NCBI RefSeq assembly: GCF_004309735.1
Contig: NZ_SIXC01000006.1
Span: 103,447 to 156,638, forward strand
Direction: 5' to 3'
DNA: 53,192 nt
From: Desulfovibrio legallii
Lineage (GTDB): Bacteria; Desulfobacterota; Desulfovibrionia; Desulfovibrionales; Desulfovibrionaceae
In this document: positions 1-53,192 of the stretch, piece after piece
Layout: every line of letters starts with the position of its first letter
Position numbering within the stretch: position 1 is the first letter of the stretch
The notes under the pieces: generated by a model
Told to the model about the DNA's origin: nothing
What the model saw: only the letters and a program-made list of their open reading frames with translations
Database searches by the model: none
Made by a program: the position numbers and the translations under genes

Positions 1-1205
1 TCGTCCTTGCGCACCAGATTGAGCAGTTCGGGCTGCGCGGCCATAAGGGCCAGAGCGTCCGCGTCCAGCACTGTGGGGGGCCGATCGGGCAGGCGCAGGA
101 GCGCGCCCAGAAAGGCTGCGGCGTCCGGGCTTCGTCCCAGGCCGGGGCCAGCCACCAAGGCGGTGCAACGGGCCGCCAGCGCAACCAGGGCCGGGGGCGG
201 GGCGTCCGGCCAGCAGCCGTGCGGGCCGGGAAGGGCCAGGGTCATGATTTCGGCCCAGCCGTTTTTGATATCCGTCAGGGCGGCGTCCGGAGCCGCGGCC
301 GTGACCAGTCCGGCCCCGGCGCGCAGGGCCGCCCGCGCCGCCAAGTGGGCCGCTCCACCGTAGCCGGGCGCGCCGCCCGTTACCAGCACATGACCAAAGG
401 CGTTTTTGAAGCCGTTGACCAGCAGGGCCGCCAGGGGGGCCAGGCAGCGGCCGTCCAGCAGGTAGGTGGAGCAAGGGGCCGCCCTTTGCACCACGGCGGG
501 GATGCCGATGGGGCGGACGTGCACCGGCCCTGTCCAGGCTCGCGCCTGCGGCGAGGCCAGACCCGGCTTGCCTGCGGCAAAGCTGACGGTGGCCGTGGCC
601 CGTACCGCTTCAGGCTGCGGCGCGCCCGTGCGTCCGTCCAGGCCGGAGGGGATGTCCAGGGCCAGCACAAAGGCGGCCTGCAGGGCGTTGACAGCGCGGA
701 TCAACGCCAGCATGTCCGGTCGCAGGGGACCGTGAAAGCCCGTGCCCAGCAGACCATCCACCATGATGTGGGGTCGGCCTTCCGGCAGGCGGAGCGGCGG
801 TGAGGCCGACGGCAAACCCGCTGCGGCCGGGCCGGAGCGCCGTCCTTGCCGCAAGGGGCGGAAGGGCACGCCCGCTGCCCGCGCCACGCGCATGTGACGG
901 CCGCACTCCCCTTTATAAGAACGCAGGGGATGGGTGTGCAGCACCAGGGGGTCGGCCCCGGCGTCCAGCAGGTGGCGGGCCAGACAGGCGGCGTCGCCGC
1001 CGTTGTTGCCGCCGCCCATGAGCAGCCAGACTTTCATGCCCGCCAGGCGCGGCGCAGAGGCGCGCAGCACGTCAAAAGCCGCGCGGGCGGCGTTTTCCAT
1101 CAGAATGTCCCCGGCAAGGCCCAGATCGACCGCGCCCCGGTCCCAGGCGCGCACTTCGTCGGGCGAGGGCAGAGGAGGCAGGAGCGCAAAGGCGGATGGC
1201 GTCAT
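1..1205 (-). CDS. nnr: Bifunctional NAD(P)HX epimerase/dehydratase (partial)
   Basis: This gene repairs hydrated NADH and NADPH: the N-terminal YjeF domain epimerises NAD(P)HX and the C-terminal domain is an ADP/ATP-dependent dehydratase. Reading the minus strand from the ATG at 1205 gives an open frame to the window edge. The protein begins MTPSAFALLPPLPSPDEVRA and carries GGGNNGGD near residue 70, the glycine-rich signature of the epimerase domain. A GGAGG ribosome site lies just upstream. About 401 residues are visible and the C-terminal end of the dehydratase domain is cut off. It starts two bases after the acpS stop, so the two genes are co-transcribed; this pairing is common in bacteria. 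Identity is confident; completeness cannot be judged. Confidence 0.9.
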   Translation of the reverse strand, partial: MTPSAFALLPPLPSPDEVRAWDRGAVDLGLAGDILMENAARAAFDVLRASAPRLAGMKVWLLMGGGNNGGDAACLARHLLDAGADPLVLHTHPLRSYKGECGRHMRVARAAGVPFRPLRQGRRSGPAAAGLPSASPPLRLPEGRPHIMVDGLLGTGFHGPLRPDMLALIRAVNALQAAFVLALDIPSGLDGRTGAPQPEAVRATATVSFAAGKPGLASPQARAWTGPVHVRPIGIPAVVQRAAPCSTYLLDGRCLAPLAALLVNGFKNAFGHVLVTGGAPGYGGAAHLAARAALRAGAGLVTAAAPDAALTDIKNGWAEIMTLALPGPHGCWPDAPPPALVALAARCTALVAGPGLGRSPDAAAFLGALLRLPDRPPTVLDADALALMAAQPELLNLVRKD

Positions 1206-1207
1206 GG

Positions 1208-1579
1208 TCAATCCTCCAGTACCACCAGGGCTACTGCCGCGCCTCGGTCATGGCTCAGGGAAACATGGCGGCGGCGTACGCCCAGGGCTTGCGCGCGGCG
1301 GGCCGCGCAGTCCAGAAAGCGCAGTTGGGGTTTGCCTTCTGGCGTATTGCAGATCTCAATCTGGCGGGGTCCGATGCCCTGGCTGAAGCCCGTGCCCAGC
1401 GCCTTGACCGCCGCTTCCTTGGCGGCGAAGCGGCCGGCCAGATAAGCTGCCGGCGCGTGGGGCAGGCGGCGCAGTTCCTCCGGGCTGAGGATTTTTTCCG
1501 CAAAGCGGCGGCCGAAGCGCGCGTAGATATTGCGGATGCGGTCCAGATCGGCCAGATCCACCCCCAGGCCCACGATCAC
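1208..1579 (-). CDS. acpS: Holo-[acyl-carrier-protein] synthase
   Basis: AcpS transfers 4'-phosphopantetheine from CoA to apo-acyl carrier protein, switching on fatty acid synthesis in the cytoplasm. The 123-residue product has the usual family length. It begins with the metal-binding motif [14 protein letters not shown], and has [12 protein letters not shown] (the catalytic lysine/glutamate helix) near residue 50 and [14 protein letters not shown] near the end. The start is GTG at 1579 with a GGGGG-rich site upstream; no better in-frame ATG precedes it. It is followed at once by the NAD(P)HX repair gene. The divergent gene to its right is UDP-glucose dehydrogenase, leaving about 150 bases for both promoters. 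Confidence 0.95.
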
Positions 1580-1728
1580 AACGACCCCCGGCGCGCGCCC
1601 AGGGCGGCGCGCCGCCTTGATTCGGGGGAAGAAATGCCGTATGCAGATTTTTTCATGCCACTATTCTGAACCGTTCACGGCACTGTCGTCAAGGGACGAC
1701 GGCCGGGAAAGGATGGAGAAAAACTTTT

Positions 1729-3060
1729 ATGAAACTGTGTATCATCGGCACCGGCTACGTGGGCCTTGTCAGCGCCGCCTGCTTTGCGGAAATGGGCAAT
1801 ACCGTCACCTGCGTGGACGTGAACCCGGCCGTGGTGGAAAAACTCAACGCCGGTTTCGTGCACATCTTCGAGCCGGGGCTGGAGCCGCTGGTGCAGCGCA
1901 GCCGGACCGACGGGCGGCTGACCTTCACCACCATGCTGGAAGATGGCATTGCTGACGCGGACTGCGCCTTTATCTGCGTGGGCACGCCCCCGCAGGCCGA
2001 CGGCTCCTGCGACCTGAGCTACGTGCGCGAAGTGGCGCGGGAGATCGGCCGCCACATGCAGAAGGATCTGGTCGTGGTGGATAAATCTACCGTGCCGGTG
2101 GGCACGGCAGACGAAGTGCGCGCCATTCTCGCCGGGGAACTGGCCGCGCGCGGCAAAGACCTGCGGGTGGACGTGGTCTCCAACCCCGAATTTCTTAAGG
2201 AAGGCGACGCCATTTCCGACTTTATGAAGCCCGACCGGGTGGTACTGGGCACGGATTCTCCCCGCGCCGCGGCCCTCATGCGCGAGCTCTACGCCCCCTT
2301 TGCCCGCACCAGGGATAAAATCATCGTCATGGGGGTGCGCAGCGCGGAAATGACCAAGTACGCCGCCAACTGCATGCTGGCCACCAAAATTTCGTTCATC
2401 AACGAAATCGCCACCATCTGCGAAAAAGTGGGCGCGGACGTGCGGGACGTGCGCACGGGCATCGGTTCGGATTCGCGCATCGGCTACCAGTTTATCTACC
2501 CCGGCGTGGGCTACGGCGGCTCCTGCTTCCCCAAGGACGTGAAGGCGCTTATCCACACTGCTGAAAAAGCCGGTGTGGAGCCCAAACTGCTCAATGCCGT
2601 GGAAGACGTCAACGCCCGGCAGAAAAAGCACATGGCCACGCGCATCATGGAATATTTTGCGCCTCAGGGCGGCGTGCAGGGCAAGACGCTGGCCCTGTGG
2701 GGCCTGGCCTTCAAAGCCAATACCGACGACATGCGCGAAGCCGCCGCCATCAGCATCATTAATGAGTTGACCGCTGCGGGCATGCGCGTCCGCGCCTTCG
2801 ACCCGGTTGCCGCTGACAACGCCCGCGCCATTTTTAAGGACAACCCCCTGGTGGAAGTGGGCACAGACCAATATGAGGTGTGCCGGGGCGCGCAGGCCCT
2901 GCTGGTGGTTACGGAGTGGAACCAGTTCCGCAATCCCGATTTTGAGAAGGTCAGAGGGTTGCTCAGCGCGCCCCTGCTCTTTGACGGACGCAACCTGTAC
3001 TCGCCTTCCTCCATGGCGGAACACGGTTTTGCCTATTTCTGCATCGGCCGCCGCGGCTGA
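1729..3060 (+). CDS. ugd: UDP-glucose 6-dehydrogenase
   Basis: This enzyme oxidises UDP-glucose to UDP-glucuronate with two NAD+, supplying sugar acids for envelope or capsule polysaccharide. The 443 residues match family length. The N-terminal Rossmann motif is GTGYVGLVSAACFAEMG (residues 7-23), a typical VDVNP follows, and the active-site motif GGSCFPKD places the catalytic cysteine near residue 266. The C-terminal UDP-binding part contains WGLAFKANTDDMREA. The ribosome site is not strong (GGATGGAG about 20 bases upstream). It stands alone, divergent from acpS, with no other polysaccharide genes beside it in this window. Confidence 0.96.
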   Translation: MKLCIIGTGYVGLVSAACFAEMGNTVTCVDVNPAVVEKLNAGFVHIFEPGLEPLVQRSRTDGRLTFTTMLEDGIADADCAFICVGTPPQADGSCDLSYVREVAREIGRHMQKDLVVVDKSTVPVGTADEVRAILAGELAARGKDLRVDVVSNPEFLKEGDAISDFMKPDRVVLGTDSPRAAALMRELYAPFARTRDKIIVMGVRSAEMTKYAANCMLATKISFINEIATICEKVGADVRDVRTGIGSDSRIGYQFIYPGVGYGGSCFPKDVKALIHTAEKAGVEPKLLNAVEDVNARQKKHMATRIMEYFAPQGGVQGKTLALWGLAFKANTDDMREAAAISIINELTAAGMRVRAFDPVAADNARAIFKDNPLVEVGTDQYEVCRGAQALLVVTEWNQFRNPDFEKVRGLLSAPLLFDGRNLYSPSSMAEHGFAYFCIGRRG

Positions 3061-3169
3061 GGCAGGGCAATCGGGCAGGCTCCGGCGGGCGGTGAACGCC
3101 TGCCGGCAGGGCCTGGCAGAGCGTTGGCGGCAGAGCAGCCGTACTGTTGCGTTTATGAATGCGGGGCGC

Positions 3170-3206
3170 GGGCCTTTGCCTGCGCCCCAGGTTTCTCTTC
3201 ACCCTG
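3170..3206 (+). terminator. Possible hairpin after ugd
   Basis: A GGGGCGC-type arm pairs with GCGCCCC across a CTTT loop (about 10 of 11 base pairs), followed by a T-rich stretch. It lies between ugd and the small zinc-ribbon gene and could end the ugd transcript. There is no long T run, so this is tentative. Confidence 0.35.
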
Positions 3207-3223
3207 TCACCCAAGGAAGTTCC

Positions 3224-3427
3224 ATGGCTCTTTTTGCCGCCCGTGATGCGGAAACCAGCCTTGTCTGCCCCCGCTGCGGGGCCCATCTGCACATTGCCCG
3301 CACCTGCCATGAAGTCTACATGCATTGCCCGGCCTGTCAGGCGCGCTTTGCGCTGCAGGAATATATCAGTCAGGCTGATGACGCCATGGAGCACTTTTTG
3401 GAAAATGTCTACTGTGACCGTGTGTAG
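3224..3427 (+). CDS. Small double-CxxC zinc-ribbon protein, unknown function
   Basis: A 67-residue protein with two cysteine pairs, CPRCG near residue 15 and CPACQ near residue 36, spaced as in a treble-clef or zinc-ribbon fold. A helical acidic tail ends in LENVYCDRV. The ATG at 3224 is chosen because AAGGAAG lies five bases upstream. Longer readings in this frame would run back into ugd and have no ribosome site. I do not recognise a named family. Zinc-ribbon miniproteins like this often bind nucleic acid or partner proteins, but nothing here shows which. It is followed by the Fur-like operator of the MoxR/VWA pair. Confidence 0.75.
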   Translation: MALFAARDAETSLVCPRCGAHLHIARTCHEVYMHCPACQARFALQEYISQADDAMEHFLENVYCDRV

Positions 3428-3468
3428 TGACGGCCGCGCCGGTGGCGGCGGCTGACTTTTTAAAGATA

Positions 3469-3491
3469 TTGACATTCACTTTCATTTTTAT
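3469..3491 (+). promoter_or_regulatory. Fur-box-like operator upstream of the MoxR/VWA pair
   Basis: TTGACATTCACTTTCAT at 3469-3485 matches 14 of 17 positions of the perfect-arm palindrome at 20298-20314. A TTTTAT hexamer follows directly and could be a -10 element, as TTATAC follows the other copy. Resemblance to ferric uptake regulator (Fur) sites is by pattern only; a PerR-type regulator is possible. The -35 position is unclear: TTGACA is itself inside the operator. Confidence 0.5.
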
Positions 3492-3614
3492 CATGCTGTG
3501 CACGTTAGTGCGTGTTTTTTCAGCGATGTGGTCTGTGTCGCTGTTGACGCGTGCAAGGGCTTCCCGTCTTTGGGCAGTCCATGACCTTGGAAATACGCCA
3601 TTTCTGGAGCCGGC

Positions 3615-4607
3615 ATGACCCCTTCGCAAATCGTTTCCGCCCTGCGTTCACTCCTTGCCATCCGCCAACCGGCCTTCTTGTGGGGGCCGCCCGGCGTGGG
3701 CAAAAGCCAGGTGGTGGCCCAGGTGGCCCGGCAGAACGGCCTGGCCCTGCGGGATATCCGCGCCGTGCTGCTGGATCCCGTGGACCTGCGGGGCCTGCCG
3801 CGCATCAGCGCCGACGGGCGGTCTGTCTGGTGCCCGCCGGCCTTTTTGCCCGGCCCGGCTGACCCTGAGCGGGGCATTGTCTTTTTGGATGAGCTTAACG
3901 CCGCGCCGCCCCTGGTGCAGGCCGCCTGCTACCAGCTGGTGCTGGACAGGGCCATAGGCGAATACCGCCTGCCCGATGGCTGGAGCATTGTGGCCGCCGG
4001 CAACCGGGAGGGGGACAGGGCCGTGGCCTACCGCATGCCCTCGGCCCTGGCCAACCGCATGGTGCACCTGGATTTTACGCCCGACCTGGAGGACTGGCTC
4101 GGCTGGGCGCAGGGGGCGGGCATCCGTCAGGAAGTCTGCGCGTTTTTGCGCTTCCGTCCGCAGTTGCTGCACGACTTCGACCCTGCGCGCGGGGAGCGGG
4201 CCTTTGCCTCGCCCCGCTCCTGGGAATTTGTTTCGCGCATTCTGGACGCCGCCCCCACACGGGATGTGGAGGCGGCATTGCTTGAAGGCGCGGTGGGCGC
4301 GGGCTGCGCGGCGGAGTTCAGCGGTTTTCTGGCTGTCTGGCGTGATCTGCCCACGGTGGAAGAAATTCTGGAAGCTCCGGAAGGCGTCCCGGTGCCCGAA
4401 GAGCCCGCCGCCCTCTACGCCACTTGTGAGGCCTTGAGCCTGCATGCGGACCAGGACACTATGGAGGCCCTGGCCACCTATGCCGCGCGTCTGCCTGCCG
4501 AGTTCGGCGTACTGCTCATGCGCGACGCCGTGGAGCGGGACGCTGCTCTGGTGGAATCGCCGGCTTTTGCCCGCTGGGCGGAACAGAACGCCGCCGTGCT
4601 CATGTAG
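3615..4607 (+). CDS. MoxR-type AAA+ ATPase
   Basis: A 330-residue AAA+ chaperone-like ATPase. The Walker A motif GPPGVGKS is at residues 24-31, the Walker B motif IVFLDELNAA near residue 95, and a sensor region AAGNREGD near residue 130 is followed by MPSALANRMVHLDF, typical of MoxR proteins. MoxR ATPases act with a von Willebrand factor A partner to remodel or insert metal into target enzymes, and such a partner follows 10 bases downstream. GGAG lies seven bases before the ATG. The upstream Fur-like operator suggests control by iron, which is inference. The client protein is unknown. Confidence 0.9.
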   Translation: MTPSQIVSALRSLLAIRQPAFLWGPPGVGKSQVVAQVARQNGLALRDIRAVLLDPVDLRGLPRISADGRSVWCPPAFLPGPADPERGIVFLDELNAAPPLVQAACYQLVLDRAIGEYRLPDGWSIVAAGNREGDRAVAYRMPSALANRMVHLDFTPDLEDWLGWAQGAGIRQEVCAFLRFRPQLLHDFDPARGERAFASPRSWEFVSRILDAAPTRDVEAALLEGAVGAGCAAEFSGFLAVWRDLPTVEEILEAPEGVPVPEEPAALYATCEALSLHADQDTMEALATYAARLPAEFGVLLMRDAVERDAALVESPAFARWAEQNAAVLM

Positions 4608-4617
4608 GGGCAGGCGC

Positions 4618-6009
4618 GTGTCCGTCCTGTGTGCCGCACAGCAAAGCCTGAGCCTTCGGGCCGAACGGGCCATGCGCCGGGCCCGATCCGCCCTGGTGCT
4701 GGACCATCCTTTTTTTGGCGTGCTGGCCCTGCGTCTGCGCCTGCGGGAAGATACGACCTGCCGCGACCTGTGGACGGACGGTCTTACCCTGGCCTACAAC
4801 CCGGCCTTTGCCGCCACCATTCCGGAAGCTGCCCTGGTGGGGGCCCAGGCCCACGAAGTGCTCCACCTGGCCTTCAATCACCATCTGCGCCGTCAGGACA
4901 GGGACAAAGATCTTTGGAACCGGGCCTGCGACCTGGCAGTGAACCAGATTTTGCTGGAGGCGGGTTTCAGTCTGCCCCAGGGGTTTTTCCATGACGCGGC
5001 CTATGCGGCAATGGCCGCCGAAGAAATTTACGCCGAACTGGCCGGTCTGCGGGAAGACCCGGCTCCGGGCGTAGACCTGGGGGGCCGGGCGCGGGCCGGC
5101 GGTCCCGGCGGCACAGGGGCCTCCGGCGGCGGCGCGTCGGACGGAGCGAGCGTGCCTTTGCGCCCGTCCGCCCAGATGCGGCATGCGCCCACCCGGCCCC
5201 CCAGTTCCACGCCCGGAACGGGCGACCAGCAGACGCGCGCTGGGGCGCGCCCCAAACCCAAAAAAGAAGAAAACAGCCCAAAAAATGGCGGCCAGAGCGG
5301 TTTTACGGGCGAAGTGCGCGATCACCCCGGTGCGGGGCAGGAGGAAAGCCCGGCTTTTAAAGATGCGGAGCGCGAGGCCCAGGCCGCTCTGCACCAGGCG
5401 CTGCGGCGGGCGCGGCACATGGGCGATTTGCCCGCTGGCCTTAAACGGCACTTCACCGACCACGCCCGACCGCATCTGCACTGGCGGGCCCTGCTGCAGC
5501 GCTTTCTGGAACAGTGCGCGCACAGCGACTACACCTGGACCACCCCCAACCGGCGCTACCTGTTTCAGGATATCTACCTGCCCTCGCGGCGGGAGGCGCG
5601 CCTGCCCTTGGCAGCCTTGGCCGTAGATTGTTCCGGCTCCGTGGACGCGGCCACGCTGGCGTACTTTATGGCCGAACTCGCCGGCGTGCTGGACGCTTAC
5701 GATACCACCCTGGCCATACTTTTTCACGACAGCCAGGTGCACGGCCCGGAACTGCGCACCCGCATGGACAGGGACGCACCCCTTACGCCCGTGGGCGGCG
5801 GCGGCACGGACTACCGCCCTGTGCCCGCCCGCCTGGAGCAGGAAGGCCTGGCCCCCGCCTGCCTGATCTGGTTCACAGACCTGCAGTGCAACCGTTTTCC
5901 GCCGCCGCCGCCCTATCCGGTACTCTGGGTCTGCAGCGACGCCGCAGCGGAACCGCCGCCCTTCGGCAGCGTGCTGTTCCTGCCGCAGGCAGGGGAGGAA
6001 AGGGGGTAA
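4618..6009 (+). CDS. VWA-like protein with N-terminal HExxH metallopeptidase-like domain (DUF2201 type)
   Basis: Partner of the preceding MoxR ATPase. I start it at GTG 4618 (AGGGGCAGG just upstream, 463 residues); an upstream ATG in frame would overlap the ATPase by 164 bases. The N-terminal domain has HEVLH at residues 79-83 followed by WNRACDLAVNQILLEAG, the pattern of the DUF2201 putative metallopeptidase domain. A low-complexity Gly/Pro/Arg linker follows (about residues 145-240). The C-terminal VWA-like domain has a metal-ion site DCSGS at residues 337-341, GGGGTDYRP and FTDLQ. Such two-gene MoxR/VWA units are thought to work as ATP-driven chaperones, but the target is not evident. Whether HExxH is catalytic is unproven. 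Confidence 0.88.
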   Translation: MSVLCAAQQSLSLRAERAMRRARSALVLDHPFFGVLALRLRLREDTTCRDLWTDGLTLAYNPAFAATIPEAALVGAQAHEVLHLAFNHHLRRQDRDKDLWNRACDLAVNQILLEAGFSLPQGFFHDAAYAAMAAEEIYAELAGLREDPAPGVDLGGRARAGGPGGTGASGGGASDGASVPLRPSAQMRHAPTRPPSSTPGTGDQQTRAGARPKPKKEENSPKNGGQSGFTGEVRDHPGAGQEESPAFKDAEREAQAALHQALRRARHMGDLPAGLKRHFTDHARPHLHWRALLQRFLEQCAHSDYTWTTPNRRYLFQDIYLPSRREARLPLAALAVDCSGSVDAATLAYFMAELAGVLDAYDTTLAILFHDSQVHGPELRTRMDRDAPLTPVGGGGTDYRPVPARLEQEGLAPACLIWFTDLQCNRFPPPPPYPVLWVCSDAAAEPPPFGSVLFLPQAGEERG

Positions 6010-6010
6010 G

Positions 6011-6053
6011 GAGAAAAAGTTCCTTCCCCCCCATCCTTCAAAAAATTTTTTTC
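6011..6053 (+). repeat. Family C intergenic repeat, copy 1
   Basis: A pyrimidine-rich tract, AAGTTCCTTCCCCCC then CATCCTTCAAAAAATTTTTTTC, begins two bases after the stop of the VWA gene. The same arrangement occurs at 19380-19430 and, on the other strand, at 46468-46552. All three lie just behind a stop codon in the gene's own direction, so a role at transcript ends is possible. Confidence 0.7.
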
Positions 6054-6201
6054 GCATGTGATGCGCCGGGCGCGTCTTGAATGGGGATGCGGTTTTTTCC
6101 TACAGGCTGGTCCGGGACAGTGGGGAGAAATGCCGACTTCCGTCGGCGTTGCAAAGCCGGAATGTTTTGGCGTTTCCTGAATAGAGGAAGAGAGGAAGGA
6201 T

Positions 6202-6684
6202 ATGCGTATTGAGTGGAAAATAACAAAAAAGCGCGGCAACCTGCGCCCCGTCCTCCACTACAGTGTGGAGCTGGAAGAACACGAAAAAGCCCTGGCCCTG
6301 CCCACGGTGTCCGTTCTTTCCAGCATCCCGCAGCCGGAAGAAGGACGGCAGGACTACTGCTATCCCGACATGCTGGAGCGCGCGGCAGGCTACAGGCCCA
6401 CGGCCTTCCATACTCTGGAGGCCCCGTCGCACAAGGGCCATTCCTGGACCCATACGCTGTTGTTGCCCTGGCGGGCAGACAATGCCTACCCGGAGGTGGA
6501 AGCCTCATTCAGGCAGCTGCGCGAAGCCCTGGAAAAAGAACTGGGGCGCGCCTATAACAGCGCGCCCCTGCTTCTGAACGGCGCGGAACGAACCTCGCCC
6601 GCGCTGCGGCGTGTGCTGGCGCCGGGCGTGCTGGGCGCGCGTCTCCTGCGCGCCGCCGCCAGCCGGGAAAATGCCGCAGATTAG
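6202..6684 (+). CDS. Conserved-looking cytoplasmic protein of unknown function
   Basis: A 160-residue protein with no signal peptide or membrane segment. It starts MRIEWKITKKRGNLRP and contains a proline-rich middle and an arginine/alanine-rich C-terminal helix. A strong GAGGAAGAGAGGAAGG ribosome region sits directly before the ATG, and codon use is like that of the neighbours, so it is a real gene. I do not recognise the family. It ends eight bases before the convergent FmdB-like gene, and no shared pathway is suggested by its neighbours. Confidence 0.75.
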   Translation: MRIEWKITKKRGNLRPVLHYSVELEEHEKALALPTVSVLSSIPQPEEGRQDYCYPDMLERAAGYRPTAFHTLEAPSHKGHSWTHTLLLPWRADNAYPEVEASFRQLREALEKELGRAYNSAPLLLNGAERTSPALRRVLAPGVLGARLLRAAASRENAAD

Positions 6685-6692
6685 CCGTTGTT

Positions 6693-6929
6693 TCAGGAAA
6701 AGCCGCCCGTGCCGCAGCCTCCGGAGGCGCAGCTCGGCGGCCGTCCCTGGCCCATGGGCCGCACCGGGCCCGGCTTGAAGGGAAAGGCCCCGGTTTTGAG
6801 GGGGCTCGGCGCACTTACCTGGCGCTCTGTGGCGGCCCCGCAACGGGGGCAGGGCGGCGTGGCCTCGCCGCTGACCAGGTCTTCAAAGGTGTGCCCGCAC
6901 GCGGTGCAGACAAAATCATACATGGGCAT
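6693..6929 (-). CDS. FmdB-family zinc-ribbon protein
   Basis: A 78-residue protein starting MPMYDFVCTACGHTFEDLV, the standard opening of the FmdB/CxxC_CXXC_SSSS putative regulatory family. A second pair, CPRCG, completes the zinc ribbon near residue 28. The C-terminal tail is Gly/Cys-rich (PSCASGGCGTGGFS), as is usual. The start at 6929 has AGGAGG eight bases upstream on the minus strand. It is divergent from the DJ-1/PfpI gene, sharing a 150-base promoter region. The family's biochemical role is not settled; regulation of amide uptake was proposed for the founding member. Confidence 0.88.
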   Translation of the reverse strand: MPMYDFVCTACGHTFEDLVSGEATPPCPRCGAATERQVSAPSPLKTGAFPFKPGPVRPMGQGRPPSCASGGCGTGGFS

Positions 6930-7080
6930 GAACACTGCCTCCTGTTGGAAAAATGGCGCAAAAACGGCACGGACCACCCTCGGCAAGGCACTTGCCCAAG
7001 GGCTTCCCAGCCCTATATAAGTATGTATGCGCGCAAGGCAAGCGCGCCAACCGCTCCCTGGGAGCCTGATGGAGGACACA

Positions 7081-7662
7081 ATGAAAAAAATTCTGGTACT
7101 GGCCGGCGACTATGTGGAAGACTACGAGGTGATGGTTCCTTTCCAGATGCTGCAGATGCTGGGCTATGAAGTCCACGCCGTCTGCCCGGGCAAAAAGCCT
7201 GGCGATACGGTGCGCACGGCCATCCACGATTTTGAGGGTGACCAGACCTATTCCGAAAAACGCGGCCACAACTTCGCCATCAACGCCGACTTTGATCAGG
7301 TGAAGGTGGCGGACTACGCCGGCCTGGTCATCCCCGGCGGACGCGCGCCGGAATATCTGCGCCTCAATGCCCGCCTGCTGGAAATCGTGCGGGAGTTCAA
7401 CGACGCCAAAAAACCCATTGCCGCCGTGTGCCATGGCCCGCAGATTCTGGTTTCTGCCGGGGTGCTGCGCAACCGCCAGTGCACGGCCTATCCCGCAGTG
7501 AAGCCCGATGTGGTGGACGCGGGCGCTACCTGGTGCGATTTTAACGAAACCCTCACCAGCGCCACCGTGGACGGCAACCTGGTGACGGCCCCGGCCTGGC
7601 CCGCGCATCCGGCCTGGATTGCCGCTTTTGTCAAACTGCTGGGCGCAAAGATCAGCATCTAG
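7081..7662 (+). CDS. DJ-1/PfpI family protein
   Basis: A 193-residue class I glutamine-amidotransferase-like protein. It starts [20 protein letters not shown], has [12 protein letters not shown] near residue 85, and has the nucleophile elbow AVCHGPQ near residue 120, where cysteine is the reactive residue. Members act as proteases, glyoxalases/deglycases or chaperones, so the exact reaction cannot be assigned. The ATG at 7081 follows GGAGGACACA; a longer reading from 7027 has no ribosome site. Its TAG stop lies inside the CTAG that opens repeat A1, so the repeat supplies the stop codon. Confidence 0.93.
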
Positions 7663-7788
7663 AGCAGCTAACGAATGAAATGAGTTAACTTCTCTGCAAG
7701 GATTTTCCTGAAAAATCCTTGCCACGAAATGCGAGCAGGCAGGCTTTTGCCTGCCGTCATCGAGCATTTCAAGTGTTAAATGCTCTAG
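7659..7788 (+). repeat. Family A stem-loop repeat, copy 1
   Basis: About 130 bases bounded by CTAGAGCA and TGCTCTAG. It contains the four hairpins described for copy 2 with small changes, some compensatory (GCAAGGATTTT pairs with AAAATCCTTGC around a longer loop). The left CTAG overlaps the stop codon of the DJ-1 gene. It lies in the convergent space between that gene and flgH. Confidence 0.9.
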
Positions 7789-7847
7789 CAGCGCAGCGTC
7801 TGAAAAAGCAGGGGGCTGCCCCCGGTGAGGATGGCAGTTTTCTGCAG

Positions 7848-7886
7848 GCCGGGGAGGAGGAACGTTTACGTTTCCCCCTCCCCGGC
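7848..7886. terminator. Strong hairpin between convergent DJ-1 and flgH
   Basis: GCCGGGGAGG-type and CCTCCCCGGC-type arms enclose a GGAACGT/ACGTTTCC stem with few mismatches. On the plus strand a CTTTTT run follows, so it best ends the DJ-1 transcript; it may also block read-through from flgH. Confidence 0.6.
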
Positions 7887-7905
7887 AGCCGCTTTTTACC
7901 CCATC

Positions 7906-8625
7906 TTAAAATGGCCAGATATTGTCCATGAGTCTGGTGAACCAGCCGGGCTTCTGCTTGTCCGAGAGCACGCCCTTGCCGTAGTATTCAATGCTGGCGT
8001 CGGCGATCTGGGTGGAGAGCACGCTGTTGTCGGCACTCACGTCCTTGCTGCGGATCATGCCGCGCACCACCATATATTCGGTTTCTTCATTGACGCGGAT
8101 TTCGCGCGCGCCTTCAATTTCCATCAGGCCGCCGGGCAGCACGCGAATGACGCGAGTGGCCAGGGCGGTGGTCACGTAGTTTTCGCGTTTGGTCTTGCCG
8201 GTGCCGGTGAGGTCGCTTTTGGAGCCGGTGTTCAGCACGGGCAGGCCCACGGTGCTCTGGGGGCCGATGCCGGTGAAGGGAAGGAAGCCCACCTTGCTTT
8301 TGCCGAACATGGCGCTCACCTGGTAGTCGTTGCTGCTGTCCTTGTCTGCCGTGGTTTCAGCCTTGTTCTGGGCTTTGGTGCTTTCCACCAGTTTGACCAC
8401 CACCAGGTCGCCCACGCGGCGGGCGCGACTGTCGGAAAAGAGCGTGTCCTGTTCGCTGGCGGCAAAGATGGAGCCGGGGTTGTCCGCGGCGTTGGTTTCC
8501 TGCCGGTATTCCTGGGGCGGGGCCGCCGGGGGGTGCAGGGCGGGCCGCCGGTGAGGGCTGCCGCCGCAGGCGGCGCACAGCATAAAGGTCAGCGCCAGAA
8601 GGGGGATGGTGTAACGTGCCTGCAT
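7906..8625 (-). CDS. flgH: Flagellar L-ring protein FlgH
   Basis: FlgH forms the outer-membrane L ring around the flagellar rod. The 239-residue protein starts with a lipoprotein signal whose lipobox LCAAC puts the lipidated cysteine at residue 20. The mature part has GSIFAASEQDTLFSDSRARR and VGDLVVVKLVE, typical for the family, and ends near YYGKGVLSDKQKPGWFTRLMDNIWPF-like sequence as FlgH proteins do. The start at 8625 follows CAGGAGAAGG; a longer reading lacks a ribosome site. It is the last gene of the flgF-flgG-flgA-flgH run; no flgI follows in the window. Confidence 0.95.
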   Translation of the reverse strand: MQARYTIPLLALTFMLCAACGGSPHRRPALHPPAAPPQEYRQETNAADNPGSIFAASEQDTLFSDSRARRVGDLVVVKLVESTKAQNKAETTADKDSSNDYQVSAMFGKSKVGFLPFTGIGPQSTVGLPVLNTGSKSDLTGTGKTKRENYVTTALATRVIRVLPGGLMEIEGAREIRVNEETEYMVVRGMIRSKDVSADNSVLSTQIADASIEYYGKGVLSDKQKPGWFTRLMDNIWPF

Positions 8626-8672
8626 GGCCTTCTCCTGTTGGGCAGGGCGCGGCATCCGGCAAAGGACGCGCG

Positions 8673-9953
8673 CTAGTGTATTTCCACGGTGCTGCCGTCG
8701 CGCACTATGGCATAGACCTGCTTTTTGGTTTGCAAATTCCGCACCGGAATAGTGGCTCCCGGTTCGCCGTCGTTCAGGGCCTGGGCCTGGGTAGTGATGC
8801 GCAGGTTGCCGCGCGCGTAGATCAGGTTGACCACGTCGCCGCGCCGTACCATAAGCTGGCTGGCCAGGTCGCTTTGCAGTATGGGTTCGCCCGCGCTGAG
8901 CCCGCGCGTGAGCTGCCAGGGACCGCCGCGCCCGTCCCAGGGCACGGAACGCAGCTGACTGGCATTGACCTTGAGAAAGGTGACGGACTGGGCCGTGAGA
9001 GCGTCGCCCTTGTTCATGGCCTGAACGGCGGCAGGCACCGTGACCCAGAGGGTCAGGTTGGCCGTGCCCGCCAGGCGGCGCAGCACCGTGCCGTCGGCTT
9101 CTTCCACGGCAAAACGCAGAGAAACGCGCCCCGGTGAAAGGCGGCCCGGCTCCAGCTGCACGCGCTGTCGGCTGTGGGCCAGAAAAATATAGTCAGGCAG
9201 GCGAAATTCGTTCAGCTCGGCTTCGCCGGGCATGGCGGCCAGCTGCGGCGTCAGGCTTTTGACGACGTAGGCCCGCAGATCATCTTCCTGAAAGACCAGA
9301 CCGCCGCGCTGGATGGACAGCGATGTGGGCAAAATGCAGCGGCCGGCCACCTCCGGCCCCAGGGCCTGGCGCAGGGCGTAGGAAAGTCGTGAACGGTTGA
9401 CCTGCAGGGGTTTGCCCTCCTGCGTGGGAGCGGGCCACAGCGGCTTGGCGCGCAGCTGCTCCCAGAGGGATTGGTCCATGCGGCCCAGGGGCACGGCTAT
9501 TTCGCCCAGCAGCACCGTGTCGGCGTGGACCACGGCGGCGGGCAGGATTTTAAGCCGCCAGTCGTCCTGTCCAAGGATGCTGACCTGGCCATCGGCCGCC
9601 AGGGGCGTCTGGCCATTGGCCAGCAGAGTCCCGGTCCTGGCGGCGCGTACCTTTTGGGCGTCGGGGGGCAGGGCGATGCGCGCCACGTTGTCTTGTTGGC
9701 CCAGCTGGTGTTTGATCTGGCTGGGGGAGCGCCGATGGTCGCGGTCGTTGTCCTGCCATACGGCCTGCGGCACGCCGCCCGTGGGCCCGGCCAGGGACGG
9801 CCGCGCCGACACAGAGAGCAGCAGGGTTGCCGCCAGCAGGAGGGGCAGGGCGCGGCGTCCGAAGCTGTGGAGCCGTGCGGTTGCAGGCGTCGGGGCCGTG
9901 CCGAAAACCGGTCTGCCGCAAAGGGATAGCAGGGCGCGCCACATAGTCCGCAT
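8673..9953 (-). CDS. flgA: Flagellar P-ring assembly chaperone FlgA
   Basis: FlgA is a periplasmic chaperone for assembly of the P ring. The product is 426 residues, about twice the enterobacterial protein. It has a hydrophobic export segment near residues 35-52. The C-terminal third has the SAF domain: VQAMNKGDALTAQSVTFLKV, then GEPILQSDLASQLMVRRGDVV and a closing KQVYAIVRDGSTVEIH. The central region (VNRSRLSYALRQALG) is the additional N-terminal extension. The start is five bases after the flgG stop, with AAGGCGG close by; ATG 9944 is an alternative. Translation is probably coupled to flgG. Confidence 0.9.
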   Translation of the reverse strand: MRTMWRALLSLCGRPVFGTAPTPATARLHSFGRRALPLLLAATLLLSVSARPSLAGPTGGVPQAVWQDNDRDHRRSPSQIKHQLGQQDNVARIALPPDAQKVRAARTGTLLANGQTPLAADGQVSILGQDDWRLKILPAAVVHADTVLLGEIAVPLGRMDQSLWEQLRAKPLWPAPTQEGKPLQVNRSRLSYALRQALGPEVAGRCILPTSLSIQRGGLVFQEDDLRAYVVKSLTPQLAAMPGEAELNEFRLPDYIFLAHSRQRVQLEPGRLSPGRVSLRFAVEEADGTVLRRLAGTANLTLWVTVPAAVQAMNKGDALTAQSVTFLKVNASQLRSVPWDGRGGPWQLTRGLSAGEPILQSDLASQLMVRRGDVVNLIYARGNLRITTQAQALNDGEPGATIPVRNLQTKKQVYAIVRDGSTVEIH

Positions 9954-9958
9954 CCGCC

Positions 9959-10744
9959 TTAGCTGCGCTTGAGCTGCACCGCGATGCCCAGCATGGAGTC
10001 AGAGGTCTGGATGGATTTGGAATTGACCTCATAGGCGCGCTGGCCCACGATCATGTTGACCATTTCGTCCACCACTTCCACGTTGGACATTTCCAGAAAG
10101 CCCTGAGCCAGGGTGCCCACGTTGTCCGTGCCGGGCACGCCTTCCACGGCGTCGCCGGAAGCCTCGGTGGGGGTAAAGAGGTTGCGGCCGCGCGCGTCCA
10201 GCCCGGCAGGGTTGATAAAGGTATAGAGGGGTATTTCGGCCCCGGCCAGTTCCTGCCCCTGGGCGTCCAGAGCCGCAATGTGTCCGGAAGAGGAGATGGA
10301 GACGGTCTTGGTTTCGGCGGGCACGGCAAATTCCGGCTGGAGGATATAGCCGTTGGCCGTGACCACGGTGCCGTCCTGGTTGAGCTTGAAGGAACCCGCC
10401 CTAGTGTACATGAGCTCGCCGTTCACATCCACCTGAAAGAAGCCGTCGCCTTCAATGGCGACATCCAGGGCGTTGCCCGTATTCTGAAAGTCGCCCTGGG
10501 TAAAGAATTTGTGCACAGCCGTGGGGCGGGTGCCCAGGCCCACCTGAATGCCTACGGGCAGACGGTTGTCGCCTTCAGTGATGGACCCGGCCATGCGCAT
10601 GGTCTGGTACATAAGGTCTTCGAATTCAGCGCGGCTTTTCTTGAAGCCCGTGGTGTTCACGTTGGCCAGGTTGTTGGAAATGACGTCTATGTTGAGCTGT
10701 TGGGCCACCATGCCGGTGGCGCCTGTCCAGAGAGAACGCATCAT
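9959..10744 (-). CDS. flgG: Flagellar distal rod protein FlgG
   Basis: FlgG builds the distal rod of the flagellar axial structure. The 261-residue protein has the rod/hook N-terminal motif NNLANVNTTGFKKSRAEFEDL and the C-terminal axial helix motif EVVDEMVNMIVGQRAYEVNSK, both diagnostic. Residues near 60-80 contain VGLGTRPTAVHKFFTQG. AAGGAGC lies seven bases before the first of two tandem ATGs. It is 33 bases downstream of flgF and five bases before flgA. Confidence 0.97.
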   Translation of the reverse strand: MMRSLWTGATGMVAQQLNIDVISNNLANVNTTGFKKSRAEFEDLMYQTMRMAGSITEGDNRLPVGIQVGLGTRPTAVHKFFTQGDFQNTGNALDVAIEGDGFFQVDVNGELMYTRAGSFKLNQDGTVVTANGYILQPEFAVPAETKTVSISSSGHIAALDAQGQELAGAEIPLYTFINPAGLDARGRNLFTPTEASGDAVEGVPGTDNVGTLAQGFLEMSNVEVVDEMVNMIVGQRAYEVNSKSIQTSDSMLGIAVQLKRS

Positions 10745-10777
10745 AAGAGAAGCTCCTTGCTGTGCGGCGCGTCGGGG

Positions 10778-11575
10778 TTAGCCCTGGCGGCGGCCGACCT
10801 TTTCCGTGGCGTTGCGGTCCAGGCTGTCGGAGGTCTGCATGACTTTTTGATAGGCCTCAAACTGCCGCTGCACTTCGATCATGTTGACCATTTCCGAAAC
10901 CACCTCCACGTTGGCCGCCTCGGTAAACCCCTGTTCCAGACGCGCGCCGTCCAGGTAGGCGTTGCCTTCGGCCACCTGCACATTCTGCCGGGGCCGGTAG
11001 AGGTTGTCGCCCTGTTTTTCCAGATTCTGCAGGTTGTCCACATTGACCAGGGCCAGCTGGTCCACCAGCGCGCCGTCGGCCAGCACTTGCCCGTCGCCGC
11101 TGATCTGAATGTTGCGCGTGCCGGGCGGGATGACGATGTTGCCGCCGCCCAGCCCCTGCACCGTATAGCCCTGCGGCGTCATGAGCACGCCGTCGGCATT
11201 GAGCGAGAAGGCTCCGTTGCGGGTAAGAAAGGCCCCATTGGGCGTGGTCACGCGGAAAAAGGCGTTTTCGCCGTTGATGGCCACGTCCAGCGCGTTGCCG
11301 GTAAACTGCATGGACCCCTGAGAGAAGTCCGTGCGCGCTACGGCTATGCGCGCTCTGGCGGCATTGTGCGGCTCCGGGAACAGGGGCTTGGAGCGCAGGT
11401 TGAGAATGGGCTCACGGATTTCGTCATGGGCGTAGGTGACCATGGTATCCTTGAAGGCCAGGGTGTCGCGCTTGTAGCCGCGCGTGTTCACGTTCGCCAA
11501 ATTATTGGCGATGAAATTCATCCGGTGTTCGGTGGTCAGCGCGCCGAACAGCCCGCTGTACATGCCCGCCTGCAT
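10778..11575 (-). CDS. flgF: Flagellar proximal rod protein FlgF
   Basis: FlgF is a proximal rod subunit. The 265-residue product has NFIANNLANVNTRGYKRDTL at the N-terminus and VVSEMVNMIEVQRQFEAYQK near the C-terminus. The N-terminal GMYSGLFGALTTEHRMN is typical of FlgF rather than FlgG. The start at 11575 has AAGGAGC upstream. It is the first gene of the operon, with a sigma-54-type promoter 85 to 100 bases upstream. Confidence 0.95.
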   Translation of the reverse strand: MQAGMYSGLFGALTTEHRMNFIANNLANVNTRGYKRDTLAFKDTMVTYAHDEIREPILNLRSKPLFPEPHNAARARIAVARTDFSQGSMQFTGNALDVAINGENAFFRVTTPNGAFLTRNGAFSLNADGVLMTPQGYTVQGLGGGNIVIPPGTRNIQISGDGQVLADGALVDQLALVNVDNLQNLEKQGDNLYRPRQNVQVAEGNAYLDGARLEQGFTEAANVEVVSEMVNMIEVQRQFEAYQKVMQTSDSLDRNATEKVGRRQG

Positions 11576-11659
11576 AGTCTTGCTCCTTGGTTGGCAGCCC
11601 CGCGCCGTAGGGCGACGCGGCTGTCGTGCGCGGACCTGACGGCCCTTGGCAGATTTGTA

Positions 11660-11675
11660 TGCAAAGAGCGAGCCA
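11660..11675 (-). promoter_or_regulatory. Sigma-54 (RpoN) type promoter for flgFGAH
   Basis: Read on the minus strand: TGGCTC, five bases, TTGCA, matching the -24/-12 consensus TGGCAC-N5-TTGCW with one change and correct spacing. It lies just after the terminator of the upstream membrane-protein gene and points into flgF. Sigma-54 control of rod/hook genes is usual in proteobacteria with this flagellar hierarchy. Confidence 0.75.
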
Positions 11676-11680
11676 GAAAA

Positions 11681-11722
11681 GAAAAAAAACGGAACGCCCC
11701 GGCGCTTGCGGCGGCCGGGGCG
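11681..11722 (-). terminator. Rho-independent terminator of the upstream membrane-protein gene
   Basis: On the minus strand a GCCCCGGC arm pairs with GCCGGGGC, followed by GTTCCG and a run of eight T. It ends the transcript of the gene at 11775-12767 and insulates the flagellar promoter. Confidence 0.8.
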
Positions 11723-11774
11723 ATTGCTGCGGGTAAAAATTGACGAACTGTTCCGCCGCTGGGGCGGGTGCGGC

Positions 11775-12767
11775 CTACTGCGCCAGACGCAGCACAAAGG
11801 GCAGGCTCTGGCGTACCAGCAGAAAAAAGATGGCCAGGAAGTTGAGCCAGAGAATGCGGCGCGGCGCGCGCAGCGCGAAAATCAGAATCCAGCAGGCAAT
11901 GGCCAGGGTCAGGGGCGTCAGGCCCAGAGCCTCCGCCGCCACGTCCGGGGGCAAGGGGCCGGGCCGCAGAGAAATGCCCACAAACAGGCCCCAGCGGTCC
12001 AGACAGCGGGGAATGTAGCCGAGAAAGGCCCACAGGGCGCACCAGCGCCCGGCCTTGCGTAAGGCATCCGTTTCAAGGGGCGTGCCTTCCGGCCCCTTGC
12101 GCAGCCGGGTCAGAACCAGCAGGGCCGCCGCGCCCGCCGGGCCCAGAGCGGCGAACAGGTCGTGGAGGGATGTGGAAAGCACGGCCTGAGCAGCCGTGCT
12201 CAGTTCCATACCTTGCGGCAGCCCGGCAAAGGGCCAGCGCGGCAGGGTCAGGGCGGTAAAAAAGCAGATCAGCGCCGCCAGAGCCAGACACAGGCGGCTG
12301 CGAAATTCCGGTTCTTCCCATTGGCTCAGGGCCGGGTCCGGGGCGATTTTTTTGCCCTTGGCGCGACGCTGGTCCACCGGCGGCAGGGCGGGCAGGGGGG
12401 CTGCGGCGTCTGCCTTCAGATAAAAAAACAGGCAGACCATGCCCGCCAGCCAGGCCAGCACGGCAGTGGTGGCGGGCAGCATGACCGGGTGCAAGGGGTA
12501 AAGGCCCGTAAGCCCGGCCGGGCCGCGCAGTTGCACCAGCAGGCCCAGGTGCTCGCCCAGCGTGCAGACGATGCCCAGGGGGGCCAGGCGGAAGGCCAGC
12601 CGGGCCATGCGCCCGGCCCCGAAGGCGCAGAGACGGGCGTTGCCGCGCCGCCCGGCCAGCAGGGTCAGGATCAGGATGCCGGGCAGGCCCGCAGCGGCCG
12701 CCGCCCCCAGGGAAAGGATGCTTAACAGCCACTGCCAATAGAGAAACCAGGTGGAAAACGTGTGCAT
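11775..12767 (-). CDS. Multi-pass inner-membrane protein, unknown function
   Basis: A 330-residue hydrophobic protein with roughly eight predicted membrane helices (for example LLSILSLGAAAAAGLPGILI near residue 15 and LALAALICFFTALTL mid-protein). An arginine/lysine-rich cytoplasmic loop with QRRAKGKKIAPDP lies near residue 150. I do not recognise a family. The start at 12767 is set by the first hydrophobic helix, but the ribosome site there is weak (AAGAG), so the exact start is uncertain. It sits between the flagellar operon and divergent mntP, and its own terminator separates it from flgF. Confidence 0.75.
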   Translation of the reverse strand: MHTFSTWFLYWQWLLSILSLGAAAAAGLPGILILTLLAGRRGNARLCAFGAGRMARLAFRLAPLGIVCTLGEHLGLLVQLRGPAGLTGLYPLHPVMLPATTAVLAWLAGMVCLFFYLKADAAAPLPALPPVDQRRAKGKKIAPDPALSQWEEPEFRSRLCLALAALICFFTALTLPRWPFAGLPQGMELSTAAQAVLSTSLHDLFAALGPAGAAALLVLTRLRKGPEGTPLETDALRKAGRWCALWAFLGYIPRCLDRWGLFVGISLRPGPLPPDVAAEALGLTPLTLAIACWILIFALRAPRRILWLNFLAIFFLLVRQSLPFVLRLAQ

Positions 12768-13026
12768 GGCCGCTCTTGTATCTTGTAGCGGCTTTGGCCG
12801 CAAGGGCGGGGGCCGTGCGGCCATGCCCGCAGTGCTTCCGCGTTGGGTGTTTCCAATAGGACCGGCCACCCCGTGGTGCAGGCGCGACCGCAGTCGCCCG
12901 ACCCTTGCAGGCTGCCATGTGCGGCCAAATCTGCAGCGTCCGTGCGCCCGGCCAGAGCCGGACAAGTCTGAACGTCGCGGAACCAGTCCGTACAGATGCG
13001 GGTCGGCAAGGCCGTGGGCCACGCTC
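12768..13026. other. Intergenic region between the membrane protein and mntP
   Basis: Together with the mntP promoter and leader this leaves 335 bases without a gene. I see no conserved riboswitch core here (I looked for the yybP-ykoY manganese element expected before mntP and did not find its GGGGAGUA core), no repeat and no tRNA. Confidence 0.5.
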
Positions 13027-13055
13027 TTGCGGGGTGTTCCTTCCTGACTTATACT
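13027..13055 (+). promoter_or_regulatory. Sigma-70 type promoter for mntP
   Basis: TTGCGG at 13027-13032 and TATACT at 13050-13055 are separated by 17 bases. The predicted start near 13062 leaves a leader of about 40 bases before the mntP ATG. Confidence 0.6.
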
Positions 13056-13102
13056 CATGGCTTGCGGCCCGTTGCGGGCCATGGGTCGGAAGAAGGAGCG
13101 TT

Positions 13103-13687
13103 ATGTCTGTCCTCGCCATTCTTGGGTTGGCCCTGGCCCTTTCCATGGACGCCTTTGCCGTGGCTGTGGCTTCGGGCTGTGCGCTGCGCGCGCCCAGTGC
13201 TGGGCAATATTTGCGGCTTTCAGGGGCCTTTGGTTTTTTTCAGTTTGCCATGCCGGTGCTGGGCTGGGGTCTGGGCCTTTCCGTGCGGGGCTACATGGAG
13301 GCCTGGGACCACTGGATAGCCTTTGCCCTGCTGGCCTGGATCGGCGGCAAGATGGTGTTTTCCGGCTCTGCCGCCTGGCGGGGGCGTGCGGCCTGTGCGC
13401 GCCCCGCTGTGGACCCGGCGGCCGGGCGCAATTTGCTGTTGCTGAGCGTGGCCACCAGTGTGGACGCCCTGGCCGTGGGTCTTTCCTTTGCCATTCTGGG
13501 CACTCCGGTCTGGGGTCCGGCGTTCTGCATCGGCCTGGTCTGTGCATTGGTTACGGCCTGCGGCGTATTTCTGGGCAAGACTCTGGCCAACATCTGTTCG
13601 CTCAACGCCTGGGCCGAACTGCTGGGCGGGCTGACCTTGCTGGTCATAGCCTGTAATATCCTGCGGGAGCACAGCGCCTTCGGCTGA
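13103..13687 (+). CDS. mntP: Manganese efflux pump MntP
   Basis: MntP exports Mn2+ across the inner membrane. The 194-residue protein has six hydrophobic segments. It has the paired family motifs, SMDAFAVAVASGC near residue 13 and SVATSVDALAVGLSF near residue 115, whose aspartates are important for transport. GGAG is seven bases before the ATG at 13103. Longer readings in this frame start inside noncoding sequence. Mn-responsive control is likely in the family, but no manganese riboswitch is visible. Confidence 0.93.
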   Translation: MSVLAILGLALALSMDAFAVAVASGCALRAPSAGQYLRLSGAFGFFQFAMPVLGWGLGLSVRGYMEAWDHWIAFALLAWIGGKMVFSGSAAWRGRAACARPAVDPAAGRNLLLLSVATSVDALAVGLSFAILGTPVWGPAFCIGLVCALVTACGVFLGKTLANICSLNAWAELLGGLTLLVIACNILREHSAFG

Positions 13688-13745
13688 GGCTTTGCTCCGG
13701 CCGTCCCGGCGCAGCATGGTTTCATCTACTGATGGAGGAATTGTT

Positions 13746-14156
13746 ATGGCAACCGTCAGCGCCACGTATCTGGGGGATCTGCGTGTGGAATGCGTCCACA
13801 ACCAGAGCGGCACCAGAATCATCACCGACGCCCCCACGGACAATCAGGGCAAGGGCGCGTCCTTTTCGCCCACGGACCTCTGCGCCACAGCTCTTGGGGC
13901 CTGCGCCATGACCATCATCGGCATTTATGCCCAAAGCCACGGCGTGGACATTACTGGCACAACCATGAACATCACCAAGACCATGAGTGCAGACCCGCGC
14001 CGCATCGGCAAGGTGGAAGTGGTCTTTGACATGCCCGACAGGGACTATTCCCAGAAGGAAAAGACCATTATGGAACGCTGCACCCAGACCTGCCCCGTGC
14101 ACTTGACCCTGCACCCGGACGTGGAGCAGGTCTTTACCTTCCACTGGCAACGCTGA
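13746..14156 (+). CDS. OsmC family peroxide/thiol stress protein (first of a tandem pair)
   Basis: OsmC/Ohr proteins reduce organic hydroperoxides using two cysteines. The 136-residue product has the first reactive cysteine in ATALGACAMTIIG near residue 56 and the second in TCPVHLTLHPDVEQVF near the C-terminus. GGAGGAATTGTT precedes the ATG at 13746. The next gene is a paralogue of the same length and motif layout, indicating a local duplication. No regulator is encoded beside them. Confidence 0.9.
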   Translation: MATVSATYLGDLRVECVHNQSGTRIITDAPTDNQGKGASFSPTDLCATALGACAMTIIGIYAQSHGVDITGTTMNITKTMSADPRRIGKVEVVFDMPDRDYSQKEKTIMERCTQTCPVHLTLHPDVEQVFTFHWQR

Positions 14157-14222
14157 CGGGGACGGCCCGTCTTTGCGCCCTTTTGCCGCGCGGTCGCACC
14201 GCGTGTTTTTATGGAGGTTCCC

Positions 14223-14636
14223 ATGAGCAACGCCAGAATCAAGTACCTTGGCAATATGCGTATGGAATGCGTGCACCCCGGCAGCGGCGCACGACTGGAA
14301 GTGACGCCCACCAAGGATCACGGCGGCCAGGAAGACAGCTTCTCGCCCGTGGATCTTTGCGTGGCCTCCCTGGGCTGCTGCGCTTCCACGGTGATAGCGG
14401 GCTACGCCGCCCACCACAACCTGGACGTGACGGGTATGGAAACGGACGTGAACGCCGTCATGCACGAAGGCTCGCCCGCGCGTCTGGGGCGGGTGGAAGT
14501 GGTCTTTCATATGCCGGATCGGCCCTTCAGCGCCAAGGACAAGACCGTGCTTGCGCGCGTGGTTCAGACCTGCCCCGTGCACCACAGCCTGCACCCCGAT
14601 GTGGAGCAGGTCTTTACCTTTGATTGGAAGAAGTAG
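14223..14636 (+). CDS. OsmC family peroxide/thiol stress protein (second of a tandem pair)
   Basis: A 137-residue paralogue of the preceding gene, with the reactive cysteines in SLGCCASTVIAG and QTCPVHHSLHPDVEQVF. The shared ends and spacing show a tandem duplication that has diverged considerably, so the two may have different substrates. TGGAGG at 14211-14216 sits correctly for the ATG at 14223, which I prefer to the in-frame ATG at 14211. It is 36 bases upstream of glmU and may be co-transcribed with it. Confidence 0.9.
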   Translation: MSNARIKYLGNMRMECVHPGSGARLEVTPTKDHGGQEDSFSPVDLCVASLGCCASTVIAGYAAHHNLDVTGMETDVNAVMHEGSPARLGRVEVVFHMPDRPFSAKDKTVLARVVQTCPVHHSLHPDVEQVFTFDWKK

Positions 14637-14672
14637 CGGACGCGCAGTCCGTTATTTTTCAAGGAGCAAACC

Positions 14673-16025
14673 ATGCCGAAGACTGCGGCGTTGATTCTGG
14701 CGGCGGGCAAGGGCACCCGCATGCATTCCGACAAGCCCAAAGTGCTGCAAACCCTTCTGGGCGAGCCCATGCTGGCTTGCGTGCTGGAGGCCCTGCGCCC
14801 CGTTTTTGGCGAGGACGTCTGGATTGTGGCCGGGCACCGGGCCGATCTGGTGCAGGCCGCCTTTCCCCAGGCGCGCTTCGTGCTGCAGAAGGAACAGCTG
14901 GGCACGGGCCACGCCCTGCTGCAGGCCTTGCCCGCGCTGACAGAAGCGGGCTGCAGCCAAGTGCTGGTGGTCAACGGCGATGTGCCCTTGCTTTCTGAAA
15001 GTCTGGTGCGCCAGTTCCTGGCCGAGGGCATGGGCGCAGACCTGGCCTTCGCCACCATTGAGGTGGACAATCCCGGCGCTTACGGGCGGGTGGTGCGGCG
15101 GGACGACGCCGTGACCGCCATTGTGGAAGCTAAGGATTACGACCCCGCCCTGCTGGGCCCCGCAAGTAACGAGGTCAACGCCGGCATGTACCTGTGCGAT
15201 CTGGCCGCCGCGGCGCAACTGCTGCCCCAGGTGGGCAACAAAAACAAAAGCGGCGAGTACTACATCACAGACCTGGTGGCCCTGGCCGTGGCCCGCAAGT
15301 ACCGGGTGCGCGGCGTGCGCTGCGGGCGGGACGCGGCCCTGTTGGGCGTCAATGCGCCGCGGGAGCTGGCGCAGATGGAAGAGACTCTGCGGACCAGAAT
15401 AGTGGAAGGGCTGCTGGACGCCGGGGTCATGCTGCACGCCCCTGACGCCGTGCGGGTGGGCCCCAGGGCGCTGGTGGAGCCGGGCGCGGAGCTCACCGGC
15501 CCGTGCGAAATCTATGGCGTGAGCCGCGTGGCCCGCGGGGCCAGTGTGGCTTCGCACTGCCTAATCCGGGATTGCGAGCTGGCCGCCGGGGCCGAAGTGC
15601 GGTCTTTTTCGCATCTGGAAGGGGCTGTGGTGGGGCCCGGCGCGCTGGTGGGGCCCTTTGCCCGCCTGCGGCCCGGCGCGGTGCTGGAAGAAGCCTCCCA
15701 TGTGGGCAACTTTGTGGAGCTGAAAAAAACCCGCCTGGGCAGGGGGGCCAAGGCCAACCACCTCACCTATCTGGGTGATGCGGCCATCGGTGCGGGCAGC
15801 AATATCGGCGCAGGCACTATTACCTGCAACTACGACGGCAAGCACAAATACCAGACCTTCATTGGCGAGCGCGCCTTTATCGGCAGCAATACGGCCCTGG
15901 TGGCGCCCGTCAGCGTGGGCGAAGGCGCCCTGGTGGGGGCGGGTTCAGTCATCACCAAAGATGTGCCCGCGGGCGAGCTGGCCATAGCCAGGGGACGACA
16001 AAAAAACCTGCCCCGCAAAGGCTAG
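14673..16025 (+). CDS. glmU: Bifunctional UDP-N-acetylglucosamine pyrophosphorylase / glucosamine-1-phosphate acetyltransferase
   Basis: GlmU makes UDP-GlcNAc for peptidoglycan and lipopolysaccharide. The 450 residues are normal. The N-terminal uridyltransferase has LILAAGKGTRMHSDKPKVLQ, and EQLGTGHALLQA near residue 75. The C-terminal left-handed beta-helix acetyltransferase has NFVELKKTRLGRGAKANHLT, GAGTITCNYDGKHKYQT and GSVITKDVPAGELAIAR. GGAG precedes the ATG at 14673. The TAG stop lies within the CTAG opening of repeat A2, so the repeat supplies the stop codon. Confidence 0.97.
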   Translation: MPKTAALILAAGKGTRMHSDKPKVLQTLLGEPMLACVLEALRPVFGEDVWIVAGHRADLVQAAFPQARFVLQKEQLGTGHALLQALPALTEAGCSQVLVVNGDVPLLSESLVRQFLAEGMGADLAFATIEVDNPGAYGRVVRRDDAVTAIVEAKDYDPALLGPASNEVNAGMYLCDLAAAAQLLPQVGNKNKSGEYYITDLVALAVARKYRVRGVRCGRDAALLGVNAPRELAQMEETLRTRIVEGLLDAGVMLHAPDAVRVGPRALVEPGAELTGPCEIYGVSRVARGASVASHCLIRDCELAAGAEVRSFSHLEGAVVGPGALVGPFARLRPGAVLEEASHVGNFVELKKTRLGRGAKANHLTYLGDAAIGAGSNIGAGTITCNYDGKHKYQTFIGERAFIGSNTALVAPVSVGEGALVGAGSVITKDVPAGELAIARGRQKNLPRKG

Positions 16026-16150
16026 AGCAGTTAGCGAATGAAATGAGCTAACTGCTCTGCAAGGATTTTCTTGAAAATCCTTGCCACGAAATGCGAGAAG
16101 GCAGGCTTTTGCCTGCCGTAAGCGAGCATTTCAAGTGTTAAATGCTCTAG
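16022..16150 (+). repeat. Family A stem-loop repeat, copy 2 (best preserved)
   Basis: 129 bases bounded by CTAGAGCA and TGCTCTAG. Four perfect hairpins: AGAGCAGTTAGC/GCTAACTGCTCT (16024-16058); GCAAGGATTTTC/GAAAATCCTTGC with a TT loop (16059-16084); GGCAGGC/GCCTGCC with a TTTT loop (16100-16117); and GAGCATTT/AAATGCTC (16124-16147). Flanking CTAG at both ends fits insertion into CTAG with TA duplication, as IS630-type elements do. It encodes nothing. Confidence 0.92.
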
Positions 16151-16205
16151 TGCGGCTCTCGCGGCATCGCGCCGCAAGCTGCGCGGTAAAGGTTGCACCG
16201 CCTGT

Positions 16206-16236
16206 AAAAAATCCCCGGCACGCTCCGGGGTTTTTT
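16206..16236 (+). terminator. Rho-independent terminator after glmU and repeat A2
   Basis: CCCCGG and CCGGGG arms with a CACGCT loop are flanked by a run of A and a run of six T, so it can act in both directions. It ends the glmU transcript before the zapB-like promoter. Confidence 0.85.
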
Positions 16237-16259
16237 ATGACCTTGGGGCATCTCCTTTC

Positions 16260-16288
16260 TTGCCAAGGGCCTGCCTCGGTGCTAGATT
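16260..16288 (+). promoter_or_regulatory. Sigma-70 type promoter of the zapB-like gene
   Basis: TTGCCA (16260-16265) and TAGATT (16283-16288), with a 17-base spacer and a TGC extended -10. The expected start point falls on or next to the ATG at 16295, so the message may be leaderless. The 13-mer TGCCTCGGTGCTA spanning the spacer end recurs in the 6S RNA gene at 16853-16865. Confidence 0.7.
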
Positions 16289-16294
16289 GGACCC

Positions 16295-16540
16295 ATGGAA
16301 CTTCTGGAACAGCTCGAAAAGCAAGTCGCGGCACTTTTGGACAGGCTCGACCGCCTCAAGACGGAAAATGCGCGTCTGCGCACGGAGTCTGCCGCTATGG
16401 GGGCGGACAAGGCCGCATTGGAAGAGGAAAACCTGAGACTGCTGGAAGCTCTTGAAAAAGAGGAGCAGACGCGTAAGGCGGCCCTGGGCCGCATCGACGC
16501 CCTGCTGCACGATATTCAGGAGCACGACAGCGTCGAGTAG
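16295..16540 (+). CDS. ZapB-like coiled-coil protein
   Basis: An 81-residue protein that is almost one continuous heptad-repeat coiled coil, rich in Leu, Glu, Lys and Ala (MELLEQLEKQVAALLDRLDR and onward). Length, composition and position directly before zapA match the small coiled-coil division proteins that bridge ZapA to other division factors. There is no ribosome site before the ATG, and the promoter places the transcript start at the ATG. Coiled coils give weak family evidence, so the ZapB name rests partly on context. Confidence 0.7.
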   Translation: MELLEQLEKQVAALLDRLDRLKTENARLRTESAAMGADKAALEEENLRLLEALEKEEQTRKAALGRIDALLHDIQEHDSVE

Positions 16541-16546
16541 GTCTCT

Positions 16547-16819
16547 GTGAATCAGGATGCCATCAACCTCTCCGTTCTCGGGTTGAGCGTCGACTTCAAG
16601 CCCGGCGCGGACATGAAACGCGTGCGGGAAGCTGTCCGGCTGTTGGAAGAACGGTATGCTGACCAGGAGCAGAGGTTCTCTAAAGGGCAGACCAAGGATA
16701 TTCTGCTGACCTTTTTGGCCCTTGGGCTGGCGGATGATTTGTTGCAATCGCAGAAGGAGCTCGCCGCGTTGCGCCACGGGGTGCACGGCCTGCTTTCAAA
16801 GATAGAGGAGTCCGCGTGA
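16547..16819 (+). CDS. zapA: Cell division protein ZapA
   Basis: ZapA binds FtsZ and bundles Z-ring filaments. The 90-residue protein has the ZapA order: an N-terminal beta region (INLSVLGLSVDFKPGAD) followed by EAVRLLEERYADQEQRF and a long C-terminal helix. It probably starts at GTG 16547, six bases after the zapB-like stop, with the ribosome site AGGTC inside the end of that gene. A 6S RNA gene follows immediately, as it does in many bacteria. Confidence 0.85.
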   Translation: MNQDAINLSVLGLSVDFKPGADMKRVREAVRLLEERYADQEQRFSKGQTKDILLTFLALGLADDLLQSQKELAALRHGVHGLLSKIEESA

Positions 16820-16824
16820 CTCCC

Positions 16825-17012
16825 GGCGTTTCCCTGGGGTGTGCGTGATTTATGCCTCGGTGCTAACCTGACAAGTATTGTTAAAGGGAGCCGTCACTGT
16901 CTCTTGTGTGCACGCCCGGCGCGACCGGGAAGCCTGAGAGGGGCACACAGGCGCCCGACCTGGGTATCCAGGTTTCTGTACCGCAAGCATGACACGGCGC
17001 TCTGGGGAAGCG
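16825..17012 (+). ncRNA. ssrS: 6S RNA
   Basis: 6S RNA binds the sigma-70 RNA polymerase holoenzyme by imitating open promoter DNA. Position right after zapA is the classic locus. Structure seen: a closing stem of 16827-16847 with 16993-17012 (20 pairs with one bulge, about a third of them G-U), continued by AUGC/GCAU and GGU/ACC. Then come a large open region; a second stem, UGUGUGC/GCACACA (about 16904-16949), capped by CCCGG/CCGGG; and the 3' side hairpin ACCUGG/CCAGGU. The run CCGGGAAGCCU resembles the conserved CCGAGAAGCCU of enterobacterial 6S RNA. The exact ends are approximate, and I find no convincing promoter of its own. Confidence 0.82.
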
Positions 17013-17036
17013 TCAATCTTTCCCGGTTGTTGTGGT

Positions 17037-17063
17037 GTTCCGGCTCCGGCCGGAACGCTTTTT
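17037..17063 (+). terminator. Terminator after 6S RNA
   Basis: GTTCCGGC and GCCGGAAC (8 bp, loop TCCG) are followed by GCTTTTTC. It would end the zapA/6S transcript before the RNase Y gene; some read-through may make rny part of the same operon. Confidence 0.75.
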
Positions 17064-17222
17064 CTGTGCAACGCCATCCTTATGCCGCGTTCGGCGGCGC
17101 ATCCAGCCAGGGCAGCAGCCCCTTGGGGCGCTATTGCTACGGCTTCCGACGCCAGTCGGTTGCCGGTGTTCTCCGGGCCGACCCCTGGTCGGTCCCGTCT
17201 TGATAAAAGAGAGGCTGGATTC

Positions 17223-18782
17223 ATGGACCCATTGTTGATTCTTGCGCTGGCGGCGGCAGCCGTGTGCGGCGTTGCGCTGGGCGTGGTCGTGGACCGACGC
17301 GCCACAGCAAAACGCCTGGGCGATGCCGACGAACTGGCCAAGCGCATAGTGACCGAGGCCCGCAAGGAGGCTCAGGCGCAGAAAAAAGAAATCCTCGTTC
17401 AGGGGCAGAACGATCTTTTCAACCAGAAGCGTGAGCTGGAAAACGAATTCAAGGAGCGGGAACGCGAGCTCAAGGCCCGCGAACGTAAACTGGAGGAAAT
17501 GGGCAATCGCCTGGAAGAAAAGCTGGAAAAAGCCACCGCCAGGGAACAGGACCTCTTGGCCTCCGAAAAAGACCTGGCCCGCAAGGAACGCCAGCTTGTC
17601 GAATCCGAAACCTTTTTGCAGACCCGCATTGAGGAGCAGGAACAGCGCCTGGCCCAGATTGCCGGCTTCACGGCCGAAGAGGCCAAGGCCAAACTTTTTC
17701 AGGAGATTGAGGCCAAAACCCGGCACGAATCAGCGCGCATGATCCGCCAGATCGAAATGGAAGCGCACGAAACAGCCGATCGGAAAGCCAAGGAAATCCT
17801 CTGCAACGTCATTCAGCGCTACGCCGGCGACTACGTCAACGAGCAGACCGTCACCGCCGTGACCCTGCCCAGCGAGGACATGAAGGGCCGCATTATCGGC
17901 CGTGAGGGCCGCAATATCCGCGCCCTGGAGGCTGCCACCGGCGTGGACCTGATCATTGACGACACGCCGGAGACCGTCATCCTTTCCGCCTACAGCCCCC
18001 TGCGCCGCCAGGTGGCCAAGATGGCCCTGGAACGGCTCATCCAGGACGGCCGCATCCACCCTGCCCGCATTGAGGACGTTGTCCAGAAATGCGAACAGGA
18101 GCTGGACGCCCAGGTGCGTGAAGTGGGCGAACAGGCTACCTTTGACGCCGGCGTGCACGGCATCCACCCGGAGCTGGTCCGACTGCTGGGACAGCTGCGC
18201 TACCGCACCTCCTTCACCCAGAACGTCCTGCAGCATTCCCTTGAGGTTTCCGCCCTCTGCGGCATGATGGCTGCCGAGCTGGGCATGGACGTGAAAAAAG
18301 CCAAACGCGCTGGCCTGTTGCACGATATCGGCAAAGCCGTGGACCACGAAGTGGAAGGCCCCCACGCCCTCATTGGCGCAGACTTGGCCAAAAAGTACAA
18401 TGAAAGTCAGGAGATCGTCCACGCCATTGCCGCACACCACGAAGACCAGCGCCCCTCTACCGCCCTGGCCGTGCTGGTGCAGGCCGCCGATTCCATTTCC
18501 GGCGCTCGCCCCGGCGCCCGCAAGGAACTGCTGGAAAACTACGTCAAGCGTCTGGAAGACCTGGAGGGCATCGCCACCAGCTTCTCCGGCGTAAGCAAGG
18601 CCTACGCCATTCAGGCTGGGCGCGAAATCCGCGTCATGGTCAATTCCGACCAGGTGGACGACGACGCCACCTATCTGCTCTGTAAAGATATTGCGGCCAA
18701 GATCGAAAAGAACCTGACCTACCCCGGCCAGATTCGGGTCACGGTTATCCGAGAGCGCAGGGCCGTGGAGCTTGCCAAGTGA
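17223..18782 (+). CDS. rny: Ribonuclease Y
   Basis: RNase Y is a membrane-anchored endoribonuclease that starts mRNA decay. The 519 residues match the family. There is one N-terminal membrane helix (residues 3-23), a long charged coiled coil (about 25-200), a KH domain with [20 protein letters not shown] near residue 221, and an HD domain with [12 protein letters not shown] near residue 363. GAGAGGCTGG precedes the ATG at 17223; the frame is open further upstream, but that sequence is noncoding and overlaps the 6S gene. The TRIC-like gene overlaps its stop by four bases. Confidence 0.97.
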
Positions 18783-19378
18783 CCTTAAGCGCTACGGGCT
18801 TTGGCCCGCTGCTTTTCCTTGATTTGGCGGCCGGCTTTATGCTGGCCGCCGCCGCATCCTGCCTGGCGCGCACGGGGGGCGCCCGCGCGGGCGGCGCATT
18901 GGCCCTGGCCTGCCTGGCCGGGTTGGCCCCGCCCTTGCTGCGCGACGCCCTCCTGGGTATGCCCCTCCTGGCCCTGGACCAGCCCGCCTGCCTTGCTGCA
19001 ACCCTGGCGGGCGGCCTGCTTGGCCTGCCGGCGGCGCGCTCTTGCCGCTCCGGGCGGTTTTTTTTTCTGGCAGACGCCTTTGGTCTGGCCCTGGCTACCG
19101 GCCTGGCCGCCGCCAAAAGCGCTGCCCTGGGCCTGGAAGCCACAGGCGCTTTGATCCTGGGCCTTGGCGTGGGCCTCGCCGGCAGCCTCGTGCGCGATAT
19201 CCTTCAGGGGAATACCGCTCTGGCTCTGGAGGAAGACCTCTACGCCACCGCAGCCGCCCTGGGGGCTGCCGTCAGTCTGGTCCTGGTCCGTCAGGTCCAT
19301 TTGCCCCCCTGGCAGTGCGCCTTTGGCGGTGCAGCCTGCATTTTGCTGCTGCGCGCTTTTCGCCTGCGCCGGTGGTAG
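18779..19378 (+). CDS. TRIC-like (UPF0126/YadS) membrane protein
   Basis: A 199-residue, very hydrophobic protein with about seven membrane helices arranged as an internal repeat. Landmarks are [39 protein letters not shown] and [26 protein letters not shown]. This is the signature of the UPF0126 family related to trimeric intracellular cation channels. The start is GTG at 18779, overlapping the RNase Y stop (GTGA), so translation is coupled. Ion selectivity cannot be read from the sequence. Confidence 0.85.
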
Positions 19379-19379
19379 G

Positions 19380-19430
19380 GAAGATCTCCCCTTCCCCCCA
19401 CGCCCCCCATCCTTCAAAAAACTTTTTTCA
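19380..19430 (+). repeat. Family C intergenic repeat, copy 2
   Basis: CCCCTTCCCCCCACG, CCCCCCATCCTTC and AAAAAACTTTTTTC begin immediately after the stop of the TRIC-like gene. See copy 1 at 6011. The A/T tract after a C-rich stretch is not a standard terminator. Confidence 0.7.
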
Positions 19431-19508
19431 GGTAATGCAGAAGCCGCGCCCCGGCCGGGAGCAACGAGGAAGGGGTTGGTCTTGTCCCTTTAGTGGCCAT
19501 CAGCCTTT

Positions 19509-19658
19509 CAGGGCATTACAATTTTGCAATGCCCTGATGGTTGCGTAAGCAGCCGTCCGCCGTGGAGGCGTAAGCGCAATTCATTTGCACGGTTAAGCGT
19601 TGGCACGAGCGTGCCGTGACCGTTGAGAATACCAATTCGCAAAAATAACCTGCTCTAA
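19509..19658 (-). repeat. Family B stem-loop repeat, copy 1
   Basis: On the minus strand it runs from TTAGAGCAGG to a closing CAGGGCATT/AATGCCCTG hairpin (19509-19536). It contains a perfect GGCACG/CGTGCC hairpin. Shared blocks with copy 2 at 38928-39030 are GCACGAGCGTGCC, GGTTGCGTA and TTGAGAATA. The TAG stop of the exported protein gene (19655-19657) is part of its TAGAGCAG end. Confidence 0.8.
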
Positions 19659-20122
19659 TGCACGGCTATAATCCTACGCAGCAGCGCGTCCACGGCCGGG
19701 TCTTTGCCCTTGGCCGAGTTCAGGGCCGTTTTGAGGTCTTCAGGCCACTGGGCGCGCCGCATATCCGTATACATGGTAATCATATGGTCGGCGTCGGCCA
19801 GGACGGTAACGGCATAGGGAACGGAACGCCCCGTGACGTTGAAACTCCAGGCCCCGTCTGCAGCGCGTACAGCGCCGCCGTTCTGATTGGCGGCCAGCGT
19901 GGCGGCGTAGGCTGCCGGATCCGTGGCGGCGTCCACGGGTTTGATATCCAGGGTAAAAAAGTGGTTGTTGTCGTCCTGGACAAAAATGGCCCCTTCACGC
20001 GGCATAAAGTGGCAGGAATCGGGAATGTCCATGGTGACGAAGGTAAACTGGTACTCTTTGGCCTGGGCCGCGCCAACAAGGCAAAACACCAGGGCAAAGA
20101 GCAAAAGGCCGGAACGGAGCAT
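19655..20122 (-). CDS. Small exported protein, unknown function
   Basis: A 155-residue protein with a clear Sec signal peptide (residues 1-21, cleavage after AQA in CLVGAAQAKEYQ). The mature part has FVTMDIPDSCHFMPREG and repeated aspartate/alanine-rich turns, with one cysteine. GAGGAA lies before the ATG at 20122; a longer reading would remove the signal from the N-terminus and cross the operator. I do not recognise a family. It is divergent from the DUF2325 gene across a Fur-like operator, so it may also be under that control, though the operator is about 175 bases from its start. Confidence 0.75.
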   Translation of the reverse strand: MLRSGLLLFALVFCLVGAAQAKEYQFTFVTMDIPDSCHFMPREGAIFVQDDNNHFFTLDIKPVDAATDPAAYAATLAANQNGGAVRAADGAWSFNVTGRSVPYAVTVLADADHMITMYTDMRRAQWPEDLKTALNSAKGKDPAVDALLRRIIAVH

Positions 20123-20291
20123 GGCTTCCTCTTGCAGTAGGTGGTGAAACGCGCGTCCAAGGGGGCGCGCAGGGAACCGGGGCAGCATATCGTGGGGGGC
20201 GCGTTTCGCCAAGTCCTGGGCATGACCTTGAGCCGCCGCGGGAGCTGGGGCAAAAAAATATGGATGATAGGAAAATAATCGGAAATTTTGC

Positions 20292-20320
20292 TTGACTTTG
20301 AAATTCAATTTCAATTATAC
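20292..20320 (+). promoter_or_regulatory. Promoter with Fur-box-like palindrome as its spacer
   Basis: TTGACT (-35, 20292-20297) and TTATAC (-10, 20315-20320) are separated by exactly 17 bases, and those 17 bases are TTGAAATTCAATTTCAA, an inverted repeat with eight-base perfect arms. A bound repressor would block polymerase completely. The pattern resembles Fur or PerR sites; the protein is inferred, not shown. Confidence 0.7.
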
Positions 20321-20385
20321 AAAGGGCAACGACAACGTCAAAACAGCAAGGGGCGTCGTAGACGACGGCCAGGCAGGAGGACAAA

Positions 20386-20661
20386 ATGTGCGTTACCCTC
20401 ATCGGCGGTATGGACCGACTGAAAAAAGACTATATGGCGGCGGCGGAGCAGGGTGGGCATTCCCTCAAGTTCATCACCCGCAACGAGCGCAATTTTGTGG
20501 ACAAGATCGGCAACCCGGATGCGCTCATTGTCTTTACCAACAAAATTTCCCACGAGGCCAAGCGCAAAGCTGTGCAGGTGGCCAAGTCGCGCAATATCCC
20601 CTTGCAGATGGTGCATTCCTGCGGCGTTTCTTCTCTGCGGGAATGTCTGCGAACCGCTTAG
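20386..20661 (+). CDS. DUF2325 domain protein
   Basis: A 91-residue cytoplasmic protein starting MCVTLIGGMDRLKKDYMAAA and containing LIVFTNKISHEAKRKAVQVA and PLQMVHSCGVSSLRECL. This is the compact Rossmann-like DUF2325 fold with a conserved Cys near each end. AGGAGGACAAA precedes the ATG. Its function is unknown. The preceding operator suggests that it responds to iron or peroxide, a point worth testing since two conserved cysteines are present. It ends at a strong bidirectional hairpin facing mtaB. Confidence 0.85.
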   Translation: MCVTLIGGMDRLKKDYMAAAEQGGHSLKFITRNERNFVDKIGNPDALIVFTNKISHEAKRKAVQVAKSRNIPLQMVHSCGVSSLRECLRTA

Positions 20662-20745
20662 GGCCGTGCTCCGGGCCGCGGTCAGGCGCGGCGTCCGTGG
20701 GGGCGTGCAGGCCTTTTGCAGAAGTAAACGCTGCCATATGGGCGG

Positions 20746-20782
20746 AAGTGCGCGGCAATCCTTGAGGGATTGCCGCGCACTT
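20746..20782. terminator. Bidirectional hairpin between DUF2325 gene and mtaB
   Basis: AAGTGCGCGGCAATCC and its exact complement enclose a five-base loop, TTGAG. With AA before and TT after the 16-bp stem it can serve both convergent genes. Confidence 0.7.
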
Positions 20783-20826
20783 TGACGTCAGACTCTGGGG
20801 GCCGTGAACTGTAATACGCGGGCGCG

Positions 20827-22260
20827 TCAGGACGCGGAGCCCGCAGGCAGCACTTCCACCAACAGTTCTTTTTCCAGCACAGCCACGGGGCGGACGGGCA
20901 AAAGCCCGTTGGTATCGTGGCTTTTTTCTTGTGCTGTGGCGGTTGCCGGTGCTGGGCGCAGGCGGCAGGCGGCGTAGTATTCGTTGACGCCGTGGATCAG
21001 ACCACCTTTTTGCCCGGCGGGCGGGCCGCTTTGGCGGGCGTCCGGGGCCAGAAGCATGCGGGGCAGGGTCAGCTGGGCTTGCAGAAAAGCCTGCTGTTTG
21101 CGGGCCGCCAGAGCGCGCAGGCGTGCGGCGCGTTCCAGCTTTTCCTTGTGGGGCAGCTGGTCGGCAAAGCGGTCTGCCGCCGTGCCCGGCCGTCGTGAAT
21201 AGGGAAAGATGTGGGCATAGGTGAGGGGCAGGGCCGTCAAAAAATCTTCCAGCAGGCGCACGTCCGCTTCCGTTTCACCGGGAAAGCCCGCAATGATGTC
21301 CGCCCCCAGGCCCATGCGCGGCCAGTGCCGGGCCAGCGCCTCCACGGCGTGGGACAGCATGGCGGCGGTGTAATGGCCGCGCCCCATGCGTTTGAGCACG
21401 CTTTGGCTGGCGTGCTGCAGCGAAATGTGCAACTGCGGGCAGAGCAGACGGCAGGAGCACAGGGCGTCCAGCCCGCGTTGGTCCAGCTGGCCCGGCTCCA
21501 GAGAACTGATGCGCAGGCGCGCCCGCCCCGCATACTCCGGGGCCAGGGCAGCGTCCAGGGTGGTCAGCAAACTCCAAAAGTCCCCGGTAGCCGCATCACG
21601 CCCGTACTGGGCCAGGTTAATGCCCGAAAGCATGATTTCCGCGTGTCCGGCCGCCAGCAGGCGGCGGGCTTCGGCCACAATGTCCGCCACAGGGCGGCTG
21701 CGCGGGCGGCCGCGGGTCAAGGGCACGATGCAGTAGGTACAGCGGTGGGCGCAGCCGTCCTGCACCTTGAGCACGGGGCGGGCACGCTTGAAGCGCGCAA
21801 TGCTGAAGGGCGGAAAGGCGGCGTCCGGAGTTGCGTGCGGAACTGCGGCGGGGGGCCTGCCGCCCGGCTTGTCGGGGAAAAGGGCCGTCGCAGCGGGCGC
21901 GTCAGGGGCGGGCCAGGGGCCCTGCAGAAGCAGGCTTTTGTGTTCCTGCGGCAGCAGCAGGTCCGGTGCGGCCCAGAAAGCGCCGGGGCGGGGCTTATAG
22001 TCCGCGAACAGGCGCGCGGCGCAACCCGTGAGGATCAGACGCGCCTGTGGGGCCGTGCGCCGCAGGCGGTAGACGGCGTTGCGGGCGTCTCGCTCGCCTT
22101 TGGCGGTGATGGCGCAACTGTTGACGCAGATTACCGCAGCCTGGGCCGGGTCGTCGCATTCCTCGCCGCCCAGGCGCTGCCAAGCCTCGCGCAGGGCTTC
22201 GGTTTCGTATTGGTTGACCTTGCAGCCGAAGGTGACAAGAAAGAATTTCCAGGGGGACAT
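20827..22260 (-). CDS. mtaB: tRNA methylthiotransferase MtaB-type (radical SAM)
   Basis: This radical SAM enzyme adds a methylthio group to threonylcarbamoyladenosine at position 37 of tRNAs. The 477-residue protein has the N-terminal UPF0004 domain (FGCKVNQYETEALREAWQ; further cluster cysteines in VNSCAIT and LTGCAAR) and the radical SAM cluster CAHRCTYC near residue 170. FPGETEADVRLLEDF and YSRRPGTAADRF follow. FGCKVNQYETEA points to the MtaB branch rather than MiaB or RimO. The ATG at 22260 has a weak ribosome site, and the frame is open further upstream; the start fits family alignments by length. Confidence 0.92.
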   Translation of the reverse strand: MSPWKFFLVTFGCKVNQYETEALREAWQRLGGEECDDPAQAAVICVNSCAITAKGERDARNAVYRLRRTAPQARLILTGCAARLFADYKPRPGAFWAAPDLLLPQEHKSLLLQGPWPAPDAPAATALFPDKPGGRPPAAVPHATPDAAFPPFSIARFKRARPVLKVQDGCAHRCTYCIVPLTRGRPRSRPVADIVAEARRLLAAGHAEIMLSGINLAQYGRDAATGDFWSLLTTLDAALAPEYAGRARLRISSLEPGQLDQRGLDALCSCRLLCPQLHISLQHASQSVLKRMGRGHYTAAMLSHAVEALARHWPRMGLGADIIAGFPGETEADVRLLEDFLTALPLTYAHIFPYSRRPGTAADRFADQLPHKEKLERAARLRALAARKQQAFLQAQLTLPRMLLAPDARQSGPPAGQKGGLIHGVNEYYAACRLRPAPATATAQEKSHDTNGLLPVRPVAVLEKELLVEVLPAGSAS

Positions 22261-22320
22261 GGCGCAGGTGTACGCAAAAGCGCTTGCCTTGACAAGGCGG
22301 CGGCGCGTAGGCTTGTCCGC

Positions 22321-23235
22321 ATGGCGCGTTATTTTTTCTTCATCGTGTTGGTGCTGTGTGGGGCGCTGCCGCAGGTTACGCGGGCCGCACCCCTGGAGGA
22401 TGCGGCTGCCGCCCGCTCCGAGGAGGCCGCCGTCCTGGATCAGCTGGACGACGCGGCCGTGGCCCGTCTGGACCTTTACTGTCTGCGTATGGCGTATCCG
22501 CAGATAAAAGGCTTTGCGGACGACGCGGAGGGCCGCTGGCTGCTGCTGAAGGACGGCCGGCGCGTGCTTTACGCCGCGCCCCTGGCGGCCGACGCGGCTG
22601 CTTTGGGGCTGGCGCTGGCGGATCCCGACGCCGACGCCCTTTGGGATGTGGACGTGCGCAGCAGTATGGCCGAGCCCTACCCGTTGGAGCCGGACAGGCC
22701 GGAAACGCCCCTGGGCGTCTCGCCGGGGCGGCGACGTTCCTACGCTCTCTTGCGCGCGTTGTACGGCGAAAATCAAGCGGCCGTGCGCGCCGGGCTGCAG
22801 GCCGCGCGTTTTCTGGGGCAAGGGCTGCAACTGGCCGCGCCTGCGGCCAGGGCCCTGCGGGACGTGGACGCGCGCCTTGCCCTGGCGGTGCGGCAAACGT
22901 CCGCCCTGCGCCCCCTGCTCAAGATGGACGGTGGCTTCACCTGGCGGCGCATTGCCGGCACCAGCCGTCTGAGCCCGCACGCCTTCGGCATTGCCCTGGA
23001 CATCAGCCCCGGCATAGCCACCTACTGGCGCTGGAGCCCCCTGCGGCCCCATCCCCTGCAGAAGGGCTACCCCTCGGCCATTGTGGCGGCCTTTGAGGAC
23101 GCGGGCTTTATCTGGGGCGGCAAATGGCACGAGTACGACCTTATGCACTTTGAATACCGGCCTGAACTCGTCTGCAAGGCCCGCGTGCTGCGTGGCGTGT
23201 GCAAGGTTCTGCCGCCGGACGGGAACGGATTTTGA
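22321..23235 (+). CDS. M15-family D-alanyl-D-alanine carboxypeptidase-like exported peptidase
   Basis: A 304-residue exported protein with a signal peptide (residues 1-22, VLCGALPQVTRA). The C-terminal half carries the zinc peptidase motifs: SRLSPHAFGIALDIS (the SxHxxGxAxD site) and KWHEYDLMHFEYRPEL (the second metal ligand histidine). Family M15 members trim peptidoglycan stem peptides in the periplasm. The Asp/Ala-rich N-terminal half is not recognised. It is divergent from mtaB with only 60 bases between starts. Confidence 0.88.
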   Translation: MARYFFFIVLVLCGALPQVTRAAPLEDAAAARSEEAAVLDQLDDAAVARLDLYCLRMAYPQIKGFADDAEGRWLLLKDGRRVLYAAPLAADAAALGLALADPDADALWDVDVRSSMAEPYPLEPDRPETPLGVSPGRRRSYALLRALYGENQAAVRAGLQAARFLGQGLQLAAPAARALRDVDARLALAVRQTSALRPLLKMDGGFTWRRIAGTSRLSPHAFGIALDISPGIATYWRWSPLRPHPLQKGYPSAIVAAFEDAGFIWGGKWHEYDLMHFEYRPELVCKARVLRGVCKVLPPDGNGF

Positions 23236-23281
23236 GCGGATTTTGAAGGTACAGCCGTAAGGGCCTTGTGTTGCAATGGGT

Positions 23282-24553
23282 TTATGCGTCGCTATCCGCA
23301 AGGCCGGGGAGACTTTTCCGGGATGCGGGCCTGGGAGAGGCCATGGCCGCGTCCACTGCCTGTCTGAAGCTGCGCAAAAAGTGTCCCCAGCCGCGTCGGG
23401 TCAGGTCCGCGTCCACGGCCACGTCTTGCAGCGCGGCGACGTCCCGCGGGGCGGCACAGCGGTCGCACCAGGCTTTTTCCAGCCCCAGGGCCAGGGCATA
23501 GGGCAGCAGGCGGCGGAAGGCGGCGGACGGGGGCTCCAGTCCGGCCGTATGGTCGGTGCGTTCCCTATCCGGGCTTCCGGCGTCGCGGAGATACAGGGCA
23601 AGGCCTTCAATGCCGTCCAGGGCTGTTCGCGCGGCCTGGCTGGGCGTTTTGAGGGCGGCCGTGAAGATCAGGGCCGTAAGCAGCGTAAGCGCGGGCAGTA
23701 CCCACTGCACGCTGGGCAAAAATCCCTGCACATGGAGCGCCCACAGGCCGCCGCAGAGCAGTCCGCCCGCCGTCAGCCCGATGAGGCAACGCCAGGCCGT
23801 CCCCCTGGGAGCCATCGCCAGGGACGTGGCCAGGACCGTGCAGAACAGGCCGCAGACGGCGGCTGGCGTGGTTTCCGGCGGCAGCCCAGCCGCGGCCGTC
23901 AGGCCCACAAGATCCGTCTCCAGCACGCTGACGACGAGCGCCGGCGGCAAGAGCACAAACCAGCCCGCCACCGCCGCCCGCGTCTGGAGCCTCCAGGCGG
24001 CGGGAAAGCGACGCTGCAGGCAGTGACGTGCTGCGGCCGCTATGGCGCGCAGGCCAGCCTGGCAGGGGCGCAGGACCAACCTGCCGTCGTCGGCCTGGCG
24101 GATCAGGGCGTCGTAGACCGCGCGTTCTTCGTCGGCCAGAGCCTGCGCTGTCCGTTCCGGCAAGGGGCGCGGTTCCAGAACGTAGCCGCCTGTGTCGGCC
24201 TTGTGGACGGCGCACAGGCCCTTGAGGGTCAGGTCCAGAAAGGCGGCGGCCAGGCCACGGCCGCTGATGCGGGTGGCGTTGCGCAGATAATCCACAGCCA
24301 GGGGGGAAAGGGGGGAGGCGTCCGCAGACGTTTCGCGGCAGAGCTGCCCGGCAACAGGCGGGCAGGAGCGGGGGGTGATGGCGCCCTTGGCCGGGGCGGG
24401 CCCCAGCTTTCGCCAGAACAGAAAAAAGTAAAGAAAGACCGCGCAGAAGGCCAGCATCTGCACGGGAAGGCGCGGATTGTCGGCAAACAGGGCGGCCAGC
24501 GGCCCCAGCGTTACAGCGTCGGCAGTGGGAAAAATGGCGGCAATCCGGTTCAT
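23282..24553 (-). CDS. DUF2207-type membrane protein (C-terminal half of the family)
   Basis: A 423-residue inner-membrane protein. It has one N-terminal helix (QMLAFCAVFLYFFLFW, near residue 32), a soluble segment with SPLAVDYLRNATRISGRGLAAAFLDLTLKG near residue 80, and three or four helices between about 210 and 310. A C-terminal soluble region with FRRLLPYALALGLEKAWCDRC follows. These landmarks match the C-terminal part of DUF2207 proteins, but the usual exported N-terminal domain is absent. The ATG at 24553 follows GGAGG at 11 bases. Function is unknown. Confidence 0.75.
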   Translation of the reverse strand: MNRIAAIFPTADAVTLGPLAALFADNPRLPVQMLAFCAVFLYFFLFWRKLGPAPAKGAITPRSCPPVAGQLCRETSADASPLSPLAVDYLRNATRISGRGLAAAFLDLTLKGLCAVHKADTGGYVLEPRPLPERTAQALADEERAVYDALIRQADDGRLVLRPCQAGLRAIAAAARHCLQRRFPAAWRLQTRAAVAGWFVLLPPALVVSVLETDLVGLTAAAGLPPETTPAAVCGLFCTVLATSLAMAPRGTAWRCLIGLTAGGLLCGGLWALHVQGFLPSVQWVLPALTLLTALIFTAALKTPSQAARTALDGIEGLALYLRDAGSPDRERTDHTAGLEPPSAAFRRLLPYALALGLEKAWCDRCAAPRDVAALQDVAVDADLTRRGWGHFLRSFRQAVDAAMASPRPASRKSLPGLADSDA

Positions 24554-24893
24554 GGGGATGAAAGCCTCCGTACAACGGCACAAAATACGAGGGCGCGCGT
24601 TGTTGCCGCACGCCCTCGCGAGGTACACTATGAAAACCGGCTCATCCTGCACGGGCAACCGCTTTCCCCAAGCGTCTTTGGGAAGAACCGCCGGGCCGGG
24701 CTCAGAACAGGTTATTTTTGAGAATTTCTGTTCTCAAAATTTCAAGCGGCCCAGTCCGGCTGTGGACAGCGCAACTGCCCGGTGCTGCTGTCTTTGCCCG
24801 TAGCTTCCTTCGTCATAACGGGCCAAGCCGCGCTTACGCCTTTATGGCGGATATCGGCGCGCGCAGCCGCCAGCTCAATTTCAACGTCACGCG
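24554..24893. other. Intergenic region with family D repeat
   Basis: 340 bases without a gene between the DUF2207-like gene and typA, both on the minus strand. It holds the family D repeat with its TTTTGAGAA hairpin, and nothing else recognisable. The typA transcript probably ends here. Confidence 0.55.
24705..24829 (-). repeat. Family D repeat, copy 1
   Basis: The core at 24784-24829 (minus strand) matches 36427-36471 at about 42 of 45 bases (GCTTGGCCCG, TATGACG, AGGAAG and TACGGGCAAAGACAGCAGC blocks), then AGTTGCGCTG in both. About 70 bases later the same strand forms the hairpin TTTTGAGAA/TTCTCAAAA followed by ATAACCTG, an end module shared with family B copy 1. Confidence 0.7.
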
Positions 24894-26723
24894 CTAGCTC
24901 TTGGCTTTTTTGCCGGCCATCTGGTAGCGCTTCTGGGCGGAAAGCTCCAGTTTGCGCAAACGGAGGGACTGCGGGGTCACTTCCACCAGCTCGTCTTCAC
25001 GCACAAAGTGCAGGGCGTGCTCCAGGGTCATTTTTTTCACCGGAGTAAGGATGACGTTTTCGTCCTTGCCCGCTGCGCGCAGGTTGGTGAGTTTCTTTTC
25101 TTTGGTGGCGTTGACGTCGATATCGTTTTCACGGTTGTGTTCGCCCACGATCATGCCCTCGTAGACCGGGTCGCCGGGCTCCACAAAGAGCACGCCGCGC
25201 GGTTCAAGGTTGAACAGGGCGTAAGCCACGGCGCTGCCGGGTCTGTCCGCCACGATGGAGCCCGTGTAGCGGGAGGGGAAATCGCCGCGCCAACGGTCGT
25301 AGCCTTCCAGGTAAGAGTTCATGATGCCGGTGCCCTTGGTGTCCGTAAGAAATTCGTCGCGGTAGCCAATAAGCCCGCGCGACGGTACGGAAAATTCCAG
25401 CCGCACCCGGCCCGTGCCGTTGTTGACGCAGTTGAGCAGGCGGCCTTTGCGCTGGGCCAGCTTGTCCGTCACCACGCCCATAAAGGTTTCGTCGCAGTCC
25501 ACATAGAGGCGTTCTACCGGCTCAATGACAGCGCCGGTTTCGTCCTTTTTCAGAATAACCTGCGGCCGCCCCACGGAGAGTTCAAAACCTTCGCGGCGCA
25601 TGGTTTCGATAAGGATGGCCATCTGAAATTCGCCCCGGCCCTTGACCAGAAAGGCGTCCTTGTCCGCCGTGTCTTCCACGCGGATGGCCACGTTGCGCAG
25701 GGTTTCCTTGATAAGCCGGTCATGGATGGCGCGGCTCTGCACGATTTTGCCTTCGCGTCCGGCCAGAGGAGAGGTGTTGATGCCAAAGCGCATGGCCACG
25801 GTGGGCTCGTCCACGCGGATGCGTGGCAGGGCGCGGGGGTTCTCTCGGGTGCAGATGGTGTCGCCGATGGTCACGTCCTCAATGCCGGCCATAACCACGA
25901 TGTCGCCGGGGGTGGCTTGTTCCACCTCCGCCAGCTGCAGGCCGTCGTAGACCTGAATTTTGGTGGCGCGCAGGGGGCGGGCCTGGCCGCCTTCGCCAAT
26001 GCAGGCCAAGGTGTCTTTGGCGTGCACGGTGCCGTGCATGATGCGGCCCACGGCCAGGCGGCCCAGGTAGTCGGAATAGTCCAGATCCGCCACCAGCATC
26101 TGGAAGGGCTGGTCCGGGTCGTGCACCGGTCCGGGAATATGGCTGAGGATGGCCTCAAACAGGGGGGTAAGGTCTTTTTGTTCGTCGTCCAGGGCATTCA
26201 TGGCCACGCCCTTGCGCCCGATGGCGTAGAGCACGGGGAACTCCAGCTGATCTTCGCTGGCGTCCAGGTCGATGAAAAGGTCATAAATTTCGTTGAGCAC
26301 TTCCTGAGGGCGAGCGTCTTTGCGGTCGATTTTGTTAATGACCACCACCACGGGCAGCCCGGCTTCCAAGGTTTTGCGCAGCACAAAGCGGGTCTGGGGC
26401 AGGGGCCCCTCAGAAGAGTCCACCAGCAGAATGGCCCCGGTGGCCATGGAGAGGGAGCGCTCCACCTCGCCGCCGAAGTCGGCGTGGCCGGGCGTGTCGA
26501 TAATGTTGATTTTTACGCCGCGCCAGGTGACGGCGCAGTTTTTGGCGGCAATGGTGATGCCGCGCTCGCGCTCCAGATCCATGTTGTCCATGACGCGCTC
26601 GTCCACCTGCTGGTCAGCGCGGAACACGCCGGCCTGCTTGAACAGCGCGTCCACCAGAGTGGTCTTGCCATGGTCTACGTGGGCGATGATAGCCACGTTA
26701 CGAAGATGTTCGTTGTGCTGCAT
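24894..26723 (-). CDS. typA: Translational GTPase TypA/BipA
   Basis: TypA (BipA) is a ribosome-binding GTPase of the EF-G type needed under stress and for ribosome assembly. The 609 residues match. The N-terminal GTPase motifs are [15 protein letters not shown] (G1), RGITIAAKN (G2), [12 protein letters not shown] (G3) and NKIDRKDA (G4). The C-terminal region has [20 protein letters not shown] and [21 protein letters not shown] precedes the ATG. It is followed after a long spacer by the DUF2207-like gene and preceded by the nucleoside phosphorylase gene 57 bases upstream. Confidence 0.97.
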
Positions 26724-26780
26724 GAAAAGGTGCCTCTATTATCTCTGCAAAAATGTGTAGGGGGCGCTTGTACGCATTTT

Positions 26781-27659
26781 TCAGAGTTTTGTCATCAGGG
26801 CGCGGATAAGCCGGCCCAGCTGCTTGCCCGTGGTCTGCGCCACAGCGATGACTTCTTCCAACGGCGTCGGGGTCATACAGTCGGGACGATTTTTATTGGT
26901 CAGACAGGAAAGCCCCAGCACCCGCATGCCCAGATGTCGGGCGGCAATGACCTCCAGCACGGTGCTCATGCCCACGGCGTCCGCCCCCCACTGGCGGTAG
27001 AGGCGCGTTTCCGCGGGGGTTTCCATTTCCGGGCCGTGCACGCCAATGTATACGCCGCGCTCCAGGCGCAAGCCCATCTTACAGGCCGTTTCCAGGGCCA
27101 GGGCACGCAGGTCGGGGTCAAAGGGTTCGCTCATGTCGGGAAAGCGCGGCCCCCAATCCGCGCAGTTGGGCCCGGCCAGAGGAGTGGCCCCGGTGTGGTT
27201 GATCATGTCGCTCATGCACATGATGGAGCCCACGTCAAAATTGGGGTTGAGGGCCCCGGCGGCGTTGGTGACAATGAGCGTGCGCACGCCCATGGCGGCC
27301 ATAACCCGCACGCCCATACAGACCTCGGCCGGGTTGCGGCCTTCATAAAGGTGGCAGCGGCCCTGCTGGATGAGGGCCGTGCGGCCCTGGCCGTCGTCTT
27401 CGCCACAGCGTGCGGGAAAGCGTCCGCACACAAAGGCCCCGGCGTGCGAGGCCACGCTGGATGCGGGAAAGCCCGGCAGCTCGGCATAGGGAACGGCAAT
27501 GGGGTCGTTCATCTTTTCCGCCAGGCCGGAAAGCCCCGTGCCCAGAATGACGCCCACGGGAGTCTCCTTTGCAGAGGTTGTGGCGAGGCTGCGGCGGCCA
27601 GCGGCCATGCGTCGGGCCAGCTCTGCGGCCACGCTCTGGACTTCCTGCGGATTTTGCAT
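26781..27659 (-). CDS. punA: Purine nucleoside phosphorylase (trimeric type)
   Basis: It cleaves inosine or guanosine with phosphate to the base and ribose-1-phosphate for purine salvage. The 292-residue product has VGVILGTGLSGLAEKM near residue 35, GRCHLYEG, TNAAGALNPNFDVGSIM with MINHTG, and VGMSTVLEVIAARHLGMRVL, matching the low-molecular-mass PNP family. AAGGAAGGA is well placed before the ATG at 27659; longer readings are noncoding. It is divergent from the carboxylase operon. Confidence 0.94.
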   Translation of the reverse strand: MQNPQEVQSVAAELARRMAAGRRSLATTSAKETPVGVILGTGLSGLAEKMNDPIAVPYAELPGFPASSVASHAGAFVCGRFPARCGEDDGQGRTALIQQGRCHLYEGRNPAEVCMGVRVMAAMGVRTLIVTNAAGALNPNFDVGSIMCMSDMINHTGATPLAGPNCADWGPRFPDMSEPFDPDLRALALETACKMGLRLERGVYIGVHGPEMETPAETRLYRQWGADAVGMSTVLEVIAARHLGMRVLGLSCLTNKNRPDCMTPTPLEEVIAVAQTTGKQLGRLIRALMTKL

Positions 27660-27763
27660 AACATTATCCTTCCTTGGGCATGTACCCGTGGCGCGCGTTC
27701 GGGGCTGCGCGAATTTTGCGCGGAGCCCGACCCGCGCCTGTGGATTTTCCTGTCGAAAGCGGC

Positions 27764-27769
27764 TATATT
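27764..27769 (+). promoter_or_regulatory. Possible -10 element of the carboxylase operon
   Basis: TATATT is a good -10 hexamer, with TGGATT 17 bases upstream as a weak -35. If used, it gives a leader of about 140 bases before the first carboxylase gene, containing the hairpin at 27877-27899. Confidence 0.35.
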
Positions 27770-27876
27770 GAGCAGCTGCAGCGTATGTATAGCCCGCACG
27801 GCCCCGTCCCACAAGGGCCGAGGGCGTATGCGCCCGGGGTCGGCGGCACTGCGCCGGCCGGAACAACCGCCACTGA

Positions 27877-27899
27877 GCGCCGCCCGGCGCGGATTTTTT
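27877..27899 (+). terminator. Terminator-like hairpin directly before the accC ribosome site
   Basis: GCGCC/GGCGC with a GCCC loop, then GGATTTTTT, ends one to two bases before CAGGAGAT, the ribosome site of the biotin carboxylase gene. An upstream GCGCCGG (27851-27857) could pair with CCGGCGC (27884-27890) and undo it. This is the layout of an attenuator; it is inferred from sequence alone. Confidence 0.5.
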
Positions 27900-27913
27900 A
27901 CAGGAGATACGGC

Positions 27914-29353
27914 TTGGATACCGTTCAGGAAGGCACTGCCTTGCAAAACCACAAAGTCCTGGTGGCTAACCGGGGTGAGATAGCCATGCGCATCATGCGG
28001 GCCTGCGGCAAGCTGGGCCTGCCTTTTGCCGCCGTGTACACAACGGAGGATATGGCCTCCGGCCATGTGCGCCTGGCCCGTGAGAGCGGGGGCGAAAAAA
28101 GCCTCTACCGCGTCGCTTCCTACCACGACGCCAATGAGCTTATGGCCGTGGCCGACGATGCGGGCTGCACCGCCGTGCATCCCGGGTACGGCTTTTTTGC
28201 CGAAGACTTCCGCTTTGCCCGGCGCGTGACCAAGCGTGACCGCAAAATGATTTTCATCGGCCCCTCGTGGAAAATCATCCGTGAGCTGGGCGATAAAATC
28301 AACACCAAACGCCTGGCCCGCAGCCTGGGTGTGCCCACGGTGCCGGGTTCAGACAGGCCCATCTACGATGAGATGGAAGCCGAGCACATCGCCAAAGATA
28401 TTTTCGAGTTCCAGGCCCAGCAGGGCATTAAGCGGCCTCTGGTGTTGGTTAAGGCTTCGGCGGGCGGCGGCGGCATGGGCATTGAGGAAGTGTACGACCC
28501 GGACCAGTTCCGCTCTGTGTTCCGGCGCGTGCGCAGCTACGCCCTGCGCCAGTTCAAGGACGAGGGCGTGCTTATCGAGCAGCGCATCACCGATTTTAAT
28601 CACCTGGAAGTGCAGGTGGTTTCTGACCGCAGCGGAACAAACCCGGTGCATTTCGGCACGCGCAACTGTTCCATTCAGTCCACGGGGCGGCAGAAACGCA
28701 TTGAGGTGGCCCCCGGCTTTGCGCCTGAAACTCTGGAGTACACCTTTGACGCGGCCAAGGTACTGCACGACATTGTAGACTACTCCCTGACCATGGCCCG
28801 CAAGGTAGGCTACGACAACGTGGGCACCTGGGAATGGATCGTGACCCGGCAGGGCGACCCCTTCCTCATGGAGGTGAACACCCGCATCCAGGTGGAAAAC
28901 GGCGTTTCCGCCCGCATTTCCAAGGTGCGCGGTCAGGGCGACGTAGACCTTATCGCCGAGCAGATCCGCATCGGCCTGGGCCAGCCCCTGGGCTATGCCC
29001 AGGCGGACATAGAGTTTGAAGGCGTGGGCATAGAATACCGCCTTATCGCCGAAGACCCGGACAACAGCTTCACCCCCTGGGTGGGGCGCATTGAACGCTT
29101 TGCCTGGCGTGACCAGCCCTGGCTGACGGTGCTGACCCATGTGCCCGGCACCGAGCCTTATGAAATCCCCACTGAGTTTGACCCCAACCTGGCCTTGGCT
29201 ATCATCTGGGGTAAAAACCTGGAGGAAGCCAGGGCGCGCGGCCTGGAATTTTTGCGCGACCTGCGCCTGGAAGGGCACAACAACGCGGGCGAGGCCCTCA
29301 GGTCCAACGTGGGCTTTCTGACGGCCAATACGGAACGCATCCTGCGTTTTTAA
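27914..29353 (+). CDS. accC: Biotin carboxylase subunit of acyl-CoA carboxylase
   Basis: It carboxylates carrier-bound biotin using ATP and bicarbonate, the first step of malonyl-CoA formation. The 479-residue product begins at TTG 27914 (CAGGAGAT six bases upstream). It has KVLVANRGEIAMRIMRAC, HPGYGFFAED, an ATP-grasp lysine/glycine loop KASAGGGGMGIEE (usual GGGGRGM is altered), and EVNTRIQVENGVSARI, which keeps the catalytic Glu, Asn, Arg and Gln but replaces the usual HPVTE. The family is clear but divergent. It leads a three-gene operon with the transferase fusion and a biotin carrier. Confidence 0.92.
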   Translation: MDTVQEGTALQNHKVLVANRGEIAMRIMRACGKLGLPFAAVYTTEDMASGHVRLARESGGEKSLYRVASYHDANELMAVADDAGCTAVHPGYGFFAEDFRFARRVTKRDRKMIFIGPSWKIIRELGDKINTKRLARSLGVPTVPGSDRPIYDEMEAEHIAKDIFEFQAQQGIKRPLVLVKASAGGGGMGIEEVYDPDQFRSVFRRVRSYALRQFKDEGVLIEQRITDFNHLEVQVVSDRSGTNPVHFGTRNCSIQSTGRQKRIEVAPGFAPETLEYTFDAAKVLHDIVDYSLTMARKVGYDNVGTWEWIVTRQGDPFLMEVNTRIQVENGVSARISKVRGQGDVDLIAEQIRIGLGQPLGYAQADIEFEGVGIEYRLIAEDPDNSFTPWVGRIERFAWRDQPWLTVLTHVPGTEPYEIPTEFDPNLALAIIWGKNLEEARARGLEFLRDLRLEGHNNAGEALRSNVGFLTANTERILRF

Positions 29354-29444
29354 CGTGCGGTATGCGGTTTTTGCCCGGCGACAGCGGCGCGCATGCGAGC
29401 CTTTCGCCCATTTCAAAAAAACAGTCTAGCTGGCCGTACCCATT

Positions 29445-31697
29445 ATGGACAATACGATAGAAAAGCATATTCAGAATCTGCGTGACAGACTCACGTATCT
29501 GGCAGACATCTTTGTCGGCAAGCACAGGGACAATGCCCAGCTGCTGGAAGAAAAACTCGCGGCTTTTGAGGCCCGCGCCCGCGCCGGCCAGCTGGAGGAC
29601 CCCTTTGCCGAGCTGGCCACGGTGGAAGACCTCTTTGGCTATGTGGAACGCCGCCTGGAAGCGAGCATTACCCCCATGGATCGGGTGCGCATTGTGCGCC
29701 ACCCCCAGCGCGTCTGCCTGCGCGACATTCTTGAAAACGTCTACGACAACTTTACCGAGGTGGGCGGTCAGGACGAACACAGCCTGGACCCCAGCATGCT
29801 CATTGCCCGCGCGGTGATTACCCGCCGCCGGGGCAAGAAGACCTATACCCAGTCGGTTATGGTTATCGGTCAGGAAAAGGGCCACGGCGCGGAGTTCCGC
29901 AACGGCGGTTCGGTAAAGCCCTGGGGCAACGCCAAGGCCCAGCAGTATATGCGCGTGGCCGAAACCGAGGGCATCCCCATCCACACCTACATTTTTACGC
30001 CCGGCTCTTTTCCCATTGAGGACTATCCCGGCGCGGCCCAGCAGATCGCCCGCAACATTTACAGCATGGCAGGGCTGCGGGTGCCGGTCATTACGGTCAT
30101 TTCCGAGGGCGGTTCCGGCGGGGCCGAGGCCATTGGCCTGGCGGACAAGCGGCTGATGCTTTCGCACGGCTACTATTCGGTCATCTCGCCCGAAGGGGCC
30201 GCCGCCATTGAGGGCCGCCTCAAGGCCGGGCAGCGCGCCACGCCGGAGCTCATTGAGCACTGCGCCGATCACCTCAAAATCACCGCCCAGGACAACCTGA
30301 AATTCGGCTACATTGACCGCATTGTGCAGGAGCCCCCCCTGGGGGCGCGGCCCTGGCATTTTGATTTTTTTCGCCAGCTGCGGCAGGAAGTGCTGCGGGC
30401 CACGGACGAAGTGGTCATTTCCACGCGCAAAATGCCCGTGCTCAAGCGTCTGGCTCTGGCCCGCGTGCGGCGGCCCGAAGCCAACCTGGACGACATGTAC
30501 ACCCGCTGGGGGCTTTCCTCTGCGGCCAAGGACCGCCTGCGCGAAAAGCGGCAGCAGAAGTTTCTGCGCCTTTCGCGTCAGGCTGCGCGCGACCGTCGTC
30601 CCTTTCTCACCAAGATGGCCGCCGCCACCTGGGATTGGGTTTCCAAACCCTGGATCAGCTTCAAGTACGATTTTTACCGCAAGCACCAGCGGCAGATCCG
30701 CACCTTTGTGGAGGAAATGGGCAATGAGTGGGAGGTCTTTAAGGGGCGGCTGCTGGCCCCCTGGCACAAACTTACCCACAAGCTGCCCAGCGCCCGTACC
30801 GAAAGCAAGGCCAAGGAGCTCACGGCCCTTTCCACCTGGTCCGACGACGGCCGCCGCAGCAAGTGGAATTACATTTCGCCGCGCTACAAAATCGATCGTG
30901 CCGTCACCTGCCCCAACAGCGCCTCGTACGGCTGCCTGGACCTCTGGGGACCGGACCTTTTTGCCGAATTTGCCGGGGTGTGCAGCCACTGCGGTTACCA
31001 TTTCCCCATGGAACCGGAATGGTACGTGAAAAACGTCTTTGACCTGGGCTCAGTCTTTGAGTTCAACAGCGAGATCGAGGCGGGCAACCCGCTGGACTTC
31101 CCGGACTTTGGCGCGCGCATCGCCGCCGCCCAGAAGAAGACCGGGGCCAAAAGCGGCTGCATGACCTTTGAGGCCCGCATTGACAACATAAAAATGGTGG
31201 TGGCCATGCTTATGGGCACCTTCCGGGGCGGCTCCGTGGGCGCGGCCGAAGGCTACAAGTTTGTGGAGGCCGCCCAGCGCGCCGCCAAAAAGCGCTATCC
31301 TTTCCTGGCCTATGTGCACGGCACCGCCGGCATCCGCATTCAGGAGGGCACCCACGGCGTCATTCAGATGCCGCGCTGCACCGTGGCCGTGCGTCGTTAT
31401 ATTGAATCCGGCGGCCTGTACATGGTGCTCTACGACACCAATTCCTTTGCCGGGCCCGTGGCCAGTTTTCTTGGCTGCTCGCCCTACCAGTTCGCCGTGC
31501 GCTCGTCCAACATCGGCTTTGCCGGGCCGGGCGTCATCAAGGAAACCACGGGCATGGACGTGCCGCCCAAATACCACCGGTCCTATCGGGCCCTCTCACG
31601 CGGGCACATCCAGGGCATCTGGGACCGACGGCAGATTCGCGCCAACCTCAAGCAGGCCCTGCTCACCATCGGCGGGCGGAACCTGTATTATCGTTAG
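29445..31697 (+). CDS. Acetyl-CoA carboxylase carboxyltransferase, AccA-AccD fusion
   Basis: This transfers carboxyl from carboxybiotin to acetyl-CoA. The 750-residue protein fuses both transferase subunits in alpha-beta order. Residues about 1-330 match AccA (ISEGGSGGAEAIGLADKRLM near 221, YSVISPEGAAAI near 245). A basic linker covers about 330-470. Residues about 485-750 match AccD, with a zinc-finger-like cluster whose first pair is spaced C-x7-C (CPNSASYGC) and second is CSHC. GTFRGGSVGAAEGYKFVEAA and GTAGIRIQEG follow. No close ribosome site is evident before the ATG. The next gene starts six bases after its stop. Confidence 0.92.
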   Translation: MDNTIEKHIQNLRDRLTYLADIFVGKHRDNAQLLEEKLAAFEARARAGQLEDPFAELATVEDLFGYVERRLEASITPMDRVRIVRHPQRVCLRDILENVYDNFTEVGGQDEHSLDPSMLIARAVITRRRGKKTYTQSVMVIGQEKGHGAEFRNGGSVKPWGNAKAQQYMRVAETEGIPIHTYIFTPGSFPIEDYPGAAQQIARNIYSMAGLRVPVITVISEGGSGGAEAIGLADKRLMLSHGYYSVISPEGAAAIEGRLKAGQRATPELIEHCADHLKITAQDNLKFGYIDRIVQEPPLGARPWHFDFFRQLRQEVLRATDEVVISTRKMPVLKRLALARVRRPEANLDDMYTRWGLSSAAKDRLREKRQQKFLRLSRQAARDRRPFLTKMAAATWDWVSKPWISFKYDFYRKHQRQIRTFVEEMGNEWEVFKGRLLAPWHKLTHKLPSARTESKAKELTALSTWSDDGRRSKWNYISPRYKIDRAVTCPNSASYGCLDLWGPDLFAEFAGVCSHCGYHFPMEPEWYVKNVFDLGSVFEFNSEIEAGNPLDFPDFGARIAAAQKKTGAKSGCMTFEARIDNIKMVVAMLMGTFRGGSVGAAEGYKFVEAAQRAAKKRYPFLAYVHGTAGIRIQEGTHGVIQMPRCTVAVRRYIESGGLYMVLYDTNSFAGPVASFLGCSPYQFAVRSSNIGFAGPGVIKETTGMDVPPKYHRSYRALSRGHIQGIWDRRQIRANLKQALLTIGGRNLYYR

Positions 31698-31703
31698 GAC
31701 GTT

Positions 31704-32354
31704 ATGATCAATATCTCCGCACTGCTGGACGAAATCAAGGCCGCGCCCTACCGCGAAATCGTCATCAGCACCCCGCATACGGGGCGCGTGACCTTCGCCG
31801 GACTGCACCAGGGGGACATGGCCCTGGGCCCGCAAGGCCTCTGGAAGGAAAAACCCGGCTCCCTTGTGGCCACGCTGGAGCGCGAACGTAACCCCAAACC
31901 CATCTGCGCCCCTGAAAAAGGGGAAGTAAGCCATATTTATACAGATCTGGAAGGCACGTTTGTGGAGGCGGGCACGCCCCTGGCCGTGTTGCGTCACAAA
32001 CTTACCCGCGCCGAGGTGGAGCACATTATTCTGCAAAAAGCGCTGCACCTCTTTCTTGCGCCGGAGCGGGCCAAGTACTACTTTACCCCTGAGGTGGACA
32101 AAAAAATCCGCGCCGCCGACGCGCAGTCTGTAGCGGTGCGCGACGGCATGGAAATCCTGATCATGTCGCGCATGAAACGGGAGGTTCCCCTCAACTATGC
32201 GGGGCCGGACGGCGTCATCTATGCCGTCTACTTCAAATACAATGAAAATATGGACGCGGGCGCGCCGCTCATCGGCGTCTGCCCCAAGGACCAGCTGGCC
32301 GCCATTCAGGAGGTGGTTATGCGTGTGCGCACGGAGTGGACGGAAACGGACTAG
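31704..32354 (+). CDS. Biotin carboxyl carrier-like protein with two lipoyl-type domains
   Basis: A 216-residue protein six bases after the transferase. Two hammerhead-like segments are visible: one ending KPICAPEKGEVSHIYTDLEG, FVEAGTPLAVLRH (residues about 70-105), and a C-terminal one with EILIMSRMKREVPLNYAGPDGVI-like order and YNENMDAGAPLIGV. The usual biotinylation site AMKM is replaced by RMKR near residue 156, where the lysine would take biotin. Position and fold make it the carrier of this complex; the altered site is unusual. No other carrier is encoded in the window. Confidence 0.8.
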   Translation: MINISALLDEIKAAPYREIVISTPHTGRVTFAGLHQGDMALGPQGLWKEKPGSLVATLERERNPKPICAPEKGEVSHIYTDLEGTFVEAGTPLAVLRHKLTRAEVEHIILQKALHLFLAPERAKYYFTPEVDKKIRAADAQSVAVRDGMEILIMSRMKREVPLNYAGPDGVIYAVYFKYNENMDAGAPLIGVCPKDQLAAIQEVVMRVRTEWTETD

Positions 32355-32416
32355 CCTGCGCCGTAGGCTGTTTTTTGGGGCGCGGCCCACAAGCCATGCT
32401 TTTGAGGAGGGCGTTT

Positions 32417-32755
32417 ATGGGCAAAGCCCTGCAGATACGCGTCACAGCCGTGACCTGGAATGAAGACCTGCTGGAGCAGCTCTGGCCGCAATTGAGCGAA
32501 CTGGCCTTCAGCGTTCCCATCAAACACGAAAACCACGGCGTGCTGGAGATGGTGCGGGCCCTGGACGAGGGCCTGCAGTTTCTGCCCTGGTCCCAGGCCC
32601 GACGTGCGGCTCTGGGCCCCGGCATCCATGAGGCGGCCCGCATCAAGGCTGCGCTGGAAGCCGCCCTGGCCGACTGGCAGCCGCGCGAGGCCAATGTCTT
32701 GAGCGATAAGCTGGAAGACGTGCTGGATGACCTGGAACGGGCCTTTGTGGCCTGA
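32417..32755 (+). CDS. Conserved-looking protein of unknown function downstream of the carboxylase
   Basis: A 112-residue soluble protein beginning MGKALQIRVTAVTWNEDLLEQ and ending in a helical acidic segment, SDKLEDVLDDLERAFVA. GAGGAGG lies eight bases before the ATG at 32417. It is 62 bases after the biotin carrier and may be co-transcribed with it. I do not recognise the family and see no catalytic motif. An assembly or regulatory role in the carboxylase complex is only a guess from position. Confidence 0.7.
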   Translation: MGKALQIRVTAVTWNEDLLEQLWPQLSELAFSVPIKHENHGVLEMVRALDEGLQFLPWSQARRAALGPGIHEAARIKAALEAALADWQPREANVLSDKLEDVLDDLERAFVA

Positions 32756-32882
32756 TTCCGGGTTGCGCTAGCCCTCGCCATAACACGCCCCCTTTGCCGC
32801 GTGCCCGCGCCTGCGGCACGGGCGGCAAAACCGCAACAAAAAAACTTTCGCAAAGGCACAATGCCCCAACGGAGAAGACTCC

Positions 32883-33443
32883 ATGCTGAACAAAGTCATG
32901 ATTATCGGGCGACTGGGCCGCGATCCGGAGCTGCGCTACACCCAGAGCGGCTCTCCTGTGGCCTCGCTCAATGTGGCCACGGACGAATCTTATGTGGACC
33001 GCGACGGCAACAAAGTGGAACGTACTGAATGGCACCGCGTTTCCGTGTTTCAGCGGCAGGCTGAAAATTGCGCCACCTACCTCAGCAAGGGCAGTCTGGT
33101 CTATGTGGAAGGCAGCCTGCAGACCCGCAAATGGCAGGACCAGCAGGGGCAGGACCGCTACACCACGGAAATCAAGGCCCAGCGGGTGCAGTTTCTGGAC
33201 CGCAAGGGCGACGGCCCGCGCGGCGGCGGCCAGGGCGGGTATGAGGACGACTACGGCGCACCGGCGCAGCACCGCGGCAGCCCGCGCAACGCGCAACCCG
33301 CAGGCCCGCGCGGCGGACAGGAAGGCGCGCCGCGCAGCAATCAGGGCGGCAGGCCACAGGCCCAACCACCCCGCCAGCAGGAAGAGGATTTGGGCCCGGC
33401 CTTCCCTTCGGAGGCGTCCAATATGGACGATGTGCCCTTTTAG
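32883..33443 (+). CDS. ssb: Single-stranded DNA-binding protein
   Basis: SSB coats single-stranded DNA in replication and repair. The 186-residue protein has the OB-fold start MLNKVMIIGRLGRDPELRYT, then WHRVSVFQRQAENCATYLSKG and YVEGSLQTRKWQD. A Gly/Arg/Gln-rich linker covers about residues 115-170, and the acidic tip MDDVPF recruits partner proteins. GGAGAAGACTCC precedes the ATG. The stop is followed by TAGAGCA-like sequence resembling the edges of the repeat families. Confidence 0.97.
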   Translation: MLNKVMIIGRLGRDPELRYTQSGSPVASLNVATDESYVDRDGNKVERTEWHRVSVFQRQAENCATYLSKGSLVYVEGSLQTRKWQDQQGQDRYTTEIKAQRVQFLDRKGDGPRGGGQGGYEDDYGAPAQHRGSPRNAQPAGPRGGQEGAPRSNQGGRPQAQPPRQQEEDLGPAFPSEASNMDDVPF

Positions 33444-33476
33444 AGCAATCCGCGTCGGCGGCAGCGCAGTGTAACG

Positions 33477-33518
33477 AAGCGCCCCATGGGCCTGTTGATC
33501 AGGTCTGCGGGGCGCTTT
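33477..33518 (+). terminator. Hairpin after ssb
   Basis: AAGCGCCCC pairs with GGGGCGCTT across a loop that itself holds CCTG/CAGG. The T run is short, so termination may be partial. Confidence 0.6.
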
Positions 33519-33649
33519 GCTTATGGCAAACGTGGGTGGGACGCGCTTTGCGGCATGCAATCAGTGGCGTGGGGGCCTGTCCGCCATGACCGCCGCCTTG
33601 GCGCAGGCAAGGCCCGCTCGCCGTGGGGCATCACACGTCCGCGCTTGGG

Positions 33650-35977
33650 TCAGTCTTCCAGGAGAGGCACGGCATCGTCGGCGTTTTTTGTTGTCGCAGC
33701 GCGCACCGCCGCCGGACTCGTCGCATCACCGACGCCTAACTCGTCAAAAAAGACACAGCGGTTCCGGCCTTGACGTTTGGCTTCATAGGTGGCCATATCC
33801 GCATGGTTGAACAGGGTGGCAAAGTCTTTGCCGTCCTGCGGGTAGCAGGCCACCCCCAGGCTGGCGGTAAGCGAGAGGCTGTCTTCGGAGGCGCGGCACT
33901 GGGTGTGCAGCTGGCTGACCAGCTGCCGGGCGCGCTGGCGGATCTGTTCTTTGTGCATTTTTGCCGTGCAGAATACCAGAAATTCGTCCCCGCCTACGCG
34001 GCCGACAATATCCGTATTGCGAAAATTTTTGCTGATGATCTGGGCCATCTCAAGAATGGCTCTGTCGCCGGCCGCGTGCCCCAGTCTGTCGTTAATGCTT
34101 TTAAAGTTGTCAAAATCGATCATAAACATGGCGTAGCCTTGGGCATCGTCGGGGACTTCTGCATGTCTGTTGAGCATATCCAGCACCCGCGCGGCGGCCT
34201 GTTCCGTGGCCATTTTATTGCGCATGCCCGTGGCGCTGTCCCGATTGGCCTGGGAGCGGAGCTGCAGCTCCAAGGCCTTTTGCTGGTCAATATCTGTAAT
34301 GATGCCAAAAATATAAATGGGCTTTCCCTGGGCGTTGGTCAGGTTTGAGGCCTCAATGCGGTACCAGCGAAGGTGCCCTGCAGCGTCGTGCAGACGCAGC
34401 TCCAGTGATGTTTTGACGTGGTGCGCTTCCTGGCGTACCGCATTCTGGAAAACAGCCAGGCGTGTCCGGTCGTTTTTGTGCACAGGAATAAGGGTGTGCC
34501 GGGGATCGGGTTCCAGAATGTTGAATACGCGGCCGAAGGTCTGCAGCCATTGGGCGGAGCAGGAAAAATGCCCTGTTTCCAGATTTTGTTCAAAAATGAT
34601 GATGTCGTGCTGCTCCAGAATAAAATGGTAGCGCTCGTCTGAAATGCGCTTGGCCTGGGCTGCTTCTCTGTTGTGGGTAATGTCAAAAATAATGCTCTGG
34701 ATGTAGGGGGCGCCGTGGTCCACACTGACCGGTGAGCCTTTGTGGCATATCCAGATGAGCGCGCCGCTCTTGGAACGTATGCGGTATTCCACGTCAATGT
34801 GCAGTCCGCTTTCCAGCTGTTGTTCCATCGTGCGCAGGGCCATATCCCTGTCGTGTTCGTAGATGGTGGCGGAAAAGTCGTTGCCGAACAGGCGCAGGAA
34901 TTCTTCTTTGCCGTAGCCGAGTAACCGTAAAGAATTGGGACTGAGAAAAAGGAAGGGCCCGTGCAGCCCGGCGAACTTGATGACCCCACCGGAAATACTG
35001 GAGATAATGGAGCGATAATCTTCCTGCTGCAGGCGCATTTTGTGCAGTGTCCGTCGCGCCAGGAAAAGCAGCCCCAAGGCCAGCAGCGCTCCCACCAGAA
35101 TGATGCGCCAGACAAGGGTGGTGGTGATGGCGTTTTGCCGGGCTACAAGGGCAGTTTCCACTTTCTGCGGCAGCAGAGAAACCACCTGCCAGCCCGTTTC
35201 CGGCAGCGGACTGTTACATAGGTACAGCCCGCTGCCGGAAACGGCATCTTCAAAATGCACCACCTCATTGCGGCGGCCCTTGGTAAAGCGCTGCTGCAAA
35301 AAATCGCGCAGCGATGGCGGCAGCCCCTGTTGGGCAAACAAAGGCAGCAGGTCTTCCATGCGTTTGTCCGGTGGGGGCGTCCAGAATAACGATCGCGCCT
35401 TGCTGTCCAGCACAAGGGTATAGATGCTGCTGCCGAAGGCCAGCGATTCCAGCCGCTGTTCCAGCCTTTCCGGCTTGGCGCCGCCCATAAGCACTGCCGC
35501 GACAATACCATTGCGGCGCACGGGCACGGCCATGATCAGACATCGGTTCTGCGGCTTGTCTTCACGCACGTTGAAGCCGACGTCGCCCGCTTTGGCCCGC
35601 AAAAAAGCCGGCGTGCGGCTGTGGTCCACCCTTGCGCCGTCCAGGTCCGTTCCTTGGCCGTCCAGGTCTACAAGGCTGAAGCGCCGCACCCCCTGGGCGC
35701 GCAGTACGGGGCCCAAGGAGACCAGCACGCGGTCTGCTTCTTCCATGGATTTGTCGTTCAGTACGGCGGCCACGCCTTTGAAGGCCGTAAGTTGTTCGGC
35801 AATAGCCCTGACGAAGCTCTTGGCGTGGCGCTGATGTATTTCCTGCAGCCTGGTGACTATACCCTGGTTAAGATTGCCGGTAGTTTCGTTGGCGTAGTCG
35901 TGCACAAAAAAAAACAACACCATAAACAGTGCCGGCAACAAGAGCGCAGCGGCTATAGTGGTAACAGGCTTGGACAT
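33650..35977 (-). CDS. Membrane diguanylate cyclase with extracytoplasmic sensor and two PAS domains
   Basis: A 775-residue signalling protein that should make cyclic di-GMP. A membrane helix at about residues 7-27 and another near 290-310 enclose a periplasmic sensor (dCache-like). Two PAS/PAC segments follow (about 330-445, with RIRSKSGALIWICHKG; about 455-570). The C-terminal domain (about 590-745) has FDNFKSINDRLGHAAGD and the intact GGDEF motif near residue 661. An RNTD inhibitory site lies five residues before it, so product feedback is expected. It is transcribed alone. Confidence 0.94.
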   Translation of the reverse strand: MSKPVTTIAAALLLPALFMVLFFFVHDYANETTGNLNQGIVTRLQEIHQRHAKSFVRAIAEQLTAFKGVAAVLNDKSMEEADRVLVSLGPVLRAQGVRRFSLVDLDGQGTDLDGARVDHSRTPAFLRAKAGDVGFNVREDKPQNRCLIMAVPVRRNGIVAAVLMGGAKPERLEQRLESLAFGSSIYTLVLDSKARSLFWTPPPDKRMEDLLPLFAQQGLPPSLRDFLQQRFTKGRRNEVVHFEDAVSGSGLYLCNSPLPETGWQVVSLLPQKVETALVARQNAITTTLVWRIILVGALLALGLLFLARRTLHKMRLQQEDYRSIISSISGGVIKFAGLHGPFLFLSPNSLRLLGYGKEEFLRLFGNDFSATIYEHDRDMALRTMEQQLESGLHIDVEYRIRSKSGALIWICHKGSPVSVDHGAPYIQSIIFDITHNREAAQAKRISDERYHFILEQHDIIIFEQNLETGHFSCSAQWLQTFGRVFNILEPDPRHTLIPVHKNDRTRLAVFQNAVRQEAHHVKTSLELRLHDAAGHLRWYRIEASNLTNAQGKPIYIFGIITDIDQQKALELQLRSQANRDSATGMRNKMATEQAAARVLDMLNRHAEVPDDAQGYAMFMIDFDNFKSINDRLGHAAGDRAILEMAQIISKNFRNTDIVGRVGGDEFLVFCTAKMHKEQIRQRARQLVSQLHTQCRASEDSLSLTASLGVACYPQDGKDFATLFNHADMATYEAKRQGRNRCVFFDELGVGDATSPAAVRAATTKNADDAVPLLED

Positions 35978-36426
35978 GCGTACATCCGATTGTAAGGTCG
36001 CTACAGATTACTATTTTTGTCAACCAAAGGGAAGTGTTCGTCCCCTTCAGGAAATGGATTTTAGGCCTAAAAAATGTAAAAAAGGGCTTGTAAACCCAAA
36101 ATGGGAGCTTTGGTGCCCAATTGTGGGAAGAGCCGTGCTTGAGGGTGTGTCGCACTGTCCACAAGCTGTTGCTGTTTGCAATAGTCGTGGCAATGCTGCA
36201 GGCAGCCAGGTATCAATATTTTTTGATTAACTGATAGTTATTAATAAATCATTGCTGCGGTATTTCGACTTGGTGGGGGATGCTGCAAGCCAGGGCTGCA
36301 ACGCCGGTTACGGTTAGAGGCAACCGCGTCCTGCTATTCGTTGTGGCGCGTCTGGGGCGCTGCCCTTGTCCACGCAGCCGCCCGCTACGCAGGTATAAAC
36401 GCAGCTTCAGTCGTTGCGACGCAGGA

Positions 36427-36554
36427 GCTTGGCCCGGTATGACGGAGGAAGTTACGGGCAAAGACAGCAGCGCTCTGTAGTTGCGCTGGTAACCACATGG
36501 GCTAACATAGCAAATTTTTGAGAATGTCTATTGTCAACGTTGCAATGCTCTGGA
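36427..36554 (+). repeat. Family D repeat copy 2 with family B-like end
   Basis: 36427-36471 matches the core of the copy at 24784-24829 on the opposite strand. Some 40 bases on, TTTTTGAGAATGTCTATTG and TCAACGTTGCAATGCTCTGG follow. The second block equals the start of family B copy 2 (38936-38955) except for one base. This shows that B and D are built from shared modules. Confidence 0.7.
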
Positions 36555-36691
36555 GAAGAAAACAGAGGCCGCAGCCTTGCTGCACGGGCATGCCATAAAC
36601 CGCGTGGTGCGGACATGCGCGGTTTGTGCGGACTGCGGGGAAGCCGTTTTGTATGTGAGGGGGAGGCGGCGTGAAGATGGATGGCGCATGA

Positions 36692-36737
36692 CATATTCCC
36701 GCAGCCAAAAGCCGAGGCTTCCGGCTGCGGGAATATG
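36692..36737. terminator. 15-bp perfect hairpin downstream of argD
   Basis: CATATTCCCGCAGCC and its exact complement enclose an inner AAGCC/GGCTT hairpin. There is no T run, so it may stabilise the 3' end of the argD message rather than terminate it. Confidence 0.5.
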
Positions 36738-36766
36738 AGTATGCCGCAAAAATGCTGTGTGGTTGG

Positions 36767-37963
36767 TCAGCTGCGCAAAATGGCTTCCAGGGTGGCGGTG
36801 AAAACGTCCAGATCGGCCTCGTCAATGGTCAGAGGGGGCAGGAGGCGCAAGGTGGTGCCGTGGCTCAGGTTGCAGATGATGCCCCGGCGCAGCAGTTCCT
36901 CCCACACGGCCTGAGCGGGCACGGCCAGCTCCACGCCGATCATCAGGCCCAGTCCGCGCACTTCGCGAATTTTGTCCGGCAGGGCGGCCTGCAACCCCCG
37001 GAGTGTCTCCAGCAGGCGTCCGCCCAGCGCGGCGGCCCGGTCTGCCAGATGGTCGCGTTGCATGATCTCCACCACTTTGGCCGCCACGGCGGAGGTCAGG
37101 GCGCCGCCGCCGAAGGTGGTGGCGTGGCTGCCGGGGCCGAAGCCTTTGGCCATTTCGTCCGTGGCCAGCATGGCCCCCATGGGCAGACCGTTGGCCAGGG
37201 ACTTGGCTATGCTGATGGCGTCCGGGGTGAGCCCGAAGTTCTGGAAAGCCCAGAACTTGCCCGTGCGGCACATGCCGGCCTGCACTTCGTCGCAGAGAAA
37301 AAGGATGTCGTGGCGGCGGCAGAGGGCCTCTACCCCGCGCAGATAGGCTGCGGGCAGGGGCACGATGCCGCCTTCGCCCTGCACTACCTCCACCAGCACG
37401 GCTGCGGTGGCCGGGGTGACGGCGGCCTCCAGAGCCGCCAGATCGCCCGTGGGCACCTGCACAAAGCCTTCTGGCAGAGGGGTAAAGCCCTCACTCAGAC
37501 TCTCGCGCCCCGTGGCCGCCAGGGTGCCCAGGGTGCGCCCGTGAAAACAACCACCCAGTGAAATAATGGTGTAGGCGTCCCGTTTTTTGACCGTGCGCAT
37601 GTAGCGGCGGGCCAGCTTGATGCAGGCTTCGTTAGCCTCGGCCCCGGAATTGCAGAAAAAGGCCTTGCCGTGGTGGCTGGTGGAAAGCAGGCGGCGGGCC
37701 AGATCCAGCTGTTCCTCCTGATAAAAGAGGTTGCTCACGTGCCAGAGTTTGCGGGCCTGCTGTTCCAGCGCGGCGCAGATTTCGTCGTTGCAGTGGCCAA
37801 GGGCCGTCACTGCAATGCCGGCCAGCAGGTCGATGTATTCCTTGCCGTCCACGTCCCAAAGTCGGGCGCCTTTGCCTCGGACCACAGCCAGGGGATAACG
37901 GCTGTACGAACGGCAGAGCAATTGCTCTTCTGCGGCTTTGACGGCGGCAAAGGCTTGTGACAT
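36767..37963 (-). CDS. argD: Acetylornithine aminotransferase
   Basis: This PLP enzyme moves an amino group from glutamate to N-acetylglutamate semialdehyde in arginine synthesis, and may also serve lysine synthesis. The 398 residues include YIDLLAGIAVTALGH near residue 42, FFCNSGAEANEACIKLARRY near 101, FHGRTLGTLAATG, FLCDEVQAGMCRTGKFWAF near 223, and the PLP lysine in ISIAKSLANGLPMGAM near 252. AAGGAGCACC precedes the ATG. It is followed by the noncoding region and preceded by dut, 80 bases away on the same strand. Confidence 0.94.
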   Translation of the reverse strand: MSQAFAAVKAAEEQLLCRSYSRYPLAVVRGKGARLWDVDGKEYIDLLAGIAVTALGHCNDEICAALEQQARKLWHVSNLFYQEEQLDLARRLLSTSHHGKAFFCNSGAEANEACIKLARRYMRTVKKRDAYTIISLGGCFHGRTLGTLAATGRESLSEGFTPLPEGFVQVPTGDLAALEAAVTPATAAVLVEVVQGEGGIVPLPAAYLRGVEALCRRHDILFLCDEVQAGMCRTGKFWAFQNFGLTPDAISIAKSLANGLPMGAMLATDEMAKGFGPGSHATTFGGGALTSAVAAKVVEIMQRDHLADRAAALGGRLLETLRGLQAALPDKIREVRGLGLMIGVELAVPAQAVWEELLRRGIICNLSHGTTLRLLPPLTIDEADLDVFTATLEAILRS

Positions 37964-38043
37964 GGCGGTGCTCCTTTTTGAAGGACGGCAAAGGGTTGGT
38001 AAAAGGCCGCAGCCAAAGAAAAACGGCGCGGCAAGGGGGCGGA

Positions 38044-38559
38044 TCAGCGGCCCGTGTGTCCGAATCCGCCCGCGCCCCGGGCCGTAGCGGCCAGGGACGG
38101 GACTTCGCGCCAGCAGGGGCGCGTTATGGGCTGAAAAATGAGCTGGGCTACGCGGTCGCCGCGTTTAATGCGCAGGGGGTTTTCCGACGTGTTCAGGAGG
38201 TAGACCAGGATTTCTCCGGTATAGTCCGGGTCCACCACGCCCACGCCCTGCGCCACGGTGAGGCCGTCGCGCGCGCCCAGACCGCTGCGGGAATAGATAA
38301 AGCCCGCCACGTCCGCGCAGTGCGGCTGCACGCTCAGCCCCGTGGGCACTGCCAGCCGTGCGCCGGGCCGCACCACGGCCTCGTCGGCCGTAAGGCAGGC
38401 GCGCAGATCCAGGCCAACGGCCTGGGCTGTGGCCGGGGCAAGGCCGGCCTCAGGGTCGGCCAAATACAGAGCCCGTGCGGCGGGAGACACAAAGGCCACG
38501 TTCACGTCCAAGGCGGCCGTGGCGGCGGGAGGCACAAAGGTGGGGTGGGGCGTGTTCAT
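38044..38559 (-). CDS. dut: Deoxyuridine 5'-triphosphate nucleotidohydrolase
   Basis: dUTPase hydrolyses dUTP to dUMP, keeping uracil out of DNA. The 171-residue product has the family motifs in order: AVGLDLRACL, YSRSGLGARDGLTVAQGVGVVDPDY (motifs near residues 91-113), GEILVYLLN, RGDRVAQLIF, and the C-terminal arginine/glycine tail RGAGGFGHTGR. The start at 38559 is chosen by alignment with the family; the ribosome site is weak and the frame is open for a further 70 residues upstream. The length is slightly above the usual 150. Confidence 0.93.
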   Translation of the reverse strand: MNTPHPTFVPPAATAALDVNVAFVSPAARALYLADPEAGLAPATAQAVGLDLRACLTADEAVVRPGARLAVPTGLSVQPHCADVAGFIYSRSGLGARDGLTVAQGVGVVDPDYTGEILVYLLNTSENPLRIKRGDRVAQLIFQPITRPCWREVPSLAATARGAGGFGHTGR

Positions 38560-38759
38560 GCCCGTGTAGTAGCGCAGGTTGCCCCTGGGGGCAAGCGCGG
38601 AATGGCGGCCCGCCCCGATGCTCCGGGTTTTTGTCTGTCCCGCCGCGGCAACGGCCTCCCATAGCGGGGCAAAGTCCGCTGCCGGGGAAAAGCATTCCCG
38701 GCCGCAGACTTTTGGACAGGGGGCAAAACCGCCCGTCAGGCGGCTCTCCAGGTGTCCTT

Positions 38760-38888
38760 CTGGAGCATTTAACACTTGAAATGCTCGCTTACGGCAGGCA
38801 AAAGCCTACCTTCTCGCATTTCGTGGCAAGGATTTTCAAGAAAATCCTTGCAGAGCAGTTAGCTCATTTCATTCGCTAACTGCTCTGA
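38760..38888 (-). repeat. Family A stem-loop repeat, copy 3
   Basis: About 129 bases, inverted relative to copies 1 and 2. The hairpins are kept, including GCAAGGATTTTC/GAAAATCCTTGC with an AA loop, except for one changed base in the GGCAGGC stem. The flanking CTAG sequences have changed (CTGG and CTGA), which suggests an older insertion. Confidence 0.9.
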
Positions 38889-38927
38889 CCGCGCGCCCGG
38901 CCGCATTGCCTGCCGGTGCGGGGCAGG

Positions 38928-39030
38928 CCAGGGTATGTCAACGTTGCAATGCCCTGGCGGTTGCGTACGCGCCGGAACGAGCGTGCCATAACCTTTGAGA
39001 ATATCTATCCTCAAAGGGAATCTGCTCTAG
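38928..39030 (-). repeat. Family B stem-loop repeat, copy 2
   Basis: On the minus strand it begins CTAGAGCAG eight bases after the helicase stop and ends in a CCAGGG/CCCTGG hairpin with CAACGTTG inside. The TTTGAG/CTCAAA hairpin and GAGCGTGCC block are shared with copy 1. It is shorter than copy 1 because the middle is missing. Confidence 0.8.
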
Positions 39031-39037
39031 TTCGGCC

Positions 39038-42000
39038 TTACACCTCGAAGAGCATTTCCAGATCCTCGCGAGTGAGGGACTTCCAGGCGTCCTGACCGGG
39101 GATGATGGCTTCGGCCACGCCGCGTTTGGCCTCCTGCAGCTTGAGGATTTTTTCCTCCACCGTGTTCTGGCAGATGAGCTTGTAGGAAAAGACCTGCCGG
39201 GTCTGGCCGATGCGGTGGGTGCGGTCTGTGGCCTGGCTTTCCACCGCCGGATTCCACCACGGGTCGTAGTGGATGACGTAGTCCGCCGATGTGAGGTTAA
39301 GGCCTGTGCCGCCCGCCTTGAGCGAAATGAGGAAGATGGGAATGTCCGGGCTGTTGTTGAAGCGATCCACCTGGTCAAAGCGGTCCTTGCTGGCTCCGTC
39401 CAGATAGCAGAAGGGCACCTGCGAGAATTCCAGCCACTGCCGGATGATATGCAGCATCTGCACAAACTGCGAGAAGACCAGCACCTTGTGCCCGCCCTCC
39501 ACGATTTCCATGACCATGTCTTTGAAGGCGTCGAATTTGCCGGAAGGCAGGTTATTGGAAAAACCGGGCAGGTCCAGTTTGAGCAGGCGCGGGTGGCAGC
39601 AGATCTGGCGCAGCTTAAGCAGGGCGTCCAGGATGGACATCTGGCTTTTGGCCAGGCCTTTTTCGTCCACGTCGGCCAGCACCTGGGCGCGCAGTTTGCG
39701 GGCCAGGGCGGCGTAGAGTTCGGCCTGGGCGTCCTCCAGGGCGCAGCAGGTGACGCTTTCCACCTTGGGCGGCAGGTCTTTGGCCACCTCGGCCTTGGTG
39801 CGGCGCAGGATGAAGGGCCGCACGCGGGTGCGCAGGTAGTCCAGGGTTTCGGCGTCGCCGTCTTTGATGGGCTTGACGATGCCGCGCTGGAAGGCATGCT
39901 GCGAACCAAGAAAGCCGGGCATAAGGAATTCAAACAGGGACCAGAGCTCAAAGAGGTTGTTCTCAATGGGCGTGCCCGAAAGGCAAAGGCGCATGCGGGC
40001 GTTGATGCGGCGCACGGCACGAGCCGTGATGGTATTGGGGTTTTTGATGTTCTGGGCTTCATCCAGAATAACGGTGTTAAACTCGTATTTTTCCATCTCC
40101 TCCAGGTCGCGCCGCAACAGGGCGTAGGTGGTGATGATCAGATCCGAGCCTGCAATGTGTTTGAACATGCCCTCGCGCCTGGTGCCGTAAATGGTCAGGC
40201 GCTTGAGTCCGGGCACAAACTTTTCCGCTTCCCGTTCCCAGTTGGGCAGCACGGATGTGGGCACTACAATAAGGTTGGGGCCCTCGTACCGGCGTTCCGC
40301 CATGTACTGGATAAAAGCCAGGGTCTGTACGGTTTTGCCCAGGCCCATTTCGTCGGCCAGAATGCCGCCGAAGCCGTATTCCGACAGAAAGTTGAGGTAA
40401 GAAAGCCCCTGCGCCTGGTAGGCGCGCAAATCGGCGTTGAGGCCCTTGGGCGGGGCAATGGGCCGCACCTCGCGGAAGGAGCGGATTTTTTCGCGCAGGT
40501 TGTTCCAGAAGGAGTCCGTGGCCGCGCCGGGCAGATCTTCCAGCAGGCTGTCCAGCACCGGGGCCTCGAATTGTTTGAACTTCTGCTGCGGCGGCTTGCT
40601 GGGGTCCAGGCCCAGGGCCGTGAGCTTGTGGGCCAGCTTTTCCAGCCAGGTTTCGGGCAGGCTGGTGTAGGAGCCGTCCTTCAGCTGCACATAGCGCTTG
40701 CCGCGCGTCCAGGCCTTCCAGATTTTTTCCAGCGGCAGGGACTGGCCTTCGTAGTCCACGGTAATATCCAGCGAAAACCACTTTTCCTTCTCATTGCTGG
40801 TGACCTGGGCCGTGATGTTGGACATGGCCGTGCGCACCTTGTAGCGCGAGAGGGCCTTTTCACCATAGACGCGGTAGTTTTCCACCAGCTTGGGGTAGGA
40901 ATCCAGCAAAAAGGCAATGGCCTCTTCCGGTTCCAGAAACCAGAGTTTGCTGGAGCGGGCCTGGAAGCCCATGCCCGTCAGTTCGCTCATGAGCTGGGCT
41001 TCTTCTTCCTGGTGGCGGCGGACCAGAAAAGTCTGTCCTTCATAGCCGTAACTGCCGGTCTGGAAGTCAGGGTTGGGCCCGTTGAGGGTGAATTCGCCGT
41101 GGCGGGTTTCATAGACGTTGTCGATTTCCAGGGTCAGCAGGCTGCCTTCTTCATCCAGAAAGAGCTTGGGGTTGTAGGTGGCGGGCTGGAAGACCGGCTC
41201 CATGAGCTTGAGGAACTGCTGCGGCTCATAGAGCTCCGAGGCGGGCAGGCGGGTCCAGACCCGGTCCAGAAATTCCGAAATTTCTTCGTGGGGCACTACG
41301 GGGCGTTCATAGATCAGGTTGCGCACCAGGGAAGGGTAGAGGCCCGTTTGCACCGGATAGAAATTGTGCTGGTAGCAGACCCACAGGGGCATCTGCCCGT
41401 GAAAGGTGATGGGCGCGTCTTCGGGGGCAGAGCTTTCAGGCTGGCTGCTGCCGCGTTCGTTGCCCGTGATGCGGCCGGCCCGGATGGGCAGGGGCGGGCG
41501 ACCCTCCCGCTTGAGCAGCACGTCAAAGTGAAAGCCCGAGTCGTCCAGAATGGGCCTGAGCTTGAGGGAAAAGGGCGTGCTCTCTATCCGGCAGGGCATG
41601 TCCGTGTCTTTCCAGAGCAGGTAATATTCCTTGCGCACAGACCAGAAAAACCAGGAGGTCAGCCCCTGGGGGATTTCCACCCGGTGGCCGTAGTAGTCGA
41701 GGTGCTGGCCGATCTGCCGGGCCACGTGCGGCAGCTGGGGAGAGAATTCGCACCATTCAGGGTTCTGGATGATCTGCTCCAGCGTGATTTCGTTGTGCAC
41801 GCTGGACAGGCCGGATTTGTTCTGCCTCCCCCGGAAAAAGGAAACCAGCAGCCGCCCCTGTTCCGGTTCGAAACGGAAGATGAGATAGTGGCGGCCGGGT
41901 TCCGGCTCCATGTCCGTGGAAAAAAAGTTGCGGAAGCTCTGCTTCCAGTCCGTGCTGGGGGGCGGGGTGTCTTCCGGGTCGCCCTGTTCCTTGCGCAGTT

Positions 42001-42307
42001 CTTCCACCAGGCGCAGAGCCAGGGCCGCCACATGGCGGCAGATGCCCGTGAAAGCGTCGGAGCAGTTGCACTGGTGGCGCGTGCTGCGGTCGGTGATGGT
42101 AAAGCTCAGGCTGGGCGTATAGACCTGCAGGTCGCCGCCCTGGATGACGCCCTGCACGTCCCAGGTCTCGCCTTCCTGGATATTTATTTTTTGCACCTCT
42201 CCCTCGGAGAGGATATAGTAGGCCGCGTCGCGGATGTACTCCGGCACGCTGTCGTGCAGGAAAGTCTGGCACATTTCGCGAACGACGCTCTGTTCTGATC
42301 GGCTCAT
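39038..42307 (-). CDS. SWIM zinc-finger and SNF2-family helicase
   Basis: A 1089-residue ATP-dependent DNA translocase. The N-terminus has a SWIM zinc finger (CNCSDAFTGICRH, near residue 79). The SNF2 ATPase begins about residue 620 with GILADEMGLGKTVQTLAFIQY near 652 and the DEAQ box in ILDEAQNIKNP near 745. The helicase C-terminal lobe has GGTGLNLTSADYVIHYDPWWN and RTHRIGQTRQVF near 1030. The C-lobe motif VI arginines are present. GAGGAACGC precedes the ATG. Bacterial members may act in recombination or RNA polymerase recycling; none is proven here. No nuclease or methylase partner lies beside it. Confidence 0.93.
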   Translation of the reverse strand: MSRSEQSVVREMCQTFLHDSVPEYIRDAAYYILSEGEVQKINIQEGETWDVQGVIQGGDLQVYTPSLSFTITDRSTRHQCNCSDAFTGICRHVAALALRLVEELRKEQGDPEDTPPPSTDWKQSFRNFFSTDMEPEPGRHYLIFRFEPEQGRLLVSFFRGRQNKSGLSSVHNEITLEQIIQNPEWCEFSPQLPHVARQIGQHLDYYGHRVEIPQGLTSWFFWSVRKEYYLLWKDTDMPCRIESTPFSLKLRPILDDSGFHFDVLLKREGRPPLPIRAGRITGNERGSSQPESSAPEDAPITFHGQMPLWVCYQHNFYPVQTGLYPSLVRNLIYERPVVPHEEISEFLDRVWTRLPASELYEPQQFLKLMEPVFQPATYNPKLFLDEEGSLLTLEIDNVYETRHGEFTLNGPNPDFQTGSYGYEGQTFLVRRHQEEEAQLMSELTGMGFQARSSKLWFLEPEEAIAFLLDSYPKLVENYRVYGEKALSRYKVRTAMSNITAQVTSNEKEKWFSLDITVDYEGQSLPLEKIWKAWTRGKRYVQLKDGSYTSLPETWLEKLAHKLTALGLDPSKPPQQKFKQFEAPVLDSLLEDLPGAATDSFWNNLREKIRSFREVRPIAPPKGLNADLRAYQAQGLSYLNFLSEYGFGGILADEMGLGKTVQTLAFIQYMAERRYEGPNLIVVPTSVLPNWEREAEKFVPGLKRLTIYGTRREGMFKHIAGSDLIITTYALLRRDLEEMEKYEFNTVILDEAQNIKNPNTITARAVRRINARMRLCLSGTPIENNLFELWSLFEFLMPGFLGSQHAFQRGIVKPIKDGDAETLDYLRTRVRPFILRRTKAEVAKDLPPKVESVTCCALEDAQAELYAALARKLRAQVLADVDEKGLAKSQMSILDALLKLRQICCHPRLLKLDLPGFSNNLPSGKFDAFKDMVMEIVEGGHKVLVFSQFVQMLHIIRQWLEFSQVPFCYLDGASKDRFDQVDRFNNSPDIPIFLISLKAGGTGLNLTSADYVIHYDPWWNPAVESQATDRTHRIGQTRQVFSYKLICQNTVEEKILKLQEAKRGVAEAIIPGQDAWKSLTREDLEMLFEV

Positions 42308-42424
42308 GCGTTCCTCAAAAAAGCCCCTGAATTCGCGTCCGGAACGACAGCTGCGGGGCGATGTATGACGTTTGCGACAAATAGCACAGGTGGGGGGGCA
42401 AAAGCAATATGAAGTGTCTGGCAG

Positions 42425-44089
42425 ATGGAAAAAATATTTTTTGAGCGCTCAATCAAGGCGCTGACCGCGCTGCACGTGGCCTTGGTGGCCCTGGTCTGCG
42501 CCGCAGCTTTGTGGTGCGCGTCGGCCGCAGTTGCCGCCGCGCATGGGGAAGCCGCCGCCGCGCCTGTGGACGGCGGGCGCATTTTGTTCGGCACCATTGG
42601 GGAGGCTTCCAACCTCATCCCTTATCTTACGGCCGATGCGCCTTCGCATGAAATTGCCGACCTGCTCTACGTGGCGCCCCTGCGCTACGACAAAAATCTG
42701 CAGCCTGAACCCTGGGCCGCCCAGAGCTGGAGCCTGGAGGACGGCGGCAAGCGTCTGCGTTTTACCCTGCGCAAGGGCATCCTCTGGGAGGACGGCAAGG
42801 AACTGACCACCGCGGACGTGGCCTTTACCTGCAAGCTGGCGGCGGACCCGGCTACGGGCAGCCCCTATGCCGAGGATTTTTTGCGCATCAAGGATCTGCG
42901 CATTATCGACCGCTATACCTTCGAGGTCACGTACGATCAGTTTTTCGCCCGGGCCGTAGCTACCTGGATGAACCCCATCCTGCCCAAACATATTCTGGAG
43001 GGGCAGAACATCCGCACCACGGATTTTGCCCGCAAGCCTCTGGGCGCGGGCCCGTACCGACTCACGTCGTGGGAATCGGGCAGCCGCATGGTGCTGACCG
43101 CTTCGCCTAGCTATTTTATGGGGCGACCGCACATTGATAAGATAGTCTACCGTATTATCCCCGACACGGCCACCATGTTTATGGAAACGCGGGCCGGGCG
43201 GCTGGACGTCATGGACCTTTCGCCCCTGCAGTATCTACGGCAGACCTCCGGCCCGGTCTGGGAGCGGGAATTTCGCAAATACCGCTATCTGGCCTCCATG
43301 TATGTTTTTCTGGGCTTTAACCTGGAGCACCCCTTTTTCAAAGATGTGCGCGTGCGGCGGGCCATTTCTCTGGCGCTGGACAGGGACGCCCTGATCAAGG
43401 GCGTGCTGCTGGGGCAGGGCATTCCGGCTTTCGGCCCTTTTAAGCCCGGCACCTGGGCCAGCCACCCCACGCTCAAGCCCCTGCGGCAGGATTTGGCCGC
43501 CGCCCGCGCCCTGCTGGCCCAGGCCGGCTTTGCCGACCACGACCACGATGGCATTCTGGACCGGGACGGCAAACCCCTGGCCTTTACCATCCTTACCAAC
43601 CAGGGCAACGAACAGCGTATCCTCACGGCCACGGTCATTCAGTCCCAATTGCGGGCCATAGGCGTGGACGTGCGCATCCGTACGGTGGAGTGGGCCGCCT
43701 TTATCCGTGAATTTGTCAACAAAGGCCGCTTTGACGCCGTACTGCTGGGCTGGACCATCCCGCAGGATCCGGACATCTATCAGGTCTGGCATTCCTCCCA
43801 GGCTGTGGAGGGGGGCCTCAACTTTACCCACTACCGCAATCCGGAGGTGGACACACTGCTGGAAGAGGCGCGCTCCCTGCCGGACCAGGACCAGCGCGCC
43901 CGGCTCTACTGGCGCATTCAGGAAATTCTGGACCGGGATCAGCCCTACTGCTTTCTTTTTGTTCCTTACGCCCTGCCCGTGGTGCAGCGCCGCTTTCAAG
44001 GCATAGAACCGGCCCTGGCGGGCATCATGTATAATTTTGAACAATGGTGGGTGCCCAAGTCTCTGCAGCGCAGCGCCCTTGAGCCCTGA
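42425..44089 (+). CDS. Extracellular solute-binding protein, peptide/nickel transporter type
   Basis: A 554-residue periplasmic binding protein of the DppA/OppA class (SBP family 5). A long signal region with a hydrophobic core covers residues about 15-38 (ALVALVCAAALWCASAAVA). The mature part has LLYVAPLRYDKNLQPEPWAAQSW, RFTLRKGILWEDGKELTTADV and KPLGAGPYRLTSWESG, and ends with the usual LFVPYALPVVQRRF. No permease or ATPase genes lie next to it, so it must use components encoded elsewhere. The ribosome site is poor. Confidence 0.92.
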   Translation: MEKIFFERSIKALTALHVALVALVCAAALWCASAAVAAAHGEAAAAPVDGGRILFGTIGEASNLIPYLTADAPSHEIADLLYVAPLRYDKNLQPEPWAAQSWSLEDGGKRLRFTLRKGILWEDGKELTTADVAFTCKLAADPATGSPYAEDFLRIKDLRIIDRYTFEVTYDQFFARAVATWMNPILPKHILEGQNIRTTDFARKPLGAGPYRLTSWESGSRMVLTASPSYFMGRPHIDKIVYRIIPDTATMFMETRAGRLDVMDLSPLQYLRQTSGPVWEREFRKYRYLASMYVFLGFNLEHPFFKDVRVRRAISLALDRDALIKGVLLGQGIPAFGPFKPGTWASHPTLKPLRQDLAAARALLAQAGFADHDHDGILDRDGKPLAFTILTNQGNEQRILTATVIQSQLRAIGVDVRIRTVEWAAFIREFVNKGRFDAVLLGWTIPQDPDIYQVWHSSQAVEGGLNFTHYRNPEVDTLLEEARSLPDQDQRARLYWRIQEILDRDQPYCFLFVPYALPVVQRRFQGIEPALAGIMYNFEQWWVPKSLQRSALEP

Positions 44090-44096
44090 GCCGCCC

Positions 44097-44129
44097 GCGC
44101 GGCCTTGTCCCTCATTGACAAGGCCGCGC
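44097..44129 (+). terminator. Hairpin between the binding protein and rel
   Basis: GCGCGGCCTTGTC pairs perfectly with GACAAGGCCGCGC around a seven-base loop. There is no T run after it, so it is more likely to attenuate or protect than to terminate fully. Confidence 0.5.
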
Positions 44130-44194
44130 AAGTCGGCACATAGTTTATGCAAGGCCGCCTCTCAGCGGCATTTTTGTCCGCAATGGGGCTATGC

Positions 44195-46354
44195 ATGATC
44201 CGTATCCAGGAAATTCTCGACAAAGTGGCGGCCAACAACAACGACGCCGATCTGGAGCTTATCCAGAAGGCCTATGTGTTTGCCGCCACAGCCCACGCGG
44301 GTCAGACCCGCCTTTCGGGTGAGCCCTACCTCTCCCACCCCTTGGCCGTGGCCGATACCCTGGCCGAAATGGGCTTTGACGAACCCACCGTTGTCGCTGG
44401 TCTGCTGCACGATACGGTGGAGGACACCAAAGCCACCCTTGAGGAGATTGAAGAAAATTTCGGCGAAGAAGTAGCCGACATTGTTGACGGCGTTACCAAG
44501 ATCAGCAAAATTTCTTTTGAAAACAAAGAAGAAGCCCAGGCGGAAAACATCCGCAAGATGATTCTGGCCATGAGCCACGACATGCGCGTGCTTATGGTCA
44601 AGCTGGCTGACCGGCTGCACAACATGCGCACCCTGGACTTTCAAAAAGCCTACAAGCAAAAGCGCATCGCCCAGGAGACCATGGATATTTACGCCCCGCT
44701 GGCCAACCGGCTGGGCCTGTATATCATGAAGCGCAATCTGGAGGATCTGAGCTTCAAATACCTGCGGCCGGACATCTACAACCAGATCGACCACTGGCTG
44801 GACAAACACCAGGTGGTGGAAAAGCAGATTATTGAAAAGGTGGTGGCCCTGATCAAGGATCTACTGGCCGCCAACGATATCATTGGGCAGGTCTACGGCC
44901 GCATCAAGCACAAGTACAGCATTTACAAAAAAATGCAGTCCCAATCGCTGACCCTGGACGAAATGCACGACATTATGGCTTTTCGCGTGTTGGTCAAGGA
45001 CATCAGGGACTGTTACGCCGTGCTGGGGCTGGTGCATTCTCAGTGGCGGCCCGTGCACGGACGCTTCAAAGACTATATCTCCATGCCCAAAGCCAATGGC
45101 TACCAGAGCCTGCACACCACGGTCATTGGCCCCGACGGAGAACGTATTGAAATCCAGATTCGGACTGAAGATATGCACCGTCAGGCCGAACACGGCGTGG
45201 CCGCCCACTGGCTGTATAAAGAAAAAGGCCGCGTCAACAGCAAAGATCTGGAGCAGTTTGCCTGGCTGCGCGAAATTTTTGAGCGCCAGAGTGAAGAGAG
45301 CGACTCCCGCGAGTTTATGCACTCCCTGAAGATGGATCTCTTCAAGGACGAGGTTTACGTCTACACGCCCGCCGGCGACGTGAAGGAACTGCCCGAAGGG
45401 GCCACACCGCTGGACTTCGCTTTCATGATCCATACCAACGTGGGCCAGCACTGCGCCGGGGCCAAGATCAATGGGCGGCTCATGCCCCTGGGCACGGAGC
45501 TCAAAAACGGCGACGTGGTGGAGATCGTCACAGACCCGTCGCGCAATCCCAACCGGGACTGGCTCAAGATAGTCAAGACAGCGCGGGCGCGCAGCCGCAT
45601 CCAGCGCTATCTGCGCACCGAAGAACGCAGCCATGCCGTAACCCTGGGCCGCGACCTGCTGGAAAAGGAAGGCCGCAAGGTCAGCATTAACGTGGGCAAG
45701 ACCGCCAAGGAAGGGCAGCTGGCCCTGGTGGCCCAGGAGATGAATTTTGACAGCGTGGACGACCTGGTGGCTGCCGTGGGGTACGCCCACCTGACGCCGC
45801 GTAAGGTGCTCAACCGCCTCTATGCCGTGCTCCACCCAGAGGCGGCTGCCGCGGCCGAACCCGCGCCGCCTTCGGTCAAGGAAAGCAAGGAGGCCGCCGC
45901 CCGCAAAACCGAGGGCGTGGGCATCTCCGGCGTGGACGGCGTGCTTATGCGCTTTGCCAAGTGCTGCAACCCCGTGCCCGGCGACCCCATCATCGGCTAC
46001 ATCAGCCGGGGGCTGGGCATCAGCGTGCACCGGGCCGACTGCCCCAATGTGGCCAATATGGAGCCGGAACGTCTCATTTCCGTCCACTGGGACGGCATGG
46101 AAGAAAAACCCTACGAGGCCGGCATCTTCATCATTGCCAAAAACGAACAGGGCGTGCTGGCCACCGTGGCGCAGACCATGGCTAAAAACGGCGTCAATAT
46201 CACCGGCCTGAACATGGATAACCTGGTGGACGGCCGGGCCAAACTGCGCTTTACTGTGGAAGTGCGCGACGCCACACAACTCTACCAGCTCATCGAAGCC
46301 ATCCGCTCTCTGCCCGCCATCCTCGAAGTAGTGCGCGACGCCGAAGACGCCTGA
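44195..46354 (+). CDS. rel: Bifunctional (p)ppGpp synthetase/hydrolase Rel
   Basis: It makes and breaks the stringent-response alarmone (p)ppGpp. The 719 residues have an N-terminal HD hydrolase (HPLAVADTLAEMGF, GLLHDTVEDT near residue 69) and a synthetase domain (YGRIKHKYSIYKKM near 233; GRFKDYISMPKANGYQSLHTTV near 288). The RFKD form is typical of bifunctional enzymes. TGS (DVKELPEGATPLDFAFMIHT, near 394) and a C-terminal ACT domain follow. The ATG at 44195 has GGGG seven bases upstream; an ATG at 44147 is less likely. It is convergent with recJ. Confidence 0.96.
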   Translation: MIRIQEILDKVAANNNDADLELIQKAYVFAATAHAGQTRLSGEPYLSHPLAVADTLAEMGFDEPTVVAGLLHDTVEDTKATLEEIEENFGEEVADIVDGVTKISKISFENKEEAQAENIRKMILAMSHDMRVLMVKLADRLHNMRTLDFQKAYKQKRIAQETMDIYAPLANRLGLYIMKRNLEDLSFKYLRPDIYNQIDHWLDKHQVVEKQIIEKVVALIKDLLAANDIIGQVYGRIKHKYSIYKKMQSQSLTLDEMHDIMAFRVLVKDIRDCYAVLGLVHSQWRPVHGRFKDYISMPKANGYQSLHTTVIGPDGERIEIQIRTEDMHRQAEHGVAAHWLYKEKGRVNSKDLEQFAWLREIFERQSEESDSREFMHSLKMDLFKDEVYVYTPAGDVKELPEGATPLDFAFMIHTNVGQHCAGAKINGRLMPLGTELKNGDVVEIVTDPSRNPNRDWLKIVKTARARSRIQRYLRTEERSHAVTLGRDLLEKEGRKVSINVGKTAKEGQLALVAQEMNFDSVDDLVAAVGYAHLTPRKVLNRLYAVLHPEAAAAAEPAPPSVKESKEAAARKTEGVGISGVDGVLMRFAKCCNPVPGDPIIGYISRGLGISVHRADCPNVANMEPERLISVHWDGMEEKPYEAGIFIIAKNEQGVLATVAQTMAKNGVNITGLNMDNLVDGRAKLRFTVEVRDATQLYQLIEAIRSLPAILEVVRDAEDA

Positions 46355-46467
46355 AGCCCGGCACACGGGGCAGCCGTGCCGTTCAGACGTGTGCCCGCTG
46401 CTTTTTGCGTAGCTCCCCGCGAAAAATTTTTCTTTCTGCCAGGGTACGTCCGGCGCGTTCCCTGAGG

Positions 46468-46552
46468 GAAAGAAGTTTTTTGAAGGATGGGGGGTGTGGG
46501 GGGAAGGGAACTTTTGTTCACAAAAGTTCCCTTCCCCCCACAAAATTTTCCC
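46468..46552 (-). repeat. Family C intergenic repeat, copy 3
   Basis: On the minus strand, immediately after the recJ stop: AAGGGAAC blocks, then GTTCCCTTCCCCCCACACCC, CATCCTTC and AAAAAACTTCTTTC. It is the longest copy, because a second inverted half makes the palindrome at 46495-46542. Confidence 0.7.
46495..46542. terminator. 23-bp perfect palindrome between convergent rel and recJ
   Basis: TGTGGGGGGAAGGGAACTTT and GT, then a two-base TC loop, then the exact complement. An AAAA/TTTT tract follows on each side (AAAATTTT to the right, TTTTTT at 46476 to the left). It can serve as a bidirectional terminator. Both arms carry the family C block GTTCCCTTCCCCCCAC. Confidence 0.7.
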
Positions 46553-48286
46553 CTAAACGGGCTGCCAGTCTTTGATGCCTACGTCTACGGAGGCGACGCC
46601 GTTGTAGGTATCCAGCCTGGGGGTATAGGCCACGCGGATGCGGCGGCCCACCAGGGCGGGGGTGAGGTCTTTGCCCAGACCCCAGGCTTTGGCGCTGAGG
46701 GTGACGCCGCAGTTTTCGTCCTGGAGGCGCAAGCGGGCGTGTTCCGGGTTGCGGCCCAGGGGGGCGCGGTCGCGCACCAGCAAAGGCGGGGAGGCGAAGA
46801 CGGGTTCGGCATTGCCGGGGCCAAAGGGGCGCAGCAGTTCCAGCTCTTTGAGAAAGTTGCGGTTGCTGGCTTGGTCGAAGCCCAGTTCGCCTTCCAGGGT
46901 GAGGCTGGGGATGAGGGGGGTAGGGCCGAGGATATCCGCGCACACGGCTTCAAAAGCGGCGCGGAATTCGGCGATTTTTCCAGGGGTGAGGCGCACGCCG
47001 GCGGCCAGACGGTGACCGCCGAAGCCCAGCAGGCAATGGGCCGTGCGGGCCAGACCCGCGTGGAGGTCAAATTCCCGCACCGAGCGGCCGGAGCCTTTGA
47101 CGCCGCCGCCGTCATCGCAGAGGATGACAGTGGGGCGGTAGAATTCTTCCACCATGCGGGAGGCCACAATGCCCACCACGCCGGGGTGCCAGTCCTTGCC
47201 GTAGAGCACCAGACCGGCGCGGGGTTCGCGGCCCAGCAGGTCCAGGGCCTGGGCGCGGGCGGCAAGGTGGATGCGTTCTTCTTCTTCGCGGCGGCTGGTG
47301 TTGAGGGCGTCCAGCTCCTGGGCCAGGGCGGCGGCCTGGGCGTGGTCTTTTTCCCGCAGCAGGCGCAGGGCAAGGGCCCCCTGGCCCATGCGGCCAGCGG
47401 CGTTGATGCGCGGCGCCAGGCGAAAGACGGCCTGTCCGCTGCTCAGGGCGGCGGCGGGGTCCAGTTTGCTCACGGCCTTGAGGGCAGCCAGGCCAGGCCG
47501 GGCCGTAGCGGCCATGTGGGCAAGCCCGCCGCGCACCAGAATGCGGTTTTCGCCCTTAAGGGGCATAACGTCCGCCAGTGTGCCCAAGGCCACCAGGTCC
47601 AGCACGTTGTCCATGCGATGGCGGCGGCCCGTGTGCGGGGCCAGGGCTGCGTTGAGCGCGCCCATAAGATAAAAGGCCACGCCCACGCCGGCCAGGTGGG
47701 GGCAGGGCAAGTCCGCCTCTGCGCAGAGGCGGGGGTTGCAGAGGGCCTGGGCCGGGGGCAGGTCCGGACCGGGCAGATGGTGGTCTGAAACCACCACGGT
47801 CATACCCAGTTCGCGGGCGCGGGCCACGGCGGCCACGTCGGCAATGCCGCAATCCACGGTGAGCAGCAGGCCGCAGCCCTGGGCGGCCAGAGCTTCCATC
47901 TGGGGCACGTTGAGGCCGTAGCCTTCGCTGCGGCGGTCCGGGATGTGCCAGTGGGCATGGATGCCGTGGCCTTCCAGCACGTCCAGCACCAGGGTTGTGG
48001 CTGTGATGCCGTCCACATCGTAGTCGCCCCAGACAGCCAGGGATTTGCCGGCCAGCAGCTCGCGGGCCAGGAGGTCGGCGGCTTCGGGAATCTGCGGCCA
48101 GCGCGAGGGCGGGGTAAGGGATCCCAGGCGGGCGGAGAGGAAGGCGTCTATGTTCTCTTTGCAGGTAAAGCCCCGTCGCCAGAGCAGTTCCAGAAGGGGG
48201 AGGGAAATGCCCAATTCTTCGGCCCAGGCCGGGGGCGGCGCAGGGGGCTGCCCCGCGGGCGCTTGCCGTTTGTGCCAGATTTTCAC
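46553..48286 (-). CDS. recJ: Single-stranded-DNA-specific exonuclease RecJ
   Basis: RecJ degrades single-stranded DNA 5' to 3' in recombination and mismatch repair. The 577 residues have the DHH phosphoesterase motifs: [20 protein letters not shown] near residue 86, TVDCGIAD near 141, and [10 protein letters not shown] (the DHH) near 163. [14 protein letters not shown] and the DHHA1 motif [15 protein letters not shown] lie near 425. The start at 48286 overlaps the TPR gene stop by four bases (ATGA), indicating coupled translation. Confidence 0.96.
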
Positions 48287-49218
48287 GATGGCGTTCCGCC
48301 TCTCGGTGAAGGCAGAGGCGCGGCAGCGGGAGCGGCTTGCGCGGCTGCGGCGGCCGGTGCGGCGGCTTTGCTGGCGGCCTGGAGGGCCGCGCGCACATCG
48401 TCCACCCGTTCGGCGGGCACTAGTTGCTTCTGGATGAGCCAGGCCAGGAATTTGAGTGAGGGTTCGTGGCGGGGGGCTAGGCGTAGGGCGTGCAGCAGGT
48501 TGTCGATGCAGCTTTGCAGATCTTTGGCTTCCAGCTGCACGCGGGCCATATTCATGTAGAGATTTTCGTCGTTTTGGGTCAGCTCCAGGGCGCGGCGGTA
48601 GTAGGCCAGGGACTGCTCCAGCATGTGGTTTTTGCGCAGGTTGATGCCGAATTCGTTGAAGAGGTGTTTGTGCTCAGGCTCAAAGGCCCCATCCAGCTTA
48701 ACCAGGCGCTCGAAAATATCCTGGGCGCGGGCTGTGTCGCCGCGTTCCAGGTAGGTGAGGCCGATGCCGAAGTTGGCCCGCACATTTTCTTCGTCGATTG
48801 TAAGGGCGTGGTCGTATGCGTATTCCGCAGTGAAGGTATCGCCTTTTTCGCGGTGGCTGTCGCCGTTTTCCACGCTGCGCTGCAGTTCCATCATTTTTGG
48901 AAACACGGAATTGAGATAAAATTCCGGTTCCGGGGCGAATTTGCTGAGCAGTTCGTCCAGGGTGATTGTGCGCTTGGGGCCGCTGGGCACATAGTTGGGG
49001 TTGAGGGGTTGGCACTGGATGACGTTGCCCTGCTGCTCCACAAACCAGAAATTTTTTTGCACGGTTTTGCGGGTGGTGGTGCCGGTGCCCACCTTGCGCA
49101 CCTCTTGGGTGGAAAACACGCCGCGCACCTGCGTTTTGCCGTTGGCGGCAGGGGCGGCGCCGGGCGCGGGGGCCGTGGCGGCGGGCTTGGGAGCGGATGT
49201 GGGATCGGATGCGGCCAT
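48283..49218 (-). CDS. TPR-repeat protein, unknown function
   Basis: A 311-residue cytoplasmic protein. A low-complexity Ala/Pro N-terminus (residues 1-30) precedes a conserved-looking block with [20 protein letters not shown] and [15 protein letters not shown]. Three or four tetratricopeptide-like repeats follow (about 130-270; for example [21 protein letters not shown] and [19 protein letters not shown]) and an Ala/Pro tail. GAGGAAATC precedes the ATG at 49218. TPR proteins scaffold others. It sits inside a nucleotide/repair operon between pyrF and recJ, but its partner is unknown. Confidence 0.82.
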
Positions 49219-49305
49219 GATTTCCTCGTCTGCCGAATTCCGGCCAGAAAAGGCTGGCCGGAAGGCGTGCAATGTACGTCCGGAGCGCGGTTGCGGCCAG
49301 GGGCC

Positions 49306-50067
49306 TTATGCCGGTGCGCCGCCCGGACCGGAAGGCTGTTGCCCGGTAAAATCCGTGGCGGCCAGGCGGATGGCGTCTGCCATGTCTTGCGCAGTCTGAA
49401 CCGGGTCCGGCGCGGTAAGAATGGGCCTGCCGACCACCAGGTAGTCCGCCCCGGCAGCCACGGCCATGGCCGGCGTCATGACCCGGCGTTGGTCGTCGGC
49501 GGCAGCGCCCGTCGGGCGGATGCCGGGGCAGAGGCAGCGCAGGTCCGGACAGCGTTGTTTGATCTCCGGGGCCTCGTGGCCGGAGCAGACCACGCCGTCC
49601 AGGCCCCAGGCCGCTGCGCCCTGGGCCAGGGAGAGGGCGAATGCCCTGGGAGTGGCGGCAATGCCCGGCATTTCGTCCTGGGCAAAACTGGTAAGCACCG
49701 TGACGCCGAAGAGCAGCGGCCCGCCGTTGGGCAGGCCCGCAGCGGCCTCGCGCGCCGCGCGGCACATGCGTTCCCCCCCCTGGCAGTGCAGGGTGAGCAG
49801 ATCTGCGCCGCCGGCAGCGGCAGCCTTGACGGCCTGTGCCACCGTGTGGGGAATGTCATAGAATTTCAGGTCCAGAAAAACCTTGAAGTCCAGGCCGCGC
49901 AGGGCTTCCAGCAGGGCTGGGCCAGCCAGGGTAAACAGCTCCATGCCCACCTTGCACCAGGGCACGATGCCGCGCAAGCTCCGGGCCAGGGAGAGGGCAC
50001 GGTCTTTGTCGGGCAGGTCCAGGGCCGCCACCAGTTGGGGGCAGGGGAGGGCGCGGGTCGAGGGCAT
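49306..50067 (-). CDS. pyrF: Orotidine 5'-phosphate decarboxylase
   Basis: PyrF decarboxylates OMP to UMP, the last step of pyrimidine synthesis. The 253-residue product has LVAALDLPDKDRAL near the start, FLDLKFYDIPHTVAQAV (the catalytic Asp-Lys-Asp cluster) near residue 63, VCSGHEAPEI near residue 157 and CPGIRPTGAAADDQ, closing with YLVVGRPI. I start at the ATG at 50067 because GAGGAAAAT lies directly upstream; an ATG five codons earlier also exists. It follows gmk by about 20 bases. Confidence 0.94.
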   Translation of the reverse strand: MPSTRALPCPQLVAALDLPDKDRALSLARSLRGIVPWCKVGMELFTLAGPALLEALRGLDFKVFLDLKFYDIPHTVAQAVKAAAAGGADLLTLHCQGGERMCRAAREAAAGLPNGGPLLFGVTVLTSFAQDEMPGIAATPRAFALSLAQGAAAWGLDGVVCSGHEAPEIKQRCPDLRCLCPGIRPTGAAADDQRRVMTPAMAVAAGADYLVVGRPILTAPDPVQTAQDMADAIRLAATDFTGQQPSGPGGAPA

Positions 50068-50088
50068 ATTTTCCTCAAACATACGGTT

Positions 50089-50697
50089 TCAGCGGGTCAG
50101 CAGGGCGTCCACCAGGCCGGGGTTGCGCGCCGGGGCCAAGGTGGCCGCGAGGTACACGGCCCGCAGCTGGTCGTAGGCTTGATCCAGGTCGTCGTTAACC
50201 ACCAGAGCGTCGTACCAGCGGGACGCGGCCATTTCCTGCCGGGCATTGGCCAAACGGCGCTGAATGCTCGCCTCATCGTCCAGCCCCCGTCCGCGCAGGC
50301 GGCGTTCCAACTCGTCCAGACCGGGCGGCAGGATGAAGACAAAGACGGCCTCGGCGAGGCTGAGCTTGAGTTGGGCGGCGCCCTGCACGTCGATATCGAA
50401 AAGCAGATCCGTGCCTTGCCGCAGAGTCTGCTTTACCGGATCCAGCGGCGTGCCATAAAGATTGCCGTGCACTTCGGCCCACTCGGCAAACTGCTTTGCG
50501 GCGCGGCGGCGTTCAAATTCCGCGCGCTGCAAAAAGTGGTAGTCCTTGCCGTCCACCTCACCCGCACGGGGGGGCCTGGTGGTGCAGGAAACGGAGTAGG
50601 CAAAGCCGGGAAATTCCTGCTGCAGACGCTTGACCAGGGTGGTCTTGCCTGCGCCGGAAGGGGCGCTCAGAACCAGGGCGATGCCTTGGCGGGTCAT
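50089..50697 (-). CDS. gmk: Guanylate kinase
   Basis: Gmk converts GMP to GDP with ATP. The 202-residue protein has the P-loop [16 protein letters not shown] (residues 10-25), the GMP-binding [19 protein letters not shown] near residue 37, [24 protein letters not shown] near 98, and a lid region [11 protein letters not shown]. The start overlaps the stop of the RemA-like gene by four bases. This remA-gmk order downstream of yicC is common in bacteria. Confidence 0.96.
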
Positions 50698-50951
50698 CGG
50701 GTTTCTTCCTCTTGCGCAAAACGTTGACTGATGGTCTCCGGCTGAATGGAGGAGAGGATTACGTGGTTGGAATCCGTTACCAGAATGGAGCGGGTTTTGC
50801 GCCCCTGGGTGGCGTCGATGAGCCGCCCTTCGGCCCTGGCGTCCTCGCGCAGGCGTTTCATGGGCGAGGAGGCGGGGCTGACAATGCCCACCACCCGGCC
50901 CGCCAGCACATAGTTGCCGAAGCCGATGTTGATAAGTCTGTCACGGGGCAT
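50694..50951 (-). CDS. RemA-like protein (DUF370)
   Basis: An 85-residue protein with [23 protein letters not shown] at the N-terminus and [21 protein letters not shown] following, the DUF370/RemA signature. In Bacillus RemA is a DNA-binding activator of matrix genes; in other phyla its role is unproven. It starts three bases after yicC ends and overlaps gmk, so the three genes are translated together. Confidence 0.9.
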
Positions 50952-50954
50952 GGA

Positions 50955-51836
50955 TTATTCCAGATTCTGGACCTGTTCGCGGCATTTTTCCAGTTCGTTC
51001 TTAAAGTCCACCACCAGGCGGGAAAGCTGCACGTCGGGCAGTTTGTTGCCGCAGGTGTTGATTTCGCGAAAGCATTCCTGCAGGGTGAAGTCCAGCCGTC
51101 GCCCGGCGTCGCCCCCGGACTGGAGCAAATCGTGCAGCCGGGCCAGGTGTGTGCTGAGGCGAGTGAGCTCTTCGCTCACGTCCAGTCGGTCGGCCAGGGT
51201 GACGATTTCCTGCAGAAAGCGGCCTTCGTCCAGCTCCTGACCATTCTGGCCCAGGGCCTCGGCCAGGCGATCGCGCAGCTGGACGGTTCGTTCGTCGCGG
51301 ATGGCCGGCGCGCGTTCGGCGATAAGGCCGGTCCATTCCTCCATGCGCAGAATGCGGGAATGCATGTCCGTGGCCAGGGCACGGCCTTCGGCGGCGCGGG
51401 CTTCGTTCCAGTCTTCCAGGGCCAGAGACAGGCCTTCTTCCAGGGCGGCGGCGGTGTCTTCGTCCAGTTCTTCGCCGTTGTCGCCCCACAGGGCGCTGAT
51501 GCCCAGCAGCAGGTTGTAGTCCGGGGTAAAGTCGTCCCCGCGGGCCAGGGCCAGGGCCTGCAGGCCGTCCAGCATGGCCGCGGCCTGGGGCGCGTCAAAG
51601 CGCGTGGCCGGCGCGCCGCCCGGGGCGTACTGGAGCATAAGGCTGATGTCCACCCGGCCGCGCGAGGCATAACGCCGCACGACCTTTTCCAGCCGCGCCT
51701 CCAGGCTGCGCAGAGCGGGGGGCAGACGCCATTTGAGGTCCAGGTGGCGGCTGTTGACGCTTTTTACTTCCCACTGCTGGGTGAAAAGGGGGCTTTCCAC
51801 CACACAGCGGCCAAACCCGGTCATACTGCGAAGCAT
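50955..51836 (-). CDS. yicC: YicC/YloC family endoribonuclease-like protein
   Basis: A 293-residue protein beginning LRSMTGFGRCVVESP, with WEVKSVNSRHLDLKWRLP near residue 22 and a C-terminal block SGGDAGRRLDFTLQECFREINTCGNK near residue 244 and VDFKNELEKCREQVQNLE at the end, diagnostic of the family. YicC of E. coli is linked to RNA degradation. AGGAAGGATCC precedes the ATG at 51836. It leads the yicC-remA-gmk-pyrF-TPR-recJ operon. Confidence 0.94.
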   Translation of the reverse strand: MLRSMTGFGRCVVESPLFTQQWEVKSVNSRHLDLKWRLPPALRSLEARLEKVVRRYASRGRVDISLMLQYAPGGAPATRFDAPQAAAMLDGLQALALARGDDFTPDYNLLLGISALWGDNGEELDEDTAAALEEGLSLALEDWNEARAAEGRALATDMHSRILRMEEWTGLIAERAPAIRDERTVQLRDRLAEALGQNGQELDEGRFLQEIVTLADRLDVSEELTRLSTHLARLHDLLQSGGDAGRRLDFTLQECFREINTCGNKLPDVQLSRLVVDFKNELEKCREQVQNLE

Positions 51837-52045
51837 GGGGATCCTTCCTGCATTTAATTAAGCAAGTGTAGGCCAAGGCAAGGGCGAATGCAAGTGGCCC
51901 GCCGGGCGGAGGCTGTTCCGCCTGCACGGGAGGGCGCAAACCGTTTGGAGCGCAGACCGGGCCTGTCGTCAAAAAGGGGCAGAGCGGTCCGGAGAAAGCG
52001 CTTGCCCCTGTCGTTGAGGTACTCCGTAAACCGTGGATATCCACT

Positions 52046-52074
52046 TTGACGCTGCGCTGCCCGGCATGATAAAA
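52046..52074 (+). promoter_or_regulatory. Possible promoter before a short hydrophobic frame
   Basis: TTGACG (52046-52051), then ATAAAA (52069-52074) after 17 bases. A start near 52081 would fit the reading frame from 52087. The evidence is weak because AT-rich hexamers are easy to find here. Confidence 0.3.
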
Positions 52075-52086
52075 GTGGCCTAGCTG

Positions 52087-52251
52087 ATGGTTATGGCGGG
52101 GATGTATGCAAGCTGGCTATCGGTTGTCATGGCCAATAGTGCGATTTTATTGTTAATACGCTTGGTCATGCTGGCCTGGGCCGCACCTGGTGAACCGTGG
52201 CGTCACAGAGCGGCGGGAAGCCCAAAGGCAGTGCAGGAGTATTCGGAATGA
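52087..52251 (+). CDS. Possible small membrane protein
   Basis: A 54-codon frame with one hydrophobic stretch (VVMANSAILLLIRLVMLAWA, about residues 13-32) and a basic tail. It has a possible promoter but no clear ribosome site, and it could be a gene remnant or chance. I recognise no family. Confidence 0.22.
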   Translation: MVMAGMYASWLSVVMANSAILLLIRLVMLAWAAPGEPWRHRAAGSPKAVQEYSE

Positions 52252-52270
52252 GCCCTTCTCAGAGAAATAA

Positions 52271-52306
52271 AATAAAAAAAGGACTTAGATTTTACTCTAA
52301 GTCCTT
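52271..52306 (-). terminator. Rho-independent terminator of tRNA-Lys
   Basis: On the minus strand AAGGACTTAGA pairs with TCTAAGTCCTT (11 bp, loop GTAAAA), followed by a T-rich run. It lies about ten bases beyond the tRNA 3' end. Confidence 0.9.
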
Positions 52307-52315
52307 GCTTTTCTT

Positions 52316-52391
<76 letters not shown>

Positions 52392-52453
52392 GTGCAACGT
52401 GAAAAGGGGTTTACCCGCATGGGCCGTCTCTGTCAAGAGAAAAGGAAAAAAAT

Positions 52454-53192
52454 TTGTCAAAACGGTGTGATTTAGTGAAACAAGAGCAGGGCCTTCCCGC
52501 AGAATCGGGCGTTTTTTCCCGGCCTGAAGCACGGCTGTGGGCGGCATGTCTGGGCGTTTTGGCGCTGCTGCTTTTGTGCGGGCTTGGGCGGCCGGGCGCG
52601 GCTGATGCCGCCAGGCTGGGGCGCCAGCTGGAGGTGGCCCGCGACGGCCAGAACCTGGTGTTGGCCCTGCGGCTGCACATTCCTGAAGGCTTCCACGCCT
52701 ATAGCCATGAGCCGGGCGACGCGGGAAGGCCCACGGTGCTGACCCTGGAGCCTGCGGGCGGGCCGGCCGCGCCGGTCTGGTATCCGACGGGGGCCGTGCA
52801 GCGCGACTATTACGACCCTTCGGTGACGGTTTCCGTATATGAGGGGGAAACCCTCCTCTTTGCGCGCGTGCCCGCGGCAGCGGCGGGCAAACCGTATACG
52901 GGCGCGCTGAGCCTGCTTTTATGCTCTCCGCGTCAGTGTCAGCCCGTGGACGAAACCCTGCAGGGCGCTCTGCCTGCGGACCCGCCCCCACTGGAGGCGC
53001 AACCCTGGGCCGGTCAGTGGCGGCGGGTAAGCGCGCAGCCGCCGGCCCAGGCCACAGGTGAAGAGACGGCGCAGGAGGACGGTGCGGCAATACCGCCGGG
53101 CGCTGTCCGTGCCCCTGCTCCCGGCACGACTGTCGGTCTGCCCCCTGGCGACGTCCTCACAGCGCCGCAGGCCGCCCTGCCGCCGCCCGACG
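52454..53192 (+). CDS. DsbD-like thiol:disulfide reductase, N-terminal part (partial)
   Basis: The frame runs off the right edge, with 246 complete codons visible. A hydrophobic export segment (LGVLALLLLCGLGRPGA, residues about 40-56) precedes a domain resembling the periplasmic N-terminal domain of DsbD: LHIPEGFHAYSHEPGD, WYPTGAVQRDYYDP, VSVYEGE, then the reactive pair CSPRQCQPVDE near residue 160. A long Pro/Ala linker follows, and the membrane part should lie beyond the window. I prefer TTG 52454 (AAGGA seven bases upstream); GTG 52475 is an alternative. Confidence 0.78.
   Translation, partial: MSKRCDLVKQEQGLPAESGVFSRPEARLWAACLGVLALLLLCGLGRPGAADAARLGRQLEVARDGQNLVLALRLHIPEGFHAYSHEPGDAGRPTVLTLEPAGGPAAPVWYPTGAVQRDYYDPSVTVSVYEGETLLFARVPAAAAGKPYTGALSLLLCSPRQCQPVDETLQGALPADPPPLEAQPWAGQWRRVSAQPPAQATGEETAQEDGAAIPPGAVRAPAPGTTVGLPPGDVLTAPQAALPPPD

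Follow-up and report, generated by a model that had tools for sequence, protein, structure and literature searches.

The RUP element of pneumococcus, as portrayed in a 2007 review, is 107 bp long, occurs in 108 intergenic copies, has a TA target and IS630-like ends, and is thought to be mobilised by the transposase of IS630-Spn1 (PMC2229807). The same review gives a length of 127 bp for ERIC and of 107 and 155 bp for Correia elements, with terminal inverted repeats, TA termini and strongly folding transcripts, and it presented RUP as the sole exception among bacterial repeats in which such likeness had by then been found (PMC2229807). IS630-type MITEs are elements of a kind already known from other bacteria. 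IS630 itself prefers TA in CTAG, according to the title of Tenzen and Ohtsubo (1991; entry in the reference list of PMC2170065), and for ISY100, 34 of the 39 products are reported to lie in TA and to show the normal duplication (PMC2170065). GTAG REPs are described as palindromic repeats whose TAG ends often act as stop codons (PMC3733652).

The element considered here lies in a 53,192-nt stretch of Desulfovibrio DNA (hereafter the window; G000:C6:103447-156638), which belongs to a genome, G000, of 2,675,015 bases (2.68 Mb) in 35 contigs. Among named genomes, its GlmU finds its best matches mostly in Desulfovibrio and Desulfovibrionaceae. Set beside RUP by properties and not by sequence, it is likewise a short intergenic repeat of about 100 copies with a TA target and IS630-type ends; it differs in preferring YTAR and in having its putative partner observed only in congeneric species. 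With ERIC and the Correia/NEMIS elements, compared through their properties as given in the review and through an Rfam scan, it shares short length, terminal inverted repeats, terminal TA and strong folding, but it has no Rfam match at the gathering threshold, and insertion sequences with similar ends are visible in its genus. A TA duplication, which is probable here, would be a feature in common with IS630 and ISY100, and CTAG preference is one with IS630, whereas those elements are autonomous with a transposase gene of their own and the 127-bp element carries no gene. GTAG REPs and REPINs also have TAG ends that give stop codons; unlike them, the Desulfovibrio element combines GAGC inverted ends with a two-sided YTAR target, and no Y1 transposase was found in G000, of which this and the other protein searches described below covered contigs C1-C23 and roughly half of C24 (the rest of C24 and the eleven short contigs C25-C35 read N). 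Taken together, the family is very probably an IS630-type MITE that works like RUP of pneumococcus.

The element and its family

Three copies of near-equal length (130, 129 and 129 bp) had been proposed in the window, and all three were confirmed in position and strand. The features are as follows.

7659-7788, + strand: copy 1, a diverged copy of 130 bp in a CTAG target, one base longer in the loop of hairpin 2
7660-7662, + strand: TAG at the border of copy 1, which ends a PfpI-family gene (7027-7662) as its stop codon
16022-16150, + strand: copy 2, the element under study, 129 bp; its TA-to-TA part, 16023-16149, is 127 bp; target CTAG
16023-16025, + strand: TAG stop codon of glmU (14673-16025), which is the border of the element
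16023-16045, + strand: left terminal repeat including TA, TAGAGCAGTTAGCGAATGAAATG; matches one end of a complete G016 element of the IS630 family at 17/23 positions
16127-16149, - strand: right terminal repeat including TA, in inward direction TAGAGCATTTAACACTTGAAATG; matches both ends of a complete G022 element of the IS630 family at 18/23 positions each
16024-16058, + strand: hairpin 1 of copy 2, 12-bp stem (predicted fold)
16059-16084, + strand: hairpin 2 of copy 2, 11-bp stem (predicted fold)
16100-16117, + strand: hairpin 3 of copy 2, 7-bp stem (predicted fold)
16124-16147, + strand: hairpin 4 of copy 2, 8-bp stem (predicted fold)
38760-38888, - strand: copy 3, 129 bp; borders TCAG/CCAG, that is, CA replacing TA on both sides

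Over 127 nt, copy 2 and the inverted copy 3 show 98% complementarity. Intact CTAG on both sides, reported for two of the copies, is indeed seen in copies 1 and 2, and not in copy 3. Downstream of glmU and the element the window also carries a 6S RNA (Rfam RF00013, 83.5 bits; 16828-17012, + strand), and in the related genome G017 a diverged copy lies in the glmU-6S neighbourhood (L063, G017:C4:2486-2607) at a position that differs from that of the window copy.

The whole-genome search that the original prediction had called for showed the three copies to be members of a family of some 100, dispersed over both strands. A 39-nt core pattern, allowing up to 3 mismatches, gave 103 matches in G000 (52 forward, 51 reverse), and its reversed-pattern control gave 0. 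From these and the window, 93 distinct copies were read (90 fetched loci plus the window, part of the 103 places being left out); copy 1 of the window stands outside the 93 because of its extra base, and a substitution-only core scan did not pick it up. The length from TA to TA is 127 bp in 90 of the 93 copies, and TA is present on both borders in 84. The ends are inverted repeats, as had been suggested: of the 89 copies compared, all 127 bp long, 87 match at 16-19 of the 23 outer positions (12 and 15 in the remaining two), against a best value of 14/23 among 2000 random 127-nt stretches. The 89 copies that have both this length and an intact left end differ from the consensus at a median of 2 positions, and the most repeated identical sequence occurs 14 times, which points to a recent spread of the family.

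That no described family had been recognised agrees with the Rfam scan, in which no family overlapped the element at the gathering threshold. Among the titles and abstracts of the open-literature matches listed there was no paper on this Desulfovibrio repeat; subscription papers fall mostly outside that scope, and the absence of such a paper is thereby not proven. A phage or plasmid as carrier was rejected, since viral contigs gave 0 matches to the exact 22-nt core pattern and a blastn search of plasmids and phages found no match either.

Several Desulfovibrio genomes carry related families built of multiple hairpins. BLAST with the element gave matches in 8 of 61 genomes, G000 included, all of the same genus, and the end pattern (up to 2 mismatches) was found in 15 of 35 other genomes of the genus, its reversed control giving 1 match in total; counts were highest in G022 (134), G002 (110), G021 (56), G020 (54) and G025 (38). 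Elements with TA-GAGCA ends and lengths of 118, 130, 141, 148 and 196 bp were read in five genomes, and the consensus of 20 copies from G017 equals that of G000 at 118/127 positions.

Other repeats were noticed in the window. An older, diverged family, repeat B, which starts with TAGAGCAGATTACCTTTGAGAATATGTATTCTCAAAGG, lies at about 38920-39030 (- strand), 19509-19657 (- strand) and 24704-24880 (+ strand). It often adjoins the 129-bp element and has the same outer end. The loci read contain 36 loose matches to it, and part of these are the reverse of others. A further repeat, CCCCCCATCCTTCAAAAAA(C/T)TTTTTTC, occurs at 6027-6053, 19389-19429 and 46468-46508, with copies 93-96% alike.

Target site and duplication

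The original prediction envisaged insertion at CTAG with duplication of TA, in the manner of IS630. Targets were read in a clean set of 83 copies (the 93 minus 10 with an altered border or a poor end match) and comprised CTAG (30), CTAA (19), TTAG (18), TTAA (7) and others (9). YTAR thus accounts for 74/83 clean copies, compared with 408/5844 background NTAN sites taken from the copy flanks, coding sequence included (p about 5e-75). In G017 the proportion is 17/19; for the 148-bp family of G022, whose copies are loosely delimited, it is only 8/14. CTAG is the favourite target and not a strict one: the target is YTAR. The proposal accordingly stands in its outline, backed by the TA borders of 84/93 copies, the rank of CTAG as the commonest target, the lack of any copy behind glmU in relatives and the GAGC ends of IS630 elements in the genus, and falls in naming CTAG alone.

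The outer bases are constrained on both sides (left C/T in 77/83, right G/A in 80/83), a palindromic constraint of the kind expected for a double-stranded target. The inner bases are fixed regardless of target, with G after the left TA and C before the right TA, and this independence excludes a 4-bp duplication. A 2-bp duplication of TA fits best, with a clear preference in only two of four nested cases. In these, copies lie inside the older repeat B, and the joint was scored with 0, 1 and 2 TAs as sums over four relatives each. One TA was favoured at L119 (228, 260 and 232) and L018 (234, 258 and 250), L108 was undecided with two TAs slightly ahead (272, 272 and 280), and L107 showed a slight preference for two (116, 138 and 146). 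Tandem pairs with a single common TA were seen, two in G000 and one in G022.

At the glmU stop the element is absent from all 37 loci of relatives listed (at least two contigs being counted twice, from two collections); GlmU matches at these loci extend to residue 444-451, and D. piger (L179) has an empty CTAG at the stop. The DNA of glmU and neighbouring stretches is 66-83% identical in 12 congeners, so that these loci are not strict empty sites. When the 93 copies were compared with 20 G017 loci, no insertion site matched on both flanks and a few matched on one.

The form of the target bears on a reading in which the element is REPIN-like, made up of a pair of inverted hairpins that both stand on a TAG foot, and moves as single-stranded DNA by means of a RAYT/IS200-type (Y1, HUH) transposase. 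A hairpin with a TAG foot at each end does recall GTAG REPs, whose ends are likewise described as often yielding TAG stops (PMC3733652), and 6 of the 8 genomes searched have Y1 transposases. We nevertheless hold this reading to be very unlikely: Y1 matches number 0 in G000, within the coverage given above, and 0 in G017, both outer bases are constrained in the palindromic manner of a double-stranded target, and the ends of the element are similar to those of IS630.

Genomic position and folding

The border of the element coincides exactly with the stop codon of a neighbouring gene in 32 of 91 copies, the codon before insertion having been TAG in 25 and TAA in 7 and the stop that remains being TAG. 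Such copies number 11/20 in G017 (from its best matches) and 5/16 in G022. Copies inside a called ORF are limited to 1/91 in G000, 1 in G017 and 0 in G022; ORFs came from a simple caller of our own based on third-position G+C and not from a trained gene finder, and copy 1 is outside the 91. From the YTAR sites available, about 26.5% of copies would be expected at stop codons, which gives p 0.07 for G000 (32/91), p 0.009 for G017 (11/20, with the G000 expectation) and p 0.005 for the pooled 43/111. Enrichment at stop codons over available sites is therefore weak, and stop-codon homing as a main claim was scaled down on these values. Divergent intergenic regions hold 9/85 copies versus 25/47 background YTAR sites (p 2e-7) and convergent regions 35/85 versus 6/47 (p 7e-4), the background being small (four stretches, 93,446 bases). 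Selection against insertions in promoters would explain the scarcity in divergent regions.

As single strands the window copies fold strongly, with z values against 200 dinucleotide shuffles of -7.6 for copy 2, -7.0 for copy 1 and -6.6 for copy 3. All four hairpins had been thought to be kept in every copy. This fails for copy 1, in whose minimum-energy fold the two ends pair together and replace hairpins 1 and 4; nor was the supposed compensating change in its second hairpin seen, where 11 pairs are kept and the loop has 5 nt instead of 4.

Strong folding and the concentration of copies at gene 3' ends (the convergent and divergent counts above) are what could recommend a functional RNA module, acting in 3' UTR processing, stability or termination, with its structure under selection. 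Double changes at paired positions, too, number 30, versus a mean of 11 and a largest value of 17 in 300 shuffles. However, 25 of the 30 concern a single pair of hairpin 1, 12-26, at which A-T replaces G-C in 25 of 73 distinct sequences from G000 and G017, and they belong to a subfamily in which the adjacent pair is broken (pair 11-27 is T-T in 23/73). Paired columns are moreover more variable than unpaired ones (0.029 versus 0.013 in 89 copies), the G017 consensus has a different fold, and copy numbers on the two genome strands are nearly equal. Conservation of structure as proof of an RNA function was rejected, given the more variable paired columns and the weight of one pair among the double changes. 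The RNA-processing module that the original prediction had offered as an alternative finds no support, and a functional RNA is as improbable as the REPIN-like reading.

Candidate partners and mode of movement

For an IS630-type MITE, partners would be sought among IS630 elements. PF13358 is present in 17 of 37 genomes of the genus (3/8 and 14/29), with several loci bearing TA-GAGC ends. A complete IS630-family element with such ends in G016 is 1064 bp long, has a single ORF (305 aa counted from the ATG) and sits in a CTAG target; another, in G022, has 995 bp, two overlapping ORFs and an ATAG target. The proteins they encode hit NF033545 (IS630 family transposase) and PF13358. Taken by itself, the N-terminal ORF of the G022 element stays under the NCBIfam cut-off, and Pfam gives HTH families only for it. 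These two, from species other than the host, supply the best matches to the ends of the element, 17/23 on the left (G016) and 18/23 on the right (G022), scores that 92 and 77 out of 20000 shuffled versions also attained when only the part after TAGAGC was shuffled and compared over 11 IS ends. The 148-bp MITE family local to G022 matches the IS630 end of that genome at 21/23, which 0 of 20000 shuffles reach. TAGAGC-type ends lie near IS630 genes at 11/26 and 4/14 loci, against 1/19 and 2/9 control transposase loci (full-flank loci only, hence 14/30 IS630 and 19/30 and 9/20 controls), and MITEs nearby can produce such matches.

An IS630-type element with GAGCA ends had been sought by the original prediction; complete ones with TA-GAGC ends exist in two other species, and none was found in the covered part of the present assembly. 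PF13358, PF01797 and PF01609 gave no match in G000, within that coverage, or in G017, the two genomes with the closest family members by BLAST; G017 has no known gap of the kind seen in G000. The G016 transposase likewise found matches in 13 of 26 genomes, G016 included, and none in G000 (with the same coverage) or G017. Since C25-C35 and part of C24 read N, and since many of the 41 matches to this transposase in G002 sit at contig ends, a multi-copy partner in G000 could go unseen; its absence is not proven, and the partner could alternatively have been lost. Contig ends read in G000, part of all its ends, showed no GAGC ends and look to us like IS3, IS21 and rRNA. At L004, L102 and L106 copies abut IS-end-like sequence, the continuation of which caps several contigs.

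IS630-type genes near TAGAGCA in G022 (C84, L374) and G020 (C172, L362) were rejected as partners for want of an enclosing pair of matching ends. These PF13358 genes, which lack enclosing transposon ends in two species and are possibly domesticated, stand beside an ORF that by its look is presumably a sigma-54 regulator.

Least probable of all is movement by some other TA- or YTAR-targeting transposase, for example of the IS5 type, for although the genus has several PF01609 elements whose inverted ends are flanked by TA, PF01609 has no match in G000 (as covered) or G017, TAGAGCA preceded by C/T occurs in only L292, L293, L296 and L314 of 30 PF01609 loci with no pair enclosing a transposase (that at L293 is a separate short element), so that these elements were rejected as partners, and IS5 makes a 4-bp target duplication, which the fixed inner bases exclude. 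The IS630 elements of the genus, judged by their ends, are a plausible class of candidate partner.

The miniature mobile element reading of the original prediction is thus upheld by some 100 dispersed copies, by TA borders in 84/93 and by IS630 elements with GAGC ends in the genus. As an IS630-type MITE, the element would be a non-autonomous transposon of the IS630 family (Tc1/mariner type) carrying just the two ends that a transposase recognises, and would depend on movement in trans. An IS630-type transposase would excise it and join it to TA within YTAR, with TA being duplicated. Because both ends read TAG inward, an insertion that hits a TAA or TAG stop would always leave a TAG stop and the protein unchanged; insertions within genes would be lost, and those in divergent promoter regions would be rare. 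Restoration of the stop, together with the few copies in divergent promoter regions, may explain how the insertions are tolerated. That YTAR target and TAG-inward ends form an evolved safe-landing design, homing to stop codons and restoring them so as to reach high copy number in a compact genome without gene damage, and common to differing MITE families of several Desulfovibrio species, is an extension that we consider unlikely.

To the single case singled out by the 2007 review, these results would add IS630-type MITE families of Desulfovibrio, together with complete IS630-family elements with similar ends. The stop-codon-restoring geometry offers a simple account of how a dense genome may tolerate about 100 insertions, and it would mean that many genes of this Desulfovibrio genome have stop codons and 3' ends derived from a transposon.
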